64,000 nt of DNA, taken from the NCBI RefSeq assembly GCF_009663395.1, contig NZ_QKNW01000001.1:1302001-1366000 (forward strand), read 5' to 3'. Made by a program: the position numbers and the translations under genes. Source of the DNA: Halosegnis longus. GTDB taxonomy: Archaea; Halobacteriota; Halobacteria; Halobacteriales; Haloarculaceae. The notes beneath the pieces were generated by a model. That model searched no databases. It saw only the letters and a list, made by a program, of their open reading frames with translations, and had not been told where the DNA came from. Position 1 is the first letter of the stretch. Each line of letters starts with the position of its first letter. This document shows, piece by piece, positions 1-64,000 of this stretch.

Positions 1-380
1 ACATCAACGCCGTCGGCAACGTCGTCTTGTGTAACGACGCCGGCGCGTACGTCCACCCGGACCTGACCCGCGAGGCGGTCAGTGCCGTCAAGACGGCCCT
101 CGACGTGCCCGTCGAGCGTGGCACCGTCGCCGACATCAACACCGTCTCGATGGCGGCAGTCGCGACCAACGACGGCGTGCTCTGTCACCCGAAGACGAGC
201 GACGAGACGCTGGATTTCCTCGCGGACCACCTCGATGTCCCCGCCGACATCGGCACTATCAACTACGGCGGCGCGCTCGTCGGCTCGGGGCTCGTCGCCA
301 ACGAAGCCGGCTTCGTCTGCGGCGAGTCGACCACCGGTCCGGAACTCGGTCGCATCGAGTCGGCGCTGGGCTATCTGTAG
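1..380 (+). CDS. eif6: Translation initiation factor 6 (aIF6), C-terminal part
   Basis: The frame is open from the left edge (first full codon at base 3) to a TAG at 378-380, giving about 125 residues. The full family is a little over 220 residues, so the N-terminal part lies outside the window. The visible part has the Gly/Asn-rich repeats of the pentein fold, for example [35 protein letters not shown] and [20 protein letters not shown]. aIF6 binds the large ribosomal subunit and prevents premature joining with the small subunit. The next gene is ribosomal protein L18a/LX, the usual archaeal neighbour, which supports the call. Confidence 0.95.
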
Positions 381-428
381 TCGTCGCAGGTCGGAAGGTA
401 CTTCCCGCTCGCGCGGTCTTTTCCGGGT

Positions 429-602
429 ATGAGTGAGTACACAGTGAGCGGTCGATTCGTCGCCCGCGATGGGTGGCAGGCGTTCGAGACAGCAATCGAG
501 GCGGAAAACGAGTCGGTCGCGAAGGAGCGGACCTACGCGAACCTCGGCTCCCAGCACGGGCTCAACCGGACCCAAATCGAGATCGACGGGGTGGACGCAT
601 GA
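429..602 (+). CDS. rpl18a: Ribosomal protein L18a (LX), 57 aa
   Basis: This short gene starts at ATG 429 and encodes a 57-residue protein beginning MSEYTVSGRFVARDGWQAFE and ending near NRTQIEIDGVDA. The length and the pattern (a beta strand, then a W..FE helix, then AENESVAKERTYANLGSQHGL) fit the archaeal LX/L18a family of large-subunit proteins. Its TGA (600-602) overlaps the ATG of the next gene (599) in an ATGA arrangement, so the two are probably translationally coupled. The order aIF6, rpl18a, pfdA, ftsY is a common archaeal arrangement. Confidence 0.9.
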   Translation: MSEYTVSGRFVARDGWQAFETAIEAENESVAKERTYANLGSQHGLNRTQIEIDGVDA

Positions 603-1078
603 GCCTCGGTGGTGGCGGTGGCGGCGGCCAGATGCAGGAGATTCAACAGCAGATCGAGGCGATGAACGCGGAAGTCGAGTCCATCGAGGGCGAAATCCAG
701 GACCTGCGCGACGAGCAGTCCGAGATTGATGAGGCCACCGAGGCCATCGACACGCTCGAGGACGACGACACGGTCCAGGTCCCGCTCGGCGGCGACGCGT
801 ACGTTCGCGCCAGCATCGAGGACATGGACGAGATAATCGTCTCGCTCGGCGGCGGCTACGCGGCCGAACACGAGCAGGACGACGCCATCGACACGCTCGA
901 GCGCAAGCGCGACTCCATCGACGACCGCATCGAGGAGCTGCAGGAGGAGGTCTCCGAGGTCGAAGCCCAGATTCAGGACCTCGAACAGCAGGCCCAGCAG
1001 ATGCAACAACAGCAGATGCAGCAGATGCAACAGCAGATGGGCGGGCTCGGCGGCGAGGAAGGCGGCGACGAGGAGTAA
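599..1078 (+). CDS. pfdA: Prefoldin subunit alpha
   Basis: The 159-residue product has the prefoldin alpha layout: a long N-terminal coiled coil (EIQQQIEAMNAEVESIEGEIQ), a central beta-hairpin region (VPLGGDAYVRASIED, IIVSLGGGYAAE) and a second long coiled coil. Prefoldin is a hexameric (two alpha, four beta) cytosolic chaperone that holds unfolded proteins. The C terminus is a low-complexity Gln/Met tract followed by an acidic Gly-rich tail. The start at ATG 599 was chosen because it overlaps the rpl18a stop and gives the MSLGGGGGGG N terminus; an upstream in-frame extension exists but lies inside rpl18a. Confidence 0.92.
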   Translation: MSLGGGGGGGQMQEIQQQIEAMNAEVESIEGEIQDLRDEQSEIDEATEAIDTLEDDDTVQVPLGGDAYVRASIEDMDEIIVSLGGGYAAEHEQDDAIDTLERKRDSIDDRIEELQEEVSEVEAQIQDLEQQAQQMQQQQMQQMQQQMGGLGGEEGGDEE

Positions 1079-1081
1079 GCG

Positions 1082-2155
1082 ATGTTCGACTCCCTGAAGG
1101 AGAAGCTCGGCAACTTCAAAGACGACGTCGAGGAGGAAGCCGACGAGCCGGAGCCGGACGCGGAACCCGAAGACGCCGCCGTGGAGTCCGACGGCGATGC
1201 CGCCGACGCGCCGGCAGCCGACGCGTCCGAGGAACCGGACGACGCCGGCGACCCGGACGTGAACCCGAAGGGAGATTCGCTCACCGAGCGGGCGAAGCTG
1301 TTCGCCTCCGGACAGGCGAAGATAACCGAAGCGGAGCTCGAAGAGCCGCTCGAACAGCTCGAGTTCGCGCTGCTCGAAGGCGACGTGGAGATGAGCGTCG
1401 CCCGCGACATCGTCGAGCAGCTGCGCGAGGAGCTGGTCGGGACGGCCCGCGCACAGGTGAAGACGGGTGAAATCGTCGTCGAGGAAGCTATCGGCAACGC
1501 TCTGCTCGATGTCATCGACGTGGGCGGGATGGACTTCGACGAGGAGATTGCCGCCCGCGAGAAGCCGGTCACCATCATCTTCACCGGCGTCAACGGCGTC
1601 GGGAAGACGACGACGATTGCAAAGCTCGGGAAGTACCTCGACGACCGCGGCTACGACGTGGTGTTGGCGAACGGCGACACCTACCGCGCCGGGGCGAACG
1701 AACAGCTCCAGGAGCACGCCGACAACCTCGGCTTAAAGCTCATCAGCCACGAGCAGGGTGGTGACCCGGCGGCCGTCATCTACGACGCCGTCGAGTACGC
1801 CGAGGCCAACGAGGTCGACGTGGTGCTCGGCGACACGGCCGGTCGACTCCACACCGCCGACGACCTGATGGCGCAGTTGGAGAAGATCGACCGCGTCGTC
1901 GGGCCGGACATGACTATCTTCGCCGACGAGGCGGTCGCCGGACAGGACGCGACCCACCGCGCCAAGCAGTTCAACGACGCGGCGGAGATCGACGGCGTCG
2001 TCCTCACGAAGGCTGACGCCGACTCGCAGGGCGGTGCAGCAATCTCGATTGCCGAAGTCACGGGCAAACCAATCCTCTTTCTCGGCACCGGACAGGGGTA
2101 CGACGACTTGGAGAAATTCGACCCCGAGGTCATCGTCGAGCGGCTGACGGAGTAG
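1082..2155 (+). CDS. ftsY: Signal recognition particle receptor FtsY
   Basis: This 357-residue SRP GTPase docks ribosome-SRP complexes at the membrane. It has a long acidic N-terminal linker (about residues 15-65), the helical N domain, and the G domain with Walker A GVNGVGKTTT (Lys175), DTAGR (Asp251) and TKADADSQGG. The C terminus ends FLGTGQGYDDLEKFDPEVIVERL, typical of the family. It starts 3 bases after pfdA with a GGAG sequence in the pfdA end, so it is co-transcribed. Its partner SRP54 lies downstream at 2970. Confidence 0.96.
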   Translation: MFDSLKEKLGNFKDDVEEEADEPEPDAEPEDAAVESDGDAADAPAADASEEPDDAGDPDVNPKGDSLTERAKLFASGQAKITEAELEEPLEQLEFALLEGDVEMSVARDIVEQLREELVGTARAQVKTGEIVVEEAIGNALLDVIDVGGMDFDEEIAAREKPVTIIFTGVNGVGKTTTIAKLGKYLDDRGYDVVLANGDTYRAGANEQLQEHADNLGLKLISHEQGGDPAAVIYDAVEYAEANEVDVVLGDTAGRLHTADDLMAQLEKIDRVVGPDMTIFADEAVAGQDATHRAKQFNDAAEIDGVVLTKADADSQGGAAISIAEVTGKPILFLGTGQGYDDLEKFDPEVIVERLTE

Positions 2156-2196
2156 CTGCCGAACCTTTTTAGCCGCGTGTGACGCCCGTTCGGGAG

Positions 2197-2338
2197 ATGC
2201 ACCGCCGAGTACAGCTTCGAGTGGAACGTTCCGGCAGACGTGGCCCAACTGTTCGTCTCTGCGGGCGTGAGCGTCGTCTGGGAGACGGACGCGACCCACT
2301 TCGTTGACGACGTGCGCGTCGAGTTCACCTCGCGGTGA
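2197..2338 (+). pseudogene. Small gene disrupted by an apparent one-base frameshift
   Basis: A TATA-like run (CCTTTTTA, about 2164-2171) sits 26 bases before ATG 2197, as expected for a leaderless gene. The ATG frame quickly becomes an Arg-rich, non-protein-like peptide. The neighbouring frame, open from 2183 to TGA 2336-2338, reads like a real protein (EYSFEWNVPADVAQLFVSAG, then VVWETDATHFVDDVRVEFTSR) but has no usable start. Removing one C near 2205 joins the ATG to that frame and gives a product of about 46 residues beginning MHREYSFEW. I do not recognise the family. It is either a recent pseudogene or a sequence error. Confidence 0.45.
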
Positions 2339-2390
2339 CGGCTCCACTAGACGCCCTCGGCGCTCGGCGGGAAAAGACGCGTCGCGCGGC

Positions 2391-2846
2391 TCAGTTGTCG
2401 CCGTACTCGCGGCGGTAGCTCTTGAACTCCGTGCGGTGTGCTTCCTCGTCGGCGAGAATCTCGACCGCGAGGTCCTCGGTGACGGGGTCGTCTGCGGCTT
2501 CTGCGGCCTTGATGAGCGACCGATACGTCTGGATGGCGTCGTCTTCTGCCTCGATGACGCCGTCGATGACGGAGACCACGTCGGCGGGGTCCTCCGGCGG
2601 CTGGAGGCTATCCTGTCGGGCGACGAACTCACCGCTCGCGGGCGGGCGCGCGTCCAGCTGCTTGAGCCGTTCGCCGATCATCTGTGCGTGTTGAATCTCC
2701 TCTTGGGTCGCGTCCTGTCGCAGCCCCTCCTTCACCTCCTGTGCGCGGACACCGTCGAGGATGATGCTGTTCGTGAGATAGTTCATGACCGTCTCCATCT
2801 CGTCGCTGTACGCCTTTCGGAGTAGCTGGATTACTTCGTCTGACAT
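2391..2846 (-). CDS. Ferritin-like di-iron protein
   Basis: The 151-residue product has the ferritin-like four-helix pattern. Helix one contains DEMETVMNYLTNS, helix two QEEIQHAQMIGERL (an E..H pair), helix three EAEDDAIQTYRSLIK, and helix four EILADEEAHRTEFKSY (a second EE.H pair). These Glu/His pairs would bind two metal ions. The family includes bacterioferritin-like and Dps-like iron storage and oxidative-defence proteins; which of these applies cannot be told from the sequence. It is divergent from srp54 and alone on its strand. The start is ATG 2844-2846. Confidence 0.8.
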   Translation of the reverse strand: MSDEVIQLLRKAYSDEMETVMNYLTNSIILDGVRAQEVKEGLRQDATQEEIQHAQMIGERLKQLDARPPASGEFVARQDSLQPPEDPADVVSVIDGVIEAEDDAIQTYRSLIKAAEAADDPVTEDLAVEILADEEAHRTEFKSYRREYGDN

Positions 2847-2969
2847 AATTTTCGAGCGTCGGCGCGTGCCGACTGACAGTGAAACCTATCGCGTGGCCGG
2901 CAGATAACCCTACCGCCGCCCCGCCCCGACGGAAAAGGGTTTACCGTGTCGGTAATCTAGGTCACGCAA

Positions 2970-4361
2970 ATGGTACTTGACGACTTGGGGAGTTCACTCC
3001 GCGGCAGCTTAGACCAGCTGCGCGGCAAATCCCGCCTCGACGAGGAGGACGTCGAGGACATCGTGAAGGAGATACAGCGGTCGCTCCTCCAGGCCGACGT
3101 CTCCGTCGACCTCGTGATGGATCTCTCGGAGGATATCCGCCAGCGCGCACTCGACGAGGAGCCGCCCGGCGGCACCTCCGCGCGCGACCACGTCCTCCGT
3201 ATCGTCTACGAGGAGCTGGTCGACCTCGTCGGTGAGTCGACGGACCTCCCGCTCGAAGACCAGACAATCATGCTCGCCGGCCTGCAGGGGTCGGGGAAGA
3301 CGACCACCGCCGCCAAGATGGCGTGGTGGTTCTCGAAGAAGGGGCTGCGTCCGGGCGTCATCCAGACGGACACGTTCCGTCCCGGCGCGTACGACCAGGC
3401 GAAACAGATGGCCGAGCGGGCCGAGGTAGAGTTCTACGGCGAGCCGGACAACGACAATCCCGTCGAGATCGCCGAACACGGGATGGAAGAGCTGTCTGAC
3501 GTGGACGTGCTCATCGTCGACACCGCGGGTCGCCACGCCCTCGAAGAGACGCTCATCGACGAACTCGAACAGATCGAGTCCGTCGTCGAGCCGGACCGGA
3601 ATCTGCTCGTGCTCGATGCCGCAATCGGGCAGGGCGCAAAAGAGCAGGCCGACCGCTTCGACGGCGCCGTCGGCATCGACGGCGTCGCCATCACGAAACT
3701 CGACGGGACGGCGAAGGGTGGTGGTGCCCTCGCGGCCGTCGACCGCACGGACTCCTCGATTGCGTTCCTCGGAACGGGCGAGGAGGTGCAGGACATCGAG
3801 CGGTTCGAGCCGGACGGCTTCATCTCGCGGCTGCTCGGGATGGGTGACCTGAAGCAGCTCACCGAGCGCGTCGAGCGCGCGATGGAGGAGACCGGTCAGG
3901 ACGAGGACGACTGGGACCCCGAGTCGATGATGGACGGGGAGTTCACCCTCCACGATATGCGCAAGCAGATGGAGGCGATGAACAACATGGGGCCGCTCTC
4001 GCAGGTGATGGACATGATTCCGGGCCTCGGCGGCGGGCTGAAGGACCAACTCCCGGACGACGCCATGGACGTGACCCAAGAGCGGATGCGCGACTTCGAG
4101 GTCATCATGGACTCGATGACCGACGAGGAACTCCAGAACCCCCGCTCGATTTCGAAATCACAAATCGAGCGCATCGCCCGCGGCTCGGGCAAGGAGGAAG
4201 AGCAGATTCAGGAACTGCTCGAACAGCACAAGATGATGGACCGGATGATGGACCAGTTCTCCGGTATGGGCGACGGCGACATGCAGCGGATGATGAAACA
4301 GATGGGCGGCGGTGGTGGCGGTGGCGGCGGTCTCGGTGGGATGGGTCCCTTCGGCGACTGA
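2970..4361 (+). CDS. srp54: Signal recognition particle protein SRP54 (Ffh)
   Basis: The 463-residue product has the N domain, the GTPase domain with [10 protein letters not shown] (Lys110), [10 protein letters not shown] and [10 protein letters not shown], and a Met-rich M domain. The M domain holds the Gln/Met helices ([20 protein letters not shown]) and the RNA-binding [18 protein letters not shown] motif. It binds signal sequences and 7S RNA and delivers ribosomes to FtsY. The tail is an unusual Gly run (nine Gly) followed by [17 protein letters not shown] at about 2939-2946 lies 24-31 bases upstream of the ATG and fits a leaderless promoter. Confidence 0.97.
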
Positions 4362-4380
4362 ACGCCGAGTGTTTGGGCTG

Positions 4381-4952
4381 ATTTTGTTGGGCCTTGACGG
4401 ATTTCTTCTCGTGAACAGCCGGAAAGCCCCGGGCGTGTCGCTTGTTTGCTCTAGCTATGTCGGTAAGGTCAGCTTGAAAGCCTCGGGCGTGTCGCGGTCT
4501 CCCCGTGACATATCGGTCGCTCACTGCGTTCGCTCCCGATAGTGGTCACGGCACCGACCGAACACGCGCGACACGCCCGTCCCTTTCTGTCCCACTCACC
4601 GCGACCGCACCGTCCACACGCCTCCCCAACCGACTCGCTCGCGGTGCTCACTCGTCCACTGTCAGAGCACGCTCTGACAAGCCGTCGCCCTCGCGACGAC
4701 CTCGCACTGACTCGCGCGCCAGTGCGCGCTCGGACCACGCCACCGCGTTGCTTGATTGAGCACCCGAGGCGGTGGCCTGACGCACCGCTCGCCGTGCGAG
4801 CGTGTGCGTCGTGGGGAAAGGTTGGGCGCGCGGTCGCGGTGCTGTTTCCCCGAAGCCAAGCAACGAGAGTGGTCGCGGTGCTGTCGTCGTCGGAGCAATC
4901 ACAGACCTCTCGAAACCCAAACCAATTAGCGCGGAGCGAGCGAACACGAACC
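4381..4952. repeat. Non-coding intergenic block with direct and inverted repeats
   Basis: About 570 bases hold no convincing gene; long open frames here have Arg/Pro/Ser-rich, shadow-like translations. A 20-base unit GAAAGCC(C/T)CGGGCGTGTCGC occurs at 4422-4441 and 4476-4495, and its last 12 bases recur inverted at 4568-4579. TATCGG (4511-4516) pairs with CCGATA (4536-4541) around a GAGCGAACGCAGTGAGCG-type core on the minus strand. GTCAGAGC and GCTCTGAC form a perfect hairpin at 4661-4678. GGTCGCGGTGCTGT is repeated at 4832-4845 and 4871-4884, and GGGGAAA (4813-4819) pairs with TTTCCCC (4845-4851). This looks like the repetitive intergenic DNA common in haloarchaea. Confidence 0.7.
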
Positions 4953-5354
4953 GTGAACACCGTCGCGGTCCGCGACCACCTCCTCGGCGAGCGCCGCGAG
5001 TGGGTCCAGACGGCCATCGACTGTGCCGACGCCGTCGCGAGCGGCTGGGATGGCGGGACGGCGACCGACAGCGAGCGCGTCGTGTCGCCGTACCGGGCGA
5101 CTCTCGACCGGGCGGGCGTGCTCGCCGACGCGCCGGCAGTCTTGCGCGAGTGTGTCGAAGCCGCGGGCGGACGGCTCTCCGTCGACCCCGTCGCGGCCCC
5201 GCCGTACGTCGTCGTGACGAGCGAGGGGCTGCTGCTCCGGGCGACCCTCGACGACCGACTGCTCGTCCGGATTCGAGTGTTCGGGCTCGCGGAGGGGGCC
5301 TACGAGCGGGTGAACGAGACCCCGGCCGAGGCCGTGACCGTCGACCTCGCTTAA
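4953..5354 (+). CDS. Conserved-looking haloarchaeal protein of unknown function, 133 aa
   Basis: Starting at GTG 4953 the frame encodes 133 residues (MNTVAVRDHLLGERREWVQT...). It has an N-terminal helical half and a C-terminal half that looks like a small beta domain (PYVVVTSEGLLLRATLDD, LLVRIRVFGL). I see no catalytic motif, membrane segment or signal peptide. The frame is open much further upstream, but that part lies in the repeat block and reads as non-coding, so the start near 4953 is preferred. Its stop overlaps the stop of the convergent SDR gene by 4 bases. The function is not recognised. Confidence 0.65.
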   Translation: MNTVAVRDHLLGERREWVQTAIDCADAVASGWDGGTATDSERVVSPYRATLDRAGVLADAPAVLRECVEAAGGRLSVDPVAAPPYVVVTSEGLLLRATLDDRLLVRIRVFGLAEGAYERVNETPAEAVTVDLA

Positions 5355-6109
5355 AAGAGGGTCAGCTTCTCGCGGTCGTACAAGTCGAGTTCGCTCACCA
5401 TCGACGGCGACTGGGTGGCGACGAACCGGACGGCCTCGGCGACCTCCGTCGGCTCGACCGCCTCGCCCGGCTCGAACTGCTCTTCGAACGGTGCGGCGTC
5501 GAAGGCGTCGTCGCCGGTTTCGACGGCGAACTCCGTCCGAACGGCGGCGGGGTTGATGACCGTCACCGCCATGTCGCCGCCGACCTGCGCGGAGACGGAC
5601 TTCGCGAAGCCGCGCGTCCACCACTTCGTCGCCGCGTACACCGGGTTGAACGGCCGTGGATACTGGCCGGCGAAGCTCCCGATGAAAACGAGCGTGCCGT
5701 CTGCCTCCCGGAGGTGGGGGAGTGCCGCGCGGGTCGCGAAGAACATCCCGTCGCAGTTGACGCGCATCATCGTGTGGTAGTCCTCGCTCGCCATCGACGC
5801 CACGTCGCTGCCCGCCGCGAGGCCGGCGTTGTTGACGAGGATGTCGAGCGAGTCGAACTGCTCGACCGTCGTTTCGATGAGCGTCTCCACCTGCGCTTCG
5901 TCGGTTACGTCCGTCGGGACCACGGCGGCAGTCACGTCGTGCCCCGACTCGATGTCGTTCGCGAGCGCGTCGAGTCGGTCCTCACGGCGCGCGGCGAGGA
6001 CGACGTTCGCGCCCGCATCAGCGAGTTCGCGTGCGGTTTCGGCACCGATTCCCGAACTCGCGCCCGTCACCACTGCCGTCTTCCCGTCTATCGATTGGCC
6101 AATCTCCAT
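5351..6109 (-). CDS. SDR-family NAD(P)-dependent oxidoreductase
   Basis: A 252-residue classical short-chain dehydrogenase/reductase. It has the Rossmann motif TGASSGIG (residues 15-22), NNAG (93-96), and the catalytic triad Ser145, Tyr158 and Lys162 (YAATK). AARRED after the second beta strand suggests NADP preference by family analogy. The substrate cannot be predicted. It lies just upstream of the peroxiredoxin at 6147-6599, but that gene is itself transcribed toward the SDR stop-proximal side on the same strand order, so the peroxiredoxin would come first in any shared transcript. The 37-base gap between them permits co-transcription. Confidence 0.9.
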   Translation of the reverse strand: MEIGQSIDGKTAVVTGASSGIGAETARELADAGANVVLAARREDRLDALANDIESGHDVTAAVVPTDVTDEAQVETLIETTVEQFDSLDILVNNAGLAAGSDVASMASEDYHTMMRVNCDGMFFATRAALPHLREADGTLVFIGSFAGQYPRPFNPVYAATKWWTRGFAKSVSAQVGGDMAVTVINPAAVRTEFAVETGDDAFDAAPFEEQFEPGEAVEPTEVAEAVRFVATQSPSMVSELDLYDREKLTLF

Positions 6110-6146
6110 GGCCGTGGCTCACGGCGGAGCTACCTCGCTCTTTCGG

Positions 6147-6599
6147 CTACAGCGAGTCGATGTCGGCGAGCAGTTCTGCGGCGTGGTCCTCGGGGTCGAC
6201 CCCCTCGTACGCGAGGACGACTTCGCCGTCGCGGACGACGTACGTGTTCCGGAACACGCCGTCGACGGTGTTGCCGAAGACGTTCTTCTCGCCGTACGAA
6301 TCGTACGCGCTCGCGACCGCGCCGTCGGGGTCCGAGAGCAACTCGACCGTCAGCGAGTACTCATCGCGGAAGGCTGCGAGGTCCTCGACAGGGTCGTCGC
6401 TGATGCCGAACACGTCGATACCGCGTGATTCGTACTCGCTCCACGCGTCGCGAAACGAGCAGGCCTCGGTCGTACAGCCGGGCGTGTCCGCCCGCGGATA
6501 GAAGTAGACGACCGCCGTCCCTTCCTCGGGAAGCGCGACCGACTCGCCCGCGTGGTTGTCGAGTTCGAACGCTGGTGCGTCGTCGCCGGGTTCGAGCAT
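6147..6599 (-). CDS. Peroxiredoxin, Bcp/PrxQ type (two-cysteine form)
   Basis: The 150-residue thiol peroxidase reduces hydroperoxides in the cytosol. The active site is TPGCTTEACSFRD, with peroxidatic Cys42 and a second Cys47 in the CxxxxC arrangement used by atypical two-Cys PrxQ proteins. YFYPRADTPG and the C-terminal YVVRDGEVVLAYEGVDPEDH also match the family. The ATG at 6597-6599 gives the usual MLEPGDDAPAFELDN start, although the frame is open far upstream as antisense of mutS. It could form a transcript with the SDR gene 37 bases downstream. A second paralogue at 10591 lacks Cys47. Confidence 0.93.
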   Translation of the reverse strand: MLEPGDDAPAFELDNHAGESVALPEEGTAVVYFYPRADTPGCTTEACSFRDAWSEYESRGIDVFGISDDPVEDLAAFRDEYSLTVELLSDPDGAVASAYDSYGEKNVFGNTVDGVFRNTYVVRDGEVVLAYEGVDPEDHAAELLADIDSL

Positions 6600-6677
6600 A
6601 CCGGAGTGTCGAGTGACGGCCCGAAGAACACTCCGGGTTCGGATACACTTTTGCCGGCGACACGACACGGGAGAGAT

Positions 6678-7091
6678 ATGAAGCGGTCCACCGCGGTCGC
6701 TGTCGCGCTCGCCATCCTGCTCGCGGCGGTGGGGACCGCCGCGCTCGTCACCTACACCGCCGACGATTACCTCGACGGCCGGGAGCTGTCCGTCGAGCTG
6801 AACGCCACCGAGACGGGAGAGCTGGTGACGATCGGCCACGAGTCCGGCGATACGCTCGATGAACGCAACACCGGGGCGCTCCGCGTCACCGTCACGAACA
6901 CGACCGGCGACACCAACACCGTGGTCACCAGCCGCCGTATCGAGCCGACCGACCCGACGTTCCCCTTCGCCGCGAGCAACACGACCAGCATCTACGCGCC
7001 CGACGCGGAGTCGGGGATGCGCGTGTCGGTCGTCTGGGTCGCCCCGACCGACAGCGGCGGCGAGCGAACGTTCCTCGACACGACACTTTGA
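6678..7091 (+). CDS. Membrane-anchored pilin-like protein of unknown function
   Basis: The 137-residue product has one N-terminal hydrophobic helix (AVAVALAILLAAVGTAALV, residues 6-24) and an extracellular beta-rich domain with many Asn-x-Thr sites (NATETGEL, TNTTGDTNT, SNTTS). The C-terminal part (LRVTVTNTTGD..., RVSVVWVAPTDSGG..FL) resembles the beta domain of archaeal type IV pilin-like proteins, but the typical class III signal peptidase site is not evident, so pilin identity is only a guess. ACTTTTGCC at about 6646-6654 lies about 28 bases upstream of ATG 6678, fitting a leaderless promoter. Confidence 0.7.
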   Translation: MKRSTAVAVALAILLAAVGTAALVTYTADDYLDGRELSVELNATETGELVTIGHESGDTLDERNTGALRVTVTNTTGDTNTVVTSRRIEPTDPTFPFAASNTTSIYAPDAESGMRVSVVWVAPTDSGGERTFLDTTL

Positions 7092-7139
7092 GCTTCCAGC
7101 GGTAGCAACACCTTTGCGCCCGGCTTCGGTTGTACGCGT

Positions 7140-7904
7140 ATGCGACACGACGAGCAAACAGTGTTCATCACGGGTGCGGGACAGGGTATCGGCGAAGCCG
7201 CGGCGAAACGGTTCGCCAACGAGGGGGCCTTCGTCGTCGTCACGGACGTGAACGACGAGACCGGTGAGGCGACCGCCGCCGACATCAACGACGAGACGCC
7301 CGGCGAGGCCACCTTCACGAGCCTCGACGTGACGAACCGCGAGGGGTTCGAGGCCGCCATCGACACGACCGCAGAGGAGTACGGTCTCGACGTGGTCGTC
7401 AACAACGCCGGCGTCGGCCACCCGCCCTCGAACGTCGAGGACACGGACCAGTCCACCTTCGACTTCGTCTTCGACGTGAACGTCCGCGGCGTCTGGAACG
7501 GCTGTCACGCCGCGCTCCCCCACCTGAAGGAGCAGGGCTCTGGTAACATCGTCAACATCGGCTCGCTCGCCTCCTACTACGGGCTGCCCAAACAGAGCGT
7601 CTACTCGCTCACGAAGGGCGCGGTGTTGAACTTCACGCGCGCCGTCGCCGCCGAAGCCGGTCGCTCCGGCGTCCGGTGTAACGCCGTCTGTCCCGCCTTC
7701 ACGAACACCGAGTTGGGCAACCACTTCTTCGAGACGCGCGACGACCCCGAGAAGGCGAAGAAGATGATGCTCCAGCGCTACCCGCTCGGGCGACTCGGCG
7801 AGCCAGAAGAAATCGCCGACGCCATCTCCTTCCTCGCCAGCGACGAAGCCTCCTACATCACCGGCGAGGGCCTGCGCGTCGACGGCGGCTTCTCCACGTC
7901 GTAA
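7140..7904 (+). CDS. SDR-family oxidoreductase (FabG-like)
   Basis: The 254-residue protein has TGAGQGIG (11-18), NNAG (88-91) and the catalytic residues Ser142, Tyr155 and Lys159 (YSLTK). VVVTDVND after strand two, with an Asp, suggests NAD preference by analogy with the family. The C terminus has the common IADAISFLASDEASYITGEGLRVDGGFSTS ending in two stretches. The substrate is unknown; the closest general class is 3-oxoacyl-ACP reductase/glucose dehydrogenase-like. A TATA-like CCTTTGCG about 27 bases before ATG 7140 supports the start. Confidence 0.92.
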   Translation: MRHDEQTVFITGAGQGIGEAAAKRFANEGAFVVVTDVNDETGEATAADINDETPGEATFTSLDVTNREGFEAAIDTTAEEYGLDVVVNNAGVGHPPSNVEDTDQSTFDFVFDVNVRGVWNGCHAALPHLKEQGSGNIVNIGSLASYYGLPKQSVYSLTKGAVLNFTRAVAAEAGRSGVRCNAVCPAFTNTELGNHFFETRDDPEKAKKMMLQRYPLGRLGEPEEIADAISFLASDEASYITGEGLRVDGGFSTS

Positions 7905-7952
7905 CCAGTCGCACATCCACAGTTTCATACCCTCCACCCCGTCAGCACAGGT

Positions 7953-10589
7953 ATGACTGCGGAGGGAATCGTCGGCGAGTATCTCGACTTGCGCCGCGAG
8001 GCCGACGCCGACGTGCTGGCGATGCAGATGGGCGACTTCTACGAGTTCTTCGGCGAGGACGCCGAGTTCGTCGGCGAGGAACTCGACCTGAAGGTGTCTG
8101 AACGCTCCTCGGGCGGGGAGTCGTACGCGATGGCCGGCGTCCCGGTCGACGACCTGACGCCGTATCTGACGGCGCTCGTCGAGCGCGGCTACCGGGTCGC
8201 CGTCGCCGACCAACACGAAGTCGAGGGCGGCCACGAGCGCCGCATCGACCGCGTCGTCACGCCCGGCACGCTCGTCGACCCGACCGACGACGACGCACAG
8301 TATCTCGCGACGGTCGTGCGCGGCGACGACGGGCTCGGTCTCGCCTTCCTCGATATCACGACCGGGCGCTTCCACGTCACCGCCACGGAGGGAGACGACA
8401 GCGAGGCGCGCGCGCTGACGGAGCTGTACCGGTTCGCGCCGACGGAGATTCTCCCCGGTCCCGACCTCCGGGGTGACGACGAGTTCCTCGACCAGATTCG
8501 GGAGCGACTGGACGCGACGCTCACGCTGCACGCGACCGACGACTTCGCGCCCGGCCGTGCGACCCATCGACTGCGCGAGCAGTTCGGCGACGCCGCCGAC
8601 GCCGTCGGTCTCGACAGCGAGGCGGCGAGACAGGCGGCCGGCGCGGCCCTCGCGTACGTCGACGACACCGGGACCGGCGTGCTGGCGTCGGTCACGCGAC
8701 TCCGCACCTACACGCCCGACGACCACGTCACCCTCGACGCGACGACCCAGCGCAACCTCGAACTCACGGAGCCGATGACCGACCGCGGGGTCTCGCTGTT
8801 CGACACGCTTGACCACACCGAGACGAGCGCTGGCGGTCGGCTGCTGAAGGAGTGGCTCGGCCGGCCGATTCGCCGGCGCGGCGAACTCGACGCCCGCCAG
8901 CAGGCCATCGACGCGCTCGCCTCGGACGCGATGGGCCGCGAGCGTCTCCGCGACGCGCTCGCCGACGCGTACGACCTCGAACGGCTGGCCTCCCGTGCCG
9001 TCTCGGGGAGTCTCGACGCCCCGGCCATGCTTCGGGTGCGCGACACCCTCGCGCTCCTGCCGGACCTCGTTGACGCGGTGGAGTCGAGTCCGCGGCTCGC
9101 CGATTCGGCCGTCGCCGACGTGCTCGATTCGCTCGACCGGGAGGCGGCCCAACGGCTTCACGACGACCTCGCGGAGGCGATCGCCGACGACCCGCCGTCG
9201 ACGCTCACGGAAGGCGGGCTGATTCGCCCCGAGTACGACGAGGAACTGGCCGCGCTCGTAGAGCGCCACGAGGAGGCCCTCGACTGGCTTGACTCGCTGG
9301 CCGCGCGCGAGCGCGAGGAACACGGACTCTCCCACGTCAGCGTCGACCGCAACAAGACCGACGGCTACTACATCCAGGTGGGGAAATCGAGCGCCGACGG
9401 CGTGCCCGACCACTACGAGCCGGTGAAGACGCTGAAGAACTCACAGCGGTTTACGACGCCCGAACTCCGGGAAACTGAACGCGACGTGGTGCAGTTGGAA
9501 GAACAGCGGGGCGAACTGGAGTACGAACTGTTCCAGGAACTCCGCGAGCAGGTCGCGGCGGCCGCGCCGCTGTGTCAGACCGTCGGCGAGACGCTGGCCG
9601 AACTCGACGTGTACGCCGCGCTCGCGACCCACGCCGTCCGCAACGACTGGACCCGCCCCGAACTCACCGACGAGGACGTACTGGCCGTCGAGGCCGGCCG
9701 CCACCCCGTCGTCGAGCAGTCCGTCGAGTTCGTCCCCAATGACCTCCACTTCGACCGCGACCGCCGATTCCTCCTCGTCACCGGGCCGAACATGAGCGGC
9801 AAGTCGACGTACATGCGACAGGCCGCCCTCGTCACCCTGCTCGCGCAGATTGGCTCGTTCGTTCCGGCCGACGCCGCGACCGTCGGTCTCGTGGACGGGG
9901 TCTTCACTCGCGTCGGCGCGCTCGACGAACTCGCGCAGGGGCGCTCCACGTTCATGGTGGAGATGCAGGAGCTCTCGAACATCCTCCACTCGGCGAGCGA
10001 CGACTCGCTCGTCATCCTCGATGAAGTGGGGCGGGGGACGGCCACGTACGACGGTATCTCCATCGCGTGGGCCGCGACGGAGTATCTCTCCTCGGCACAG
10101 CCGAACTCGCCGTCGCCGAAGGTGCTGTTTGCGACTCACTACCACGAACTCACGCGCTTAGCCGACCACATCGCCGGCGTCGAGAACGTCCACGTCGCGG
10201 CCGACGGCGAGGGCGACGACGTGACCTTCCTCCGGACGGTCGAACCGGGCGCGACCGACCGCTCGTACGGCATCCACGTCGCCAGCCTCGCCGGCGTCCC
10301 CGGCCCGGTCGTGTCCCGTGCGCGCGAGGTGCTCGACCGCCTCCGCGAGGACAAATCCATCGACGTGCGCGGGCAGGCGGCCGACGGGCGGAGCGAGACC
10401 ACGCAGGTCACCTTCGACCTCTCGTCCGGTCAGTTCGACGCCGGAGACGAGGACGGCGAGGACGCCCCGGCACTCGATCCCGACGCCGAGGCTGTGCTCG
10501 ATGCCGTGCGCGAGGTGGACGTGACCGAGACCTCGCCGGTGGAGCTGCTCGGACGGGTCCAGGAGTGGCAGTCCCGCTTGGAGGAGTAG
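7953..10589 (+). CDS. mutS: DNA mismatch repair protein MutS
   Basis: The 878-residue protein has the MutS1 layout: mismatch-binding domain I with the Phe-x-Glu motif in MGDFYEFFGED (near residue 30), connector, lever and clamp regions, then the ABC-type ATPase. Walker A is TGPNMSGKSTYM (Lys617), followed by QGRSTFMVEM and Walker B VILDEVGRGTATYDG. It recognises mismatches and recruits MutL, which is present at 23090. TTTCATACC about 28 bases before ATG 7953 fits a leaderless promoter. The stop abuts the stop of the convergent peroxiredoxin gene. Confidence 0.97.
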   Translation: MTAEGIVGEYLDLRREADADVLAMQMGDFYEFFGEDAEFVGEELDLKVSERSSGGESYAMAGVPVDDLTPYLTALVERGYRVAVADQHEVEGGHERRIDRVVTPGTLVDPTDDDAQYLATVVRGDDGLGLAFLDITTGRFHVTATEGDDSEARALTELYRFAPTEILPGPDLRGDDEFLDQIRERLDATLTLHATDDFAPGRATHRLREQFGDAADAVGLDSEAARQAAGAALAYVDDTGTGVLASVTRLRTYTPDDHVTLDATTQRNLELTEPMTDRGVSLFDTLDHTETSAGGRLLKEWLGRPIRRRGELDARQQAIDALASDAMGRERLRDALADAYDLERLASRAVSGSLDAPAMLRVRDTLALLPDLVDAVESSPRLADSAVADVLDSLDREAAQRLHDDLAEAIADDPPSTLTEGGLIRPEYDEELAALVERHEEALDWLDSLAAREREEHGLSHVSVDRNKTDGYYIQVGKSSADGVPDHYEPVKTLKNSQRFTTPELRETERDVVQLEEQRGELEYELFQELREQVAAAAPLCQTVGETLAELDVYAALATHAVRNDWTRPELTDEDVLAVEAGRHPVVEQSVEFVPNDLHFDRDRRFLLVTGPNMSGKSTYMRQAALVTLLAQIGSFVPADAATVGLVDGVFTRVGALDELAQGRSTFMVEMQELSNILHSASDDSLVILDEVGRGTATYDGISIAWAATEYLSSAQPNSPSPKVLFATHYHELTRLADHIAGVENVHVAADGEGDDVTFLRTVEPGATDRSYGIHVASLAGVPGPVVSRAREVLDRLREDKSIDVRGQAADGRSETTQVTFDLSSGQFDAGDEDGEDAPALDPDAEAVLDAVREVDVTETSPVELLGRVQEWQSRLEE

Positions 10590-10590
10590 C

Positions 10591-11034
10591 TTACTCGGCG
10601 AGCGCGCGCGTCTCGTCCAGCACTTCACGCGCGTGGCCCGCGGGGTCTGCCATCTCCGTGTCGTACGTCGCGACGACCTCCCCACCAACGAGCACGAATG
10701 TCAGCCGTTCCGTGTATCCTTCGCTCGTGTCGAGTCCGAACGCTTCCGCCACCGTCCCGTCCGGGTCGGCGAGCAGTTCGAACTCCAGCCCGTGTTCCTC
10801 GGCGAAGTCGGCGTGCGACTCCGTATCGTCCATCGAGACCCCGTAGACGGTGATGCCCGAGTCGCGATACTCCGGCAGGGCGTCCTGGAACTCGTTCGCC
10901 TCGATGGTACAGCCGCCGGTGAAATCCTTCGGGTAGAAGTAGACGACCGTCGGCTCCTCGAAGGCCGGCGTCACGTCCTCGCCGTGTTGGTTCTTCGCGC
11001 GAATCTCCGGTGCTGTATCCCCGACTGTGAGCAT
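10591..11034 (-). CDS. Peroxiredoxin, Bcp-like (one-cysteine form)
   Basis: The 147-residue paralogue of the peroxiredoxin at 6147 keeps the thioredoxin-like fold, YFYPKDF and the peroxidatic Cys42. The active site reads TGGCTIEANEFQD: Pro before the Cys is replaced by Gly, and the usual resolving Cys47 is Asn. It is therefore expected to work as a one-Cys enzyme or to use a resolving thiol elsewhere. The start MLTVGDTAPEIRAKNQHGED is the family start. Convergent with mutS; the next upstream gene on its strand (11056-11964) ends 21 bases before it, so they may share a transcript. Confidence 0.92.
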   Translation of the reverse strand: MLTVGDTAPEIRAKNQHGEDVTPAFEEPTVVYFYPKDFTGGCTIEANEFQDALPEYRDSGITVYGVSMDDTESHADFAEEHGLEFELLADPDGTVAEAFGLDTSEGYTERLTFVLVGGEVVATYDTEMADPAGHAREVLDETRALAE

Positions 11035-11055
11035 ACCCCAAGCCGGGGCCGCCGC

Positions 11056-11964
11056 CTATATATCGGTTCGGGTGGCCCGCACCTGCTCCCGGTGGTCTGC
11101 CAGCGTCTCCTGTATCGCGCCCCACTCGACCGGCGGCTCGCGGTCGGCGAGCGATTCGGCGAGACTCGCCAACACGTCGTCGAACTGCTCGCGGTACGAC
11201 GGAGCGTCGTCGAGTCGCGCGCGCAACGCGGCGAGTCGGTCGTCGAGCGCGTCCACCTCCCCGTGGAGGGAATCGAGGTCGCCGGGCGGCTCGAAGGCGG
11301 CGAGGTCGTCGAGTTCGGCCCGGATGTCGGCTACCAGTAGCTCGAACACGTCGGTCTGGAGGTGTACGTCGGCGAGCGTCGCCGGCTCCGGCGTCTCCTC
11401 GGTCGCCGTCTCCAACTCCTCGACGGCGTCGCCGACCAGCTCCACGTCCTCGCCCAACTCCCGGGTGCGACGGTCCGGGTCGGTGAGCCACGACTCGAAC
11501 TGCTCGATATCGTTCTGGAGGTCGTCCGCCGTCTGGACGATACCCTGTGCGTGCGTGCTCGCGGTCCGGAGGTCGACGCCCAGCTCGAACAGCGAGGGAG
11601 AGTCGGCCTGTTCGACGGCCGACGCGAGCGTCGCCTGCACGGCGTCGCGTCGGTCACAGACCGCGTCGAGCCGCTCCTCGAAGGAGACGCGGCGGGTCTC
11701 GACGGTCGGGACGGTCGGCGCGTCGACGAGCGTCTCTCGCATCGTCTCGGCGGCTCCCTCCGCGTACTCGACGCGCGATTCGGCCGTCGAAATAATCTTC
11801 GCCGTATCCGAGACGGTGGCGTCGATGCCCTCGCGCGTCACTCGGCCGTCCTCGACGAACGGGTCGATGGCCGCGCGCACGTCGTCGAGGTCGTGGTCGC
11901 CGCGGTCGGCGACCCGTTCGGTGACGTACTCGACCGGCTCACCGACGAGGTCCGAATCGTCCAT
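11056..11964 (-). CDS. Haloarchaeal coiled-coil protein of unknown function
   Basis: From ATG 11964 the product is 302 residues, almost entirely helical and very acidic, with repeated heptad-like stretches (for example DDLQNDIEQFESWL and GEVDALDDRLAALRARL). There is no membrane segment and no obvious enzyme motif. The N terminus (MDDSDLVGEPVEYVTERVAD, then VRAAIDPFVEDGRVTREGID) looks like a small helical domain. Similar proteins have been named 'halo transducer protein', a name I would not rely on. GTG 11979 is an alternative start; ATG 11964 is preferred because a TATA-like element lies about 28 bases upstream of it. Confidence 0.65.
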   Translation of the reverse strand: MDDSDLVGEPVEYVTERVADRGDHDLDDVRAAIDPFVEDGRVTREGIDATVSDTAKIISTAESRVEYAEGAAETMRETLVDAPTVPTVETRRVSFEERLDAVCDRRDAVQATLASAVEQADSPSLFELGVDLRTASTHAQGIVQTADDLQNDIEQFESWLTDPDRRTRELGEDVELVGDAVEELETATEETPEPATLADVHLQTDVFELLVADIRAELDDLAAFEPPGDLDSLHGEVDALDDRLAALRARLDDAPSYREQFDDVLASLAESLADREPPVEWGAIQETLADHREQVRATRTDI

Positions 11965-12010
11965 ACGGTCGCTCGCCACCGACGGGTGGTGTATCTTTCG
12001 TCCCGTGATA

Positions 12011-12118
12011 TAGCGGGATATATAGCCGACAAACCCGCTCCCACGAGGGAGGTTGACGAGGGGTCGAATACCGGCAGTATCGTACCGCTGTGTGGTGATT
12101 TGGTGGAATATTATAAAT
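12011..12118 (+). promoter_or_regulatory. Promoter/operator region of the first pst operon
   Basis: The 170-base gap before pstS1 holds a TATA box (TTATAAAT, 12111-12118) about 40 bases before the ATG. Two further sequences recur before pstS2: TATATAG(CC)GACAAAC at 12019-12034 and TGATTTGGTGGAATA at 12096-12110. Phosphate-regulated pst promoters with upstream control elements are known in Halobacterium salinarum; that these particular sequences are operators is an inference from their recurrence here. Confidence 0.5.
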
Positions 12119-12150
12119 CGCTTTAGTCGGACTCGGATACATATCTGGTG

Positions 12151-13344
12151 ATGACAGCCGATACCGGTAACTCGGGCGTATCACGTCGAAAGTTCCTCGT
12201 CACGTCTGGCGTCGTCGGTGCCGCCGGACTGGCGGGCTGTTCCAACGCGGCGAACGACGGCTCCGGCGGGTCGGGCGACGACTCCGACAGCTCCGGCGGC
12301 TCCGAGGACACTGCGACCGACGCGCCCGAGGAGTCGGGTGGCTCGTCGCCGCAGCCGGTCACCGCCGAGGGGTCCTCGACGGTGTACCCCATCGCCAACT
12401 CGGGGTCGTCCTACTGGAATTCGAACCCGCCGAGCGACGACGGCGAGTACTGGGGCGAAAACAGCGAAGGCTCGGTTCCCGGCTGGGACGAACTCGCGAG
12501 CAACGGCGCAGACGGGATGCGACTGGCCGACTACTTCGCGAGCCTCTACGGCTTCGAGCCGACAGAGCAGTTCGCGACGCCGCCGTTCTCGACGCGCGTC
12601 GGCCTGAGCCACTCCGGCACGGGCTGTGAGGCGGTCGTTGACGGGCTCGTCGACATCGGCAACTCCTCGGGACCGATTACGGCGGAACTCGACTGGAGCG
12701 AATCGGAGGCCGACGAGCGCGTCGTCGACCACGTGCTCGGCCGCGACGGCCAGCCGGTCGTCGTCAGCTCCAACATCTACGACGCGGGCGTCACCCAGCT
12801 GACGGGCGAGGAGGTGCGCGGCATCTATCAGGGCGACATCACCAACTGGAGTGAGGTCGGCGGGCCGGACCAGCCCATCTACGTCATCGGTCGCGCGGAA
12901 GGCTCGGGGACGGACACCTCGTTCCGACTCAACATGCTCGGTAGCGCCGACGCCGAGATGGATGTCGACACCCGATTCGGCCAGAACCAGCAGGTCGCAC
13001 AGGCCGTCCAGCAGAACGACGGCGCAATCGCGTACATGGCACTCGCCTTCACTGGCCCGGAGGTCCAGCCGATCGGCATCGACTTCGACGGGACGCTGTA
13101 CGAGCCGGACCGCGACGCGGAAAACACCATCTTCGACAGCGCCTACCCGCTCAACCGCGACCTCCACCAGTACACGACCATCACGGAGGAGACGCCGAGC
13201 GGCACCGACCGCCGCGAGGGTGCGTTCATGAACATGTTCCTCACGACGTTCGGGCAGGAGGTCTTCGTCGAGTCGAACAACTACATCCCGCTGCCGACGG
13301 CGGACATCGAGTCCGAACTCGCGAAGCTCCCCGACCAGTCCTAA
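12151..13344 (+). CDS. pstS: Phosphate ABC transporter, substrate-binding lipoprotein PstS (copy 1)
   Basis: The 397-residue protein begins with a twin-arginine signal (SRRKFLVTSG, residues 11-20) followed by a lipobox (GLAGC, Cys30), so it is exported folded and lipid-anchored outside the cell. A Ser/Gly/Asp-rich linker follows. The binding domain begins VTAEGSSTVYPIANSG and contains VGLSHSGTGCEAVVDGLVDIGNSS split over two stretches and GRAEGSGTDTSF, matching phosphate-binding proteins that cradle the anion with Ser/Thr/Arg. ATG 12151 is preferred over the adjacent GTG 12148. It heads a pstSCAB operon; a T-rich stretch after its stop may reduce read-through to pstC. Confidence 0.93.
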   Translation: MTADTGNSGVSRRKFLVTSGVVGAAGLAGCSNAANDGSGGSGDDSDSSGGSEDTATDAPEESGGSSPQPVTAEGSSTVYPIANSGSSYWNSNPPSDDGEYWGENSEGSVPGWDELASNGADGMRLADYFASLYGFEPTEQFATPPFSTRVGLSHSGTGCEAVVDGLVDIGNSSGPITAELDWSESEADERVVDHVLGRDGQPVVVSSNIYDAGVTQLTGEEVRGIYQGDITNWSEVGGPDQPIYVIGRAEGSGTDTSFRLNMLGSADAEMDVDTRFGQNQQVAQAVQQNDGAIAYMALAFTGPEVQPIGIDFDGTLYEPDRDAENTIFDSAYPLNRDLHQYTTITEETPSGTDRREGAFMNMFLTTFGQEVFVESNNYIPLPTADIESELAKLPDQS

Positions 13345-13389
13345 CTCGCCACTGTCGTTTTCTTTGATTATGAGCCACGAGAGATACAG

Positions 13390-14517
13390 ATGAGCCGGTT
13401 CAGTCGCATCGAACGGTACAGCCACGCCGCCCGCGACACTGCACGGCGGCTCCGTGACGGCGTCGCCGGCGAGTCGTCGGTCGCGGTCGCGCTCGTGACC
13501 GTGATGTCGCTGTCGCTTTTGGCCGGGCTGGTCGGCTTCCTGCTGGTCTCGTCGCTGACGGCGATACCCCTCGCGGTCGCCGTCGTCGCGGCGGCCATCG
13601 GGTGGCTCCGGTATCAGGAGCTGACGGCGAAGGTGCTCGCCGGGACGATGACCGTCTCCACGCTGTTGATTCTCGTGCTCATCGCGGGGTTCATCCTCAG
13701 AGAGTCGATTCCCGTCCTCCAGTACGAGTCGATGACGGTGTTGGGCGTCGAGGTGCCCGGCGTTCGGATGTTCGTCCAGACGCGGTGGGATGCCGTCTCC
13801 GACCCCATCCGCTACTCGATGGTACCGCTCATCCACGGGACGCTGCTGGTGACGCTCATCTCGACGGCCGTCGCCGCGCCCCTCGGCGTCGCCGCCGCGC
13901 TGTTCTTATCCGAGATCGCACCTCGCCCCGTGCGTGAAGTTGTCAAGCCCGGCGTCGAGATTCTCGCCGGCATCCCCTCCATCGTCTACGGCTTCATCGG
14001 GTTCACCATTCTCAACCCGTGGGCCGTCGAACAGTTCGGTCTCAACGGCGGGGGGACCTACCTGTTCGTCGGGATGGTCGTCGGGCTGATGGCGCTCCCG
14101 ACGGTCGTCTCCGTCGCGGAGGACGCGCTGTCCTCTGTCCCCGAATCCATGAAAAGCGGCTCGCTCGCCATGGGGACGACCGACTGGCAGACGATGGTCT
14201 CGATTACGATTCCGGCCGCCTTTTCGGGCGTCTCGGCCGCCGTCCTGCTCGGGGTCGGCCGCGCCATCGGCGAGACGATGGCCGCGACGGTGATGCTGGC
14301 GAACACCCCGCGGCTGACCGAGCCGCTGGTCAACGTCTTCTACGGGCAGGCGACGCTCACCTCGCTCATCGCGAGCAGCTACGGGAGCGCGCGCGGCAAT
14401 CAGCTCTCGGCGCTGTTCGCGGCCGGCGCGATACTGTTCATTACGGTGCTCGCGCTCTCGATCGGCTCCCAGTACATCGAGGCGCGCATGCGCCGCAAGC
14501 TCGGGGGTGAGGTCTGA
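13390..14517 (+). CDS. pstC: Phosphate ABC transporter permease PstC (copy 1)
   Basis: The 375-residue inner permease has a run of hydrophobic helices and the BPD_transp_1 domain in the C-terminal two-thirds. The EAA-like cytoplasmic loop reads DALSSVPESMKSGSLAMGTT, which contacts PstB. It pairs with PstA to form the phosphate channel. A seven-codon frame at 13370-13393 ends in an ATGA overlap with this ATG, so initiation may depend on coupling. The stop overlaps the pstA start by one base (TGATG). Confidence 0.94.
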   Translation: MSRFSRIERYSHAARDTARRLRDGVAGESSVAVALVTVMSLSLLAGLVGFLLVSSLTAIPLAVAVVAAAIGWLRYQELTAKVLAGTMTVSTLLILVLIAGFILRESIPVLQYESMTVLGVEVPGVRMFVQTRWDAVSDPIRYSMVPLIHGTLLVTLISTAVAAPLGVAAALFLSEIAPRPVREVVKPGVEILAGIPSIVYGFIGFTILNPWAVEQFGLNGGGTYLFVGMVVGLMALPTVVSVAEDALSSVPESMKSGSLAMGTTDWQTMVSITIPAAFSGVSAAVLLGVGRAIGETMAATVMLANTPRLTEPLVNVFYGQATLTSLIASSYGSARGNQLSALFAAGAILFITVLALSIGSQYIEARMRRKLGGEV

Positions 14518-16181
14518 TGGCGAGTGCAACCGAGCGCTCGCTCGTCCGCGGTGAGTCAAGCGGCGGCGACCTCACGGCCGCGGGCGCTGTCGGGCTCGCC
14601 GGCGTCATGTTCGCGCTCGCGATGGTCGTGTTGTTCCAGCAGCTCTCGCTCACCGACACCGTCGCCGGCGTCCGGCTCATCGGTCTCCTCGGAGCCGGAC
14701 TCCTCGCGCTCGGACTCGCGGTGGTCGGTCTCGGCGTTGCCGCCCGGTACGGCGTGCTCTCTGCGACGCCGCGTTCGAGTGCCGGACTCCTCTCCGGAGC
14801 CGTCTCCGGGCTGTTGTGGGCCGTCGTCGGTGGACTCGCCGGCGCGCGCGTCCTCGGTCTCGGGACGGTCGGCTGGCTGCTCTGTGCGGCCGTGGTCGGT
14901 GCCGGCGCCGCCGGGTTCACCGTGCTCACGCGCGAGGACGTCGGGACGACGGTGCCGGCGGGCCTGTTCACGGCACTCGTCGGGCTGGTCGTGCTCGTCA
15001 CCATCGGTCCCTCGTGGGAGTGGGCGCTCGGCTGGGAGCAACAGCCCGCCTCGCTCACCGCCCCGATTACGGTGCCGGCGGTGACGCTCGCCGGCTCGCT
15101 CGTCGGCGGCTGGGCAGCCGCGGTCGCGTACGGCGGCTTCGGTGCCCGCGGCCGCCATCTGGGCGCGTACCTGCTCGTGTATCTCAACGCCGGCACCATC
15201 GTCGGCGTCCTGCTCGTGCTCATCGGCTTCACGGTGTTCAAGGGGTTGCCGGGGCTGTTCCGCGGCTTCGAGGTCGGACTCGGCGTCGGTCGCCAGGTCA
15301 CCGTCGAACACTACCTCTTTCTCCCGTTCGTCGACTTCGCGCCCGGTATCTCGCTGGCGTTCGACCTCCCGGTCAAGTGGCCGTTCGTGATGGCCGGCGT
15401 CTCGTTGACGAACGACGTGAACGGCGTCTGGCCGGCCATCGTCGGCACCGTCTGGCTCGTCGTCGGAGCGGTCCTGCTCGCGGTGCCACTCGGCGTCGGG
15501 GCGGCGGTGTTCCTCACCGAGTACGCGGAGCGGGGCCGGTTTACCCAGCTGGTCGAGGTGGCGACGAACGGGCTGTGGTCGACCCCGAGCATCGTGTTCG
15601 GGCTGTTCGGCGCAGCCTTCCTCGTCCCCCGGTTCGCGAACCAGAAGTCGATACTCGCTGGCACCATCACGCTCGGCTTCATGCTGCTCCCGCTGGTGGT
15701 CATCACGACCCGCGAGTCGCTGCTCGCGGTCCCAGACGAGTACCGCGACGCGAGCGCGGCCCTCGGCGTCTCGAAGTGGCAGACCATCCGCAGCGTGGTT
15801 CTGCCGGCGGCGATTCCCGGCGTCACGACCGGCGTCATCCTCGGCGTCGGGCGCATCGCCGGCGAGACCGCCCCCATCCTGCTCACGATGACCGGTGCGG
15901 TCGCGCTCCCGGCGAATCAGGCGCTGAACGTGCTCGGGAGCTTCCGGTTTACCGCCGCGCCGCCGTTCGTGGCCAACGAGGCGCTGTTGCAGGCGACGAC
16001 TGCGCTCCCGTACCAGCTGTACGCGCTCATCACGGCGGGCGTCGGGCAGTCGTCGAACATCTCCGACATCGACCAGTTCCGCTGGACGACGGCGTTGGTG
16101 CTGCTCATCGTCGTCTTGTCCTTCTACGCCATCGGCATCGCCACACGACACTACTTCCGACAGAAACTGACCCATGAGTAA
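14517..16181 (+). CDS. pstA: Phosphate ABC transporter permease PstA (copy 1), long form
   Basis: At 554 residues this is almost twice the length of bacterial PstA. The extra N-terminal half (roughly residues 1-260) is several hydrophobic helices rich in Gly/Ala/Val/Leu; the C-terminal half is the conserved BPD_transp_1 permease with [20 protein letters not shown] as the coupling loop and [16 protein letters not shown]. An N-terminal membrane extension of this kind is also present in the second copy at 19208, so it is a shared feature and not a chance fusion. The last 8 bases overlap pstB. Confidence 0.93.
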
Positions 16182-17067
16182 CACAGCTACGACCACCGCC
16201 GACACGACCGCGACGACAGCCGGCGAGACAGACGAACAGCTCAAAGCCGAGTGGCGCGAGTACGCCTTCGAGGGCGAGCCGAAACTCGCCGTCGAGGACC
16301 TCAACGTCCACTACGGCGACGACCACGCCCTCGACAACGTCTCGCTCGACATCCCCAAAGAGAGCGTCACCGCGCTTATCGGCCCGTCGGGCTGCGGGAA
16401 GTCGACGTTCCTCCGGTGTCTCAACCGGATGAACGACCGCGTGTCGAGTGCGCGCATCGACGGCTCCGTCCGGCTCGACGGCGAGGAGATCTACCAGGAC
16501 GGCGTCGACCTCGTCGAACTCCGGAAACGCGTCGGCATGGTGTTCCAGTCGCCGAACCCGTTCCCGAAATCCATCCGCGAGAACATCGCCTACGGCCCGA
16601 AGAAACACGGCGACATCCAGACGGGAGTGCTCGCGCGCCTGCTCGGGCGGGCTGACAGTGACGAACTCGACGCCCTCGTCGAGCAGTGTCTGCGCGACGC
16701 GGCGCTGTACGACGAGGTGAAAGACCGCCTCGACGACAACGCGCTCGGGCTTTCGGGCGGCCAACAACAGCGGCTCTGTCTCGCCCGCTGTCTCTCCGTC
16801 GGTCCCGAGGTTATCCTGATGGACGAGCCGGCGTCCGCGCTCGACCCCATCGCCACCTCGAAGATCGAGGACCTCATCGCGGACCTCGCCGAGGAGTACA
16901 CGGTCGTCATCGTCACCCACAACATGCAACAGGCCGCCCGCATCTCCGACCAGACGGCCGTCTTCCTCACCGGCGGCAAGCTCGTCGAGTACGGCGACAC
17001 CGACCAGGTGTTCGAGAACCCACAGAGCACGCGCGTCGAGGAGTACATCACCGGGAAGTTCGGATAA
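16174..17067 (+). CDS. pstB: Phosphate ABC transporter ATPase PstB (copy 1)
   Basis: The 297-residue ATPase powers phosphate import. It has Walker [20 protein letters not shown], the Q-loop [14 protein letters not shown], signature [13 protein letters not shown], Walker [14 protein letters not shown] and the H-loop [11 protein letters not shown]. The N terminus is a Thr-rich, acidic extension. Bases 16850-16940 are identical to 21484-21574 in the second pstB, although the genes differ clearly on both sides. It ends the first pst operon; no phoU follows. Confidence 0.96.
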
Positions 17068-17110
17068 TACCCCGTTGCGTGCGAACTCCGGGGACGATTT
17101 CTCCTTGTTC

Positions 17111-17187
17111 TATATAGACAAACAGCAGTAGACATAGCAGTCGGGTGAGATTGGGTGGGATACGGGCCGCTCATAGGAATCCATTTA
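17111..17187 (+). promoter_or_regulatory. Promoter/operator region of the second pst operon
   Basis: TATATAGACAAAC (17111-17123) and TGAGATTGGGTGGGATA (17146-17162) resemble two sequences in front of the first pst operon. An ATTTAG element at about 17183-17188 lies roughly 28 bases before ATG 17214 and could be the TATA box of a leaderless transcript. The spacing between the two shared elements differs between the operons (77 against 35 bases), so joint function is uncertain. Confidence 0.45.
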
Positions 17188-17213
17188 GTTACGAGTGGGT
17201 CTATTCTCAGTCG

Positions 17214-18200
17214 ATGTCTACTGATTCCGACGCCACGGTTTCACGGCGACGACTGCTCGCGGCTGTCGGCGCTGCCGGCGCTGCCGGCGTCGCCGGCTGT
17301 ACGCAGAACACCGGCGGTTCGGGCGAAGCGTCCCTCTCCGGCCAGATTAACATGTCCGGCTCCTCGACGGTGTATCCGCTCGCCACGGCAGTCGGCGAGC
17401 TGTTCACCGACGAGTACCCCGAGGTGAACTTCAATCCGCAGTCGACCGGGTCGGGCGGCGGCTTCCAGAACTTCTTCTGTACGGGCGAGACGGACTTCAA
17501 CAACGCCTCGCGCCCGATTCAGCCCGAAGAGGAGCAGCTGTGTGCCGACAACGGCGTCGAGCCGATCGAGCTACAGGTCGCGACGGACGCGCTCACCGTC
17601 ATCGTCAACCCCGACAACGACTGGGCGTCGGAGCTGACCGTCGAAGAGCTGGACCAGCTCTGGTCGGCCGAGACGCAGCCCCAGCAGTGGAGTGACGTGA
17701 ACAGCGACTGGCCCGACGAGGATATCGAGCTGTTCGGTCCCTCCGACGCCTCGGGCACCTACGACTACTTCATCGAGGAGGTCATCGGCGAGGAGGGGAG
17801 CCACCGACAGGACTACTCCTCGACCGAGCAGGACCGCCAGATTATCAGCGGCGTCGAGGACTCCGAGTACGCCATCGGCTATCTCGGCTTCGCCTACTAC
17901 ACCCAAAACAGCGAGCGCGTCCAGGCCGTCGCCATCGACAACGGCGACGGTGCCGTCGAGCCGTCCATCGACACGGCCCGCTCCGGCGAGTACCAGCCCC
18001 TCTCGCGCCCGCTGTTCACCTACCCGGCGCGCGGCTCCCTCTCCGAGGACCAGATCGCCGAGTTCGCCCGGTTCTTCCTCGAACAGACGACCGACGAGCA
18101 GCTCGTCGCCGAGGACGTGGGCTACGTCCCGCTGACGGAAGACCAGCAGTCCGCCCAACAGGAGACCCTCGAAGCGGCCATCGAGGACGCGACCAACTAA
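17214..18200 (+). CDS. pstS: Phosphate ABC transporter, substrate-binding lipoprotein PstS (copy 2)
   Basis: The 328-residue protein has a twin-arginine signal (SRRRLLAAVG, residues 10-19) and a lipobox (GVAGC, Cys29). The mature domain begins INMSGSSTVYPLATAV and contains STGSGGGFQNF and GPSDASGTYDYF, the anion-binding loops of PstS. It is about 70 residues shorter than copy 1 and quite different from it, so the two may differ in affinity. ATG 17214 is chosen because the upstream frame is in the promoter region. A CTTTTT run shortly after its stop may weaken transcription into pstC2. Confidence 0.93.
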   Translation: MSTDSDATVSRRRLLAAVGAAGAAGVAGCTQNTGGSGEASLSGQINMSGSSTVYPLATAVGELFTDEYPEVNFNPQSTGSGGGFQNFFCTGETDFNNASRPIQPEEEQLCADNGVEPIELQVATDALTVIVNPDNDWASELTVEELDQLWSAETQPQQWSDVNSDWPDEDIELFGPSDASGTYDYFIEEVIGEEGSHRQDYSSTEQDRQIISGVEDSEYAIGYLGFAYYTQNSERVQAVAIDNGDGAVEPSIDTARSGEYQPLSRPLFTYPARGSLSEDQIAEFARFFLEQTTDEQLVAEDVGYVPLTEDQQSAQQETLEAAIEDATN

Positions 18201-18250
18201 CTCGCGAGCGAAGCGCTTTTTCCAACACCACCGGATACCTATATAGCTAA

Positions 18251-19207
18251 ATGAGTACCGACGACATCACCGACGAATTGACGCGCAACGTCGAGGGGAC
18301 GACCCAAGAGCGGCTCCCGCGGCTCTTCTTTTTCATCTGTGCGGCCGTCTCCGTCGTCACCACCGTCAGTATCGTCGTGCTGTTGGCGACGGAAGCGGCC
18401 CGCTTCTTCTCCGTGACCGCGCCGCTGGTCGGCTTCGCCGGCGAGACCGTCGACGCGGCCGACTTCTTCCTGAGGACGGCGTGGCAACCGCCCGAGCAGT
18501 TCGGCGTGCTCGCGCTCGTCTCCGCGACGATACTCATCACCGTCGGCTCGGCGATCGTCGCCATCCCGCTCGGGGTCGGCACGGCAATTTACCTCAGCGA
18601 GTACGCCACCCCCGCGGCGCGCTCGCGGCTCAAGCCCGCCCTCGAAATCCTCGCCGGGATTCCGACGGTCGTCTACGGCTTCTTCGCCGTCATCTACATC
18701 ACGCCCGTCATCCAGGGCGTGTTTCCGCAGACGGGCGCGTTCAACCTCGCCTCGGCGAGCATCGTCGTCGGTATCATGATTATCCCGATGGTCGCCTCGA
18801 TTAGCGAGGACGCCATGTCCGCCGTCCCCGAGGACCTCAGACAGGCGGGCTACGGGATGGGCGCGACGAAGTTCGACGTGGCGACGGGGGTCGTCGTCCC
18901 CGCCGCCCTCTCGGGTATCGTCTCCTCGTTCATCCTCGCGCTCTCGCGTGCCATCGGCGAAACGATGGCCGTCACCGTCGCCGCCGGCTCGCAGGCGCAG
19001 TATCTCAACGTCCTGAACCCGGCCTCCTATCTCGAAGGCGCGCTGCCGATGACCGCCGCGATGATTAAGCTCCTGTTGAGCGATATCACCGGCGGGGGAC
19101 TGGCCTACCGGAGCCTCTACGCTATCGGCATCACGCTGTTCGCCATCACGCTCGCAATGAACGTCATCAGTGATTTCATCGCACAACGCTACCGGGAGGA
19201 GTACTGA
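18251..19207 (+). CDS. pstC: Phosphate ABC transporter permease PstC (copy 2)
   Basis: A 318-residue permease with an N-terminal helix (LFFFICAAVSVVTTVSIVVL), a short periplasm-like loop and the five- to six-helix permease core. The coupling loop is DAMSAVPEDLRQAGYGMGAT. It is shorter than copy 1 by nearly 60 residues at the N terminus. The TGA at 19205-19207 is directly followed by the pstA ATG at 19208. Role: one half of the membrane channel of the second Pst system. Confidence 0.94.
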   Translation: MSTDDITDELTRNVEGTTQERLPRLFFFICAAVSVVTTVSIVVLLATEAARFFSVTAPLVGFAGETVDAADFFLRTAWQPPEQFGVLALVSATILITVGSAIVAIPLGVGTAIYLSEYATPAARSRLKPALEILAGIPTVVYGFFAVIYITPVIQGVFPQTGAFNLASASIVVGIMIIPMVASISEDAMSAVPEDLRQAGYGMGATKFDVATGVVVPAALSGIVSSFILALSRAIGETMAVTVAAGSQAQYLNVLNPASYLEGALPMTAAMIKLLLSDITGGGLAYRSLYAIGITLFAITLAMNVISDFIAQRYREEY

Positions 19208-20830
19208 ATGAGCACACACGACTTCGGACAGGTCAGCCGCACGGTCGGCACCGTCTTCCGGTATGCGCTGCTCGCAGCCACGCTCGTCGGCGTCGTCGCG
19301 CTCGGCATCCTCCTGTTGTTCGTCGCCGTCGACGCCATCCAGCCGCTCACCGCCGACCCCGGCTGGCATCTCACCTTCTTCCTCTCGTTTGTCCTGCCGA
19401 CCCTCGCTGTCTCCGGATATCTCTACCTGCGCGCGCCCGACTCGCTTCGTGCCGGCGGCGCAATCGTCGGTCTGCTCGCCGTCACCACGATGTTCGCTGG
19501 CGGCGTCGTCCTCATCTTCGTGGATATCGTCTCGCCCATCGCGTGGTTCGGCTTCGTGCTCGCGCTCGCGCTCCCGGCCGGCGTGCTCGCGCTCGTCTCC
19601 CGCACCCTCTCGCCGGGGATGGGCACCTCGGTCGGACTCGGCGCACTCCTCTTGTATCTCTCGCTCGCCGGGGTTCCCGGTCCCCTCGGCGGGGTCGTCG
19701 GACTCGCACCCGTCGCCCCGAGCGTCATCGCGCTCGTCGGCTCGATTCCCGTGTTGCCCGTCGACTGGATGTTGCTCGCCGTCTCCGTTTCTCTCCCCGT
19801 CGGCCTGCTCGCCGGGAGCTACGTTGCGAGCTACACCGACCGTCGCGGCGGCACCGCTGCGCTCGGCCTGACCGTCGCGCTCGGCGTCGCGGCGTCGCTC
19901 GCGGCTCCGAGTCTCGGCATCTCCGCCGGTCCGTCGCTGCTGCTCGCGACCGTCATCGGCGTCCCGGCCGGTCTCGCCGTCTGGCGCAGCTGGGAGACGG
20001 ACCGCCTCGCGCTCGCGGTCCCGGCGGTCGTGGTCGGCGGGGCGTTCGTCGGTGCCGTCGCCGTCGAACTGCTCGGCTTCGCCGGCCCGCAGTCGTGGGT
20101 CGACTGGCAGTTCCTCACCAGCGCGCACAGCCGCATCGCCGAGGACGCGGGTCTCTACCCGGCTATCGGCGGCTCCATCCTCCTGATGGGCGCTGTCATC
20201 GTCCTCTCGTTCCCGTTCGGCGTCGGCGCGGCGATTTATATGGAAGAGTACGCGCCGGACAACCGCATCACCCGGCTCATCGACGTGAACATCTCGAATC
20301 TCGCCGGCGTCCCGTCGGTCGTCTACGGCCTGCTCGGACTCGGCGTGTTCGTTCGCTTCGCCGGTCAGCCGACCGGGACCGTCCTCGTCGGCGGCGCGAC
20401 GCTCTCGCTGCTCATCCTCCCGATTATTATCATCTCCTCGCGAGAGGCGATTCGGAGCGTCCCCGAGGAGATGCGACAGGCCTCCTACGGGATGGGCGCG
20501 ACCCGGTGGCAGACGGTGAAGAACGTCGTCTTGCCCCGCGCGTTCCCCGGCATCCTGACGGGGACGATTCTCGCACTCGGGCGCGCAATCGGTGAGACCG
20601 CGCCGCTCATCATGATTGGTGCCCCCGACGTGGTCTTCTCGCTCCCCGCCGAACTGTCGGCGAAGGTCAGCGCCATGCCCCTGCAGGTGTACGCGTGGGC
20701 GACCCTCTACGGCTCACCGGAGTTCTACCAGAAGGCCGTCCCCGCCGGCGTGGTCGTCCTCGTGAGCGTCCTGCTCGCGATGAACTCACTCGCAATCGTG
20801 CTGCGAAACCGCTATCAGAATGAGCAATAA
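19208..20830 (+). CDS. pstA: Phosphate ABC transporter permease PstA (copy 2), long form
   Basis: The 540-residue protein again has a long hydrophobic N-terminal half of several helices before the conserved permease core. The core carries [20 protein letters not shown] as the ATPase-contact loop and [17 protein letters not shown]. The unusual length matches the first PstA, so both systems share this architecture. The last 11 bases overlap the start of pstB. Confidence 0.93.
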
Positions 20831-21701
20831 CGACACACCAATGGACGACTCGACAGACTACTCGGACTCGCCGGACCCGACCGCAGAGTCCGTCATCGAG
20901 ACGAACGTCGCCGACGCCGCCGCCAGCACCGACACTGCTCGCGCTCCGGCGGACACCATCGTCGAGGCGCGCAACATCGACGTGTTCTACGACGACGTGC
21001 AGGCGCTCGACGACATCTCGATGGAGATCCCCGAACGGCGGGTCACCGCCATGGTCGGTCCCTCCGGCTGCGGGAAATCCACGTTCCTCCGGTGTATCAA
21101 CCGGATAAACGACCGCATCGACGCCGCCCGCGTCGACGGTGAACTCCTGCTCCGCGGGAAGAACGTCTACGACGACGACGTGGACCCGGTCGCGCTCCGT
21201 CGGCGCGTCGGCATGGTGTTCCAGACGCCGAACCCGTTCCCGAAGTCCATCTACGAGAACGTCGCCTACGGGCTGAACATCCAGGACATCGAGGGCGACT
21301 ACGACGAGATCGTCGAGGAGTCGCTTCGCCGCGCGGCGCTGTGGGACGAAGTGAAAGACCAGCTCCACGAATCGGGACTCGACCTCTCGGGCGGCCAACA
21401 GCAGCGACTCTGTATCGCCCGCGCCATCGCGCCCGACCCCGAGGTCATCCTGATGGACGAGCCGGCCTCCGCCCTCGACCCGGTCGCCACCTCGAAGATC
21501 GAGGACCTCATCGCGGACCTCGCCGAGGAGTACACGGTCGTCATCGTCACCCACAACATGCAACAGGCCGCCCGGATTTCGGATAAGACGGCCGTCTTCC
21601 TGACCGGCGGCGAACTCGTCGAATTTGGCGACACGGAGCAGGTGTTCCAGAACCCGAGCTCCGACCGCGTCGAGGACTACATTACCGGGAAGTTCGGATG
21701 A
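20820..21701 (+). CDS. pstB: Phosphate ABC transporter ATPase PstB (copy 2)
   Basis: The 293-residue ATPase has Walker [34 protein letters not shown], signature [13 protein letters not shown], Walker [14 protein letters not shown] and [11 protein letters not shown]. The first 40 residues are an acidic Asp/Ser/Thr-rich tail; ATG 20841 is an alternative start. A 91-base block (21484-21574) is identical to the first pstB. The stop overlaps the next gene in an ATGA, so the small protein at 21698 is coupled to it. Confidence 0.96.
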
Positions 21702-21982
21702 CCGACGACCGCGACCCCGAGGCGACGCTGGAGGAGTGGAAGGACTCGATGCAGGCCGACCACGAGGCCGCGATTCGAAATCCCGACCCGAACGACGACC
21801 ACCGCATCGAGTCGGTCGTCCAGGCCAGCGTCCGCATCGGCTTCGCCTACGAGGAGGGCGACCTCGTGGAGTCGTCCCGCGAACGCGTCGACCCACCCGA
21901 GCCCGAACTGTTCTCCTGTATCTGTGGCGTCCGCGGGATGACCCGCGAGGAGGCGACCGCGCACATGGCGGCTATGCAGTAG
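21698..21982 (+). CDS. Small acidic protein coupled to pstB2, possible zinc site
   Basis: The 94-residue protein starts inside the pstB2 stop (ATGA), so it is the fifth gene of the second pst operon. It is acidic ([18 protein letters not shown]...) with a central segment [20 protein letters not shown] and a C-terminal [21 protein letters not shown] that has a CxC pair and a His, possibly a metal site. It has no membrane helix and does not resemble PhoU, which commonly ends pst operons. The position suggests a role in phosphate transport control, but nothing in the sequence proves it. The end overlaps the convergent gene by 11 bases. Confidence 0.75.
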
Positions 21983-22988
21983 CCTGCCACGCCCGAGCGC
22001 GGTCACAGACGAAGTCAGCGTAGCGCGCCCGTGCTCGCTCCCATCGCTTCGTGTTCTCGCGACACGCCCGTTCCAGTTCGGCGAGCTGGTCGCCGTCGTA
22101 GGTCGAGGCGAGACACATCGCCTGAAACACCAGCGACTCGCTCGGCTCGTCGGCGTCCGTCTCCGGCTCCGTGAGCCGCGTGCGAATCCGCGACTCGTCC
22201 ATTCCAAGGTGAATCGCCGACCCCGGGAGGCTGCGGCCCATCTTCGGCGTCTCGCCCAGTCCGGTAATCATCCGCGCGTGAACTCCAGCAATCGCTCCCG
22301 TCACCGGTGTGGCTGCCAGCAACGACCGCGCCGCCGGGAGCAGTTCACGCTCGTCCGCACCGAGCGCCAGCACGACGCGGTCGTACCCCTCGCGCAGTGG
22401 ATGCACGAAATCCGCCAGGTGCAACACGACACCGTGTGTCGCTGCCGCCTCGGAGGTCGCGCCCGACGGTTCGACCCCGGAGTGCTCGTACGCCTCTCGC
22501 ACCCGAGTCTCCCATGCTGTCGGCTCCAGCTCGTTCCAGTGGTGTCCGTCGTAGTACGGCGCGAGCAGCTGTGCGGTGTGCATCACGCCCCGGGCCTCCT
22601 CCTGCGTGCGAAGCCGCCCAGCCTCGGAGTCGATACCGCAGTCCTGCGCGAACGCACGGAACCGCTCGGCCAGTCGCCGGACATCGGCCAGCGAGTGACC
22701 GCCGTGGTACGGTTCGAGGTCGGCGAGCACGAACTGAACATCGACGCCAGCCTGCTGTAACTGCGCGACGGTGAGTAGCTGTCCGAGCGTGCCGAGATGT
22801 GGCGGCCCGGTCATTCCGACGCCAGTCGTCACCAGCGTCCCCTCGTCCGTCAGTCCGCCCGCGATGCCGTCTGCGGCGACGAACTTCCGTGCGAGCCACG
22901 ACGCCGGTCGGTCTCCGGCCCCGAACGCCACTCGCGCACACCCGTCCCCGCCCCGTAGCTGCTCGTAGTGATCGGTCAGTCGAGCCAC
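21972..22988 (-). CDS. Class I aminoacyl-tRNA-synthetase-like protein
   Basis: The product (338 residues from GTG 22988) resembles the catalytic domain of class I synthetases of the Trp/Tyr type. A HIGH-like motif reads TGPPHLGTLGQLL and a KMSKS-like motif reads GETPKMGRSLPGSAIHL. Between them are QFVLADLEPYHGG and VVLALGADERELL. It is shorter than normal synthetases and no anticodon-binding domain is evident, so it may be a paralogue that activates an amino acid for another use. GTG 23039 would add 17 residues; 22988 is preferred because AACTATA lies about 27 bases before it. It is divergent from mutL. Confidence 0.7.
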   Translation of the reverse strand: MARLTDHYEQLRGGDGCARVAFGAGDRPASWLARKFVAADGIAGGLTDEGTLVTTGVGMTGPPHLGTLGQLLTVAQLQQAGVDVQFVLADLEPYHGGHSLADVRRLAERFRAFAQDCGIDSEAGRLRTQEEARGVMHTAQLLAPYYDGHHWNELEPTAWETRVREAYEHSGVEPSGATSEAAATHGVVLHLADFVHPLREGYDRVVLALGADERELLPAARSLLAATPVTGAIAGVHARMITGLGETPKMGRSLPGSAIHLGMDESRIRTRLTEPETDADEPSESLVFQAMCLASTYDGDQLAELERACRENTKRWERARARYADFVCDRARAWQATA

Positions 22989-23089
22989 ACGCTCAGCTCT
23001 GATCGCTGGCGTATAGTTTGCTGTGAGCTTCGCTATCACACGGCAAGCGTTCCCGCGGGATTGATATCCGCGCGCTGCAGCTATCCCGT

Positions 23090-25030
23090 ATGACCGATAT
23101 CCGCCGGCTCGACGACGCGACGGTGGACCGCATCGCCGCCGGCGAGGTGGTCGAGCGGCCCGCCTCCGTCGTCAAGGAACTGGTCGAGAACAGCGTCGAC
23201 GCCGGCGCGGGCCGCATCGACGTGACCGTCGCGGCCGGCGGCACCGACCGCATCGAGGTGCGCGACGACGGCTCCGGCATGTCGCCCGACGACCTCGAAC
23301 TCGCCGTCACGGAACACGCCACCTCGAAGATTCGCGACATCGACGACCTCGAAGCCGGCGTCGCGAGCCTCGGCTTCCGGGGGGAGGCGCTCCACGCCAT
23401 CGGCGCCGTCTCGAAGCTCACCGTCCGGTCGCGCGAACCGGGCGCGACGAAGGGCGCAGAACTCCGCGTCGAGGGGGGCGACATCGTCCGACAGGAGCCC
23501 GTCGGCTGTCCGGAGGGGACGACCGTCGTGGTCGAAGAGTTGTTCTACAACGTCCCCGCCCGCCGGAAATACCTCAAGAGCGAGGCGACGGAGTTCAGCC
23601 ACGTCAACAGCGTCGTCTCGGGCTACGCGCTCGCGAACGCCGACATCGCCGTCTCGCTCACCCACGACGACCGCGAGACGTTCGCCACCGAGGGACGGGG
23701 TGACCGCCGCTCCGCGATTATGGCCGTCTACGGCCGCGACGTGGCCGCGAACATGGTTCCCGTCGACGGCACCGACGAGCCCGGCCCGCTCGCCGACGTG
23801 GGTGGACTCGTCTCGCACCCGGAGACGAACCGCGCGACCCGCGAGTACGTCAACGTCTTCGTCAACGGGCGGTGGGTGACGGCCACCGCGGTCCGGGACG
23901 CCGTCGTCGAGGCGTACGACCGCCAGCTCGCCGGCGACCGCTACCCATTCGCCGTCATCGACCTCGACGTGGACCCGGCGACCGTCGACGTGAACGTCCA
24001 CCCCCGAAAGCTCGAAGTCCGATTTGCCGACGAGGACGGAATGGCCCGGCAGGTGCGCGACGCGGTGGAGTCGGCCCTGCTCGATGCCGGCTTACTCCGA
24101 ACGAGCGCCCCTCGCGGCCGGTCGAAGGCCGCCCAGACGGAGATTTCGCCGGGCGAGCGCGACGACCGCGACACCTCGGACGTCGACACCACGCCTGCCG
24201 GTGACACCGACACGACGGCTCCCGATTCGGGGACGCGACAGCCGAGTCCGAGTGACTCGCCATCGAGCGAGTCGGCGTCCTCGGAGAGGACCGACGACGC
24301 CACTCCGGCGTGGCACGCCGAATCGACGGACGGCGCAGACCCCACGACCGAATCGCGCGAGTCGGCCGACCGCCGGTTCCGCGAGCCGGCGACCCAGACG
24401 ACGGTCGACGGGAGCGACGCCGCCCCCGAGTTCGACCGACTTCCGTCGATGCGCGTGCTCGGACAGTTGCACGACACCTACGTCGTCGCGGAGACCGACG
24501 ACGGACTCGTGCTCGTGGATCAACACGCTGCCGACGAGCGGGTGAACTTCGAGCGCCTGCGCGAAGGGTTCTCGGGTGAGGTGGTGACACAGACGCTCGC
24601 GGAGCCGGTCGAACTCTCCCTGACGGCGAAGGAGGCGGCGCTCGCGGAGCCGGCGGGCGACGTGCTCGCGCAGTTGGGATTCACGACGGCGCTCGCGGAC
24701 GAGCGGACCCTGCGGGTCTCGACGGTGCCCGCGCTGTTGGCCGACGTCTCGGGTCCAGAGCTCGTCCGGTCGCTCATCGACGACTTCGCCGACGGCGACC
24801 CCGAGCGCACCGTCGAGCGAGCCGTCGACGACCTGCTCGGCGACCTCGCCTGTTACCCCTCAATCAAGGGGAACACCTCCCTCACGGAGGGGACGGTGAC
24901 GGAGTTGCTTACCGCGCTTGACGACTGTGAGAACCCCTACGCTTGCCCGCACGGCCGACCCGTCGTTATCGAGGTGGGTCGCGACGAGATCGAAAACCGG
25001 TTCGAGCGGGATTATCCGGGACATAGCTGA
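23090..25030 (+). CDS. mutL: DNA mismatch repair protein MutL
   Basis: The 646-residue protein has the GHKL ATPase N terminus (IAAGEVVERPASVVKELVEN, DDGSGM, TSKIRDIDDLE, LGFRGEAL), a Ser/Thr/Asp-rich linker (about residues 340-450) and the MutL C-terminal domain. The endonuclease motif DQHAADERVNFE (from Asp477) fits DQHA(X)2E(X)4E, and CPHGRP (Cys619) is the matching metal-site motif, so it should be a nicking-type MutL. It partners MutS (7953). TGATATCC about 26 bases upstream of ATG 23090 fits a leaderless promoter. Confidence 0.96.
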   Translation: MTDIRRLDDATVDRIAAGEVVERPASVVKELVENSVDAGAGRIDVTVAAGGTDRIEVRDDGSGMSPDDLELAVTEHATSKIRDIDDLEAGVASLGFRGEALHAIGAVSKLTVRSREPGATKGAELRVEGGDIVRQEPVGCPEGTTVVVEELFYNVPARRKYLKSEATEFSHVNSVVSGYALANADIAVSLTHDDRETFATEGRGDRRSAIMAVYGRDVAANMVPVDGTDEPGPLADVGGLVSHPETNRATREYVNVFVNGRWVTATAVRDAVVEAYDRQLAGDRYPFAVIDLDVDPATVDVNVHPRKLEVRFADEDGMARQVRDAVESALLDAGLLRTSAPRGRSKAAQTEISPGERDDRDTSDVDTTPAGDTDTTAPDSGTRQPSPSDSPSSESASSERTDDATPAWHAESTDGADPTTESRESADRRFREPATQTTVDGSDAAPEFDRLPSMRVLGQLHDTYVVAETDDGLVLVDQHAADERVNFERLREGFSGEVVTQTLAEPVELSLTAKEAALAEPAGDVLAQLGFTTALADERTLRVSTVPALLADVSGPELVRSLIDDFADGDPERTVERAVDDLLGDLACYPSIKGNTSLTEGTVTELLTALDDCENPYACPHGRPVVIEVGRDEIENRFERDYPGHS

Positions 25031-25061
25031 CGACGCCAGCGAATTACGCTGCCACGTTCGC

Positions 25062-25523
25062 TTACGGTGGCTCCTTGTCGCCGTCGTCGTCGGTCGTCCG
25101 GAGCACGTAGAGCGCGAGCGTCAGTACCAAAAGCAGGATGGAGAACGTACCGGCGAACATCAGATCGTCGGTGCCGATAACCTCGCCGGGCCGGAAGCTG
25201 ATTATCTTCCGGGAGACGGCGATGAGCGCCGCGATGATGACGATACGGACGACATCCTCCTCGCGGGTGTAGGCGACGACCGTCTGGTAGATTTCGACGA
25301 TGATGAACAGCAGTAAGGCGGTGTCGATGAAGCCGACGACGACCACCGGGTCGGCGATTCCGGCCGGTGGCCCCGGCTGGATTGAGTCGTAGGCGGCCTC
25401 CGCGATGCGGATGAGCAGGTCGCCGACGCCGACGATGAACAACCCCATCAGGATGTACGCGGTGGCGATTTCGGCGAGATGTATCCCCCGTTGTGATGGT
25501 TCGATGAGCCGGTCGTAATCCAT
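25062..25523 (-). CDS. PsiE-family membrane protein
   Basis: The 153-residue protein from ATG 25523 has four hydrophobic segments (IATAYILMGLFIVGVGDLLI, VVVGFIDTALLLFIIVEIYQ, VRIVIIAALIAVSRKII and FAGTFSILLLVLTLALYVL). The segment EIYQTVVAYTREEDVVRIVIIA is characteristic of the phosphate-starvation-inducible PsiE family, whose biochemical role is not established. The frame is open upstream to 25619 but that part overlaps the divergent MFS gene. It lies 3 kb from the pst operons, consistent with a phosphate link but not proof of one. Confidence 0.75.
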   Translation of the reverse strand: MDYDRLIEPSQRGIHLAEIATAYILMGLFIVGVGDLLIRIAEAAYDSIQPGPPAGIADPVVVVGFIDTALLLFIIVEIYQTVVAYTREEDVVRIVIIAALIAVSRKIISFRPGEVIGTDDLMFAGTFSILLLVLTLALYVLRTTDDDGDKEPP

Positions 25524-25593
25524 ACCCGTATTCGGACTGCCACACTCATAGTTCCGGGGTAAAAGCCAGTAGCTCCCCGCCCGAGGGGTTCGT

Positions 25594-26964
25594 ATGAGCG
25601 ATACCGACGACCGGGTCACGGTCGAGACGGGCGTGTTCGCGGCCGCCCGCCAGTTTCTCGCCCTCGAACGCGACGTGCTCGTGCTCTCGCTCGCGATGTT
25701 CGCCTTCTCGCTCGGCTATCAGGGGACGAACCAGTACATGGCCGCGTATCTGTACGCGCTGGGTGCCGGTCCGGTCGTCGTCGGGCTGTTCGGCTCGCTC
25801 GGCAACCTCATCTCGGCGGTGTACCCGTATCCGGGTGGCGTCGTCAGCGACCGCATCGGCTCGCGGCGCGCGCTCACGCTGTTCGGCCTGCTCTCCGCGG
25901 TCGGGTTCGGGCTGTGGGCGGTCGCCGGCGCGATTCCGCCGCTCGTGACCCCCGCCCTCGCGCTCGGTCCCGTCGCCGTGCCCTCGCTGACGATGCCCGT
26001 CCTGCTGTTCGTCGGGCTGTTCCTCGTCCAGTGTTGGAAGTCGTTCGGGCTTGGTGCGACGTTCGCCGTGGTCCGACAGGCGAGCGCGCCCGGCGAGCTC
26101 GCGGCCGGCTTCGCGGCCCCCGAGACCCTGCGCCGGCTCGCCTTCCTGCTCGGACCCTTACTCGTCGCCGCCGCGTTGTCCGTCTTCGAGTTCGAGCGCG
26201 GCTTCCGGGTCGTGCTCGCCGGCGCGGCCGCGTTCGCGCTCGTCGGCACGCTCGTCCAGCATCTCCTGTACGACGCGTCGGCCGACTCGCTGGGCGACTC
26301 GTTTGCCGGCGTCGGGACCGTCCTCGCCGACCTTCGCTCGCTTCCCTCGGAACTGCCGCCGCTGCTCGCGGCCGACACGCTCGTCCGCTTCGCCAACGGG
26401 ATGGTGTACGTCTTCTTTGTCGTCTACGTCGAGGCCGCACTCGCCGGTCCGGTCGCGATACCGGTGGTCGGGTCGCTGTCGCCGGCGGCCTTCTTCGGTG
26501 TCCTGCTCGCCGTCGAGATGGCGGTCGCGGTCGTGAGTATGCTCCCCGCCTCCCGGTTGGCCGACCGCGCCGGGCTGAAGTCGGCCGTCGGGCTCGGCTT
26601 TCTCGTCTACGCGCTGTTTCCGGCGCTGCTCGTGTTCGCGCCGACGGACGGACTCGCCGTCGCCGGAACCCGGATTCCGCCGGCGGGGTTGTTCGTCCTC
26701 CTGTTTGCGTTTTCCGGGCTTCGCTTCGCCGGCCTGCCGGCACACAAAGCACTCATCGCGGGGCCGACCGAGCGCGACGCCGCCGGTCGAACGACGGGGA
26801 GCTACTACCTCGTCCGGAACACCCTGACAATCCCGTCGGCGCTCGTCGGCGGTCTCCTGTACGCGCGTTCGCCGACCGTCGCCTTCGGGGCCGCGACGGC
26901 CGTCGGACTGGTCGGCGTCCTCATCTTCGCGCGCTACGGCGAGCGATTCAGTTCGCCTGCGTGA
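25594..26964 (+). CDS. Major facilitator superfamily transporter
   Basis: The 456-residue protein has about twelve hydrophobic helices and the MFS loop motif after helix two (GVVSDRIGSRRAL) with a repeat-like motif in the second half (ASRLADRAGLKSAVG). It begins with an acidic cytoplasmic tail (MSDTDDRVTVETGVFAAARQ). The substrate cannot be predicted. GGTAAAAG at about 25558-25565 lies about 30 bases before ATG 25594. Divergent from the PsiE gene, and its stop overlaps the end of the convergent kinase gene by 17 bases. Confidence 0.88.
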   Translation: MSDTDDRVTVETGVFAAARQFLALERDVLVLSLAMFAFSLGYQGTNQYMAAYLYALGAGPVVVGLFGSLGNLISAVYPYPGGVVSDRIGSRRALTLFGLLSAVGFGLWAVAGAIPPLVTPALALGPVAVPSLTMPVLLFVGLFLVQCWKSFGLGATFAVVRQASAPGELAAGFAAPETLRRLAFLLGPLLVAAALSVFEFERGFRVVLAGAAAFALVGTLVQHLLYDASADSLGDSFAGVGTVLADLRSLPSELPPLLAADTLVRFANGMVYVFFVVYVEAALAGPVAIPVVGSLSPAAFFGVLLAVEMAVAVVSMLPASRLADRAGLKSAVGLGFLVYALFPALLVFAPTDGLAVAGTRIPPAGLFVLLFAFSGLRFAGLPAHKALIAGPTERDAAGRTTGSYYLVRNTLTIPSALVGGLLYARSPTVAFGAATAVGLVGVLIFARYGERFSSPA

Positions 26965-28595
26965 CCGCCGTCTGTGGCATCTCGACGCCCGTCACCTCGA
27001 CGCGTGCGCCGCCGTCGTCGCGCTCGTGCACTTCGACCTCCCAGCCGTGAGCCGCAGCGATGGAGGCGACGAGCGGAAGGCCGAGTCCCGGCCCCTCCCG
27101 GTGTGTCGAGTAGTCGTACTCGAACACCGACTCGCGGTCGGACTCGGGGATGCCGGGACCGTCGTCGGCGACGTAGAAGCCGCCGGGGCGGGGACCGATT
27201 TCGATGCGGTCGCCGCCGTGGTCGCGGACGTTCTCGACGAGGTTCTCAAGCAGGCGTTCGAGCCGAGACGGCGAGGCGACGACCGTCCCGACGGGGTCGT
27301 GGGCCAGCGTCTCATCGTCGGCCACGCGCTCGACGACCGACTCCACCAGCGGGTCGAACTCGACCGGCTCCGGCTCGGTGACGATATCCATGTTCCGCCC
27401 GAGCGCGAGCAAATCCTGCACGACGAGGCGGGCGCGTTCGAGCGGCTCGTCCGTCTCGGCCAGATACGACACGTCCTCCTCCTCGCGCGCGAGGTCGATG
27501 TACCCTTCGAGGATGTTGAGCGGGTTCCGGAGGTCGTGGGCGGCGACGGCGGCGAACTCCTCCAGCCGGCGATTCTGCTCTGCGAACCGCTCGTTGGCCC
27601 GCCGCTCTTCGGTCAGGTCCGAGAAGAGAATCACGCGGCTCCCGTCTTCGAGCGGCATCTCGTCGGGCCGGAGCCACCGGACCCCGTCGTCGAGTTCGAC
27701 GCGGGTCGGCTCGTCGCCGGCCCCGACGAGCGACGGGGGCAGCGCCGTCTCGATTGGGGTCCCGATAGGGTCGTCGTCGAACAACACCCGCGCGGCCGCG
27801 TTACAGTCCGATGCGGTCGCCGTCGTCGACGACGACCACGGGGTCGGTGATGGCCTCCACGACCCGGTCGCGCGCGACCGGGACGATATCGACGAGGTGA
27901 CTCCGGAAGACCCCCACCGCGGTGAGCGCCAAGCCGGCCGTGAAGGAGACGGGCGTGGGGTCGACCGGGAGGGGAATCACGCCGACGAGATGGAGCGCGT
28001 TCACGGCCCACGGGATGAGAACCCCCACGACGAGCAACAGCGACTGTCGGTGGTACAGCTCCGACCGCTCGGCGGTGTTGTACAGAATGAGTCCGCTTCC
28101 GACCGCCAGCGGCAGGTACGACTCGGCGACAGTTACCCAAAACAGCGCCCCCCGAGAGGCGTTGTACACCGCTATCGGCCCCATCGGCGTCAGTCCGAGG
28201 TCGCTGTAGTAGAGTCCGTGAACCGGGTCGGTGACGACGAGCAGATACAGCGCGACGGCCGGCAGCGACAACACCGCGACTCCGCGGTGACTGATGTCGT
28301 AGCCGGCGTATCGAAGCGCGAAGACGAGAAACGCAATCGGTGCGGTAACGATACCGACGTACGCGATTGCGGTCGCCACGTACCACAGGTCCGGCGAGGA
28401 CGCGACTACGCGGAGCGCGTTCCCGATTGCCCACACCGCCAGCGCTCCCGTGCCGACGCCGAACGGGACGGAAATCGACCGCTCGCCGTACCGGAGTGCG
28501 TACTGCGTGATGTGTACCGCAACCCCGGCCGAGATGAGATACGCCGCGATGATGGCAGCGAGATACGTCTGGGGGGTGAGCGCGGCCATTGGCAT
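26948..28595 (-). pseudogene. Membrane-sensor histidine kinase split by a one-base frameshift
   Basis: Two open frames on the minus strand form one kinase. The first (28595 to 27801; second Met at 28589) has an N-terminal multi-helix sensor of the 7TM histidine-kinase type and starts a PAS-like domain, ending abruptly at VVVVDDGDRIGL. The second (26948-27787) continues with LFDDDPIGTPIETALPP, the H-box EEFAAVAAHDLRNPLNILEG, an N-box LERLLENLVENVRDHGG and G-boxes VADDGPGIPESD and GPGLGLPLV. Deleting one of the two C bases at 27808-27809 makes the joint read DRIDCNAAARVLFDDD in one frame. It is either a recent inactivation or a sequence error. No response regulator is adjacent. Confidence 0.85.
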
Positions 28596-28627
28596 GATTA
28601 CTCACGGAGATAACAAATAATCGCCGA

Positions 28628-28918
28628 CTACAGCTGGAGATACTGGGCGTGGCGGCTCCCCTCGAACTCCAAGACGTTCTCCTCGGCGACGTAGCCGGCC
28701 TCGATGGCCACCTCGACCGTCCGCGTGCCGACGAGATTCGCCACCGTACACCGGGCGAGCGCCGCCGTCACCTCGCTCTCGTCGGCCGGCTCGCCGTCGT
28801 AGAAGTCGGGGTCGACGGTGATCGACGCCTCTCCCGTCTCGAAGGTCTCGCCGAGGTCCTCCGCATCACAGACGGACACCAGCACGCCTTCGGGCGTCTC
28901 CCGCTCGACGAGTAACAT
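28628..28918 (-). CDS. DUF424 family protein
   Basis: The 96-residue protein from ATG 28918 (MLLVERETPEGVLVSVCDAE) matches the archaeal DUF424 family: GETFETGEASITVDPDFYDG in the middle and CTVANLVGTRTVEVAIEAGY near the end. The biochemical role is unknown; the family is widespread in archaea and often sits near translation-related genes. GTG 28924 is an alternative start. It follows the TPR gene with a 2-base gap, so the two form an operon. Confidence 0.85.
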   Translation of the reverse strand: MLLVERETPEGVLVSVCDAEDLGETFETGEASITVDPDFYDGEPADESEVTAALARCTVANLVGTRTVEVAIEAGYVAEENVLEFEGSRHAQYLQL

Positions 28919-28920
28919 GC

Positions 28921-29649
28921 TCACCGCACCATCTCCTCCTCACGCTGCTGGCGCACCTCCTCCGCTTCGTCGACCAACTCCTCGGCGCGCTCCTCCTGGC
29001 CGGTCTTCTCGTAGGCGCGCGCGAGCTCCTCGAGCAGCTCCGGCGACCGGAAGCCGAGCCGCTGGGCGTTCTCGAAGGCGTTGACCGCCTCCTCGGCCAG
29101 CCCGCGTTCCAGCAGGAAGAAGCCGCGGTTGTACCACGCCTGCGGGTTTCGCGAATCCAGTTGGACGGCGTTTTCGGCGTGTTCGAGCGCCTGTTCCGTG
29201 CGGCCGTCCTCCCAGAGCGCGTACGCGAGATTCGTCTCCGCGGCCGCCGCGTGTTCCCCCTCGGCGTCGATGTACAGCGCCTCGCGGTAGGAGTCGATGG
29301 CCGCCTCCCACTCTTCGAGTTCGGCGTGGGCGGCCCCCTTATTCACCCACGCTTCCTGTCGAACCGAGTCGTCGTCGGTGAACTGGGCCGCGCGGTCGAA
29401 GGTGTCGACCGCCTGCTCGTACCGCTGAATCCCCATGTACGAGAGGCCCACGTCGATGAGTTCGTCCGCGTCGACGTCTTCGGCGACCGTCTGGCGACGG
29501 TCGAGCGTGTCGGCGATGACGCGTGAGTCGACCGGGTCCACCTGCCCGGGGTCGACGCTGAGTTCGGGCGGGTCGAGGTCGAACCCCTCGTAGGGGTCGT
29601 CGAATCCCTCACCTTCCGAGAACTGATGGTCGTCGTGCTCGTCGGTCAT
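28921..29649 (-). CDS. Tetratricopeptide repeat protein
   Basis: The 242-residue protein has an acidic N-terminal 70 residues and then four to five TPR units, for example ELIDVGLSYMGIQRYEQAVD, EAWVNKGAAHAELEEWEAAI, ETNLAYALWEDGRTEQALEH, QAWYNRGFFLLERGLAEEAV and ELLEELARAYEKTGQEERAE. TPR arrays are protein-binding scaffolds; the partner is not known. The start at ATG 29649 gives MTDEHDDHQFSEG. It is immediately upstream of the DUF424 gene on the same strand. Confidence 0.9.
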   Translation of the reverse strand: MTDEHDDHQFSEGEGFDDPYEGFDLDPPELSVDPGQVDPVDSRVIADTLDRRQTVAEDVDADELIDVGLSYMGIQRYEQAVDTFDRAAQFTDDDSVRQEAWVNKGAAHAELEEWEAAIDSYREALYIDAEGEHAAAAETNLAYALWEDGRTEQALEHAENAVQLDSRNPQAWYNRGFFLLERGLAEEAVNAFENAQRLGFRSPELLEELARAYEKTGQEERAEELVDEAEEVRQQREEEMVR

Positions 29650-29717
29650 TGTCTTCGTTGGGGTGTTGAACGGCAAAAGGGCTACGTCCACCGTCGAGCG
29701 TATCGTCCTTCGTGTGG

Positions 29718-30782
29718 TCACTGTTTCAGCCCGCTTCCCGTGAGGGGGACGACCACGTCGTCGTCGGGGGAGACGACGCCGCGTGCACGGTACAGTTCGA
29801 GCGCCGCCGGTGCGACAGCACACGTCGGCTCCGTGTAGAAGCCGGCGGCGTGGAGCGAGTCCAGCGTCTCGCTCACGCGCGATTTCGAGAGGGCAATCGC
29901 GTCGCCGTCGGTCGCCTCGATGGCCTCGTGAATCTGCGCCTCGCGGGCGGGGTCGCGAATCTGGATGCCGTCGGCCACGTCGTTTTCTGCGTCGCTCGGG
30001 CCGTGAATCTCGTCGGCGACGGGGGCGTAGCCGGCGGCCTGTGCGCCCAGCAGTCTGGGCATCGAATCGGTCCAGCCGGCGCGCTGCAGGGCGCGGAAGC
30101 CGCGGTACGCGCCGAGGAAAAGCGTCCCGTGCCCCAGCGGCGTGACGACGGCGTCGGGCACGTCCCAGCCGCGCTGGGCGGCGACCTCGTAGGCGAACGT
30201 CGCGGTACCGGCGAAGAAGGCCGGATTCCACGCGTGGCTCGCGTACCACTCTGCCCCCGACTCGACGGCGTCGACACAGGCGTCGGTCACGTCGCCGCGC
30301 GTCCCCTCGACGCGAACGACCTCCGCGCCGGCACGCTCGATAGCCCGGAGCTTCGAGGCCTTCACCGACGCCGGAACGTAGATGCTGGCGTCGATACCCG
30401 CGCGGGCGGCGTAGGTGGCGATGGCCGCGCCCGCGTTCCCCGAGGAGTCCTCGACGACGCGGTCGACGCCCTGCTCGGCCGCGAGCGAGAGCGTCGTCGT
30501 CGCGCCCCGGTCTTTGAACGACCCGGTCGGACACACGTACTCCAGCTTGAACGCACAGTCCCACTCCGTGCTCTCGGTCAGGGGGGTGAACCCTTCGCCG
30601 AGCGTGACTGCGGGACCGGTCGGGAGAAACGACTCGAAGGCCCACAGTCCGCGCGTCGGGTCGATATCGGGGCCAGACTTCGGGAGCGGCTGGTCGGCGA
30701 AGTCGAGGGGACCGCCGCAGTCACACCGCCACGCCGCGCCGTAGCGGTCGTAGCGGTCGCCACAGACGGAACAGACGAGCAT
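29718..30782 (-). CDS. PLP-dependent enzyme of the threonine synthase family
   Basis: The 354-residue fold-type II PLP enzyme begins with a zinc-ribbon-like CSVCGDRYDRYGAAWRCDCGG (Cys4, Cys7, Cys20, Cys22), common in archaeal threonine synthases. PTGSFKDRGA carries the PLP lysine (Lys90) and DSSGNAGAAIATYAAR is the phosphate/substrate loop. VTPLGHGTLFLG replaces the usual Gly-rich PLP-phosphate loop. Threonine synthase converts O-phosphohomoserine to threonine; several paralogues exist in haloarchaea, so the exact substrate is uncertain. The start ATG 30782 puts the zinc ribbon at the N terminus. Confidence 0.85.
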   Translation of the reverse strand: MLVCSVCGDRYDRYGAAWRCDCGGPLDFADQPLPKSGPDIDPTRGLWAFESFLPTGPAVTLGEGFTPLTESTEWDCAFKLEYVCPTGSFKDRGATTTLSLAAEQGVDRVVEDSSGNAGAAIATYAARAGIDASIYVPASVKASKLRAIERAGAEVVRVEGTRGDVTDACVDAVESGAEWYASHAWNPAFFAGTATFAYEVAAQRGWDVPDAVVTPLGHGTLFLGAYRGFRALQRAGWTDSMPRLLGAQAAGYAPVADEIHGPSDAENDVADGIQIRDPAREAQIHEAIEATDGDAIALSKSRVSETLDSLHAAGFYTEPTCAVAPAALELYRARGVVSPDDDVVVPLTGSGLKQ

Positions 30783-30837
30783 ACGAACGGCAGGGCCACC
30801 AGCGGTTTGGTGGTGTCGGTACGCTGTCGTCGGCCAG

Positions 30838-31794
30838 TTAGTACGAGTCGACGCCGGTCCCGACCGAGCAGACGTACTCGCCCTGTGCGACCTGCGGGAG
30901 CCGGCGGGCACGCCAGAAGATACCGCTGCTGTCTGCCGTGATCGTCTCCTTGACGCTCCCGAACACGTCGGTGATCTCGAACAGCGTGTCGCCGCGGCTC
31001 ACGTCGTCGCCGAGTTCGGGGTAGAAATCCACGAGTCCGCCCGCGGGCGAGCCGTACTGGTCGAAGCCGCTGGCGCGGGTCTGTTCCGACTCTTCGACCG
31101 TCCCGTCGAGGAAGCCGTAGTCGGTGAGCACGTTCATCGTCCCGCGGACGCCGTAGCGAATCGACTCCTCGTCCCAGCCGACTGCCCCGCCGAGTTCGGG
31201 GTCGATGGTCGGGACGCCCTCGTCGGGGAGCGCTCGGGCGAGTTGGCCGCTCGGCCCGCGCTGGTCGAGGATGTGACCACAGTCGAACGTCTTCGCGAGG
31301 TCGAGACACTCCCGGTGGAGTCGGTGGCGGCGACCGCACCGCACCCGCACCTCGTTTATCATCTGGCTGGTCGACCCCTGGTGGAGGTCGATGGCGATGT
31401 CGGCACCGACGCCCGCCGAGAAGGTGGCGTGTGCGATGCGTTCCGTCGTCGTTCCCGTCTCGTTGCCGGGGTACGCGCGGTTCGTCTTCGTGTCGTCGAT
31501 CGGATTGCGGTGTTCTGCGACCTGGAAGCCGTACCAGTTCACGATGCCGACGATGAGGATTTCGCCGGCGATGTCGGCGGGGTCGAGCCGGGGGACCAGC
31601 CGTCGGACGACTCCGAGGCCGTTGAGTTCGTCGCCGTCCGAGACCGCCTGCACGTACAGCGTCTTGCCGTCGCGCTCACCGTTGATGACACAGACCGGGA
31701 GCGCGACCTCGGAGCCGTCGCGAGCCTCACCGACGGTGAGCCGACCCGTGGCCCGCTCACCGGGGGCGGCCGTCGCGGTTCCGAGCGTCGTCAT
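30838..31794 (-). CDS. Succinylglutamate desuccinylase/aspartoacylase-like deacylase
   Basis: The 318-residue protein matches the M14-like AstE/AspA family of zinc amidohydrolases: CVINGERDGKTLYVQAVSDG, then DELNGLGVVRRL, NPIDDTKTNRAYPG and IAIDLHQGS. The family's first zinc motif is usually HGxE; here it reads DGDE, so the first ligand is Asp in place of His, while the Glu and the later His are kept. The C-terminal domain (GGLVDFYPELGDDVSRGDTL) is the usual beta barrel. The substrate is unknown. It lies 55 bases upstream of the PLP enzyme gene on the same strand and may share a transcript with it. Confidence 0.85.
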   Translation of the reverse strand: MTTLGTATAAPGERATGRLTVGEARDGSEVALPVCVINGERDGKTLYVQAVSDGDELNGLGVVRRLVPRLDPADIAGEILIVGIVNWYGFQVAEHRNPIDDTKTNRAYPGNETGTTTERIAHATFSAGVGADIAIDLHQGSTSQMINEVRVRCGRRHRLHRECLDLAKTFDCGHILDQRGPSGQLARALPDEGVPTIDPELGGAVGWDEESIRYGVRGTMNVLTDYGFLDGTVEESEQTRASGFDQYGSPAGGLVDFYPELGDDVSRGDTLFEITDVFGSVKETITADSSGIFWRARRLPQVAQGEYVCSVGTGVDSY

Positions 31795-31844
31795 GCTCGA
31801 AAATCGGGACCCACGCCCGCATTAACTTACTGATAGCCGACGGA

Positions 31845-33296
31845 TTACCCGGCGACGCTGCCGAGGATGCCGCCGGTGCGGACGAGGAAGTACGCGAAGA
31901 AGGCGAGCGCGAGTATCCACTGTCCGGTCGAGACTTCGCTGCGGCGACCGGCCGCCAGCTTCACCAGCGGGTACGAGACGATTCCCGCCGCGATACCGTA
32001 CGCGATGGAGAAGGTGAACGGCATCACGAGCACGGTCAGTCCGGCCGGAATCGCGTAGGTGATGTCGTCCCACGCGATTTCGGCGACGTTGCGCAACATC
32101 AGGACGCCGACGACGACGAGCACGAGGTGGGAGGCGTACGTCGGCACGGCCGCCGCCAGCGGGACGAGCGCCAGCGACGCGAGGAACAACAGCCCGACGA
32201 CGAGCGCCGTCATCCCGGTGCGGCCGCCCTCCTCGACGCCGGTGGCGGATTCGATGTACGTCGTCACGGTGGAGGTGCCGAGCATCCCGCCGACGGTGGT
32301 GCCGACCGCGTCGGCCATCAGCGGCTTGTCCATCTCCGGGAGGTTGCCGTCCTCGTCGAGGAAGCCGGCGTTCTGGGAGACGCCGACGAGGGTGCCGGCG
32401 GTGTCGAAGAAGTCCACGAAGAAGAACGTGAAGACGATGAGTGCAAACGAGAGCGGCTGGACCTGCTGGAGTCCCTCGATGAACGCACCGGCAAGCGGCG
32501 CGATGTTGTAGCTCGACGCCTCGTAGACGATGGGGACGTTCGGCGCGACGGGAATCGGCGTCTTCAGCGACGCGCCCGCCGCGCTCGCTGCCTCGACGGC
32601 CGCGGTGCCGGTGAACCCGGCGGCCTTCGCCGCGTAGCCGGCTACGGAGGTCGCGAGGACGCCGATGATGATGGAGCCGCGAACGCCACGCGCGTACAGC
32701 GCGAGCGTTAAGAACAGACCGAGCACCGACAACACGGCCACGGGGTCGGTCGCCAGCACGGGACTGAACGTGAGGAACGTCACCGGGTCACCCGCGACGA
32801 CGTGCATCTCCTCTAAGCCGAGCAAGGCGAGAAACAGCCCGATACCCGCACCGACGGAGAGCTTGACCGGCTCCGGAAACAGCCGGATGACGGCCTCGCG
32901 TGCGCCAATCGCGGTCAGGAGCATGAAGACGACGCCCTCGACGACGACCGCCGCGAGTGCCGTCTCCCACGGGATTCCCAACCCGAGGACGACCGTGTAC
33001 GCGAAGAAGGCGTTCAGGCCGAGACCGGGCGCTTGCCCGAAGGGCCGGTTCGCGTACAGCGCCATCGTGAGCGTCGCGACCGCCGCCGCGATGAGCGTCA
33101 CGACCGCGATCATCTGGAAGGTGCGCGTCTCGGAGACGCCCTCGATGGTGATGGCGTCCGAGAGGATGGACGGGTTCACAACGACGATGTAGCTCATCGT
33201 CAGGAACGTGGTGAATCCGGCCAACACCTCCGTCCGGAGGTTCGTGTCGTGTTCGTCGAAGCCGAAGTACTCGCTCAACGACTCTGTAAGACCCAT
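31845..33296 (-). CDS. NCS2-family nucleobase permease (AzgA-like)
   Basis: The 483-residue membrane protein matches AzgA-type purine transporters: NLRTEVLAGFTTFLTMSYIV at the N terminus, APGLGLNAFFAYTVVLGLG, FFFVDFFDTAGTLVGVSQNA, and GTSTVTTYIESATGVEEGGR. These are the substrate-site helices of the hypoxanthine/guanine/adenine branch of NCS2. It is 99 bases downstream of a phosphoribosyltransferase-like regulator on the same strand, so uptake and salvage or sensing of purines are probably linked. The start is ATG 33296. Confidence 0.92.
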   Translation of the reverse strand: MGLTESLSEYFGFDEHDTNLRTEVLAGFTTFLTMSYIVVVNPSILSDAITIEGVSETRTFQMIAVVTLIAAAVATLTMALYANRPFGQAPGLGLNAFFAYTVVLGLGIPWETALAAVVVEGVVFMLLTAIGAREAVIRLFPEPVKLSVGAGIGLFLALLGLEEMHVVAGDPVTFLTFSPVLATDPVAVLSVLGLFLTLALYARGVRGSIIIGVLATSVAGYAAKAAGFTGTAAVEAASAAGASLKTPIPVAPNVPIVYEASSYNIAPLAGAFIEGLQQVQPLSFALIVFTFFFVDFFDTAGTLVGVSQNAGFLDEDGNLPEMDKPLMADAVGTTVGGMLGTSTVTTYIESATGVEEGGRTGMTALVVGLLFLASLALVPLAAAVPTYASHLVLVVVGVLMLRNVAEIAWDDITYAIPAGLTVLVMPFTFSIAYGIAAGIVSYPLVKLAAGRRSEVSTGQWILALAFFAYFLVRTGGILGSVAG

Positions 33297-33395
33297 GTGC
33301 CCACAGATGCACGCAGGAGTGTGTTAAGAATTGCTTTCCAGACAACCGAAGTATGCAGAAACGTGGTGTGAGCTGCGGTAGCGCGTTACAGGGAG

Positions 33396-34106
33396 TTACA
33401 GGTGGGTGAGTGCGCCGACCGGCGCATCGACGCGCGCCTTCGCGCGGTCGATTCCCTCCTCGCCGGCCGCGATGAGCGCGAACACGCCCGACACGTCAGC
33501 GCCGGCGCGCTCGGTGATATCGAGCAGGAGTTCCTGGGTCTCGCCCGATCGGATGAGGTCGTCGACGACGAGCACGCTGTCGCCGGCGTCGATGGCACGA
33601 GACGGGAGATAGTAGGTGAGTTCGATACCCGAATCGAGCCGCTGGCGCGACTCGATGAACTCCTCGACGGCAGTCTCTTTCGACTTCTTCGCGTAGGCGA
33701 CGGTCGCCCCGAAGTGGGCGGCCATCGCCGCAGCGAGCGTGATTCCGTCCGTCGCGGCCGTCAGGACCACGTCCGGCGTCTCGAAGTCGAACGTCTCGCC
33801 CGCGACGGGGGCGACGAGTTCGAGCAGCGACTGGTCGAAGACGACCCGGGAGTTGTCGATGTAGCCGTCGTCGTCGTGTCGGATGCGCGCTTCGAGTTCG
33901 GCTTCGAGCGTGTCCCGGCCGACGCTCCCCACGACGGCTTCGGCGCGCTCGACGCCCGGCAGGACGTGCCCGTTGACGTAGCGATTCAGATCGCCCGCCG
34001 GAAGCCCGGTCTCGGCGGCGAGTTCGTCGTACGTTCGGGTCTCTTTCAGTGTCCGCAACACGTCGACCGCCTGCAGCTGCAGGGCGGCCTTCTCTGCACG
34101 GTTCAT
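33396..34106 (-). CDS. HTH-phosphoribosyltransferase protein (PRTase-like regulator or salvage enzyme)
   Basis: The 236-residue protein has an N-terminal helix-turn-helix-like part (VLRTLKETRTYDELAAETGL, PAGDLNRYVNGHVLPGVERA) and a type I phosphoribosyltransferase fold with the PRPP loop VLVVDDLIRSGETQ. VLTAATDGITLAAAMAAHFG is the second substrate loop. Haloarchaea use some such fusions as transcription factors (for example GfcR) and others as purine salvage enzymes; this one is not clearly GfcR. It precedes the NCS2 permease gene, which suggests purine control or salvage. Confidence 0.8.
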   Translation of the reverse strand: MNRAEKAALQLQAVDVLRTLKETRTYDELAAETGLPAGDLNRYVNGHVLPGVERAEAVVGSVGRDTLEAELEARIRHDDDGYIDNSRVVFDQSLLELVAPVAGETFDFETPDVVLTAATDGITLAAAMAAHFGATVAYAKKSKETAVEEFIESRQRLDSGIELTYYLPSRAIDAGDSVLVVDDLIRSGETQELLLDITERAGADVSGVFALIAAGEEGIDRAKARVDAPVGALTHL

Positions 34107-34175
34107 GCAGCTATGCGTCGTTGTGCAACTATGGGGGTTACGGTCTCTATCGAGCGTAAGCTATCCACTTCCGTG

Positions 34176-34427
34176 TCACAGCTCGTCGTCGGGGTCGTGG
34201 TCGCTCCGGACGCGCTCGACCTCCTGTCGGTAGCGTTCGGGGTCGTCCGCGGCCGAGAGGTCGGTCTCGTCCACGTCCTTGGCGGCGGTCACGGTCAGGG
34301 CACCGTTGCGAATCGCGGTTATCGGCACCTCCTTGCGGTTGACGCGCTCGCCGTCCGGGGTCGCGTAGACGAGCGTGATGAGATTCCGCGAGCCGTAGTC
34401 CCGTTCGACGAGCCAACACTGGACCAT
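34176..34427 (-). CDS. Small haloarchaeal protein of unknown function, 83 aa
   Basis: From ATG 34427 the frame gives 83 residues beginning [20 protein letters not shown]. The first half looks like a beta-rich fold ([20 protein letters not shown]) and the second half is an acidic helix ([21 protein letters not shown]). It has no signal peptide, membrane segment or known motif. GTG 34433 is an alternative start. It is divergent from uvrC and 69 bases upstream of the PRTase gene, so it could be the first gene of that transcript. Confidence 0.7.
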
Positions 34428-34503
34428 GCCCACGCTCGCGCGCCCCGACAGTTCACCCTACCGGTCGCGACACGCTGAAAGCCGCCAGCCCCCTACGACG
34501 ACT

Positions 34504-36234
34504 GTGAACACCGACGCCGTGCGCGAGCGGGCGGGCGACCTCCCCGACAAGCCCGGCGTCTACCAGTTCGAGCGCGGCGACGCGGTCCTGTACGTCGGGA
34601 AGGCCGTCGACCTGCGCGACCGCGTTCGCTCCTACGGTGACCCGCGGGGCGAGCGCATCCGCCGGATGGTCGACCGCGCCGAGCGCATCGACTTCTCCGT
34701 CACGGAGACGGAAACGCAGGCGCTCCTGTTGGAGGCGAATCTCATCAAGCGGTTCCAGCCGAAGTACAACGTCCGGCTGAAAGACGACAAGTCCTACCCG
34801 CTCGTCCAACTCACGGACCACGAGTTCCCGCGCATCGAGGTGACGCGCGACCCCGACGACGCCGCGACCGTCTTCGGCCCCTACACGAACAAGGGCCGGG
34901 TCGAGACCGTCGTGAAGGCGCTGCGCGAGACGTTCGGCGTCCGCGGCTGTTCCGATTACAAGTTCGACGGCCGCGACCGCCCGTGTCTCGACTACGAGGT
35001 CGGTATCTGTACCGCCCCCTGCGTGGGCGAAATCGACGCCGAGTCGTATCTCACCGACGTGGACGCCGTGCGCCGGTTCCTGAACGGCGAAACGGGCGTG
35101 CTCGCCGACCCGATGGAGCAGGCGATGCAGACGGCCGCGAGCGACCAGGAGTTCGAGCGCGCGGCGAACCTCCGCGACCGCCTCTCGGTCGTCGAGTCGT
35201 TCCACGAGGGCGGCGCGGCGGCGATACAGGGCGACGCGCCGGAAGAACGGGTCGCCGTATTGGGCGTGAGCATCGAGGGAAGCGACGCCACCGTCGCGCG
35301 ACTCGTCAGCGAGCGGGGCAAACTGGTGGACCGCGAGCGCCACCGGGTCGCCGCCAGCGAGGTGCGCGAGGTCGCGCCCCTGCTGTCGGCGTTTCTCCCG
35401 CAGTTCTTCGCCGAGCGAGACTTGCCCGACGCACTCTTGCTTCCCGAGCGCCCCGACGACGAGGACGTGCTCGCGTGGCTGGAACGCGAGGGCACCGACG
35501 TGCGCGTGCCGGGCGCGGGCCGTGAGGCGACGCTCGTCGACCTCGCGCTCAAGAACGCGCGCCGACAGACCGGCCGCCGCGACGAGTGTGCCCGACTGGC
35601 CGACGCGCTCGGTATCGACGCCGCCGACCGCATCGAGGGGTTCGACGTGAGCCACGCACAGGGGAAGGCGGTCGTCGGCTCGGACGTGTGTTTCCTCGAC
35701 GGCGACGCCGAGAAGTCCGACTACCGGCGCAAGAAGCTCACCGACGAGAACGACGACTACGCCAACATGCGCCGACTGCTCCGGTGGCGCGCCGAGCGTG
35801 CCGTCGAGGGCCGCGACGACCGACCCGACCCGGACCTCTTGCTCATCGACGGGGGCGAGGGACAACTGGACGCCGCGCGCGAGGCCCTCGACGCGGTGGG
35901 GTGGGCCGTGCCCGCCATCGCGCTCGCGAAGGACGAGGAACTCGTTATCACGCCCGACCGCACTTACGACTGGGCATCGGACGCCGACCACCTGCGGCTC
36001 CTCCAACGCGTGCGCGACGAGGCCCACCGGTTCGCCGTCGCCTACCACCAGCAGGTCCGCGACGAGGTGTCGACCACGCTCGATGACCTGCCGGGCGTCG
36101 GCCCGCAACTCCGGAAGCGACTGCTCCGTCGGTTCGGGAGCGTCGAAGGGGTCCGCGCCGCGAGCGAGTCGGAACTCGGGGACGTGGAGGGTGTCGGTCC
36201 GTCGACTGCGGCGACGATTTCGGCGCGGCTGTGA
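34504..36234 (+). CDS. uvrC: Excinuclease ABC subunit C (UvrC)
   Basis: The 576-residue nuclease makes the dual incision in nucleotide excision repair with UvrA and UvrB. It has the GIY-YIG domain ([20 protein letters not shown], residues 14-33), the Cys-rich region ([20 protein letters not shown]), the UVR motif near [12 protein letters not shown], the RNase-H-like domain ([35 protein letters not shown]) and C-terminal helix-hairpin-helix repeats ([20 protein letters not shown]). GTG 34504 is chosen because the N terminus then matches the family; the frame continues upstream into the divergent promoter region. Confidence 0.96.
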
Positions 36235-36311
36235 TGCTGGGTCGTTCTGCCGCGTAGCCTTCTACCGACGCCGTGGGCTTCGACACTGCTCTCTCAGCGT
36301 CGACACCACCC

Positions 36312-37577
36312 CTACGACTCCGGATGCACGGGGCCGTCAAATCCGCCCCGAATCAGCGGTCGCGCGACGTGGCGTCTCGCGTGTGGCGGAACCTCGTACC
36401 AGCCGACCGCGACATCGCGCTCCATCTCTCGCTCCACCTTCCCGGGGGCCGTCGTTCCACAGTTTCCCCGACACCGGTACCCCTGCCCGCGGCCGGCGGA
36501 CTCCATCCGGCGACCACAGTCGGGGCACTCGGGCGTCACGCGCTCCGTCTCCCGGAGCGAACGCACCGCGACCTTCTCCAGTTTCACGGTCCCGTCCGTC
36601 ACCTCGCCACAGACGGTCACGTCGTCACCGACCCGGAGCGCACGCACGCGGTCGCGGAAGCGGCCCGTCGGGGCGAACGCGGCGGCGTCGAGCCGCGCCT
36701 CGCCGTCGGCGAGTTCGAGGAAGACGTGGCCACCCTCTCGGGTGTCGGGTGCAGTCGAAACGGTGGCGTCGAGCCGGTAGCTCCGGCCGTCGCGCGCGTC
36801 GCCGAGGGCGGCCGGCGCGAGATGCGCGTCGGTCCCCTGGTTCGTCTCGAAGGTGCACCGGCGCTCGATGGTCTCGGAGTCGATTGCACGGGCACACTCG
36901 CGGGTCGCGTCGGGGTCGTCGCCGCGAATCGCGTGGAGCACCGGCCCCGGAGTGTGCGGGACTGCGACGAGGTCGCCCGTGGTCCGGTCGACGGTGTCCC
37001 ACACCGTCGGGTAGTGGGCGTCGGCCGCCGCGAACAGCGACTCGGCGTCGACGCGGCGGTCGGTGCCCCAGCGGTCCCGCTCGCGGTAGCTGATGGTCTC
37101 GTAGCTGGTGTCGACTCGCGACCGCTTCCACGCCCGTTCGGCACCGACGGCCGCGAGCGCGCCGACGAGGCCCTGTTCGGTCTCCCAGCCGGCCGTCCGG
37201 TAGCCGTGGCGGGCACAGATGTCGCGGGCCGTCTCGGGCGAGAGCAGTTCACGCATCGCACGGTCGGTCCAGTCCGCGATGTCGGCGGATACGTCCCCGG
37301 GCGATTCAGGCGCGACGACGACGCCGGGGTTCGTCCGGTCGTCGTCGGTTTCGGCGTCGGACTCGACGAGGTCGCGGGCGGCATCGAATGCCGTCTCGGG
37401 GTCGGCGTCGGTGACGACGGCGAGGGCGGCGTTGCCGCGGGTCTTGTACGGGACGGCCGGATTCAGCCGGACGAGGAGACACCGGCCCCCCACCTGCTCG
37501 CGGAGGCGGGCGGCCGCGTAGGTCGTACACATCCCGCGCTCGCGGGAGTCGGTGTCGTCGATACCCACGACGGTCAT
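36312..37577 (-). CDS. tiaS: tRNA(Ile2) 2-agmatinylcytidine synthetase TiaS
   Basis: The 421-residue enzyme attaches agmatine to C34 of tRNA-Ile(CAU), letting it read AUA codons. It starts with the ATP-binding motif [20 protein letters not shown] and [17 protein letters not shown], has an OB-fold region ([34 protein letters not shown]) and a C-terminal zinc ribbon ([20 protein letters not shown]). The length is normal for the archaeal family. It is convergent with uvrC and divergent from the regulator at 37665; GCCTTACTC about 27 bases upstream fits a promoter. Confidence 0.95.
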
Positions 37578-37664
37578 ACCAGCCTTCGTTCGCCGGCGAG
37601 TAAGGCGGTTTCGCTGTCAAATCGCCACAACCCTCTTGTGTGCGGAACGGACTATACCCTCTGT

Positions 37665-38636
37665 ATGTCACGGCAAGCACTGGTCGGAAACATCTCCGCG
37701 ATGCTGTCGGACGCTGGCTTCGCCGTCAGCGACCGCATCGCCGTCCGACCCAAGAGCTTCGACCTCGCGGCCCGCCGCGGCGAGGACGTGCTCCTGGTGA
37801 AGGTGCTCGCCAACGTCGACGCCTTCGACGCCGCGACGGGGATGGAGATGCGCCGGCTCGGCCACTATCTCAACGCCACGCCGCTCGTCCTCGCGCTCCG
37901 CACCCGCGACGAGGACCTCAAGCCGGGCGTCGTCTACTTCCGCCACGGCGTCCCCGCCATCTCGCCCGACACCGCGGTCGACATGTTCGTCGAGGGAGTG
38001 CCGCCGCTCATCTACGCGGCCCCCGGCGGGCTGTACGTCGACATCGACGGCGACGTGCTCCACGACGCCCGCGAGGAGCGCGACTGGTCGCTCGGCCGGC
38101 TCGCCTCCGAACTCGGCGTCTCCCGACGCACCGTCTCGAAGTACGAGGACGGGATGAACGCCAGCGTCGAGGTCGCCGCCCAGCTGGAGGAGGTGTTCGA
38201 CGAGCCGCTCTCCTCGCCCGTCGACGTGCTCGACGGTGCGGACGAACTCGCGGAGGAAGACACCAGCGAACCGCCCGAACACGACCCCGACGACGAGGCC
38301 ATCGTCACCGTGCTCACCCGGGTCGGCTACGACGTGCACCCGACCGAGCGCGCCCCGTTCAAGACCGTCTCCGAGGACGAGGACCCGACGGAGTCGCTCC
38401 TGACCGGTCACTCCTCGTTCACCCGGACGGCCAAGAAGCGCGCCGAAATCATGTCGTCGCTCGGTGCCATCACCCGGATGCAGTCCGTCTACGTCGTCGA
38501 CGACCGCGCCGGCGGCCGGGAGTGTGTCGACGACACCGCGCTCATCGAGCGCTCGGAGCTCGAAGACGTGGAAGACGCCGACGACCTCCGCGACCTGATT
38601 CAGGGTCGGGTCGACCGGGAACCCGAATCAGCCTAG
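37665..38636 (+). CDS. Archaeal HTH-type transcriptional regulator with a nuclease-like N domain
   Basis: The 323-residue protein has a C-terminal-central XRE-type helix-turn-helix ([20 protein letters not shown], about residues 143-162). The N-terminal part ([40 protein letters not shown]) looks like a restriction-nuclease-like fold often fused to HTH in archaeal regulators. The third part ([20 protein letters not shown]) is also typical of this archaeal family. Targets are unknown. ATG 37665 is used because the upstream frame overlaps tiaS antisense. The stop overlaps the convergent gene by 9 bases. Confidence 0.85.
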
Positions 38637-39953
38637 CAGTTCCTCGCGACGTCGCCACAGTTCGACCACACCCCACGCCAGCGCCAGCAGTAGCCCGACG
38701 ACGCCCGCGAGGAACGTCCACCCGCTCGCCCACACCGGCTTCACCCACGGGACGACGTGGTCCCACGTCGAGGACGGGCCGTCGAGACCCACCGATTCGA
38801 GGAACGCGCTCGGGCCGCTTTCGCCCGGAATCGGCGGGTCGTTCGCGCTCCCGGAGACGGCGTAGCTTCCGGTGGCGTTCAGGTCAGCGATGGTCGGCGA
38901 GCGGGCCGAGCCGCCGGTCCAGTCGCCGTCTTCGGTCGCACCTACACGCTCGGCGTCGTACGGCCCCCACGTGACGTAGTACTCCCAGACGATTTCTCCG
39001 GACGGCGTCACCTCGATGACGCGGTGGTTCAGCGAGTCGGTGACGAGCGTGTTCCCGTTCGGGAGCCGGTCGGCGTCGCGCGGCCAGTTCAGCTTCCCGT
39101 CCGTCCCGAGCGTCCACGTCCGGTTCCAGCCGTCGTCCTCGCGCTCGTACTCGACGATGCGGTCGTTCTCGGAGTCGGCCACGAGCAGCGTCGGCGTCCC
39201 GTCCGCGCTCGTCAGGTAGTCGGGGTTGTGCTGCTCGTGGAGGGTGTCGTAGTCGCCGTCGCTGCCCAGTCGCATGTCGATTTCGTCCGTCGACCGGTTC
39301 ACGACGATGGCCTGGTCGAAGTTGCGCGGCGAGAGCAGGAACCGGTCGCCGCCGATGTAGTCCACGTCGTTGACGTGGGTCCAGTCCGCGTCGTAGCCGC
39401 CGTCGGTCGATTCGGGGTAGTGGTCGCGGAACCGCCACTCCCAGGTGCGCTCGTCGGTCGTCCGGTTGTAGATGAACACCTTGTCGTCGGGGACGCCGTC
39501 GGTCGTCGCGCGCATGTTCGCGACGACGAGGTCGCCGTTCGGGAGCAGGTCGGCGTCGTGGGTGTCCTCGATGTCGAACCGCTCGGTCCAGACGCGCTCG
39601 CGCGTATCGGGGTCCAACTCGAAGATGACGGTGTCGCCGTCCCGGGCGGTGGTCGCCAGGAGGTTTCCGTTCGCGAGCGGGTCCACGTCGTAAAACCACG
39701 TCTCGCCGAACGTCTGCTCGCCGTACTGCCAGTCCACCTCGTCGCCGTCGACGGAGACGAGCCGCGCCTGCGTCTTCTCGCTGCCACCGCGGAAGTGGAA
39801 GCCCTGGACGCCGACGACGGTCTGGCCGCGGTCGGCGGTAATCGTTCCGGGCTTCGCGTTCGTCGGCTCGTGGGTGGCGAACGCGACGACGCCGGGCGCG
39901 AGCAGGCAGACGACGAGCGCGGCGACGACGAGACGGACGGTTCGCCGCTCCAT
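38628..39953 (-). CDS. Arylsulfotransferase-like (ASST) beta-propeller membrane protein
   Basis: The 441-residue protein has an N-terminal signal/anchor ([21 protein letters not shown]), a large exported domain and a C-terminal helix ([20 protein letters not shown]) followed by RRREELLG. The exported part carries repeated propeller blades of the ASST/arylsulfotransferase type, for example [38 protein letters not shown] and [20 protein letters not shown]. Catalytic sulfate transfer cannot be confirmed. It lies directly after the gene at 39954 on the same strand with no gap, so they are co-transcribed. Confidence 0.8.
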
Positions 39954-40409
39954 CTACCGCGAGAGCTGGTGGCGTTTCGTCCGTGCCTGCTCTGCGGCCT
40001 CCGGGTGACCGTCCACGTCGGCGAGCGACTCCACCGCCTCCAGCGTCCGCACCGAGTCATCGAGGAACGAGAGGATGTCGCCGGAGTAGGCGTACAGCAT
40101 GTAGTCGTCGCCCATCACGTCGACGATGGCGTCGGGACCCAGCCCCTGCTCGCGGAGTTCGAGCAGATACCGGATGAACTTCTCTTCGGGGTGGCCACAG
40201 TGGGGATTCGACTGACAGTCGCAGTCGAGGAAGTCGGTCGCGAAATCGAGGACGCGCTCCTGCGTCGTCTCGTTGAGCTGGGCGAGATTCTCCCCCTGAA
40301 ACAGCAGATCGAGCGTGGCCCCCGAAAACGCGCTCTTCGGAATGGACGTTTCCAGCTGCGAGGCAATCTGGCGGTGGTTTTTCAGATAGATTTTGTCCGT
40401 GATGGCCAC
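39954..40409 (-). CDS. Conserved-looking haloarchaeal protein with a Cys/His cluster
   Basis: From GTG 40409 the product is 151 residues, starting MAITDKIYLKNHRQIASQLE. The centre holds FLDCDCQSNPHCGHPEEKFI, a CxCx4-5CxH cluster that may bind metal. The rest is helical (LGPDAIVDVMGDDYMLYAYS). No family name can be given with certainty. The frame is open far upstream as antisense of the FAD dehydrogenase, so the start is set by sequence character and by the divergent promoter. It is immediately upstream of the ASST-like gene. Confidence 0.75.
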   Translation of the reverse strand: MAITDKIYLKNHRQIASQLETSIPKSAFSGATLDLLFQGENLAQLNETTQERVLDFATDFLDCDCQSNPHCGHPEEKFIRYLLELREQGLGPDAIVDVMGDDYMLYAYSGDILSFLDDSVRTLEAVESLADVDGHPEAAEQARTKRHQLSR

Positions 40410-40508
40410 AGTTGGCCGACCTCGGTGAGCCAGCGGCGAAAGCGTTCCGCTCTTCGAGACATCGCCGCGAGGCCGGCGTTTATATCGGTCAGGGCTAACG
40501 ACCACGTA

Positions 40509-43500
40509 ATGGCAATCCACGACACTGTTCCGGCCGACGGAACAGACGCGTACGACTACACCGGCGGCGAGGTGGAACGACCCGACCTCGTCGACGACCT
40601 CACCCCCCTCGTCGACGGCGACGTACGGTTCGACGACTACTCGCGACAGCTGTACGCCACCGACGCCAGCGCGTACGAGCGGCTCCCCATCGGCGTCGTG
40701 CTCCCGCGCTCGACCGACGACGTGGCCGCCGTCGTGGCGTACTGCTTCGACAACGAGATTCCGGTGTTGCCGCGCGGCGGCGGCACCTCCCTCGCCGGGC
40801 AGACCGTGAACGAGGCCGTCGTCCTCGACTTCTCGCGGTACATGGACGACGCGACAGTCGACCCCGAAACGGAGACCGCGACCGCCCAGGCCGGCATCAC
40901 GCTCGGGAAACTTAACGAGGCCGCCGCGGACCACGGGCTCACCTTCGGCCCCGACCCGGCGTGGGGTGACAAGAGCGCGCTCGGGGGCGCTATCGGCAAC
41001 AACTCCACCGGCGCACACTCGCTCGTCTACGGGAAGACCGACTACTACATCGAGGAAGCCGAGGCCGTGCTCGCTGACGGCACCGTCACGACGTTCGGGG
41101 AGGTGGACATCGAGACGCTGCGCGAGGCGGGCGACCCGACGAGCGACGACATCCGCGAGCGCGTCTACGCGTCCGTGCTGAGGATACTGGAGGAGGAACG
41201 CGCCGAAATCGACCGCCGCTACCCGCGGCTGAAGCGGAACGTCTCCGGCTACAACCTCGATGCGCTCATCGAGGACGCACAAGGCACGCGACCGCTCGCG
41301 GACGGCACCGGCACCGGCCCCGACAGCGAGGCCGGCACGGTGAACCTCGCCCGCCTGCTCGCCGGCAGCGAGGGAACCCTCGCAGTCGTCACCGAGGCGA
41401 CCGTCGCGCTCGAACCCGAACCCGAGACCAAGGCCGTCGCCCTGCTCACCTACGATTCGCTCATCGACGCGATGGAGGATGTCGCGCCCATCCTCGACCA
41501 CGGCCCGTGTGCCGTTGAGGTGATGGACGACGTGCTGCTCGACTTGGCCCGCGAGGCTCCCGAGTTCGAGGAGGTCGTCGGACTGCTCCCCGACGACACC
41601 CACTCCGTCCTGCTCGTGGAGTTTTACGCCGAGGACGACGACCACGGCCGCCAGCAGGTGGCCGACCTCGTGGCCGACCGTGTCGGCGACGTAGCGACCG
41701 AGGTGACGGCGAGTCCCGACCGCGTGCGGACGGACGAGCGCGCGTACGCCAGCCACGCGATGGAGGCCCACGACGCCGAGACGCGCGCCACCTTCTGGAA
41801 GATGCGCAAAGCCGGGATGCCCATCCTGCTTTCGCGCACCAGCGACGCGAAACACATCTCCTTCATCGAGGACTGTGCGATTCCGGTCGAGAACCTCCCC
41901 GCGTACGTCGAGGCGTTTCAGGACGTGCTCGACGACCACGGCACCCACGCCTCCTTCTACGCCCACGCCGGGCCGGGCGTGCTCCACGTCCGCCCGCTCG
42001 TCGACACCAAGACCGTCGAGGGAGTCGAACAGTTGGAGGGAATCGCCGACGACGTGACCGACCTCGTGGTCGAGTACGGCGGGAGCGTCTCCGGCGAGCA
42101 CGGCGACGGTCGTGCCCGCACCCAGTGGAACCGGAAGCTGTACGGCGAGCGGCTGTGGGGCGTCTTCCGGGAGTTGAAGACCGCCTTCGACCCGACGTGG
42201 CTTCTGAACCCGGGGAATATCTGCGGCGTCATGCCCGACGAAGAGCCCGACGACACCGCGGTCGCGGCCCACGACATGACCGAGGACCTCCGATTCTCGC
42301 CGAGCTACGAGTTCGAGACAGGCTTCGACCCCGCTCTGGAGTGGGCCAACGAGAACGGTTTCCAGGGGATGGTGGAGTTGTGTCACGGCTGTGGCGGCTG
42401 TCGCGGGCCGCAGTCCACGACCGGCGGCGTGATGTGTCCGACCTACCGAGCCGCCGAGGAGGAGATTCAGTCGACGCGCGGGCGGGCGAACCTGCTCCGG
42501 TCGGCCATGAACGGCTCGCTCGACGAGGACGAACTGCTCGGCTCGGAGTTCGGAGCCGAGGTGATGGACCTCTGTGTCGGCTGCAAGGGCTGTGAGGTGG
42601 ACTGCCCCTCCGGCGTCGACATGGCGAAGATGAAAGCCGAGGTGGAACACGCGAGCCACGAGCGCGACGGCCCGAGCCTCCGCGACCGCATCTTCGCGAA
42701 CATCGACTCGCTGTCCCGTCTCGGGAGCATGTTCGCGCCCCTGTCGAATCTCGGGACGAAGATTCCGGGCGTGCGCACGCTAATGGAGTCGCAACTCGGC
42801 ATCGAGCGCGAGCGCGACCTTCCCACCTTCGAGCGGGAGTCGTTCGCGACGTGGCTCGCGGACCGCGGTTCGACGGTCTCCGAACGTGAGGCCGACCGCA
42901 CGGCAATCATCTTTCCGGACACGTACACGAACTACAACCATCCGGAGGTCGGGAAGGCCGCCGTGCGCGTGCTCGAAGCCGCCAACGTCCGCGTCGAACT
43001 CGCCGACGCGCGCGACTCCGGCCGCCCGGCCTACTCGAAGGGATTCATCGACACCGCCCGCGAGGAGATGGTCGAGAACGCCCGGACCATCGTCCCCGAC
43101 GCCGACGACAAGGATGTCGTCCTCGTCGAGCCATCCGACGCCGTGATGTTCCAGTCCGATGCTCTCGACCTCGTGCCCTCGGACCACGAGGCCCGCGACT
43201 ACGTCGAGTCCCTCGCCGACAACAGCTACGGGCTGTGTGAGTATCTCGACGCGTTCCGCCTCGACGAGAACGCCGACTGGGCCGGGGCGGACGCGTTTGC
43301 GTACCACGGCCACTGCCACCAGAAGGCGAAGAAGAAAGACCACCACGCGGTCGGCGTGCTCCGGCGGGCGGGCTACGACGTTTCGCCCATCGACTCGACC
43401 TGCTGTGGGATGGCCGGCTCGTTCGGCTACGAGACGGAACACTACTCGATGAGCCGGGAAATCGGCGAGCAGTTGGCCGAGCAGGTCGCCACGGAGGAGT

Positions 43501-43607
43501 GTGACCGCGTCGTCGCGCCGGGGGCTTCCTGTCGCTCGCAACTGGAGTCGTTCGACGAGGAGCCGGTCCATCCGGCCGTCGCGCTCGACGACGCCCTCCC
43601 CGAGTGA
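40509..43607 (+). CDS. FAD-linked oxidase fused to Fe-S (GlpC-like) module; probable D-lactate/glycolate-type dehydrogenase
   Basis: The 1032-residue protein joins an FAD-binding PCMH domain (PRGGGTSLAGQTVNEAVVLD, GAIGNNSTGAHSLVYGKTDY), an FAD-oxidase C-terminal domain (SGEHGDGRARTQWN) and an iron-sulfur module. The latter has CHGCGGCRGP, the ferredoxin motif CVGCKGCEVDCPSGVD and CCG-type cysteines (GHCHQKAKK, STCCGMAGSFGYE). Such fusions oxidise D-lactate, glycolate or related 2-hydroxy acids and pass electrons to the quinone pool at the membrane; the substrate is not fixed by sequence. TTTATATC lies about 29 bases upstream of ATG 40509, fitting a leaderless promoter. Confidence 0.9.
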   Translation: MAIHDTVPADGTDAYDYTGGEVERPDLVDDLTPLVDGDVRFDDYSRQLYATDASAYERLPIGVVLPRSTDDVAAVVAYCFDNEIPVLPRGGGTSLAGQTVNEAVVLDFSRYMDDATVDPETETATAQAGITLGKLNEAAADHGLTFGPDPAWGDKSALGGAIGNNSTGAHSLVYGKTDYYIEEAEAVLADGTVTTFGEVDIETLREAGDPTSDDIRERVYASVLRILEEERAEIDRRYPRLKRNVSGYNLDALIEDAQGTRPLADGTGTGPDSEAGTVNLARLLAGSEGTLAVVTEATVALEPEPETKAVALLTYDSLIDAMEDVAPILDHGPCAVEVMDDVLLDLAREAPEFEEVVGLLPDDTHSVLLVEFYAEDDDHGRQQVADLVADRVGDVATEVTASPDRVRTDERAYASHAMEAHDAETRATFWKMRKAGMPILLSRTSDAKHISFIEDCAIPVENLPAYVEAFQDVLDDHGTHASFYAHAGPGVLHVRPLVDTKTVEGVEQLEGIADDVTDLVVEYGGSVSGEHGDGRARTQWNRKLYGERLWGVFRELKTAFDPTWLLNPGNICGVMPDEEPDDTAVAAHDMTEDLRFSPSYEFETGFDPALEWANENGFQGMVELCHGCGGCRGPQSTTGGVMCPTYRAAEEEIQSTRGRANLLRSAMNGSLDEDELLGSEFGAEVMDLCVGCKGCEVDCPSGVDMAKMKAEVEHASHERDGPSLRDRIFANIDSLSRLGSMFAPLSNLGTKIPGVRTLMESQLGIERERDLPTFERESFATWLADRGSTVSEREADRTAIIFPDTYTNYNHPEVGKAAVRVLEAANVRVELADARDSGRPAYSKGFIDTAREEMVENARTIVPDADDKDVVLVEPSDAVMFQSDALDLVPSDHEARDYVESLADNSYGLCEYLDAFRLDENADWAGADAFAYHGHCHQKAKKKDHHAVGVLRRAGYDVSPIDSTCCGMAGSFGYETEHYSMSREIGEQLAEQVATEECDRVVAPGASCRSQLESFDEEPVHPAVALDDALPE

Positions 43608-43654
43608 GACGTTTCGTAAGGTATTCAAACGCCGCCACGAATCTGTAACTGCGT

Positions 43655-43726
43655 GTCCGGGCTGGGGTAGTGGTATCCTATCACCTTGTGGTGGTGATGA
43701 CGTGGGTTCAATTCCCGCGCCTGGAC
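43655..43726 (+). tRNA. tRNA-His (anticodon GTG)
   Basis: The sequence folds into a cloverleaf: acceptor TCCGGGC (43656-43662) pairs with GCCTGGA before the last base, the anticodon stem TCACC/GGTGA holds loop TTGTGGT with anticodon GTG, and the T arm is GTGGG TTCAATT CCCGC. An extra G at 43655 faces C at 43726, the G(-1):C73 pair that identifies tRNA-His. CCA is not encoded. No intron is seen. Confidence 0.93.
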
Positions 43727-43730
43727 TGAC

Positions 43731-43739
43731 ATTTTTTAT
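43731..43739 (+). terminator. T-rich stretch after tRNA-His
   Basis: ATTTTTTATT follows the tRNA by a few bases. A run of T on the coding strand is the usual archaeal termination signal. The same stretch begins an unusually AT-rich 120-base gap before the HNH gene. Confidence 0.45.
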
Positions 43740-43848
43740 TCGTCTGTTAGCGTCTTCTTGCAGGCCTCTGAATCCAATTTTCAGACCCAATATACAGCAC
43801 CTTACACTTACTGCATAGGATTATATTCCATGCAGAACGAACTGAATT

Positions 43849-44652
43849 ATGGCGGATTGTCCCACCTGTGGCGCGAGTCGTGATTCGTGGCAGAAGCTCC
43901 GATTACACCACATCGACGCACACGACTGCTCCCTTCCGAACCGGGAGTGTGACCGATGTGGGGAACGGTTCTTCTGTGAACACCAGCGCAAGTACTGTTC
44001 CGAGGAGTGTCGGTACGCCGAGCCAACCCGGGACCTCTCGGGCGAGAACAACCCGAACTACTCCGACGCCAAGGAGCAGACGACCTGCGAGCGATGCGGT
44101 GCGAGCTTCGAGTATTACCCGTCGGCGAAGCAAGGTCGATTCTGCGGTGACTGCGTCGCGACGAACGAGTGGCAGGAGCCGCCGGAGCTGACCGGCGAGT
44201 CGAATCCGAACTACACCGGTGGAACGGCGACCATCGCCTGCGACGAGTGTGGCGAGCCGTTCGAGCGGTATCCGGCGCAGGTGAACGAGACGGTGAATCT
44301 CTGTGGGGAGGCGTGTCGCGCCGACTGGCTCTCGACGGCGTTCACGGGCGAGGGCCACCCGAACTGGCGGGGTGGCCCGACGGGGCCGTACGGACCGGGA
44401 TGGCGCGAGGTTCGCAAGCTGGCGCTCGAACGGGACGACTACGCTTGCGTGCTGTGTGGAACCGACGCCGAGAAACTGGGACAGAACCCCGACGTCCATC
44501 ATATCATCCCGGTGCGAGCGTTTCTCGACGAGGCGCGGCTCACGGTCGCAGATGCACACACGCTCGACAACCTCTGCTCGCTGTGTGTCGACTGTCACCG
44601 GCTGGTCGAACACGGCGGCGTCGAGACCGGCATCCTCAGGGCGGCAATCTAG
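43849..44652 (+). CDS. Mosaic HNH endonuclease with zinc modules and NUMOD3-like repeats
   Basis: The 267-residue protein starts with a C2H2-like finger (CPTCGASRDSWQKLRLHHID), then three Cys-rich units: CDRCGERFFCEHQRKYCSEE, CERCGASFEYYPSAKQGRFC and CDECGEPFERYPAQVNETVN. Each is followed by a NUMOD3-like short motif: SGENNPNYSD, TGESNPNYTGG and TGEGHPNWRGG. The C terminus is an HNH nuclease (DDYACVLCGT, DVHHIIPVRAF, LDNLCSLCVDCHRL). This is the build of free-standing homing-type or phage nucleases. It lies 122 bases after tRNA-His behind an AT-rich leader and its stop overlaps the stop of the next gene, so it may be a mobile insertion. Confidence 0.88.
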   Translation: MADCPTCGASRDSWQKLRLHHIDAHDCSLPNRECDRCGERFFCEHQRKYCSEECRYAEPTRDLSGENNPNYSDAKEQTTCERCGASFEYYPSAKQGRFCGDCVATNEWQEPPELTGESNPNYTGGTATIACDECGEPFERYPAQVNETVNLCGEACRADWLSTAFTGEGHPNWRGGPTGPYGPGWREVRKLALERDDYACVLCGTDAEKLGQNPDVHHIIPVRAFLDEARLTVADAHTLDNLCSLCVDCHRLVEHGGVETGILRAAI

Positions 44653-45845
44653 TTCGTGCGACCGAGCGCCGGGCGCGGACTGTCGGTGGACCGCGAGACG
44701 GCACCGCCCTGCTTGATGATATCGAGGGCGGTCATCAGGTCTGTCCGCGAGAGGAGGCCGACGAGTTCGTCGTCTTCCATGACGAGTAAGCGACCGACCC
44801 CGGCCGCCTGCATCTGTTCGAGCGCGTCCATCGCGCCGGTCTGGGGATCGACCGACTCGATGTCGCGGCTCATCACCTCCTCGACCTGGTAGGCGTCGCG
44901 TTCGACCTCCTTGACGGACTGGGCATCGCTGAGCGTGACGACGCCGACGGGTCGGCCGTTCTCGACGACGGGGTAGCCGGTGTGGCGTTCGGTGAACATC
45001 CGGCCGAGCAGGTCGGCGACGGAGGTGTCCGGCGTGACGGTCTTGAGGTCGTCGTCGGGCGTCATGATATCGCGGACGGTCACGCCGTCGAAGGCCGCGG
45101 CCATGACGGTGCGTTGCGCCTCGGAGGAGGCACCGATGTAGATGAAGAAGGCGATGGCCACGAGGAACAGACCGCCGCCGCCGAAGAGCCCGAACAGGCC
45201 GAGCCCGATGGCGAACAGTTTGCCAACCTCGGCGGCGATTTGCGTCGCCTGCGCGTATGGCCGATTGCGCGCGAGCAGTGCACGGAGGACCCGGCCACCG
45301 TCCATCGGGAAGCCGGGGAGCATGTTGAAGATGGCCAGCGCGACGTTGACGACGGCGAGATACGCGAGCAGGAAGCGGACGGCCGCGATGGCGGTACCGC
45401 CGGGCTGGACGGCGGTAAAGGCGACGTAGGAGACGACGCCGAGCAGGACGCTGACGATGGGGCCGGCGACAGCGATGTTGAACTCCTGTTTCCAGTCTTC
45501 GGGCATCTCGCTCAGCTGGGCGACGCCGCCGAACAGCCACAGCTTGATGGAGGAGATGGGAAAGCCGTAGCGCATCGCCACGAGCGAGTGACCGAGTTCG
45601 TGGATGATGACGCCGACGAACAGTCCGACCGCGGCGAGCAGGCCGACGACGAGCGCGACGGTCGAGTCGCCGGTGAGTGCGGACACCTCGACGAGATTCG
45701 CCGGCGCGAGCACCTCGTTGATGAGCGAGGCGTACTCGCCGAGCGTGGTCCCGATGAGATACGCGAACAGCGGGAGGATGAGCAGAAACGTCAAATCGAG
45801 CTCGATGGGGATACCGAACAGTCGCCCGATTCGGAAACTTCGCAT
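44649..45845 (-). CDS. Site-2-type intramembrane metalloprotease with two CBS domains
   Basis: The 398-residue M50 protease has the zinc motif HELGH (His82, Glu83, His86) in a membrane helix and the third-ligand motif NMLPGFPMDGG (Asn174, Asp182). Several hydrophobic helices fill residues 15-240. Two CBS domains follow (VRDIMTPDDDLKTVTPDTSV and VEEVMSRDIESVDPQTGAMD), which in this family probably sense adenine nucleotides. Such proteases cleave membrane-bound regulators. ATG 45845 is preferred over the further upstream start because MRSFRIGRLFGIPIELD is the usual N terminus. Confidence 0.93.
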   Translation of the reverse strand: MRSFRIGRLFGIPIELDLTFLLILPLFAYLIGTTLGEYASLINEVLAPANLVEVSALTGDSTVALVVGLLAAVGLFVGVIIHELGHSLVAMRYGFPISSIKLWLFGGVAQLSEMPEDWKQEFNIAVAGPIVSVLLGVVSYVAFTAVQPGGTAIAAVRFLLAYLAVVNVALAIFNMLPGFPMDGGRVLRALLARNRPYAQATQIAAEVGKLFAIGLGLFGLFGGGGLFLVAIAFFIYIGASSEAQRTVMAAAFDGVTVRDIMTPDDDLKTVTPDTSVADLLGRMFTERHTGYPVVENGRPVGVVTLSDAQSVKEVERDAYQVEEVMSRDIESVDPQTGAMDALEQMQAAGVGRLLVMEDDELVGLLSRTDLMTALDIIKQGGAVSRSTDSPRPALGRTN

Positions 45846-45925
45846 ACGGGACCTAGTGCCCCCGGTCACTTAACTATCGCCGCGGCCGCCGACACCGTTT
45901 CCTCCCTCGACTGTGTCCCTCGGGT

Positions 45926-46285
45926 ATGACAGACGGACACGTTGTTCGCGGCGCGGATGTCGAGTACGAATCGGTCGACGCCGCCGAGGGGTTATCGAAG
46001 GGGGTCCTGCTCGGGCCGGACGTGACGCCGACGCTCTCGCTCCGGCGGTTCGAACTCGCCCCCGGCGCGACGGTGCCGGAACACACCAACGAAATCGAAC
46101 ACGAGCAGTACGTGCTCGACGGCGAGTACGTCGTCGGGATTGATACCGAGGAGTACACCGTCTCCGCGGGCGATTCGGTCCACATCCCCGCGGACGCGGT
46201 CCACTGGTACCGCAACGAGGGCGACGAACCGGGCGCGTTCATCTGTGCGGTGCCGAACGGCGACGACACCATCGAACTGCTGTAG
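45926..46285 (+). CDS. Small cupin-domain protein
   Basis: The 119-residue protein is a single cupin barrel. Motif 1 reads PGATVPEHTNEIEHEQYVLD (His and Glu metal ligands) and motif 2 reads VSAGDSVHIPADAVHWYRNE with a further His. The ligand or reaction is unknown; small cupins of this type include sugar-binding and dioxygenase-like proteins. It is divergent from the protease and 39 bases upstream of the helicase gene. Confidence 0.88.
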   Translation: MTDGHVVRGADVEYESVDAAEGLSKGVLLGPDVTPTLSLRRFELAPGATVPEHTNEIEHEQYVLDGEYVVGIDTEEYTVSAGDSVHIPADAVHWYRNEGDEPGAFICAVPNGDDTIELL

Positions 46286-46324
46286 AGTCGGAGACGTTTT
46301 GCCGTCCGGTGACCCAGTTCCGGT

Positions 46325-48364
46325 GTGTCTCAGCAGGTCGCCGGCGTCGATACGCTCTTTTGTCACGAACGCCGCGACGGCGACTTCACCGTCGCCGTCG
46401 AGCGGGACGGCGAGCGGATGCTCCACGGTCGGCTCGAACTGAAGCAGACGAGCGCCGGCCCGCGGCCCGCCCGCCTGCGCGTTCAATCCGGCAGCGACGA
46501 GGAGCCGCGCCCGCCCGACCAGTTCGTCGAAATCGCGCGCCGCGCGAAACGCATCCGCATCTCCCAACAGACGACCCGCGAGGGCCGCGACCGCCTGCGC
46601 GAGATGTTCGGCGGCTACCAGCTCGACGAGAAGGTGAAAGCCGTCCGGACCTGTCGCTACTGCGCGAACGACGGCCGCTACTCGCCGCTGACCGAAGACA
46701 GCGCTATCCGCGCGGACGACGAGCACATCTGTCTCGACTGCGCGATGCGGGAACTCGACCGGGAGGCGAGCTTCCGGGGGCTTCGGTCGGGCGCCCGCGA
46801 CCGGCTCGAGGACCTGCTGCTCGACGTACAGGACTTAGAACAGATCACCGACCTCCTCTCGGGGAATCTCGACCCCGACGTGACGCGGTTCGACACCGTG
46901 TCCGCGACGACCGACGAGGTCGAACTCGTCTCGACGGATTCGCTGTCGCTCCACCCGGGCATCCAGTCGAAGCTCGAATCGCGGTTCGATACCCTGTTGC
47001 CGGTCCAGAGTCTCGCCGTCGACCACGGCGCGACCGACGGGGAAGACCAGCTCATCGTCTCCGCGACGGCGACGGGGAAGACCCTCATCGGCGAGATGGC
47101 CGGTCTCGACCGCGTGCTCAACGGACAGGGGAAGATGCTGTTTCTCGTCCCGCTCGTCGCGCTGGCGAACCAGAAACACGAGGATTTCCAAGACGAGTAC
47201 GGCGACATCGCGAACGTCTCCATCCGGGTCGGCTCCTCGCGCATCGCCGACGACGGCAACCGGTTCGACCCCAACGCCGACATCATCGTCGGCACCTACG
47301 AGGGCATCGACCACGCGCTCCGCACCGGGAAGGACCTCGGCGACATCGGGACGGTCGTCATCGACGAGGTACACACGCTCGGAGAGGAGGGCCGCGGCCA
47401 CCGGCTCGACGGGCTCATCTCCCGGCTCAAGTACTACACCGAGTCGCGCAATCAGGGGACCCAGTGGGTGTATCTGTCGGCGACGGTCGGCAATCCCGAG
47501 GAGCTCGCCGGCCAGCTGGAGGCGAATCTCGTCGAGTTCGAGGAGCGACCGATTCCCATCGAGCGCCACGTCACCTTCGCGGACGGCAAGGAGAAACCCC
47601 GCATCGAGAACAAGCTCGTTCGCCGCGCCTTCGACCAGAAGTCCTCGAAGGGGTATCGCGGCCAGACGATCATCTTCACGAACTCCCGGCGGCGGTGTCA
47701 CGAGGTGGCTCGAAAGCTGGAGTACGACGCCGCGCCGTACCACGCGGGGCTCGACTACGGCCGCCGGAAGACGGTCGAGCGGAAGTTCGGCAACCAGGAC
47801 CTCGCGGCGGTCGTGACGACCGCCGCCCTCGCGGCCGGCGTCGACTTCCCGGCCTCGCAGGTCATCTTCGACTCGCTGGCGATGGGTATCGAGTGGCTCT
47901 CCGTCCAGGAGTTCGAGCAGATGCTCGGCCGGGCCGGTCGCCCGGATTACCACGACGAGGGGACCGTCTACCTGCTCGTGGAGCCGGACGGCTCGTATCA
48001 CGGCTCACAGGAGATGACCGAAGACGAGGTGGCGTTCAAGCTCCTGAAAGGGGAAATGGAGTCCGTCCGGACGACGTACGACGAGTCCTCGGCGGTCGAG
48101 GAGACGCTGGCGAATCTCGTCGTCGCGGGCAATGACGCAAAACGGCTCAACGACCGGATGGTCGGAGAGATTCCGACGAAACACGCCATCGGGAAGCTGT
48201 TGGAGTTCGGGTTCATCGAGGGATTGGAGCCGAGCCGCCTCGGCTACGCGGTGTGTCGCCACTTCCTCGCGCCGGGCGAGGCGTTCGTGATGCTCGACGG
48301 CATCCGGAAGGGGAATCATCCGTACGACATCGTCGCCGATCTTGAACTCGACGACGAGGAGTGA
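46325..48364 (+). CDS. Ski2-like DEAD/DEAH-box helicase with N-terminal zinc site
   Basis: The 679-residue protein has a non-helicase N-terminal 230 residues with a zinc-like pair (TCRYCANDGRYSPL and ICLDCAMREL), then a complete superfamily 2 core. Motifs are SATATGKTLIGEM (I), VVIDEVHTLGEEGRGHRLDG (II, DEVH), YLSATVGN (III), IIFTNSRRRCHEV (IV), TTAALAAGVDFPASQVIFDS (V) and QMLGRAGRPDYHDEG (VI), the Ski2/Hel308-like pattern. It may unwind RNA or branched DNA. Start is GTG 46325. Confidence 0.9.
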   Translation: MSQQVAGVDTLFCHERRDGDFTVAVERDGERMLHGRLELKQTSAGPRPARLRVQSGSDEEPRPPDQFVEIARRAKRIRISQQTTREGRDRLREMFGGYQLDEKVKAVRTCRYCANDGRYSPLTEDSAIRADDEHICLDCAMRELDREASFRGLRSGARDRLEDLLLDVQDLEQITDLLSGNLDPDVTRFDTVSATTDEVELVSTDSLSLHPGIQSKLESRFDTLLPVQSLAVDHGATDGEDQLIVSATATGKTLIGEMAGLDRVLNGQGKMLFLVPLVALANQKHEDFQDEYGDIANVSIRVGSSRIADDGNRFDPNADIIVGTYEGIDHALRTGKDLGDIGTVVIDEVHTLGEEGRGHRLDGLISRLKYYTESRNQGTQWVYLSATVGNPEELAGQLEANLVEFEERPIPIERHVTFADGKEKPRIENKLVRRAFDQKSSKGYRGQTIIFTNSRRRCHEVARKLEYDAAPYHAGLDYGRRKTVERKFGNQDLAAVVTTAALAAGVDFPASQVIFDSLAMGIEWLSVQEFEQMLGRAGRPDYHDEGTVYLLVEPDGSYHGSQEMTEDEVAFKLLKGEMESVRTTYDESSAVEETLANLVVAGNDAKRLNDRMVGEIPTKHAIGKLLEFGFIEGLEPSRLGYAVCRHFLAPGEAFVMLDGIRKGNHPYDIVADLELDDEE

Positions 48365-48451
48365 CGACCGGCACAACACTCTTTGTGGTTTCAGTCTCCC
48401 GTAGCGTATGAACGCGCAGTCGACTCGATTGCCCTGTTGTCGCCGGTCACG

Positions 48452-51277
48452 ATGAGTGGCCGCGCGACGACCGAGGGTGGGGGACGCGAACTCGGCCGGT
48501 CGATACTCACAATCGCCTGCGTCGTCGCCGTCGTCCTCGCCGCGGGCCTCGCGCCGCTGCTGCTCGGGAGCGGGCTGTCCGGGTCGGTGTTCGGACGCGC
48601 TCTCCCGATACCGACGCCCGGCGGCGCACCGACAGGTGGGGCTGGTGCGAACGCGGCCCAGTCGGCCGCCAGCGCAGCAGGGGGACTTGGCGCGCTGAAT
48701 CCGACCGAGACCACCGGAATCGGCGGCTCACTCGCCGGCGAGAACAGTTCGAACCCGTACCAAGAGCTGGGGACGGAGACGCACTTCACCGTCGACAGCG
48801 ACGCGAGCACCTACTGGCGAACCGGGGCCTACGACGAGTACGCCGGCGACTCGTGGAGCCAGACCGCGCCGCCGACGGCGTACGACCCGCCGATACAGCC
48901 GCCGGCGCTGCCGGGCGAGGAGATTCAGTACCGGGTCCGACTCCGCCAGTCGGCACAGGCGGTGCCGACGGGCTGGCAGCCGCAGTCGGTCGAGTTCTCG
49001 GCACGGAACCCACAACTGCAGTCGCAGTCGCTCGCGCTCCGGGCGAGTCGGTCACTCCAGCCGGGAACCGTCTACGCGGGCCGGTCAATCGTTCCCGAGC
49101 GCGACCCGTCCGTCCTCTTGGCCACCAGTCGCGCGTACCCCGACGACATCGCGGAGCGGTACACCCAACTGCCGGAATCGACACGGAGCGACCTCGAACC
49201 CTTCGTGAACCGGCTGACGCCGGACACCGAGAACCCCTACGAGACGGCCGTCGCCATCGAGCAGTGGCTCGAAGCAAACAAGGAGTACTCGCTGAACACG
49301 ACCGCCCCCTCCGGCGACATCGCCTCGCAGTTCATCTCCGAGATGGAGCGAGGCTACTGCGAGTACTTCGCGACCGCGATGACGGCCGCGTTGCGTGCCG
49401 ACGATATTCCGGCGCGGTACGTCGTCGGCTACACGAGCGGCGAGAAGACCGGCGAGACGAGCTACACCGTCCGCGGGATGAACGCCCACGCGTGGGTCGA
49501 GGTGTACTTCGAGGGGGTCGGCTGGGTGAAGTTCGATCCGACGCCGGGCGACGAGCGACTCGCCGCCGAGGCCGGCGAGGTGTCGGGCGAGTACACCGTC
49601 GAGGAGTCAGGCAGCCCGGGCGAGGAGATTACGCGCAACGCAGAGGAGGAGACAGCGACCGAGACGCCGATTCCAGTCACGACGACGGTGACGGAGTCGC
49701 CTGACGGGAGTACGACGAGAACGCCTACCGAGACGAGCACGGAGCCCACTGCAACAGCGACACCAACACCGACGCCGACCTCCACGCCGACGCCCACATC
49801 GACCCCGACGCCGACACCCACTGACGGTCCCGAGTACAACGTGAGCCTGAATCGCAGCGCCGTCCCCGGCGCGACGGTCGAGGTCACGGTCGTGCGAGTC
49901 GCGCCCGAGGGCCAACAGTGGATCGACGACACGTCGAGCGTGCCGGTTCCGGACACGACCGTCCTGTTCAACGGTGAGACGGTCGGGACGACCAACGCCG
50001 ACGGGGTCGTCGTCGCGACCATCCCGTACACGCGGGAACTGACCATTACCATCCAGCCGCCCGACAGACTCACCGCCGACCGGATTCCGCCCCCCGACGA
50101 CCGCCAGTACGCCGTCGAACCGCCGACGCAGCCGGACGGCGAGACGACGACCATCCCGACGGAAGGCGACCTGAACATCACCCTCGCGGGGCGGATACGT
50201 ACGAACGCGACGGTGACGCTCGTCGCGACCATCGGCTCCGTCCCCGTCCGGAATGCGACCGTCGCGCGCGACGGGGAGCAGGTGACCACGACCGACGACC
50301 GGGGCCGAACCAGTCTCCGACTCCCGACGACCCCCGGAAACGTCACCTACACGGTCTCGCGGGGTGAGTTCTCCGGCAACGCGACCCTCGACCTCGCGCC
50401 GTTGCGCGTCGACGTGTCGCCGTCGCTCCCGCTCGCGCTCCCGTTCTCGACGGCGACGGCCAACGTCACGCTCGGCGGGTCCGGGGTCGGCGGCGTCCCG
50501 GTGACGGTCGGCGAGACGACCATCACGACCGGGCCGGACGGCTTCGCGACCGCACGGCTCCCGCTCGCCGCGAGCGCGACCGTCACCGCCCGGCAGTTCG
50601 GGCAGTCGGTTTCGACGACCGTCGCGGGTCTCTACCGGAATCTCGCTATCGCGCTCGTCCCGCTCGCGCTACTCATCGGCGGACTCGTCGTCGCTCGCCG
50701 ACGTATCGACACCTCCGCGCGTGCCGTGCTCGCGGGAGGCTACCGGCTCGTGACGCTCTTCGTCCACGGTGTCGTCGGGGTCGCCGTCGCCGCCGTGACG
50801 CGCGTGTACACGTCGGTCCAGACGATTATAACCGAACTCCGGGCGCTCATCGACCGACAGGACCCGCCGCAGGTCGTGCTCCGGCGACTGCTCGCCCGTC
50901 TCCGGTCGTGGGTGAGCCAACAGGAGACGCGGCTCCGGCAGGTCGCGGCGCGCGAGACGCCCGTCGGTGCAGGCGGGGGGATGCAGGCGACCGTCACCGA
51001 CTCCCGCCGGACCCTCCGGGAGAACTGGGACCGGTTCGTCGCACACACCTCGGTCCGGACGCCCAGCACCCGGACGCCGGGTGAGATTGCCGAGCACGCG
51101 ATTCACACCGACGGTCTCCCGCCAGACGCCGTCCGCACCCTCCGTGACGCCTTCCGGGGGGTCGAGTACGGGCGACTCGACCCCGATGCCGAGCGCGCGT
51201 CGGTGACCGAGGCGCTCGACGCCGTCGAGACGCACCTCGCCGACGATGAATCCGCCGAGAACGGAGGTGGCGCGTAG
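48452..51277 (+). CDS. Membrane transglutaminase-like protein (TgpA type) with DUF4129-like C terminus
   Basis: The 941-residue protein has one N-terminal helix (SILTIACVVAVVLAAGLAPL), an exported region with a transglutaminase core and a C-terminal helix (LAIALVPLALLIGGLVVA) before a cytoplasmic tail. The catalytic triad is visible: Cys303 in GYCEYFAT, His346 in NAHAWVEVYF and Asp362 in WVKFDPTPGD. A Thr/Pro repeat stalk (about residues 428-460) and two beta domains follow. The tail (DGLPPDAVRTLRDAFRGVEY) matches DUF4129. It begins a four-gene overlapping operon. ATG 48452 overlaps the stop of a 15-codon upstream frame at 48408-48455. Confidence 0.88.
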   Translation: MSGRATTEGGGRELGRSILTIACVVAVVLAAGLAPLLLGSGLSGSVFGRALPIPTPGGAPTGGAGANAAQSAASAAGGLGALNPTETTGIGGSLAGENSSNPYQELGTETHFTVDSDASTYWRTGAYDEYAGDSWSQTAPPTAYDPPIQPPALPGEEIQYRVRLRQSAQAVPTGWQPQSVEFSARNPQLQSQSLALRASRSLQPGTVYAGRSIVPERDPSVLLATSRAYPDDIAERYTQLPESTRSDLEPFVNRLTPDTENPYETAVAIEQWLEANKEYSLNTTAPSGDIASQFISEMERGYCEYFATAMTAALRADDIPARYVVGYTSGEKTGETSYTVRGMNAHAWVEVYFEGVGWVKFDPTPGDERLAAEAGEVSGEYTVEESGSPGEEITRNAEEETATETPIPVTTTVTESPDGSTTRTPTETSTEPTATATPTPTPTSTPTPTSTPTPTPTDGPEYNVSLNRSAVPGATVEVTVVRVAPEGQQWIDDTSSVPVPDTTVLFNGETVGTTNADGVVVATIPYTRELTITIQPPDRLTADRIPPPDDRQYAVEPPTQPDGETTTIPTEGDLNITLAGRIRTNATVTLVATIGSVPVRNATVARDGEQVTTTDDRGRTSLRLPTTPGNVTYTVSRGEFSGNATLDLAPLRVDVSPSLPLALPFSTATANVTLGGSGVGGVPVTVGETTITTGPDGFATARLPLAASATVTARQFGQSVSTTVAGLYRNLAIALVPLALLIGGLVVARRRIDTSARAVLAGGYRLVTLFVHGVVGVAVAAVTRVYTSVQTIITELRALIDRQDPPQVVLRRLLARLRSWVSQQETRLRQVAARETPVGAGGGMQATVTDSRRTLRENWDRFVAHTSVRTPSTRTPGEIAEHAIHTDGLPPDAVRTLRDAFRGVEYGRLDPDAERASVTEALDAVETHLADDESAENGGGA

Positions 51278-51873
51278 TGGCACTCTCACGGCTCCAGCAG
51301 CTGTTCGGCGGGCTGTTCGTGCTGCTCACCGTCGCCGTCGGCGTGGCGACGCTCGCACCGAACGCGGTGCTTCAGTTCCCGCCGGCGAGACAGGCAATCG
51401 ACGCGGCAGCCAACGTCGACCCGAAGCTGTTGGGTGTCGGGGTGAGCATCGGACTCGGACTCGTGCTCGCCGCGATACTGCTGTTCACGTCCCCGCCGAC
51501 TGACGCCGACCCGACGTTCGACCAGTATCGCGAGGCCCCGCCGGAGGTCGCGACCGTCGAGCGACACGACCGCGTGGGTGCGGGCTTCGACACGACGCTC
51601 GACAGACTCGACGACGACCCGGCCAAACTGCGGGCTCGGCTCCGCCCCATCGCGGTCGACCACGTCCGGGCCGCGAGCGACGGCGACCCCGAACAGGCCG
51701 TTGCAGCGGGAACGTGGACCGACAACCGTCCCGCGGCCGTCTTCCTCGGGAGCGAGGTGTCGCCGACGCTGTTCGAGCGACTCCGCCGGTGGCTCGACTC
51801 CGAAAGCGAGTACCGCCGCCGGGTCGAGGCGACCGTCAGTGCCATCGACGCGCTCGGGGAGGGTGAGCCGTGA
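51277..51873 (+). CDS. Small membrane protein of the transglutaminase/DUF58 operon
   Basis: The 198-residue protein starts at a GTG whose first base is the last base of the previous stop codon (TAGTG), so translation is coupled. It has two N-terminal hydrophobic helices (LQQLFGGLFVLLTVAVGVAT and LLGVGVSIGLGLVLAAILLF) and a cytoplasmic helical domain (ATVERHDRVGAGFDTTLDRL, PTLFERLRRWLDSESEYRRR). The function is unknown; its fixed place between the TgpA-like and DUF58 genes suggests it is a partner of both. Confidence 0.82.
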   Translation: MALSRLQQLFGGLFVLLTVAVGVATLAPNAVLQFPPARQAIDAAANVDPKLLGVGVSIGLGLVLAAILLFTSPPTDADPTFDQYREAPPEVATVERHDRVGAGFDTTLDRLDDDPAKLRARLRPIAVDHVRAASDGDPEQAVAAGTWTDNRPAAVFLGSEVSPTLFERLRRWLDSESEYRRRVEATVSAIDALGEGEP

Positions 51874-53138
51874 CCCGCGCGCTCGCACTCGGCGGTACCC
51901 TGTTTCTGCTCGCGGTCGGACTCCTGCTTGCCGCGCCGACTGCGCTGCTCGCTGCCGTGGTTCCGCTCGCGTATCTGCTCGCGACCGAACTCAGCGCCGT
52001 CCCGCGCACCGACCTCCGGGTGAGCCGCGCCGTCGAACCGAGCAACCCCGCGCCCGGCGAGCGCGCCACGGTCACCGTCTCCGTCACGAACGAGGGGGAC
52101 TCGCCGGTCGCGGACCTCCGCTTCGTCGACCCGGTGCCGGAGCCGCTGACCGTCGTCGACGGCTCCCCCCGCGGCGCGGTCACGCTCCGGCCGGAGTCGA
52201 CCGCCACAATCAGCTACGAGTTCATCGCCAAGCGCGGCCGCTACGAGTACGACCCCGTCGACGTGCGAGTCCGGAGTTCGCTGGGCGACGACGAGGAGAC
52301 GCTGCAGGTGACCGCCGCCGGCGCGACCGAACTCGTCTGTCGGGGCGTGACGGCTCCCCCGGAGTCGGACGTGACTCAACTTCGCGTCGGGACACTCGGT
52401 ACCGACGACTCCGGCAACGGGCTGGAGTTCCGCTCCGTCCGGGAGTACCAACACGGCGACCCCGTCAACCGCATCGACTGGCGACAGTACGCCAAGACCG
52501 GCGAGTTGGCGACAGTCGAGTACCGCGAGGAGCGCTCGCTGCGCGTCCTCCTGCTACTCGACTGTCGGCCGCCGACGCGACAGGTGCCGGAACCGGGTTA
52601 TCCGACCGGAACCGAGACGGTCGCGTACGCCGGCCGACTGCTGTACGACGCCCTGACTGATGCCGGTCACACGGTCGGGGCGGCCGCGCTCGGTCTCCCC
52701 GAGTCGGTGCTCACGGCCGAATCGCGCGACGGGATTTCGTGGGCGGACGAGACGACGCCCCGCGACCCGACTGCCGTCTTCGAGCAGGCGGAGGAGGCGA
52801 GCGACCACGCGGGGAGCGCGCGCCGACTGACCGACACCCACCAGAAACGGCTGCTCGCCCGCATCGAGCCGAACACGCACGTCATCCTCTGTTCGCCCCT
52901 CGCCGACGAGTGGCCGGTCGAGTTCGCGAGCCGGCTCAACGCCCACGGCCACCAGACCACCGTCATCACGCCCGAGCACGCGAGCCGGGCGACGACGGGT
53001 GGGACGGTCGCGGCACTGGAACGCGAGACGCGGATCCAGACGCTCCGGCGGGCGGGCATCGAGACGGTGAACTGGAGCCGCGACCAGCCGCTCCGGGCGA
53101 GTCTCGACCAGTCGCTCCAGCAGGTGGTCGGCCGATGA
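51870..53138 (+). CDS. DUF58 family protein
   Basis: The 422-residue protein has two hydrophobic helices at the N terminus, an Ig-like beta domain (NPAPGERATVTVSVTNEGDS) and the DUF58 core VREYQHGDPVNRIDWRQYAK, then VEYREERSLRVLLLLDC, a degenerate von Willebrand A-like fold. DUF58 proteins are partners of MoxR ATPases; a moxR gene lies convergently at 54797. The start overlaps the previous stop by 4 bases and the stop overlaps the next start by 4 bases (ATGA). Confidence 0.92.
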   Translation: MTRALALGGTLFLLAVGLLLAAPTALLAAVVPLAYLLATELSAVPRTDLRVSRAVEPSNPAPGERATVTVSVTNEGDSPVADLRFVDPVPEPLTVVDGSPRGAVTLRPESTATISYEFIAKRGRYEYDPVDVRVRSSLGDDEETLQVTAAGATELVCRGVTAPPESDVTQLRVGTLGTDDSGNGLEFRSVREYQHGDPVNRIDWRQYAKTGELATVEYREERSLRVLLLLDCRPPTRQVPEPGYPTGTETVAYAGRLLYDALTDAGHTVGAAALGLPESVLTAESRDGISWADETTPRDPTAVFEQAEEASDHAGSARRLTDTHQKRLLARIEPNTHVILCSPLADEWPVEFASRLNAHGHQTTVITPEHASRATTGGTVAALERETRIQTLRRAGIETVNWSRDQPLRASLDQSLQQVVGR

Positions 53139-54796
53139 GCGCCGACGGACTCCCCGACCGGGTGTGGGAGCCGCCGCGGCTCGCTCGCGCGCTCGTCGCC
53201 GTCGTCACGCTCGCGGCCGTCGTCTTCCTGCTGGGTCGGCTCGGCGTCCGGCAGGTCGTCCCGACCGCCATCGTCGGTGCCGGCTGCGGGGCCGCCGGAC
53301 TGTGGCTGCTCGCGCGCGACCGCTACCGGCCGGCGGCCGTCGCGCTCGGGACGCTCCTGTTCGTCCCCGTCGGAGTGGCGGTCGGCGCGACCGTCCTCCA
53401 GACCGCCCTCGCCGAGACGGGCAATCTGTTGGCGACGCGAACGCTCGAACAGCTCACGCTCGCCGTGGTTCGGCTCGCGCTCGCGCTGTTGGTCGTCGCG
53501 GCCTGCACCGTCGCGCTGTTCGGGAGCTTCGCGACCGGCCGAACGCTCGAACCCGAAAACGTCTCTCGCGGCTTCTGGACCGTCGCCAAGCTCACGATCC
53601 CGCCGACCGCGTACGTCCTCGTCGTCGGGGGATTGGCCGTACTCTCCTCGCCGGCCGTGCCGCCGACGATAGACCTCGTCCGGCTGCTCACGACCGGGGT
53701 CGACGCCCTCGCGACGATACTGCTCTCGCCACCCAGTCCGTCCGCCGCCGCCACCGGCGTGGAGGGGCTTGCGGCCGAGGTGGCCGTCGCCACGTTCGCC
53801 GTGCTCGCGCTCGGCGGACTGTTCGGCGTCCGCAGCCTCCTCGCACGGCTTCCCGTCGCGGAGCTACTCGCGAGCGTCGGCGAGGCGGACGACGACCGGG
53901 CGCGCGAGGTCGTCGGGACTCTCGTCTCCACGCTCTCCACCGTCGGCTTGCTCGCGCTCATCCCGGTCGCGCTGGTCGTCGTCGCCGATATCGTCGTCTC
54001 GCCGGCCGTGTTCGTCTCGACGCTCGGGCCGACGCCGGCACGACTCCTCTTCGATGTCGTCTCGACAAGCCTGCTCCGGTGGCTCGCCGTCGGCGCGATG
54101 GTTGGGGCGGTCGCGACCGCACTCCTGCTCGCACAGCTTCGCCGGCTCGTCCGGCAGTCCACGGCAGAGACGGTCATCCCGCTGCTCCCGTGGCTCGCCG
54201 GCGTCGGGGCGCTCGCGGCGACTCTCGTCGTCGCGCCCGGGCTCGTCTCGTCGCTCATCGCCCGCATCGCGGGTCGGCTCGGTCAGTTCAGCGGACAGTT
54301 CGAGCAAATCGCCGCGGGCGTCGTCGAGTTCTACGGCCCGGGAACGCTGCTCGTGACGCTGTTCGTCGCGACGCTGTTCGTCACCCTCTCGCTGTTCGCC
54401 GGGCTGTCGCTGTTGCTCCGGCTCGGACTCCTCACTCGGGCACAGCCGGGGTCGGCACTCGCCGGCGCAGGGCTGTTCGTCGCCGCCGGGCTTGCGGCCG
54501 GACGGTCCCTCTCGCTTGGCGTCGTCGCGGTCGTGGTGGCCGCCGCCCTGCTCGCCAGCGACCTCGGGCGCGACGGCCAGACGCTCGGCACGGAACTCGG
54601 CCGGTACGCCGACACGACGGGCGTCCAGACGGTCCGGGCGGGGTTTCTGACGGTGACGGGCGTCGTCGCGCTCGCCGCGGCGCTTGCCGTCCAGCGGTTC
54701 GCGCTCGACGGGTTCGTGACGAATCTGCCGGCGGCGCTGCCGCTGGTCGGAGCTGTCGGCTGCTGTGTCGCGTTGGTGCTCGTCCTCTGGCGGTAA
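53135..54796 (+). CDS. Multi-helix membrane protein of the DUF58 operon
   Basis: The 553-residue protein is hydrophobic nearly throughout, with a dozen or more helices such as LVAVVTLAAVVFLLGRLGV, LTLAVVRLALALLVVAACTV and SLFAGLSLLLRLGLL. No transporter or enzyme motif is recognised. It is coupled to the DUF58 gene by an ATGA overlap. It is likely a membrane partner of the transglutaminase/DUF58/MoxR set, but its role is unknown. Confidence 0.82.
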   Translation: MSADGLPDRVWEPPRLARALVAVVTLAAVVFLLGRLGVRQVVPTAIVGAGCGAAGLWLLARDRYRPAAVALGTLLFVPVGVAVGATVLQTALAETGNLLATRTLEQLTLAVVRLALALLVVAACTVALFGSFATGRTLEPENVSRGFWTVAKLTIPPTAYVLVVGGLAVLSSPAVPPTIDLVRLLTTGVDALATILLSPPSPSAAATGVEGLAAEVAVATFAVLALGGLFGVRSLLARLPVAELLASVGEADDDRAREVVGTLVSTLSTVGLLALIPVALVVVADIVVSPAVFVSTLGPTPARLLFDVVSTSLLRWLAVGAMVGAVATALLLAQLRRLVRQSTAETVIPLLPWLAGVGALAATLVVAPGLVSSLIARIAGRLGQFSGQFEQIAAGVVEFYGPGTLLVTLFVATLFVTLSLFAGLSLLLRLGLLTRAQPGSALAGAGLFVAAGLAAGRSLSLGVVAVVVAAALLASDLGRDGQTLGTELGRYADTTGVQTVRAGFLTVTGVVALAAALAVQRFALDGFVTNLPAALPLVGAVGCCVALVLVLWR

Positions 54797-55744
54797 TCAG
54801 GTCGGCGGCACCTCGACGCGGTCGAGGACGCGCGCCACGATGTCGCTCGGCTCAACGCCCTCGACGCTCGCCTCGGTCGTCAACACGAGCCGGTGGGCGA
54901 AGGTGGGCTGTGCGATTCGCTTGATGTCGTCCGGGACGACGTACTCGCGACCGTCGAGCAGTGCCATCGCGCGGGCCGCCTCGAAGGCGCGCTGGATGCC
55001 GCGGGGCGAGACACCCACCCGGACGTGTTTCTCCTCCCGGGTCGCCCGCGCGAGCGAGACGATGTAATCGCGGAGGACGCCCTCCATCTCGATTGACTCG
55101 ACGGCCGTCTTCAGCCCAGCGACCGCCTGCTCGTCGAGAACGGTCGATGCGCTCGGGGTCGAGGCGGTGCGCTCTGCCCGCATGTCGAGGATGGTTCGCT
55201 CGCCGTCGGCGTCGGGGTAGCCGACCGAGGTCTTGAACATGAAGCGGTCGCGCTGTGCCTCCGGCAGCCGGAAAGTTCCCTCCTGCTCGACGGGATTCTG
55301 CGTCGCGATGACGAAGAAGGGGTCCGGCAGGTCGTACGTCTCCCGGTCGACCGTCACCTGTCCTTCGCCCATCGCCTCCAGCAGCGCGGCCTGCGTCTTC
55401 GGCGGTGCGCGGTTGATCTCGTCGGCGAGGACGACGTTCGCGAAGACGGGTCCCTGCTGGAAGGTGAACCCCGCGGTCGACTCGTCGTACACCGTGGAGC
55501 CGGTGATATCAGAGGGAAGCAGGTCGGGGGTGAACTGGATACGGCGGAACGAGAGCCCGAGCGCCTCCGCGAAGCTCCGGGCGGTGAGCGTCTTCCCGGT
55601 GCCGGGAACGTCCTCCAGCAGCACGTGGCCGCCGGCGACCACGCCGGCCATGATGGTTTCGAGGAACGCCTCGTCGGCGATGACGGCGGAGCCGACCTCC
55701 GTCAACACGTCACGGCTGCGCTGTGTGGCGGCGGCGATTTCCAT
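54797..55744 (-). CDS. MoxR-family AAA+ ATPase
   Basis: The 315-residue ATPase has Walker A EDVPGTGKTLTARSFAEALG, Walker B VFANVVLADEINRAPPKTQA, sensor 1 FFVIATQNPVEQEGTFRLPE and the sensor 2 region GVSPRGIQRAFEAARAMAL. MoxR proteins act as chaperones on metal enzymes or cell-envelope complexes, usually with DUF58 partners. Here it is convergent with the DUF58 operon: its stop at 54797 directly follows the stop of that operon at 54796. ATG 55744 gives the standard start MEIAAATQRSRDVLTEV. Confidence 0.95.
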   Translation of the reverse strand: MEIAAATQRSRDVLTEVGSAVIADEAFLETIMAGVVAGGHVLLEDVPGTGKTLTARSFAEALGLSFRRIQFTPDLLPSDITGSTVYDESTAGFTFQQGPVFANVVLADEINRAPPKTQAALLEAMGEGQVTVDRETYDLPDPFFVIATQNPVEQEGTFRLPEAQRDRFMFKTSVGYPDADGERTILDMRAERTASTPSASTVLDEQAVAGLKTAVESIEMEGVLRDYIVSLARATREEKHVRVGVSPRGIQRAFEAARAMALLDGREYVVPDDIKRIAQPTFAHRLVLTTEASVEGVEPSDIVARVLDRVEVPPT

Positions 55745-55833
55745 GCGCCTACACCAGTCGGGGAGCGAGAAAACTGTACCGCCGGGCTCGCCGTAGACGG
55801 GCGACTTTTCCGGCCCCGCCGTGAGTATCCGGC

Positions 55834-57687
55834 GTGGCACTTCCACCGATAACGCCGGAGATGGGGTTCGTCTTCGCGCTCATCCTCTTTGCGCTGGTCG
55901 CGTTCGCGACCGAGCCGGTCCCCATCGACATCACGGCGCTGTCGGTACTCGTCGCGCTCCTGCTCGCGGAACCGGTGTCGCTCGCGCTCGTCGACGCCGG
56001 CCTGCTTGACGCGCAGTTGCGCGTCATCGACACCGCGGAGGGGCTGTCCGGCTTCGCGTCCTCCGCGACGATTACCGTCCTCGCGATGTTCATCCTCTCT
56101 GCGGGCGTCCAGAAGACCGGCGTCGTCCAACTGCTCGGGGCGAAGCTGGCCGACCTGACCGGCGGCTCCGAGTCCAAGCAGCTGAGTGCGATTATCGGCA
56201 CCGTGACGCCGCTGTCGGGGCTCATCAACAACACCGCCGCCGTCGCCATCCTCCTCCCGATGGTGACCGACCTCGCCCACGAGGGTGGAAACTCTCCGTC
56301 GAAGCTGCTGCTTCCGCTGTCGTACGCCTCGATGTTCGGCGGAACCCTCACGCTCATCGGCACCTCGACGAACGTGCTCGCGTCCGAGCTTGCGGTCCCG
56401 TATCTGGGCGAGCCGTTCTCGATGTTCGAGTTCACGGCGCTGGGTGTCATCGTCGCCATCGCCGGCACCATCTATCTCATGACGCTCGGCCGGTGGCTCA
56501 CGCCGGCGCGGATTCCGCCCGAGGACGACCTGACCGCGGAGTTCGAGCTTCGCGACTACCTGACCGAGGCAATCGTCCGGGAGGACTCCCCGCTCGTCGG
56601 CGAGCAGATCGGCGAGACGCTGCGGGAGACGGAGTTCGACGTCGACGTGATTCAGCTGATTCGCGGCGACGAGGTGTTCTTAGAGCCGTTCGGCGCGAAG
56701 ACGATTCAGGCCGGCGACGTGTTCGCGCTCCGAACCGACCGTGACACGCTCGTGGAACTGCTCGACGCCGAGGGGTTGGACCTCGCGGACGTGACCGTCG
56801 ACGAGGCGGAACTCGAGCTGGCGGAGTCGACACAGAACCTCATCGAGGTCGTCGTCGCCCCCGGCTCGTTTCTCGTCGGCGAGTCGCTCACCTCGGCGAA
56901 CTTCCGGACGCGGTACAACGCGACCGTCCTCGCCGTGCGACGTGGGGGTGACCTCGTCCGCCGGCGACTCGACAACGTCCGGTTCCGGGTCGGCGACACG
57001 CTGCTCGTGCAGGCGACCGGCGACTCAGTCGACCGGCTCGCGAACAACCCCGACTTCATCGTCGCCGGCGAGGTGGAGCGACCGGATTTCCGCGAGTCGA
57101 AGATTCCGGTCGCCGTCGCGCTCGTGCTCGGCGTCGTCGCGGTCGCGGCGCTCACGCCGATTCCCATCGTCGTCGCCGCGCTCGCGGGCGCGCTCGGGAT
57201 GGTGCTCACCGGCTGTCTCGACCCGGGCGAGGTGTACGACGCCGTCCAGTGGGACGTGATTATCCTGCTTGCCGGAGTCATCCCGCTTGGCATCACAATG
57301 CAGAACACCGGCGGGGCGGCGTTCATCGCCGAAGGGGTCGTGCTGGCGTCTGCCGGTCTCCCGCCGCTCGCGGTGCTCGGGCTGTTGTATCTCGTCACCG
57401 CCACTCTGACGAATATCATCTCGAACAACGCCGCGGTCGTGTTGATGATTCCCGTGGCCGCGACGGTCGCGACGGAGGTCGGCGGCGACGTGTTCGCGTT
57501 CATCCTCGCGGTGACGTTCGCGGCCTCGACGGCGTTCATGACGCCCGTCGGCTACCAGACGAACCTGTTCGTCTACGGTCCTGGCGGCTACCGATTCACC
57601 GACTATCTGCGCGTCGGCACGCCGCTGCAACTGCTGTTCGCCGTCGTGACGACGCTCGGAATCGCCGGGCTGTACGGCGTCACCTGA
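55834..57687 (+). CDS. SLC13/CitT-type permease with two RCK_C domains
   Basis: The 617-residue protein has an anion-permease fold split by a cytoplasmic insertion. The first half includes LSGFASSATITVLAMFILSA and SGLINNTAAVAILLPMVTDL; the second includes TNIISNNAAVVLMIPVAATV and FAASTAFMTPVGYQTNLFVY, the repeated NxT/NNAA signatures of the DASS/ArsB group. The middle (about residues 225-425) has two TrkA_C/RCK_C domains (DVIQLIRGDEVFLEPFGAKT and VLAVRRGGDLVRRRLDNVRF). The substrate may be a dicarboxylate, sulfate or another anion. GTG 55834 is used; ATG 55861 is an alternative. Confidence 0.9.
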   Translation: MALPPITPEMGFVFALILFALVAFATEPVPIDITALSVLVALLLAEPVSLALVDAGLLDAQLRVIDTAEGLSGFASSATITVLAMFILSAGVQKTGVVQLLGAKLADLTGGSESKQLSAIIGTVTPLSGLINNTAAVAILLPMVTDLAHEGGNSPSKLLLPLSYASMFGGTLTLIGTSTNVLASELAVPYLGEPFSMFEFTALGVIVAIAGTIYLMTLGRWLTPARIPPEDDLTAEFELRDYLTEAIVREDSPLVGEQIGETLRETEFDVDVIQLIRGDEVFLEPFGAKTIQAGDVFALRTDRDTLVELLDAEGLDLADVTVDEAELELAESTQNLIEVVVAPGSFLVGESLTSANFRTRYNATVLAVRRGGDLVRRRLDNVRFRVGDTLLVQATGDSVDRLANNPDFIVAGEVERPDFRESKIPVAVALVLGVVAVAALTPIPIVVAALAGALGMVLTGCLDPGEVYDAVQWDVIILLAGVIPLGITMQNTGGAAFIAEGVVLASAGLPPLAVLGLLYLVTATLTNIISNNAAVVLMIPVAATVATEVGGDVFAFILAVTFAASTAFMTPVGYQTNLFVYGPGGYRFTDYLRVGTPLQLLFAVVTTLGIAGLYGVT

Positions 57688-57736
57688 ACCGGTGAAACGA
57701 AACCCTTTCGTCGGTACTCGCGAAGAGACGGGTACA

Positions 57737-57809
57737 GGGATCGTGGGTTAGCTTGGTATACTCACAGCCTTGGGTGCTGTAGACCCCGGTTCAAATCCGG
57801 GCGATCCCA
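57737..57809 (+). tRNA. tRNA-Pro (anticodon TGG)
   Basis: A 73-base cloverleaf: acceptor GGGATCG pairs with CGATCCC, the anticodon stem ACAGC/GCTGT holds loop CTTGGGT with anticodon TGG, and the T arm is CCCGG TTCAAAT CCGGG. The discriminator is A and CCA is not encoded. No intron is seen. Confidence 0.95.
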
Positions 57810-57839
57810 CTGAATTTCTCGTGGCGACTGCGACGTGCG

Positions 57840-58601
57840 CTACTGTTCCTGTTTCGTGATTCGTTCGTAGTGGACCTGCTCGCCGTCGACGACGGCGAGA
57901 CCGAGGGTCGGCGTCCCCCATCGGAGGTGGTGTTCGGGGACGAGCGGGACGGGAACCGGCTGGTAGCCGCGCTCGCGCATCGCGCCGATGCTGGCGAAGC
58001 GCCCGACCTCCTCGTCGCCCTGTAACACGCGAAAGGAGCCGTCGCGGCGGGTGTAGCGGTACGGGAACACGGAGGCGGGACCGGGGTTCGTGAGCGACGC
58101 GACGGAGTCGAGGGTGACCGTGGACTGTCGGTTCACGTCGAGCACGAGCGAGGGGTCGTCGTCGCCGGGGGCCTCACGCCACGTGAGCACGCGGTCGGCG
58201 CGGGCGCGGGCAGACTCGCCGTAGCGGGCGGTCGGCTGAGTGGCACGGACCGCGGCGTAGCTGCCGTCGGCCAGCTGGATGCGGTCGGGGACCGGGTAGA
58301 ACTGCCGGAAGCCGTCGCGTTCGTCGGCGACGAACCGGGGAGTCGAGAGGATGTCGCCGACGGTCGTCGCCTCGTCGGCCGAGGTGACGTACAGGGTGGC
58401 GCGGTCGCTGCGGGCGGCGTCGGCCGCGCGCTCCACGAGCGTGGTCGGGTCGGAGCCGACCCGCTCGACGGCAACCGGTTCCGCGGCGAAATCAAGCGGC
58501 CCGCTCCCGCCGGTCGCGAGTGCGGTCGGCTCGCCGGCGTCATCCGGCCGCTCGACCGTGTGGCCGCAAGCGCGCAGTTCCGTCAACACCTGTTCTAGCA
58601 C
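57840..58601 (-). CDS. Haloarchaeal protein of unknown function, 253 aa
   Basis: From GTG 58601 the product starts MLEQVLTELRACGHTVERPD and is 253 residues. It is soluble, with a mixed alpha/beta look (ATLYVTSADEATTVGDILST, LVLDVNRQSTVTLDSVASLT) and no recognised motif. The frame is open to 58724, but that part overlaps the divergent promoter and reads as non-coding. GCTTTTTGCT about 27 bases upstream of 58601 fits a TATA box for this start. The stop lies 30 bases after tRNA-Pro. Confidence 0.72.
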   Translation of the reverse strand: MLEQVLTELRACGHTVERPDDAGEPTALATGGSGPLDFAAEPVAVERVGSDPTTLVERAADAARSDRATLYVTSADEATTVGDILSTPRFVADERDGFRQFYPVPDRIQLADGSYAAVRATQPTARYGESARARADRVLTWREAPGDDDPSLVLDVNRQSTVTLDSVASLTNPGPASVFPYRYTRRDGSFRVLQGDEEVGRFASIGAMRERGYQPVPVPLVPEHHLRWGTPTLGLAVVDGEQVHYERITKQEQ

Positions 58602-58690
58602 GTCTCGAACCGAGGAAGAGGAGAGCAAAAAGCTACCGCGACGTAAATCTACACAATCTTTATAATCATATGGGTATGGTACATATACAC

Positions 58691-58855
58691 ATGAGCCACG
58701 GACGCACGCGGCCGGAACAGCCACGGGAGTCGAACCGGGAGGAACGACCGCAACAGGGCGGGCTGCGCGGGCTTGCCGGACGGGTCAAACGGCACATCGT
58801 GGAGTGGCCCGATCGGTGCGTGGAGACGCAGATTTCGGCGCTCGACCAGCAGTAG
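58691..58855 (+). CDS. Small basic/Arg-rich protein of unknown function, 54 aa
   Basis: ATG 58691 begins a 54-residue frame (MSHGRTRPEQPRESNREERP) whose second half (LAGRVKRHIVEWPDRCVETQ) could form an amphipathic helix. A clear TATA box (CTTTATAATC, about 58656-58665) sits 27-33 bases upstream, as for a leaderless gene, which is the main support. It is convergent with uspA: the two stops abut at 58855/58856. The function is unknown. Confidence 0.6.
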   Translation: MSHGRTRPEQPRESNREERPQQGGLRGLAGRVKRHIVEWPDRCVETQISALDQQ

Positions 58856-59290
58856 CTACTCGGAGAGCCGGACCGTCAACACCGGAGCTTCGGATTTCCG
58901 GACGATGTCCTCCGTCACGCTGCCGATGAGATAGTGGTCCAAGCCGGTACGACCGTGGGTTCCCATCACCACGAGGTCGACGCCGTGGTCACCGACGTAC
59001 TCCAGAATCGTCGCCTCCGGAACACCCTCTTTCTCGACGCGCTCGATGTCGATGTCGTCGGGGAGTGCGTCGACGGCTGCGTCGATAGCCGCCTCGGCGC
59101 TTTCATGTTGTGATTCAACCCACGCGTCTGCGGCGAGTCCGCTGCTCGGACTCTCGAAGCGGTTGCGCGTGTCCGCGACCGCCAGCACGTGGACCGTCGC
59201 GCCGTAGGTCACGGCGAGTTCGCCCGCGTGGTCGAGGGCGGCCGTCGCGGCGTCGCTCCCGTCGACGGGCAGCAGGATGGTCTCGTACAT
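58856..59290 (-). CDS. Universal stress protein (UspA family)
   Basis: The 144-residue protein has the full UspA fold: MYETILLPVDGSDAATAALD at the start, HVLAVAD, and the ATP-binding signature VVMGTHGRTGLDHYLIGSVT followed by VRKSEAPVLTVRLSE. UspA proteins act in stress survival, often by binding ATP. It follows the TSUP permease by 24 bases on the same strand, so the two are probably one transcript. GTG 59299 and 59302 are alternative starts; ATG 59290 gives the family N terminus. Confidence 0.93.
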   Translation of the reverse strand: MYETILLPVDGSDAATAALDHAGELAVTYGATVHVLAVADTRNRFESPSSGLAADAWVESQHESAEAAIDAAVDALPDDIDIERVEKEGVPEATILEYVGDHGVDLVVMGTHGRTGLDHYLIGSVTEDIVRKSEAPVLTVRLSE

Positions 59291-59314
59291 ATCACTCACC
59301 ACCTCGGCGGGCCA

Positions 59315-60436
59315 TCAGATGAAACTCCCGGCGGCCATGCCGAACAGCGCGAGCGAGATGACGGCGAACAGCCAGCCGACGCCCGTCTTGATGGTGTCCA
59401 CTTCGAGTGCGTTCGAGACGTACGGCGCGATTTGCCCGCCGATGACCGTCGCCGGCACCGTGAACACGACCATGTTCCACGGGGTCGCGGCGAGGTCGAT
59501 GGAGTGACCGCCGGGGACGAGACCGCCGCCGAAGACGTGGACCACCGACGCGAGCACGGCCGTCAGCGCGACGACGATGTGGTTCGTGCCGATGGCGACT
59601 CGGACGGGCACCTTCGTCGAGAGCATCGAGACGATGCCGAGTTCGCCGATACCGAAGCCGGCCAGCCCTTGGAAGGTGCCGCCGACCGCGTAGTTGGCGA
59701 ACCGACGGAGGTAGCCGCCGCGCGTGTACTGGTAATCGTCGCCCGTCTTGTCGACGCGGGTGACGTTCCCCTCGGTGTCGGTCTCGACGCCCGCCGGCCC
59801 GAGTTTGCCGGCGTCGTTGGGAAGATTGCTGTCGGCGTCACCGCCGTCTGCGGCGACCGCGTCTTCTTCCTCGTTTTCCGCCTCGCTCCCGTGGCCGAGG
59901 TCCGCAGTGAAGAGGAGATACGAGGCCGCGATGAGCGCGATACCGAGCAACAGATGGAAAATCGGCTCGGGGATGATGAACGACAGCAGTGCGCCCCCGA
60001 CGACGAACGGAACTCCGCCGCCGACGAGCGCGAGCGCGAGCTTTCGGTCGACGAGCCCGTACTGGACGAACGCGACGGCCGACGACGAGAGGCCGAACGA
60101 CTCACTGATGAGACCGACCTTCACGAGCGTCTCCGGCGTCAGCGAGACGGCTCCCCACGCCGACGGGCTGAGACTCCCCGACGCGAGTATCGGATACACG
60201 AAGATGAGAAACGGGACGAACAGCGCCGACCCGGAGATGCCGACCGTGTTGACGACGGTCGCCCCGAGCAGGAAGAAGGGGAACAGCCACCAGTACTCGA
60301 GCCAGTAGCCCGCGCCCGACCCAGTGGTCGGCGCGAGCGTGTACACGCCGAGGATGAACAACACCGGTGCGGTCAACACGAAGACGTGTTGATACTTCAG
60401 GAACGACTTCTGGACGCTGGCGGCGTCCGGACTCAT
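59315..60436 (-). CDS. TauE/SafE (TSUP) family membrane permease
   Basis: The 373-residue protein has about eight helices in two halves, with the TSUP repeat GISGSALFVPFLIFVYPILA in the first half and GGTFQGLAGFGIGELGIVSM in the second. A long acidic cytoplasmic loop (about residues 185-235, EAENEEEDAVAADGGDADSN) separates them. The family exports or imports sulfite, sulfonates or other small organic anions. It precedes uspA in a probable two-gene operon. Confidence 0.9.
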   Translation of the reverse strand: MSPDAASVQKSFLKYQHVFVLTAPVLFILGVYTLAPTTGSGAGYWLEYWWLFPFFLLGATVVNTVGISGSALFVPFLIFVYPILASGSLSPSAWGAVSLTPETLVKVGLISESFGLSSSAVAFVQYGLVDRKLALALVGGGVPFVVGGALLSFIIPEPIFHLLLGIALIAASYLLFTADLGHGSEAENEEEDAVAADGGDADSNLPNDAGKLGPAGVETDTEGNVTRVDKTGDDYQYTRGGYLRRFANYAVGGTFQGLAGFGIGELGIVSMLSTKVPVRVAIGTNHIVVALTAVLASVVHVFGGGLVPGGHSIDLAATPWNMVVFTVPATVIGGQIAPYVSNALEVDTIKTGVGWLFAVISLALFGMAAGSFI

Positions 60437-60659
60437 CGACGCCCCCGGTCGTTGGTAGTACTGCCGGCCGCCAACAGCGGCCCGCGGTCGCTACTTTCTC
60501 TACTCTGGGTCTCGAAAGACGGTGGCCCCACGTATACCCCGCCCGTATCCGTGTTTAGAAAAAAATCTTCCCGTTGTGTCTATCTTCGTGGCAGCTTCAC
60601 ACCCGCGGTCCCCGTGACGGTTCGTGGATTTATGTTGCTCTGGCACGGTACCAATACAC

Positions 60660-60761
60660 ATGGCACACAAGTACCCGCTGTCCGTCGAGTCCGACGACAC
60701 CGACGAGCAGCCGGTCGAGCGGGGAGTGCTCGCGCGACTCCGCGCTCGCGTCGGCCGCTGA
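60660..60761 (+). CDS. Putative 33-residue small protein upstream of mcm
   Basis: ATG 60660 begins a 33-residue frame (MAHKYPLSVESDDTDEQPVE, then RGVLARLRARVGR). GATTTATG at about 60627-60634 lies roughly 28 bases upstream, the spacing of a leaderless haloarchaeal promoter. The peptide has an acidic centre and an Arg-rich helix end. It ends 62 bases before mcm and may be the first gene of that transcript. No family is recognised. Confidence 0.45.
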   Translation: MAHKYPLSVESDDTDEQPVERGVLARLRARVGR

Positions 60762-60823
60762 GACTCGTCGACGCACGCCGGGAGGAACGTTCATACGCGA
60801 AGGCGAACAAGGGTCGCTAACTG

Positions 60824-63800
60824 ATGGCCCGCGCAGAGAACGCCGAGATAATCGACCGGTTCGACGAGTTCTACCGGAGCTACTACCGGAACGAAATCGG
60901 TGAACTGGCACAGAAGTATCCCAACGAGCAGAAGTCGCTGTACGTCGACTGGAACGACCTCTATCGCTTCGACCCCGACATCGCCGACGACTTCATCGCC
61001 CAGCCCCAGCAGATGCGCGAGTACGCCGAGGAGGCGCTGCGGCTGTATGACCTCCCCGTCGACGTGAAACTCGGCTCTGCACACGTCCGGGTCCAGAACC
61101 TCTCCGACAAGACCGGGATTCGCGAGATACGCGCCGACCACGTCGGCAACCTCGTCTCCGTGCAGGGTATCGTCCGGAAGGCGACCGACGTGCGCCCGAA
61201 GATGCAACAGGCCGCCTTCGAGTGCCAGCGCTGCGGGACGATGACCCGCATTCCCCAATCGGACGGCGACTTCCAGGAACCCCACGAGTGTCAGGGGTGT
61301 GAACGACAGGGGCCGTTCCAGATCAACTTCGACCAGTCGGAGTTCATCGACTCTCAGAAGATTCGCGTCCAGGAGTCTCCCGAGGGACTGCGCGGCGGCG
61401 AGACCCCCCAGGCTATCGACGTGAACATCGAAGACGACATCACCGGGCGCGTCACCGCCGGCGACCACGTCACCATCTCCGGGATTCTCCGCCTCGAACA
61501 GCAGGGGAACCAACAGGAGAAATCCGCCATCTTCGACTTCTACATGGAGGGGATGTCCGTCGCCATCGAGGACGAGCAGTTCGAGGAGATGGATATCTCC
61601 GAGGAGGACAAAAAGGAGATTATCGAGCTCTCGAACGACCCCGACATCTACGAGCAGATGGTCGGCTCGATGGCTCCCTCCATCTTCGGCTACCCCGACG
61701 AGAAGCTGGCTATCATCCTCCAGCTGTTTTCCGGCGTGAAGAAGTCGCTCCCCGACGGCTCCCGGATCCGTGGGGATTTACACATGCTTCTAATAGGGGA
61801 TCCTGGTACGGGGAAGTGTGTTTCCGGTGACACTCGTGTCACACTCGGCGACGGCTCGGAGGTCAAGATACGCGAGCTGGTCGAGTCGAATCTCGACGAC
61901 CCGAAGCCCGTCGACGACGGCGTGTACGATACTGTTGACTTCGCCGTCCCGTCGATGGCGGACGACGGCACGATTCAGCCTCGCCGCGCGAGCAAGGTCT
62001 GGAAACGGGAGGCTCCCGACCACCTGTACCGAGTCGAGACACGCACCGGTAGAGAACTCACCATCACGCCCTCACATCCGCTGTTCGTCAGTCGAGACGG
62101 CGGGACGAATGCGGTCGTTGCCGACGATATCGACGCGGGCGAGTTCATCGCTGTGCCGCGGTCACTCTCCACGACGGGCGACGACACGCTTGACGTATCC
62201 GTCCGTCGCTCTGCGGCGAACAACGCCGTCCGGCTTGACGTTCCCGATGAACTCACACCGTGGCTTGCACGCCTGCTCGGCTTCATCATCGCCGAAGGAT
62301 ACGTCCAACGTCACGACGGCGGCAGCGGAACGACCTACGTCACGAACAACGACCGAGAGATTCTCGACGATGTGACGGCAGGGTTCGAGCGGCTCGGACT
62401 GAATCCGACGGAGCGAACGAGCCACGAGGGGAACCAGGCGAACGAAATCGTCTGTTCGTCGAGTGAGTTCGTCAGCTTCCTCGATTCACTGGAGCCGGCG
62501 ATGCTTGAGGACTCGGGCCACCAGCGGGTCCCCGACTGTCTGTATCGTGCGACGAATCCGACGAAGCGTGGATTCATCCGTGCGGTCGTCGACGCCGAAG
62601 GGACCGTCTCACCGAAACAGCGGTCGGTCGTCGTCTCATCGACGAGTCGCGACCTGCTTGACGGGCTCCGCACGCTGCTGCTCGCGTTCGGCATCGAGTC
62701 ACAGCTTCGCGAGAAGGCCGGCGGAAGCTTCCGCCTCCGTATTTCGGGAGAGGACTTTGAGCGATACTGTGAGGATGTCGGCTTCGTCACCGAGCGCAAG
62801 GCGACTGCAGCCGCCGAGGTCGCCGGCAGTGACTCGAACACGAATCGTGACGTGATTCCAAACGTCGGGGACACGCTCCGAACCCTTCGTGAGGGACTCG
62901 GGCTGACACAGACAGAGTGTGGGCTTCCGCGAAGTACCTACCAACACTACGAACGCGGCGACCGCAACCCGAGCCGCGAGAGTCTCCGAACTGTCGTTGA
63001 GACGTTCACCGAAGCCGCAGACGCGCGAGCGGTCGCCGCCGACGGTGGGCTGGATGTCGAGCGAACGCTCGCGTCGCTTCGCGCGCTCGTCGCCGGCGAC
63101 ATCTCGTGGGACCGGATCAGTCGCATCGAGTCGGTGGAACCGGACGACGAGTGGGTGTACGACCTCGAAATCGAGGGAACACACAACTACCTGACGAACG
63201 GCGTCGTCTCACACAACTCTCAGCTACTTCAGTACGTAAAGAAACTAGCGCCCAGAAGTGTCTACACTTCTGGGAAAGGTTCCAGCTCTGCCGGGTTGAC
63301 GGCGGCGGCCGTGCGCGACGACTTCGGTGAGGGCCAGCAGTGGACGCTCGAGGCCGGCGCGCTCGTGCTCGCCGACCAAGGGATTGCGGCGGTTGACGAA
63401 TTGGACAAAATGCGGCCCGAAGACCGTTCAGCCATGCACGAAGCGCTCGAACAGCAGTCGTACCACCCGGATACCGAGGTGCTGTTCGCCGACGGTCGTC
63501 GTGTCGAAATCGGCGAGTTCGTCGATTCGGAGATGGCGGCACGCTCGGATGAGGTAGTCGATGGCGTCGACTGCGAAATTCTCCCCGTCGACGATACGCG
63601 AATCCACTCGGTCGATTTCGAGACGAACGAGGTTCGAAAGGAGCCAATCGACCGCGTGAGCCGCCACGAGGCTCCCGACGAGTTCGTGCGGGTGACGTTC
63701 TCGAACGGTCGTGACGTGCTCGTGACGCCGGAGCATCCGATGTTCGCCGACGTTGACGGCGACGTTGGTACCGTTGAGGCGCGCAATATCGAAGAAGGGG

Positions 63801-64000
63801 CCTTCGTTCCGGCCCCGCGCAAGCTTCCGAACTCGGCTGCTGGCGTCGAACTCGACGAGGAACCGCACCGTGGTACGGAACGCGATGTCTCACTTCCCGA
63901 CGAGCTGAGCTGTGATCTCGCAGAGATCCTCGGTTTCCTCACCGCAGAGGGACACTCCTACGCCGGCTCTGCCCACGAAATCGGCTTCTCGAATCAGGAC
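60824..64000 (+). CDS. mcm: Replicative DNA helicase MCM, interrupted by inteins; C-terminal end outside window
   Basis: The frame is open from ATG 60824 to the right edge. The N-terminal domain contains a zinc site (Cys134, Cys137, Cys156, Cys159) and the DNA-binding OB fold ([20 protein letters not shown]). The AAA+ domain starts LIGDPGTGK and is cut by intein A right after Lys331. The extein resumes [20 protein letters not shown] and continues to Walker [17 protein letters not shown] and MHEALEQQ, where intein B begins. MCM is the hexameric replicative helicase, so splicing must be efficient for viability. The end of intein B and the rest of the helicase lie outside. Confidence 0.96.
61817..63217 (+). 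mobile_element. Intein A in MCM at the Walker A site (467 aa)
   Basis: The intein begins with Cys ([20 protein letters not shown], block A), has block [15 protein letters not shown], and ends [15 protein letters not shown] with +1 Ser (TCT 63218), all needed for splicing. Inside is a LAGLIDADG-type homing endonuclease: [14 protein letters not shown] and [13 protein letters not shown] give the two acidic motifs. Between the endonuclease and the C-terminal splicing block is a helix-turn-helix-like stretch ([20 protein letters not shown]). Insertion is after the Lys of GDPGTGK, a known class of MCM/AAA+ insertion point. Confidence 0.94.
63458..64000 (+). mobile_element. Intein B in MCM after EALEQQ (N-terminal part; continues past window)
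   Basis: After EALEQQ the normal MCM sequence (SISVSKAG-like) is replaced by [20 protein letters not shown], a block A sequence with Ser at position 1 in place of Cys. Block B is [21 protein letters not shown]-type motif begins near the edge ([14 protein letters not shown]). So 181 residues are visible and the C-terminal splice block must lie outside. Ser1 inteins are less common than Cys1 inteins but are known to splice. Confidence 0.9.

Follow-up and report, generated by a model that had tools for sequence, protein, structure and literature searches.

An HNH nuclease gene lies directly behind tRNA-His in the window (the whole 64,000-nucleotide stretch of DNA that was analysed, from a genome of 2.77 Mb in three contigs). 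We put at about 0.7 the probability that it encodes an HNH homing endonuclease of the free-standing kind, for which the 3′ edge of the tRNA-His gene serves as landing site. The gene represents one subfamily of haloarchaeal HNH nucleases linked to tRNA genes. The subfamilies sit on the 3′ side of tRNA-His, on the 5′ side of tRNA-Gln(TTG), and, inverted, on the 3′ side of tRNA-Glu(CTC), with weaker relatives at tRNA-Glu(TTC) and tRNA-Val(GAC). At tRNA-His the nuclease is an old resident that has decayed and been lost repeatedly; the same site is also occupied by a second lineage, which is inverted, and sister lineages reside at other tRNA genes. The family has the look of a selfish element that lands at tRNA genes, with a possible tie to the introns of archaeal tRNA genes.

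We infer DNA cleavage, its target and homing itself. Homing would account for the fixed position, the optional occupancy, the decay, the existence of copies in both orientations, the recombination edge where the tRNA gene ends, and the link to an altered flank base or an intron. In this process the finger modules would recognise the tRNA-gene end together with the first flank bases in a nuclease-free chromosome, the HNH domain would then cut at the tRNA-gene end, and recombinational repair from an occupied chromosome would copy in the leader and the gene. The essential tRNA gene would stay whole, so that the element would cost its host little.

Protein build and immediate surroundings

The features of the locus are collected in Table 1. 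The encoded tRNA-His ends at C43726, and the ARAGORN coordinates take in one flank base. The nuclease ORF is on the same strand and starts 121 bases behind the tRNA, and its stop codon (44650-44652) shares bases with that of the site-2 protease ORF, which runs towards it. GC content in the 200-base windows covering 43600-43899 was 0.475-0.50, compared with about 0.63-0.70 around them. The position of the gene, its AT-rich leader and the overlapping stops, all pointed out in the first-pass annotation, were thus confirmed. The T-run and the TATA-like box, which lies about 25 bases before the ATG, would partly explain the AT-richness of the leader if they act as terminator and promoter. Of the 51 tRNA-His loci with an intact forward copy, 32 scored positive in a crude search for TATA boxes.

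Table 1. Features at the tRNA-His locus (window coordinates)
Feature	Position	Strand	Basis or remark
tRNA-His(GTG)	43655..43727	+	ARAGORN; constant nuclease neighbour in relatives; presumed landing site
AT-rich leader	43728..43848	+	T-run 43732-43737, TATA-like box 43821-43826; block apparently exchanged relative to G084
HNH nuclease gene, 267 aa	43849..44652	+	complete ORF, own leader; outside any intron or intein
C2H2 zinc finger, residues 4-25	43858..43923	+	conserved C4 C7 H20 H21 H25
Cys unit 1, residues 34-54	43948..44010	+	C34/37/50/54; alignments
NUMOD3-like motif 1, residues 65-71	44041..44061	+	sequence; below Pfam cut-off
Cys unit 2, residues 80-102	44086..44154	+	C80/83/99/102; alignments
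NUMOD3-like motif 2, residues 116-122	44194..44214	+	sequence
Cys unit 3, residues 131-156	44239..44316	+	C131/134/152/156; alignments
NUMOD3-like motif 3, residues 167-173	44347..44367	+	sequence; weak PF07460 match ends here
HNH domain, residues 200-252	44446..44604	+	PF01844; alignments
Convergent site-2 protease with CBS domains, outside the element	44649..45869	-	M50 peptidase + CBS domains; stop overlaps

The architecture read at first pass, three Cys units alternating with NUMOD3-like motifs and ending in an HNH domain, was borne out. The HNH domain was called by PF01844 (22.7 bits, cut-off 21.4), and the NUMOD3 match in the Pfam scan of the protein fell below its cut-off (PF07460, 16.6 bits versus 20.4). 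Alignments showed that the three Cys units and the three G-x-x-x-P-N-[YW] motifs are kept in relatives. A fourth module, the N-terminal C2H2 finger (C4, C7, H20/H21, H25), is near-invariant in them. The active-site residues are intact: H217, H218, N241 and H250, which we take to have the catalytic roles of the HNH domain, are invariant in the alignments, as are C200, C203, C246 and C249. HNH was the sole catalytic domain called in the Pfam scan, and no GIY-YIG domain was present. The best profile match among solved structures was the HNH endonuclease PDB 5h0m (E 1e-8), a protein of 130 residues that matches the HNH domain and leaves the finger array uncovered; zinc-finger chains were also among the PDB profile matches. 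The predicted structure (mean pLDDT 75, pTM 0.34) adds little to the identification, with EcoKMcrA as the best Foldseek match at E 1.4e-3 and none at or below 1e-3. Two named nucleases were considered and rejected by their NCBIfam equivalog cut-offs, IscB (22.9 bits, cut-off 175) and Zorya ZorE (18.9 bits, cut-off 600).

Because tRNA 3′ ends are common integration sites (as an excerpt of PMC3119063 describes), the gene might be what remains of an element that an integrase had inserted at this one. We found no integrase between tRNA-His and the site-2 protease in the window, and no repeat of the tRNA-His 3′ end, with no shared 10-mer on either strand through window position 45000. Since, moreover, the copies at tRNA-Gln lie on the 5′ side of the tRNA, we consider such an origin very improbable.

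Occupancy of the tRNA-His site in the family

Among the 146 genomes of the family, 106 had a match to the nuclease at E 0.001, many of them weak matches to the HNH domain. The gene stood beside tRNA-His in all 29 of the 29 best other family loci, which places the adjacency beyond chance. For comparison, two tRNAs in 64 kb give an 800-base gene a chance of about 4% to fall within 200 bases of a tRNA.

We assembled 127 tRNA-His loci, from 120 genomes found by a tRNA match, six found by a nuclease match, and the window itself. Eighteen of the 146 genomes had no tRNA-His match and were left out of the set, as was G040, whose match coincides in contig coordinates with that of G041. The site was occupied in 71 loci, empty in 51, and on contigs too short to judge in five; the six loci found by a nuclease match (L173-L178) were chosen for having it, and without them occupancy was 65/121. 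The nuclease was always 3′ of tRNA-His. Forward copies were intact in 51 loci, broken in six and reduced to remnants in five, and the corresponding numbers of inverted copies were five, one and three. One locus (L075) was counted as forward-intact despite an in-frame stop near its start, and was left out of the trees. The intact forward copies start 73-135 bases behind tRNA-His, with a median of 103. Broken copies or remnants thus hold 15 of the 71 occupied sites, and intact, broken, remnant and empty sites coexist even within single genera.

The window's other neighbours are far less constant. In 23 of the 71 occupied loci the fetched stretch held none of the LDH-type oxidase, site-2 protease, cupin and helicase genes; it is therefore tRNA-His, not the neighbourhood, that is the constant, and for the same reason the interval up to the site-2 protease is not key. 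That interval had been proposed for comparison with relatives lacking the gene, and in one of the same genus (G083, locus L131) tRNA-His is followed by 77 bases and then the site-2 protease, with nothing between.

The first-pass view of an inserted single-gene element stood in part. A single gene resembling a homing nuclease does lie beside a tRNA gene, but a recent, local insertion was rejected by the occupancy of the site across genera. Presence at the same place in all related genera with vertical descent had been named as the observation that would speak against an insertion, and about half of this was found: most related genera have the gene at this place, and the forward copies for the most part track the genera. 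The sample has one genome per species, at which resolution recent gains are not visible.

An ordinary conserved gene could be kept next to tRNA-His simply by shared synteny, and the mostly vertical descent (see below) would agree with this. We give that explanation hardly any credence, since the adjacency to tRNA persists where the other neighbours differ, paralogs stand at other tRNA genes, and the chance of a gene lying within 200 bases of a tRNA is as low as given above.

Three loci of unusual layout were also seen. In L135 and L136 a second inverted HNH fragment, decayed, follows the intact inverted copy at 1168-1624 bases behind tRNA-His, which looks like two hits at one site. In L178 (G126) tRNA-His and the broken nuclease copy stand about 1.5 kb apart, with inserted DNA between them. 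Elsewhere, two tRNA-His copies lie about 1.4 kb apart in one genome (G101:C1:464874-466314).

Descent, orientation and selection

In a tree of 70 proteins, the copies at tRNA-His formed one clade (support 100/99) and the copies at tRNA-Gln grouped apart. The forward His copies largely keep to genera, with 11 label changes, from which we conclude that most of their descent is vertical. Any homing across species borders must accordingly be infrequent, or confined to close relatives. Inverted copies do not group with the forward ones of their genus: a single clade for all 18 His copies of one genus (g3), both orientations included, was rejected (p=0.0035). When rows from outside the family were added, 11 of the 13 inverted copies formed one clade spanning five families (SH-aLRT 84). 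A single inverted origin was not rejected in the family set (p=0.25), and a separate event for every inverted copy was thereby not shown.

Intact copies are under purifying selection, with dN/dS of 0.03-0.26 in 18 pairs. Long purifying selection is also compatible with a gene that serves its host. A host might keep the nuclease, sitting beside the matching tRNA, to cut incoming viruses or plasmids that use tRNA genes or their 3′ ends for integration. Both the selection and the mostly vertical descent fit such a role. So do the known integration of a 52-kb Haloquadratum island at tRNA-His (reported in the excerpt of PMC3119063) and the occurrence of short units ending in tRNA 3′ ends in 9/51 empty versus 1/71 occupied tRNA-His loci, a count uncorrected for kinship. 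However, the nuclease decays and is lost frequently, no partner gene for self-protection lies beside it, and both its two orientations and its presence at several tRNA types come about more easily by homing. We therefore regard a host-protecting role as unlikely.

Recombination edge at the tRNA end in one pair of genomes

The homing reading is also favoured by a comparison of the window with its nearest relative, G084. The two are about 92% identical on both sides of the locus and 100% identical across tRNA-His. Starting with the base directly behind the tRNA, identity is no more than 37-58% in the leader and over codons 1 to ~60, and it then recovers to about 92%. Over residues 1-65 the window protein is 46-48% identical to that of G084 and 88% identical to that of G086, whereas over the rest of the protein the values are 91% and 83%, respectively; the flanks of G086 are more distant from the window than those of G084. 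Judged from these alignments, the leader and the N-terminal finger appear to have been swapped as a block, with one edge at the end of the tRNA gene. The pair is the most extreme of 231 same-genus pairs, and as a single clear case the exchanged tract is suggestive of breaks at the tRNA.

Relatives at other tRNA genes

Of the 392 genomes from the order, 264 matched the nuclease profile at E 1e-10, as did 71 of the 95 genera. The matches listed outside the family numbered 94 down to about 280 bits, of which 24 were above 360 bits. Twenty of these 24 were fetched, and all 20 were at tRNA-His, 15 on the same strand and five inverted. Among 20 fetched from the other 70, four were at tRNA-His and sixteen lay 5′ of tRNA-Gln(TTG). 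Some of the latter tRNAs were called Lys, Glu or stop by ARAGORN because of an intron, and their sequences show tRNA-Gln.

The Gln-type copies were 5′ of tRNA-Gln(TTG) and on its strand in all 75 listed carriers (nine from the window's family, sixteen fetched, a further forty-one, and nine intronless ones placed by coordinate comparison). The window genome carries both the His and the Gln type, its second copy being L002. A third type stands inverted 3′ of tRNA-Glu(CTC) in G143 (L190) and G220 (L389), and G220 carries the His, Gln and Glu types together. As a contrast set we took 20 weaker homologs from the family, of which 12 were not near a tRNA and eight were, six of them 5′ of tRNA-Glu(TTC) and two 3′ of tRNA-Val(GAC). 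Outside the order, six sampled genomes matched, all weakly.

The fixed adjacency, on the same strand in most His loci and all Gln loci, could also mean that the protein is a partner in tRNA processing or expression, acting on the neighbouring tRNA transcript in maturation or quality control, or being co-transcribed with it. HNH domains usually act on DNA. Inverted His copies exist, the gene is on the 3′ side at tRNA-His versus the 5′ side at tRNA-Gln, and 51 of 127 genomes have tRNA-His without the nuclease. We consider a role on the transcript highly unlikely.

Two observations concern homologs at other tRNA genes. One HNH homolog (L191, G096:C3) lies within an array of many tRNA genes. In four loci (L267, L271, L281, L282) an intron was read in the tRNA-Glu(TTC) beside weaker HNH homologs, four of six read, which is too few for a test.

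Relatives in viruses

To our knowledge, free-standing homing endonucleases are known from phages. Homologs in haloviruses, a search proposed at first pass, were found: 22 of 50,697 phage records matched, 20 of them from viruses of haloarchaea and all below 60% identity. The HNH genes of HCTV-1, HCTV-5, HCTV-16 and HJTV-4 were 28-44% identical to the window protein over the matched part. They are homologous to it, but in the four regions opened they adjoin terminase, queE or tape-measure genes and not tRNA genes; they thus stand between other genes as free-standing nucleases do. A close viral donor was sought among viral contigs and rejected, since a first scan gave no relative and a profile scan listed 80 distant loci, the best at 35% identity and four with any tRNA. 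One viral metagenome contig (L284) has an HNH match at 3001-3555 between tRNA-Glu(CTC) and tRNA-His in a viral tRNA array, which is a possible vehicle for the nuclease.

What could spare the owner

The tRNA-His sequence itself was rejected as the shield, as it is often identical in occupied and empty genomes. The first flank base, in contrast, was T in 53 of 71 occupied sites and in 16 of 51 empty ones; the odds ratio was 6.4, and permutation within genera gave p=0.0005.

At tRNA-Gln the obvious candidate for a shield is an intron. The intron state could be called by match strength in 378 of the 389 genomes with a tRNA-Gln match, the 11 ambiguous ones being left out, and the intron proved patchy (188 of the 378). 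The introns that were read were about 29-51 bases long. The intron was present in 61 of 74 Gln-type carriers versus 127 of 304 non-carriers (odds ratio 6.5). For non-carriers the state was deduced from match strength, a proxy that agreed with every carrier tRNA both read directly and classified by it, and the non-carriers include genomes with copies too degraded to reach the listing. The association held in permutations within families (p=5e-5) and within genera (p=0.0018). Fourteen carriers were intronless (13 in the table plus G225, with which the intron count becomes 61/75), so that the intron is not obligatory. In four loci (L408-L411, in G225, G358, G218 and G211) an intronless tRNA-Gln beside the nuclease has an acceptor stem that is altered but keeps its pairing (AGCCCTG..CAGGGCT instead of AGTCCCG..CGGGACT) and might act as a shield in another way.

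The intron link suggests collaborative homing with archaeal tRNA introns. We tentatively raise the possibility, which we hold to be doubtful, that tRNA introns and the Gln-type nuclease form a two-part mobile system. The nuclease would cut tRNA-Gln at or near the intron site, the intron would shield the owner's own tRNA-Gln gene, and repair would carry intron and nuclease together into intronless strains; later the nuclease would decay and the intron stay behind. The tRNA-His of the His type has no intron, and there the shield would be the changed first flank base. If true, such a system would explain the patchy tRNA-Gln introns of Halobacteriales, their excess in carriers, and the commonness of genomes with the intron only.

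Archaeal tRNA introns have been proposed as protection against integrating elements (Randau and Soll, as retold in excerpts of PMC4390854, PMC4090602 and PMC3293823). If the link between nuclease and intron is causal, the question of why archaeal tRNA genes carry introns becomes directly testable, as there is a specific nuclease to work with, its target can be assayed, and genomes with and without the intron occur in nature.

Comparison with known systems

The closest working analogue is SegB of phages T4 and T6, described in the consulted parts of PMC2988022 and PMC13096335 as a free-standing homing endonuclease of the tRNA region that cuts inside tRNA genes and spreads itself together with that region. 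Like SegB, the window gene is free-standing and adjoins a tRNA gene. SegB is a phage-borne GIY-YIG enzyme, whereas the window family is chromosomal, combines HNH with zinc fingers and has one subfamily per tRNA gene; the window gene therefore stands outside the SegB family, and the likeness is by analogy. For the intron link the analogue would be F-CphI of cyanophage S-PM2, a free-standing nuclease adjoining an intron-bearing gene, in whose collaborative homing the intron prevents self-cleavage (so an excerpt of PMC6083498). It differs in having an Endonuclease VII motif, a group I intron and a psbA target, in contrast to HNH and archaeal tRNA introns here. Free-standing HNH nucleases of phages, among them those of the T4 mob genes (treated in a section of PMC2988022), likewise fuse HNH to a distinct DNA-binding part and are optional genes between conserved ones, but they are of phages, untied to tRNA genes and of other architecture. 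In a partial search of the literature we found no description of a chromosomal, order-wide archaeal family with tRNA-specific subfamilies.

Short units behind tRNA genes

A conserved stretch behind empty tRNA-His genes was considered as the end of an integrase gene and rejected, as no integrase was seen by eye in its ORFs. The stretch is part of the short units that end in tRNA 3′ ends. These units, of roughly 80-135 bases and some of them tandem, lie directly behind tRNA genes, and each ends in a copy of the tRNA 3′ end. They were found behind tRNA-His in L059, L111, L130, L132, L134, L139, L164, L165 and L167, and behind tRNA-Gln in L252, L377, L379 and L383. The units look like a miniature integrating element.
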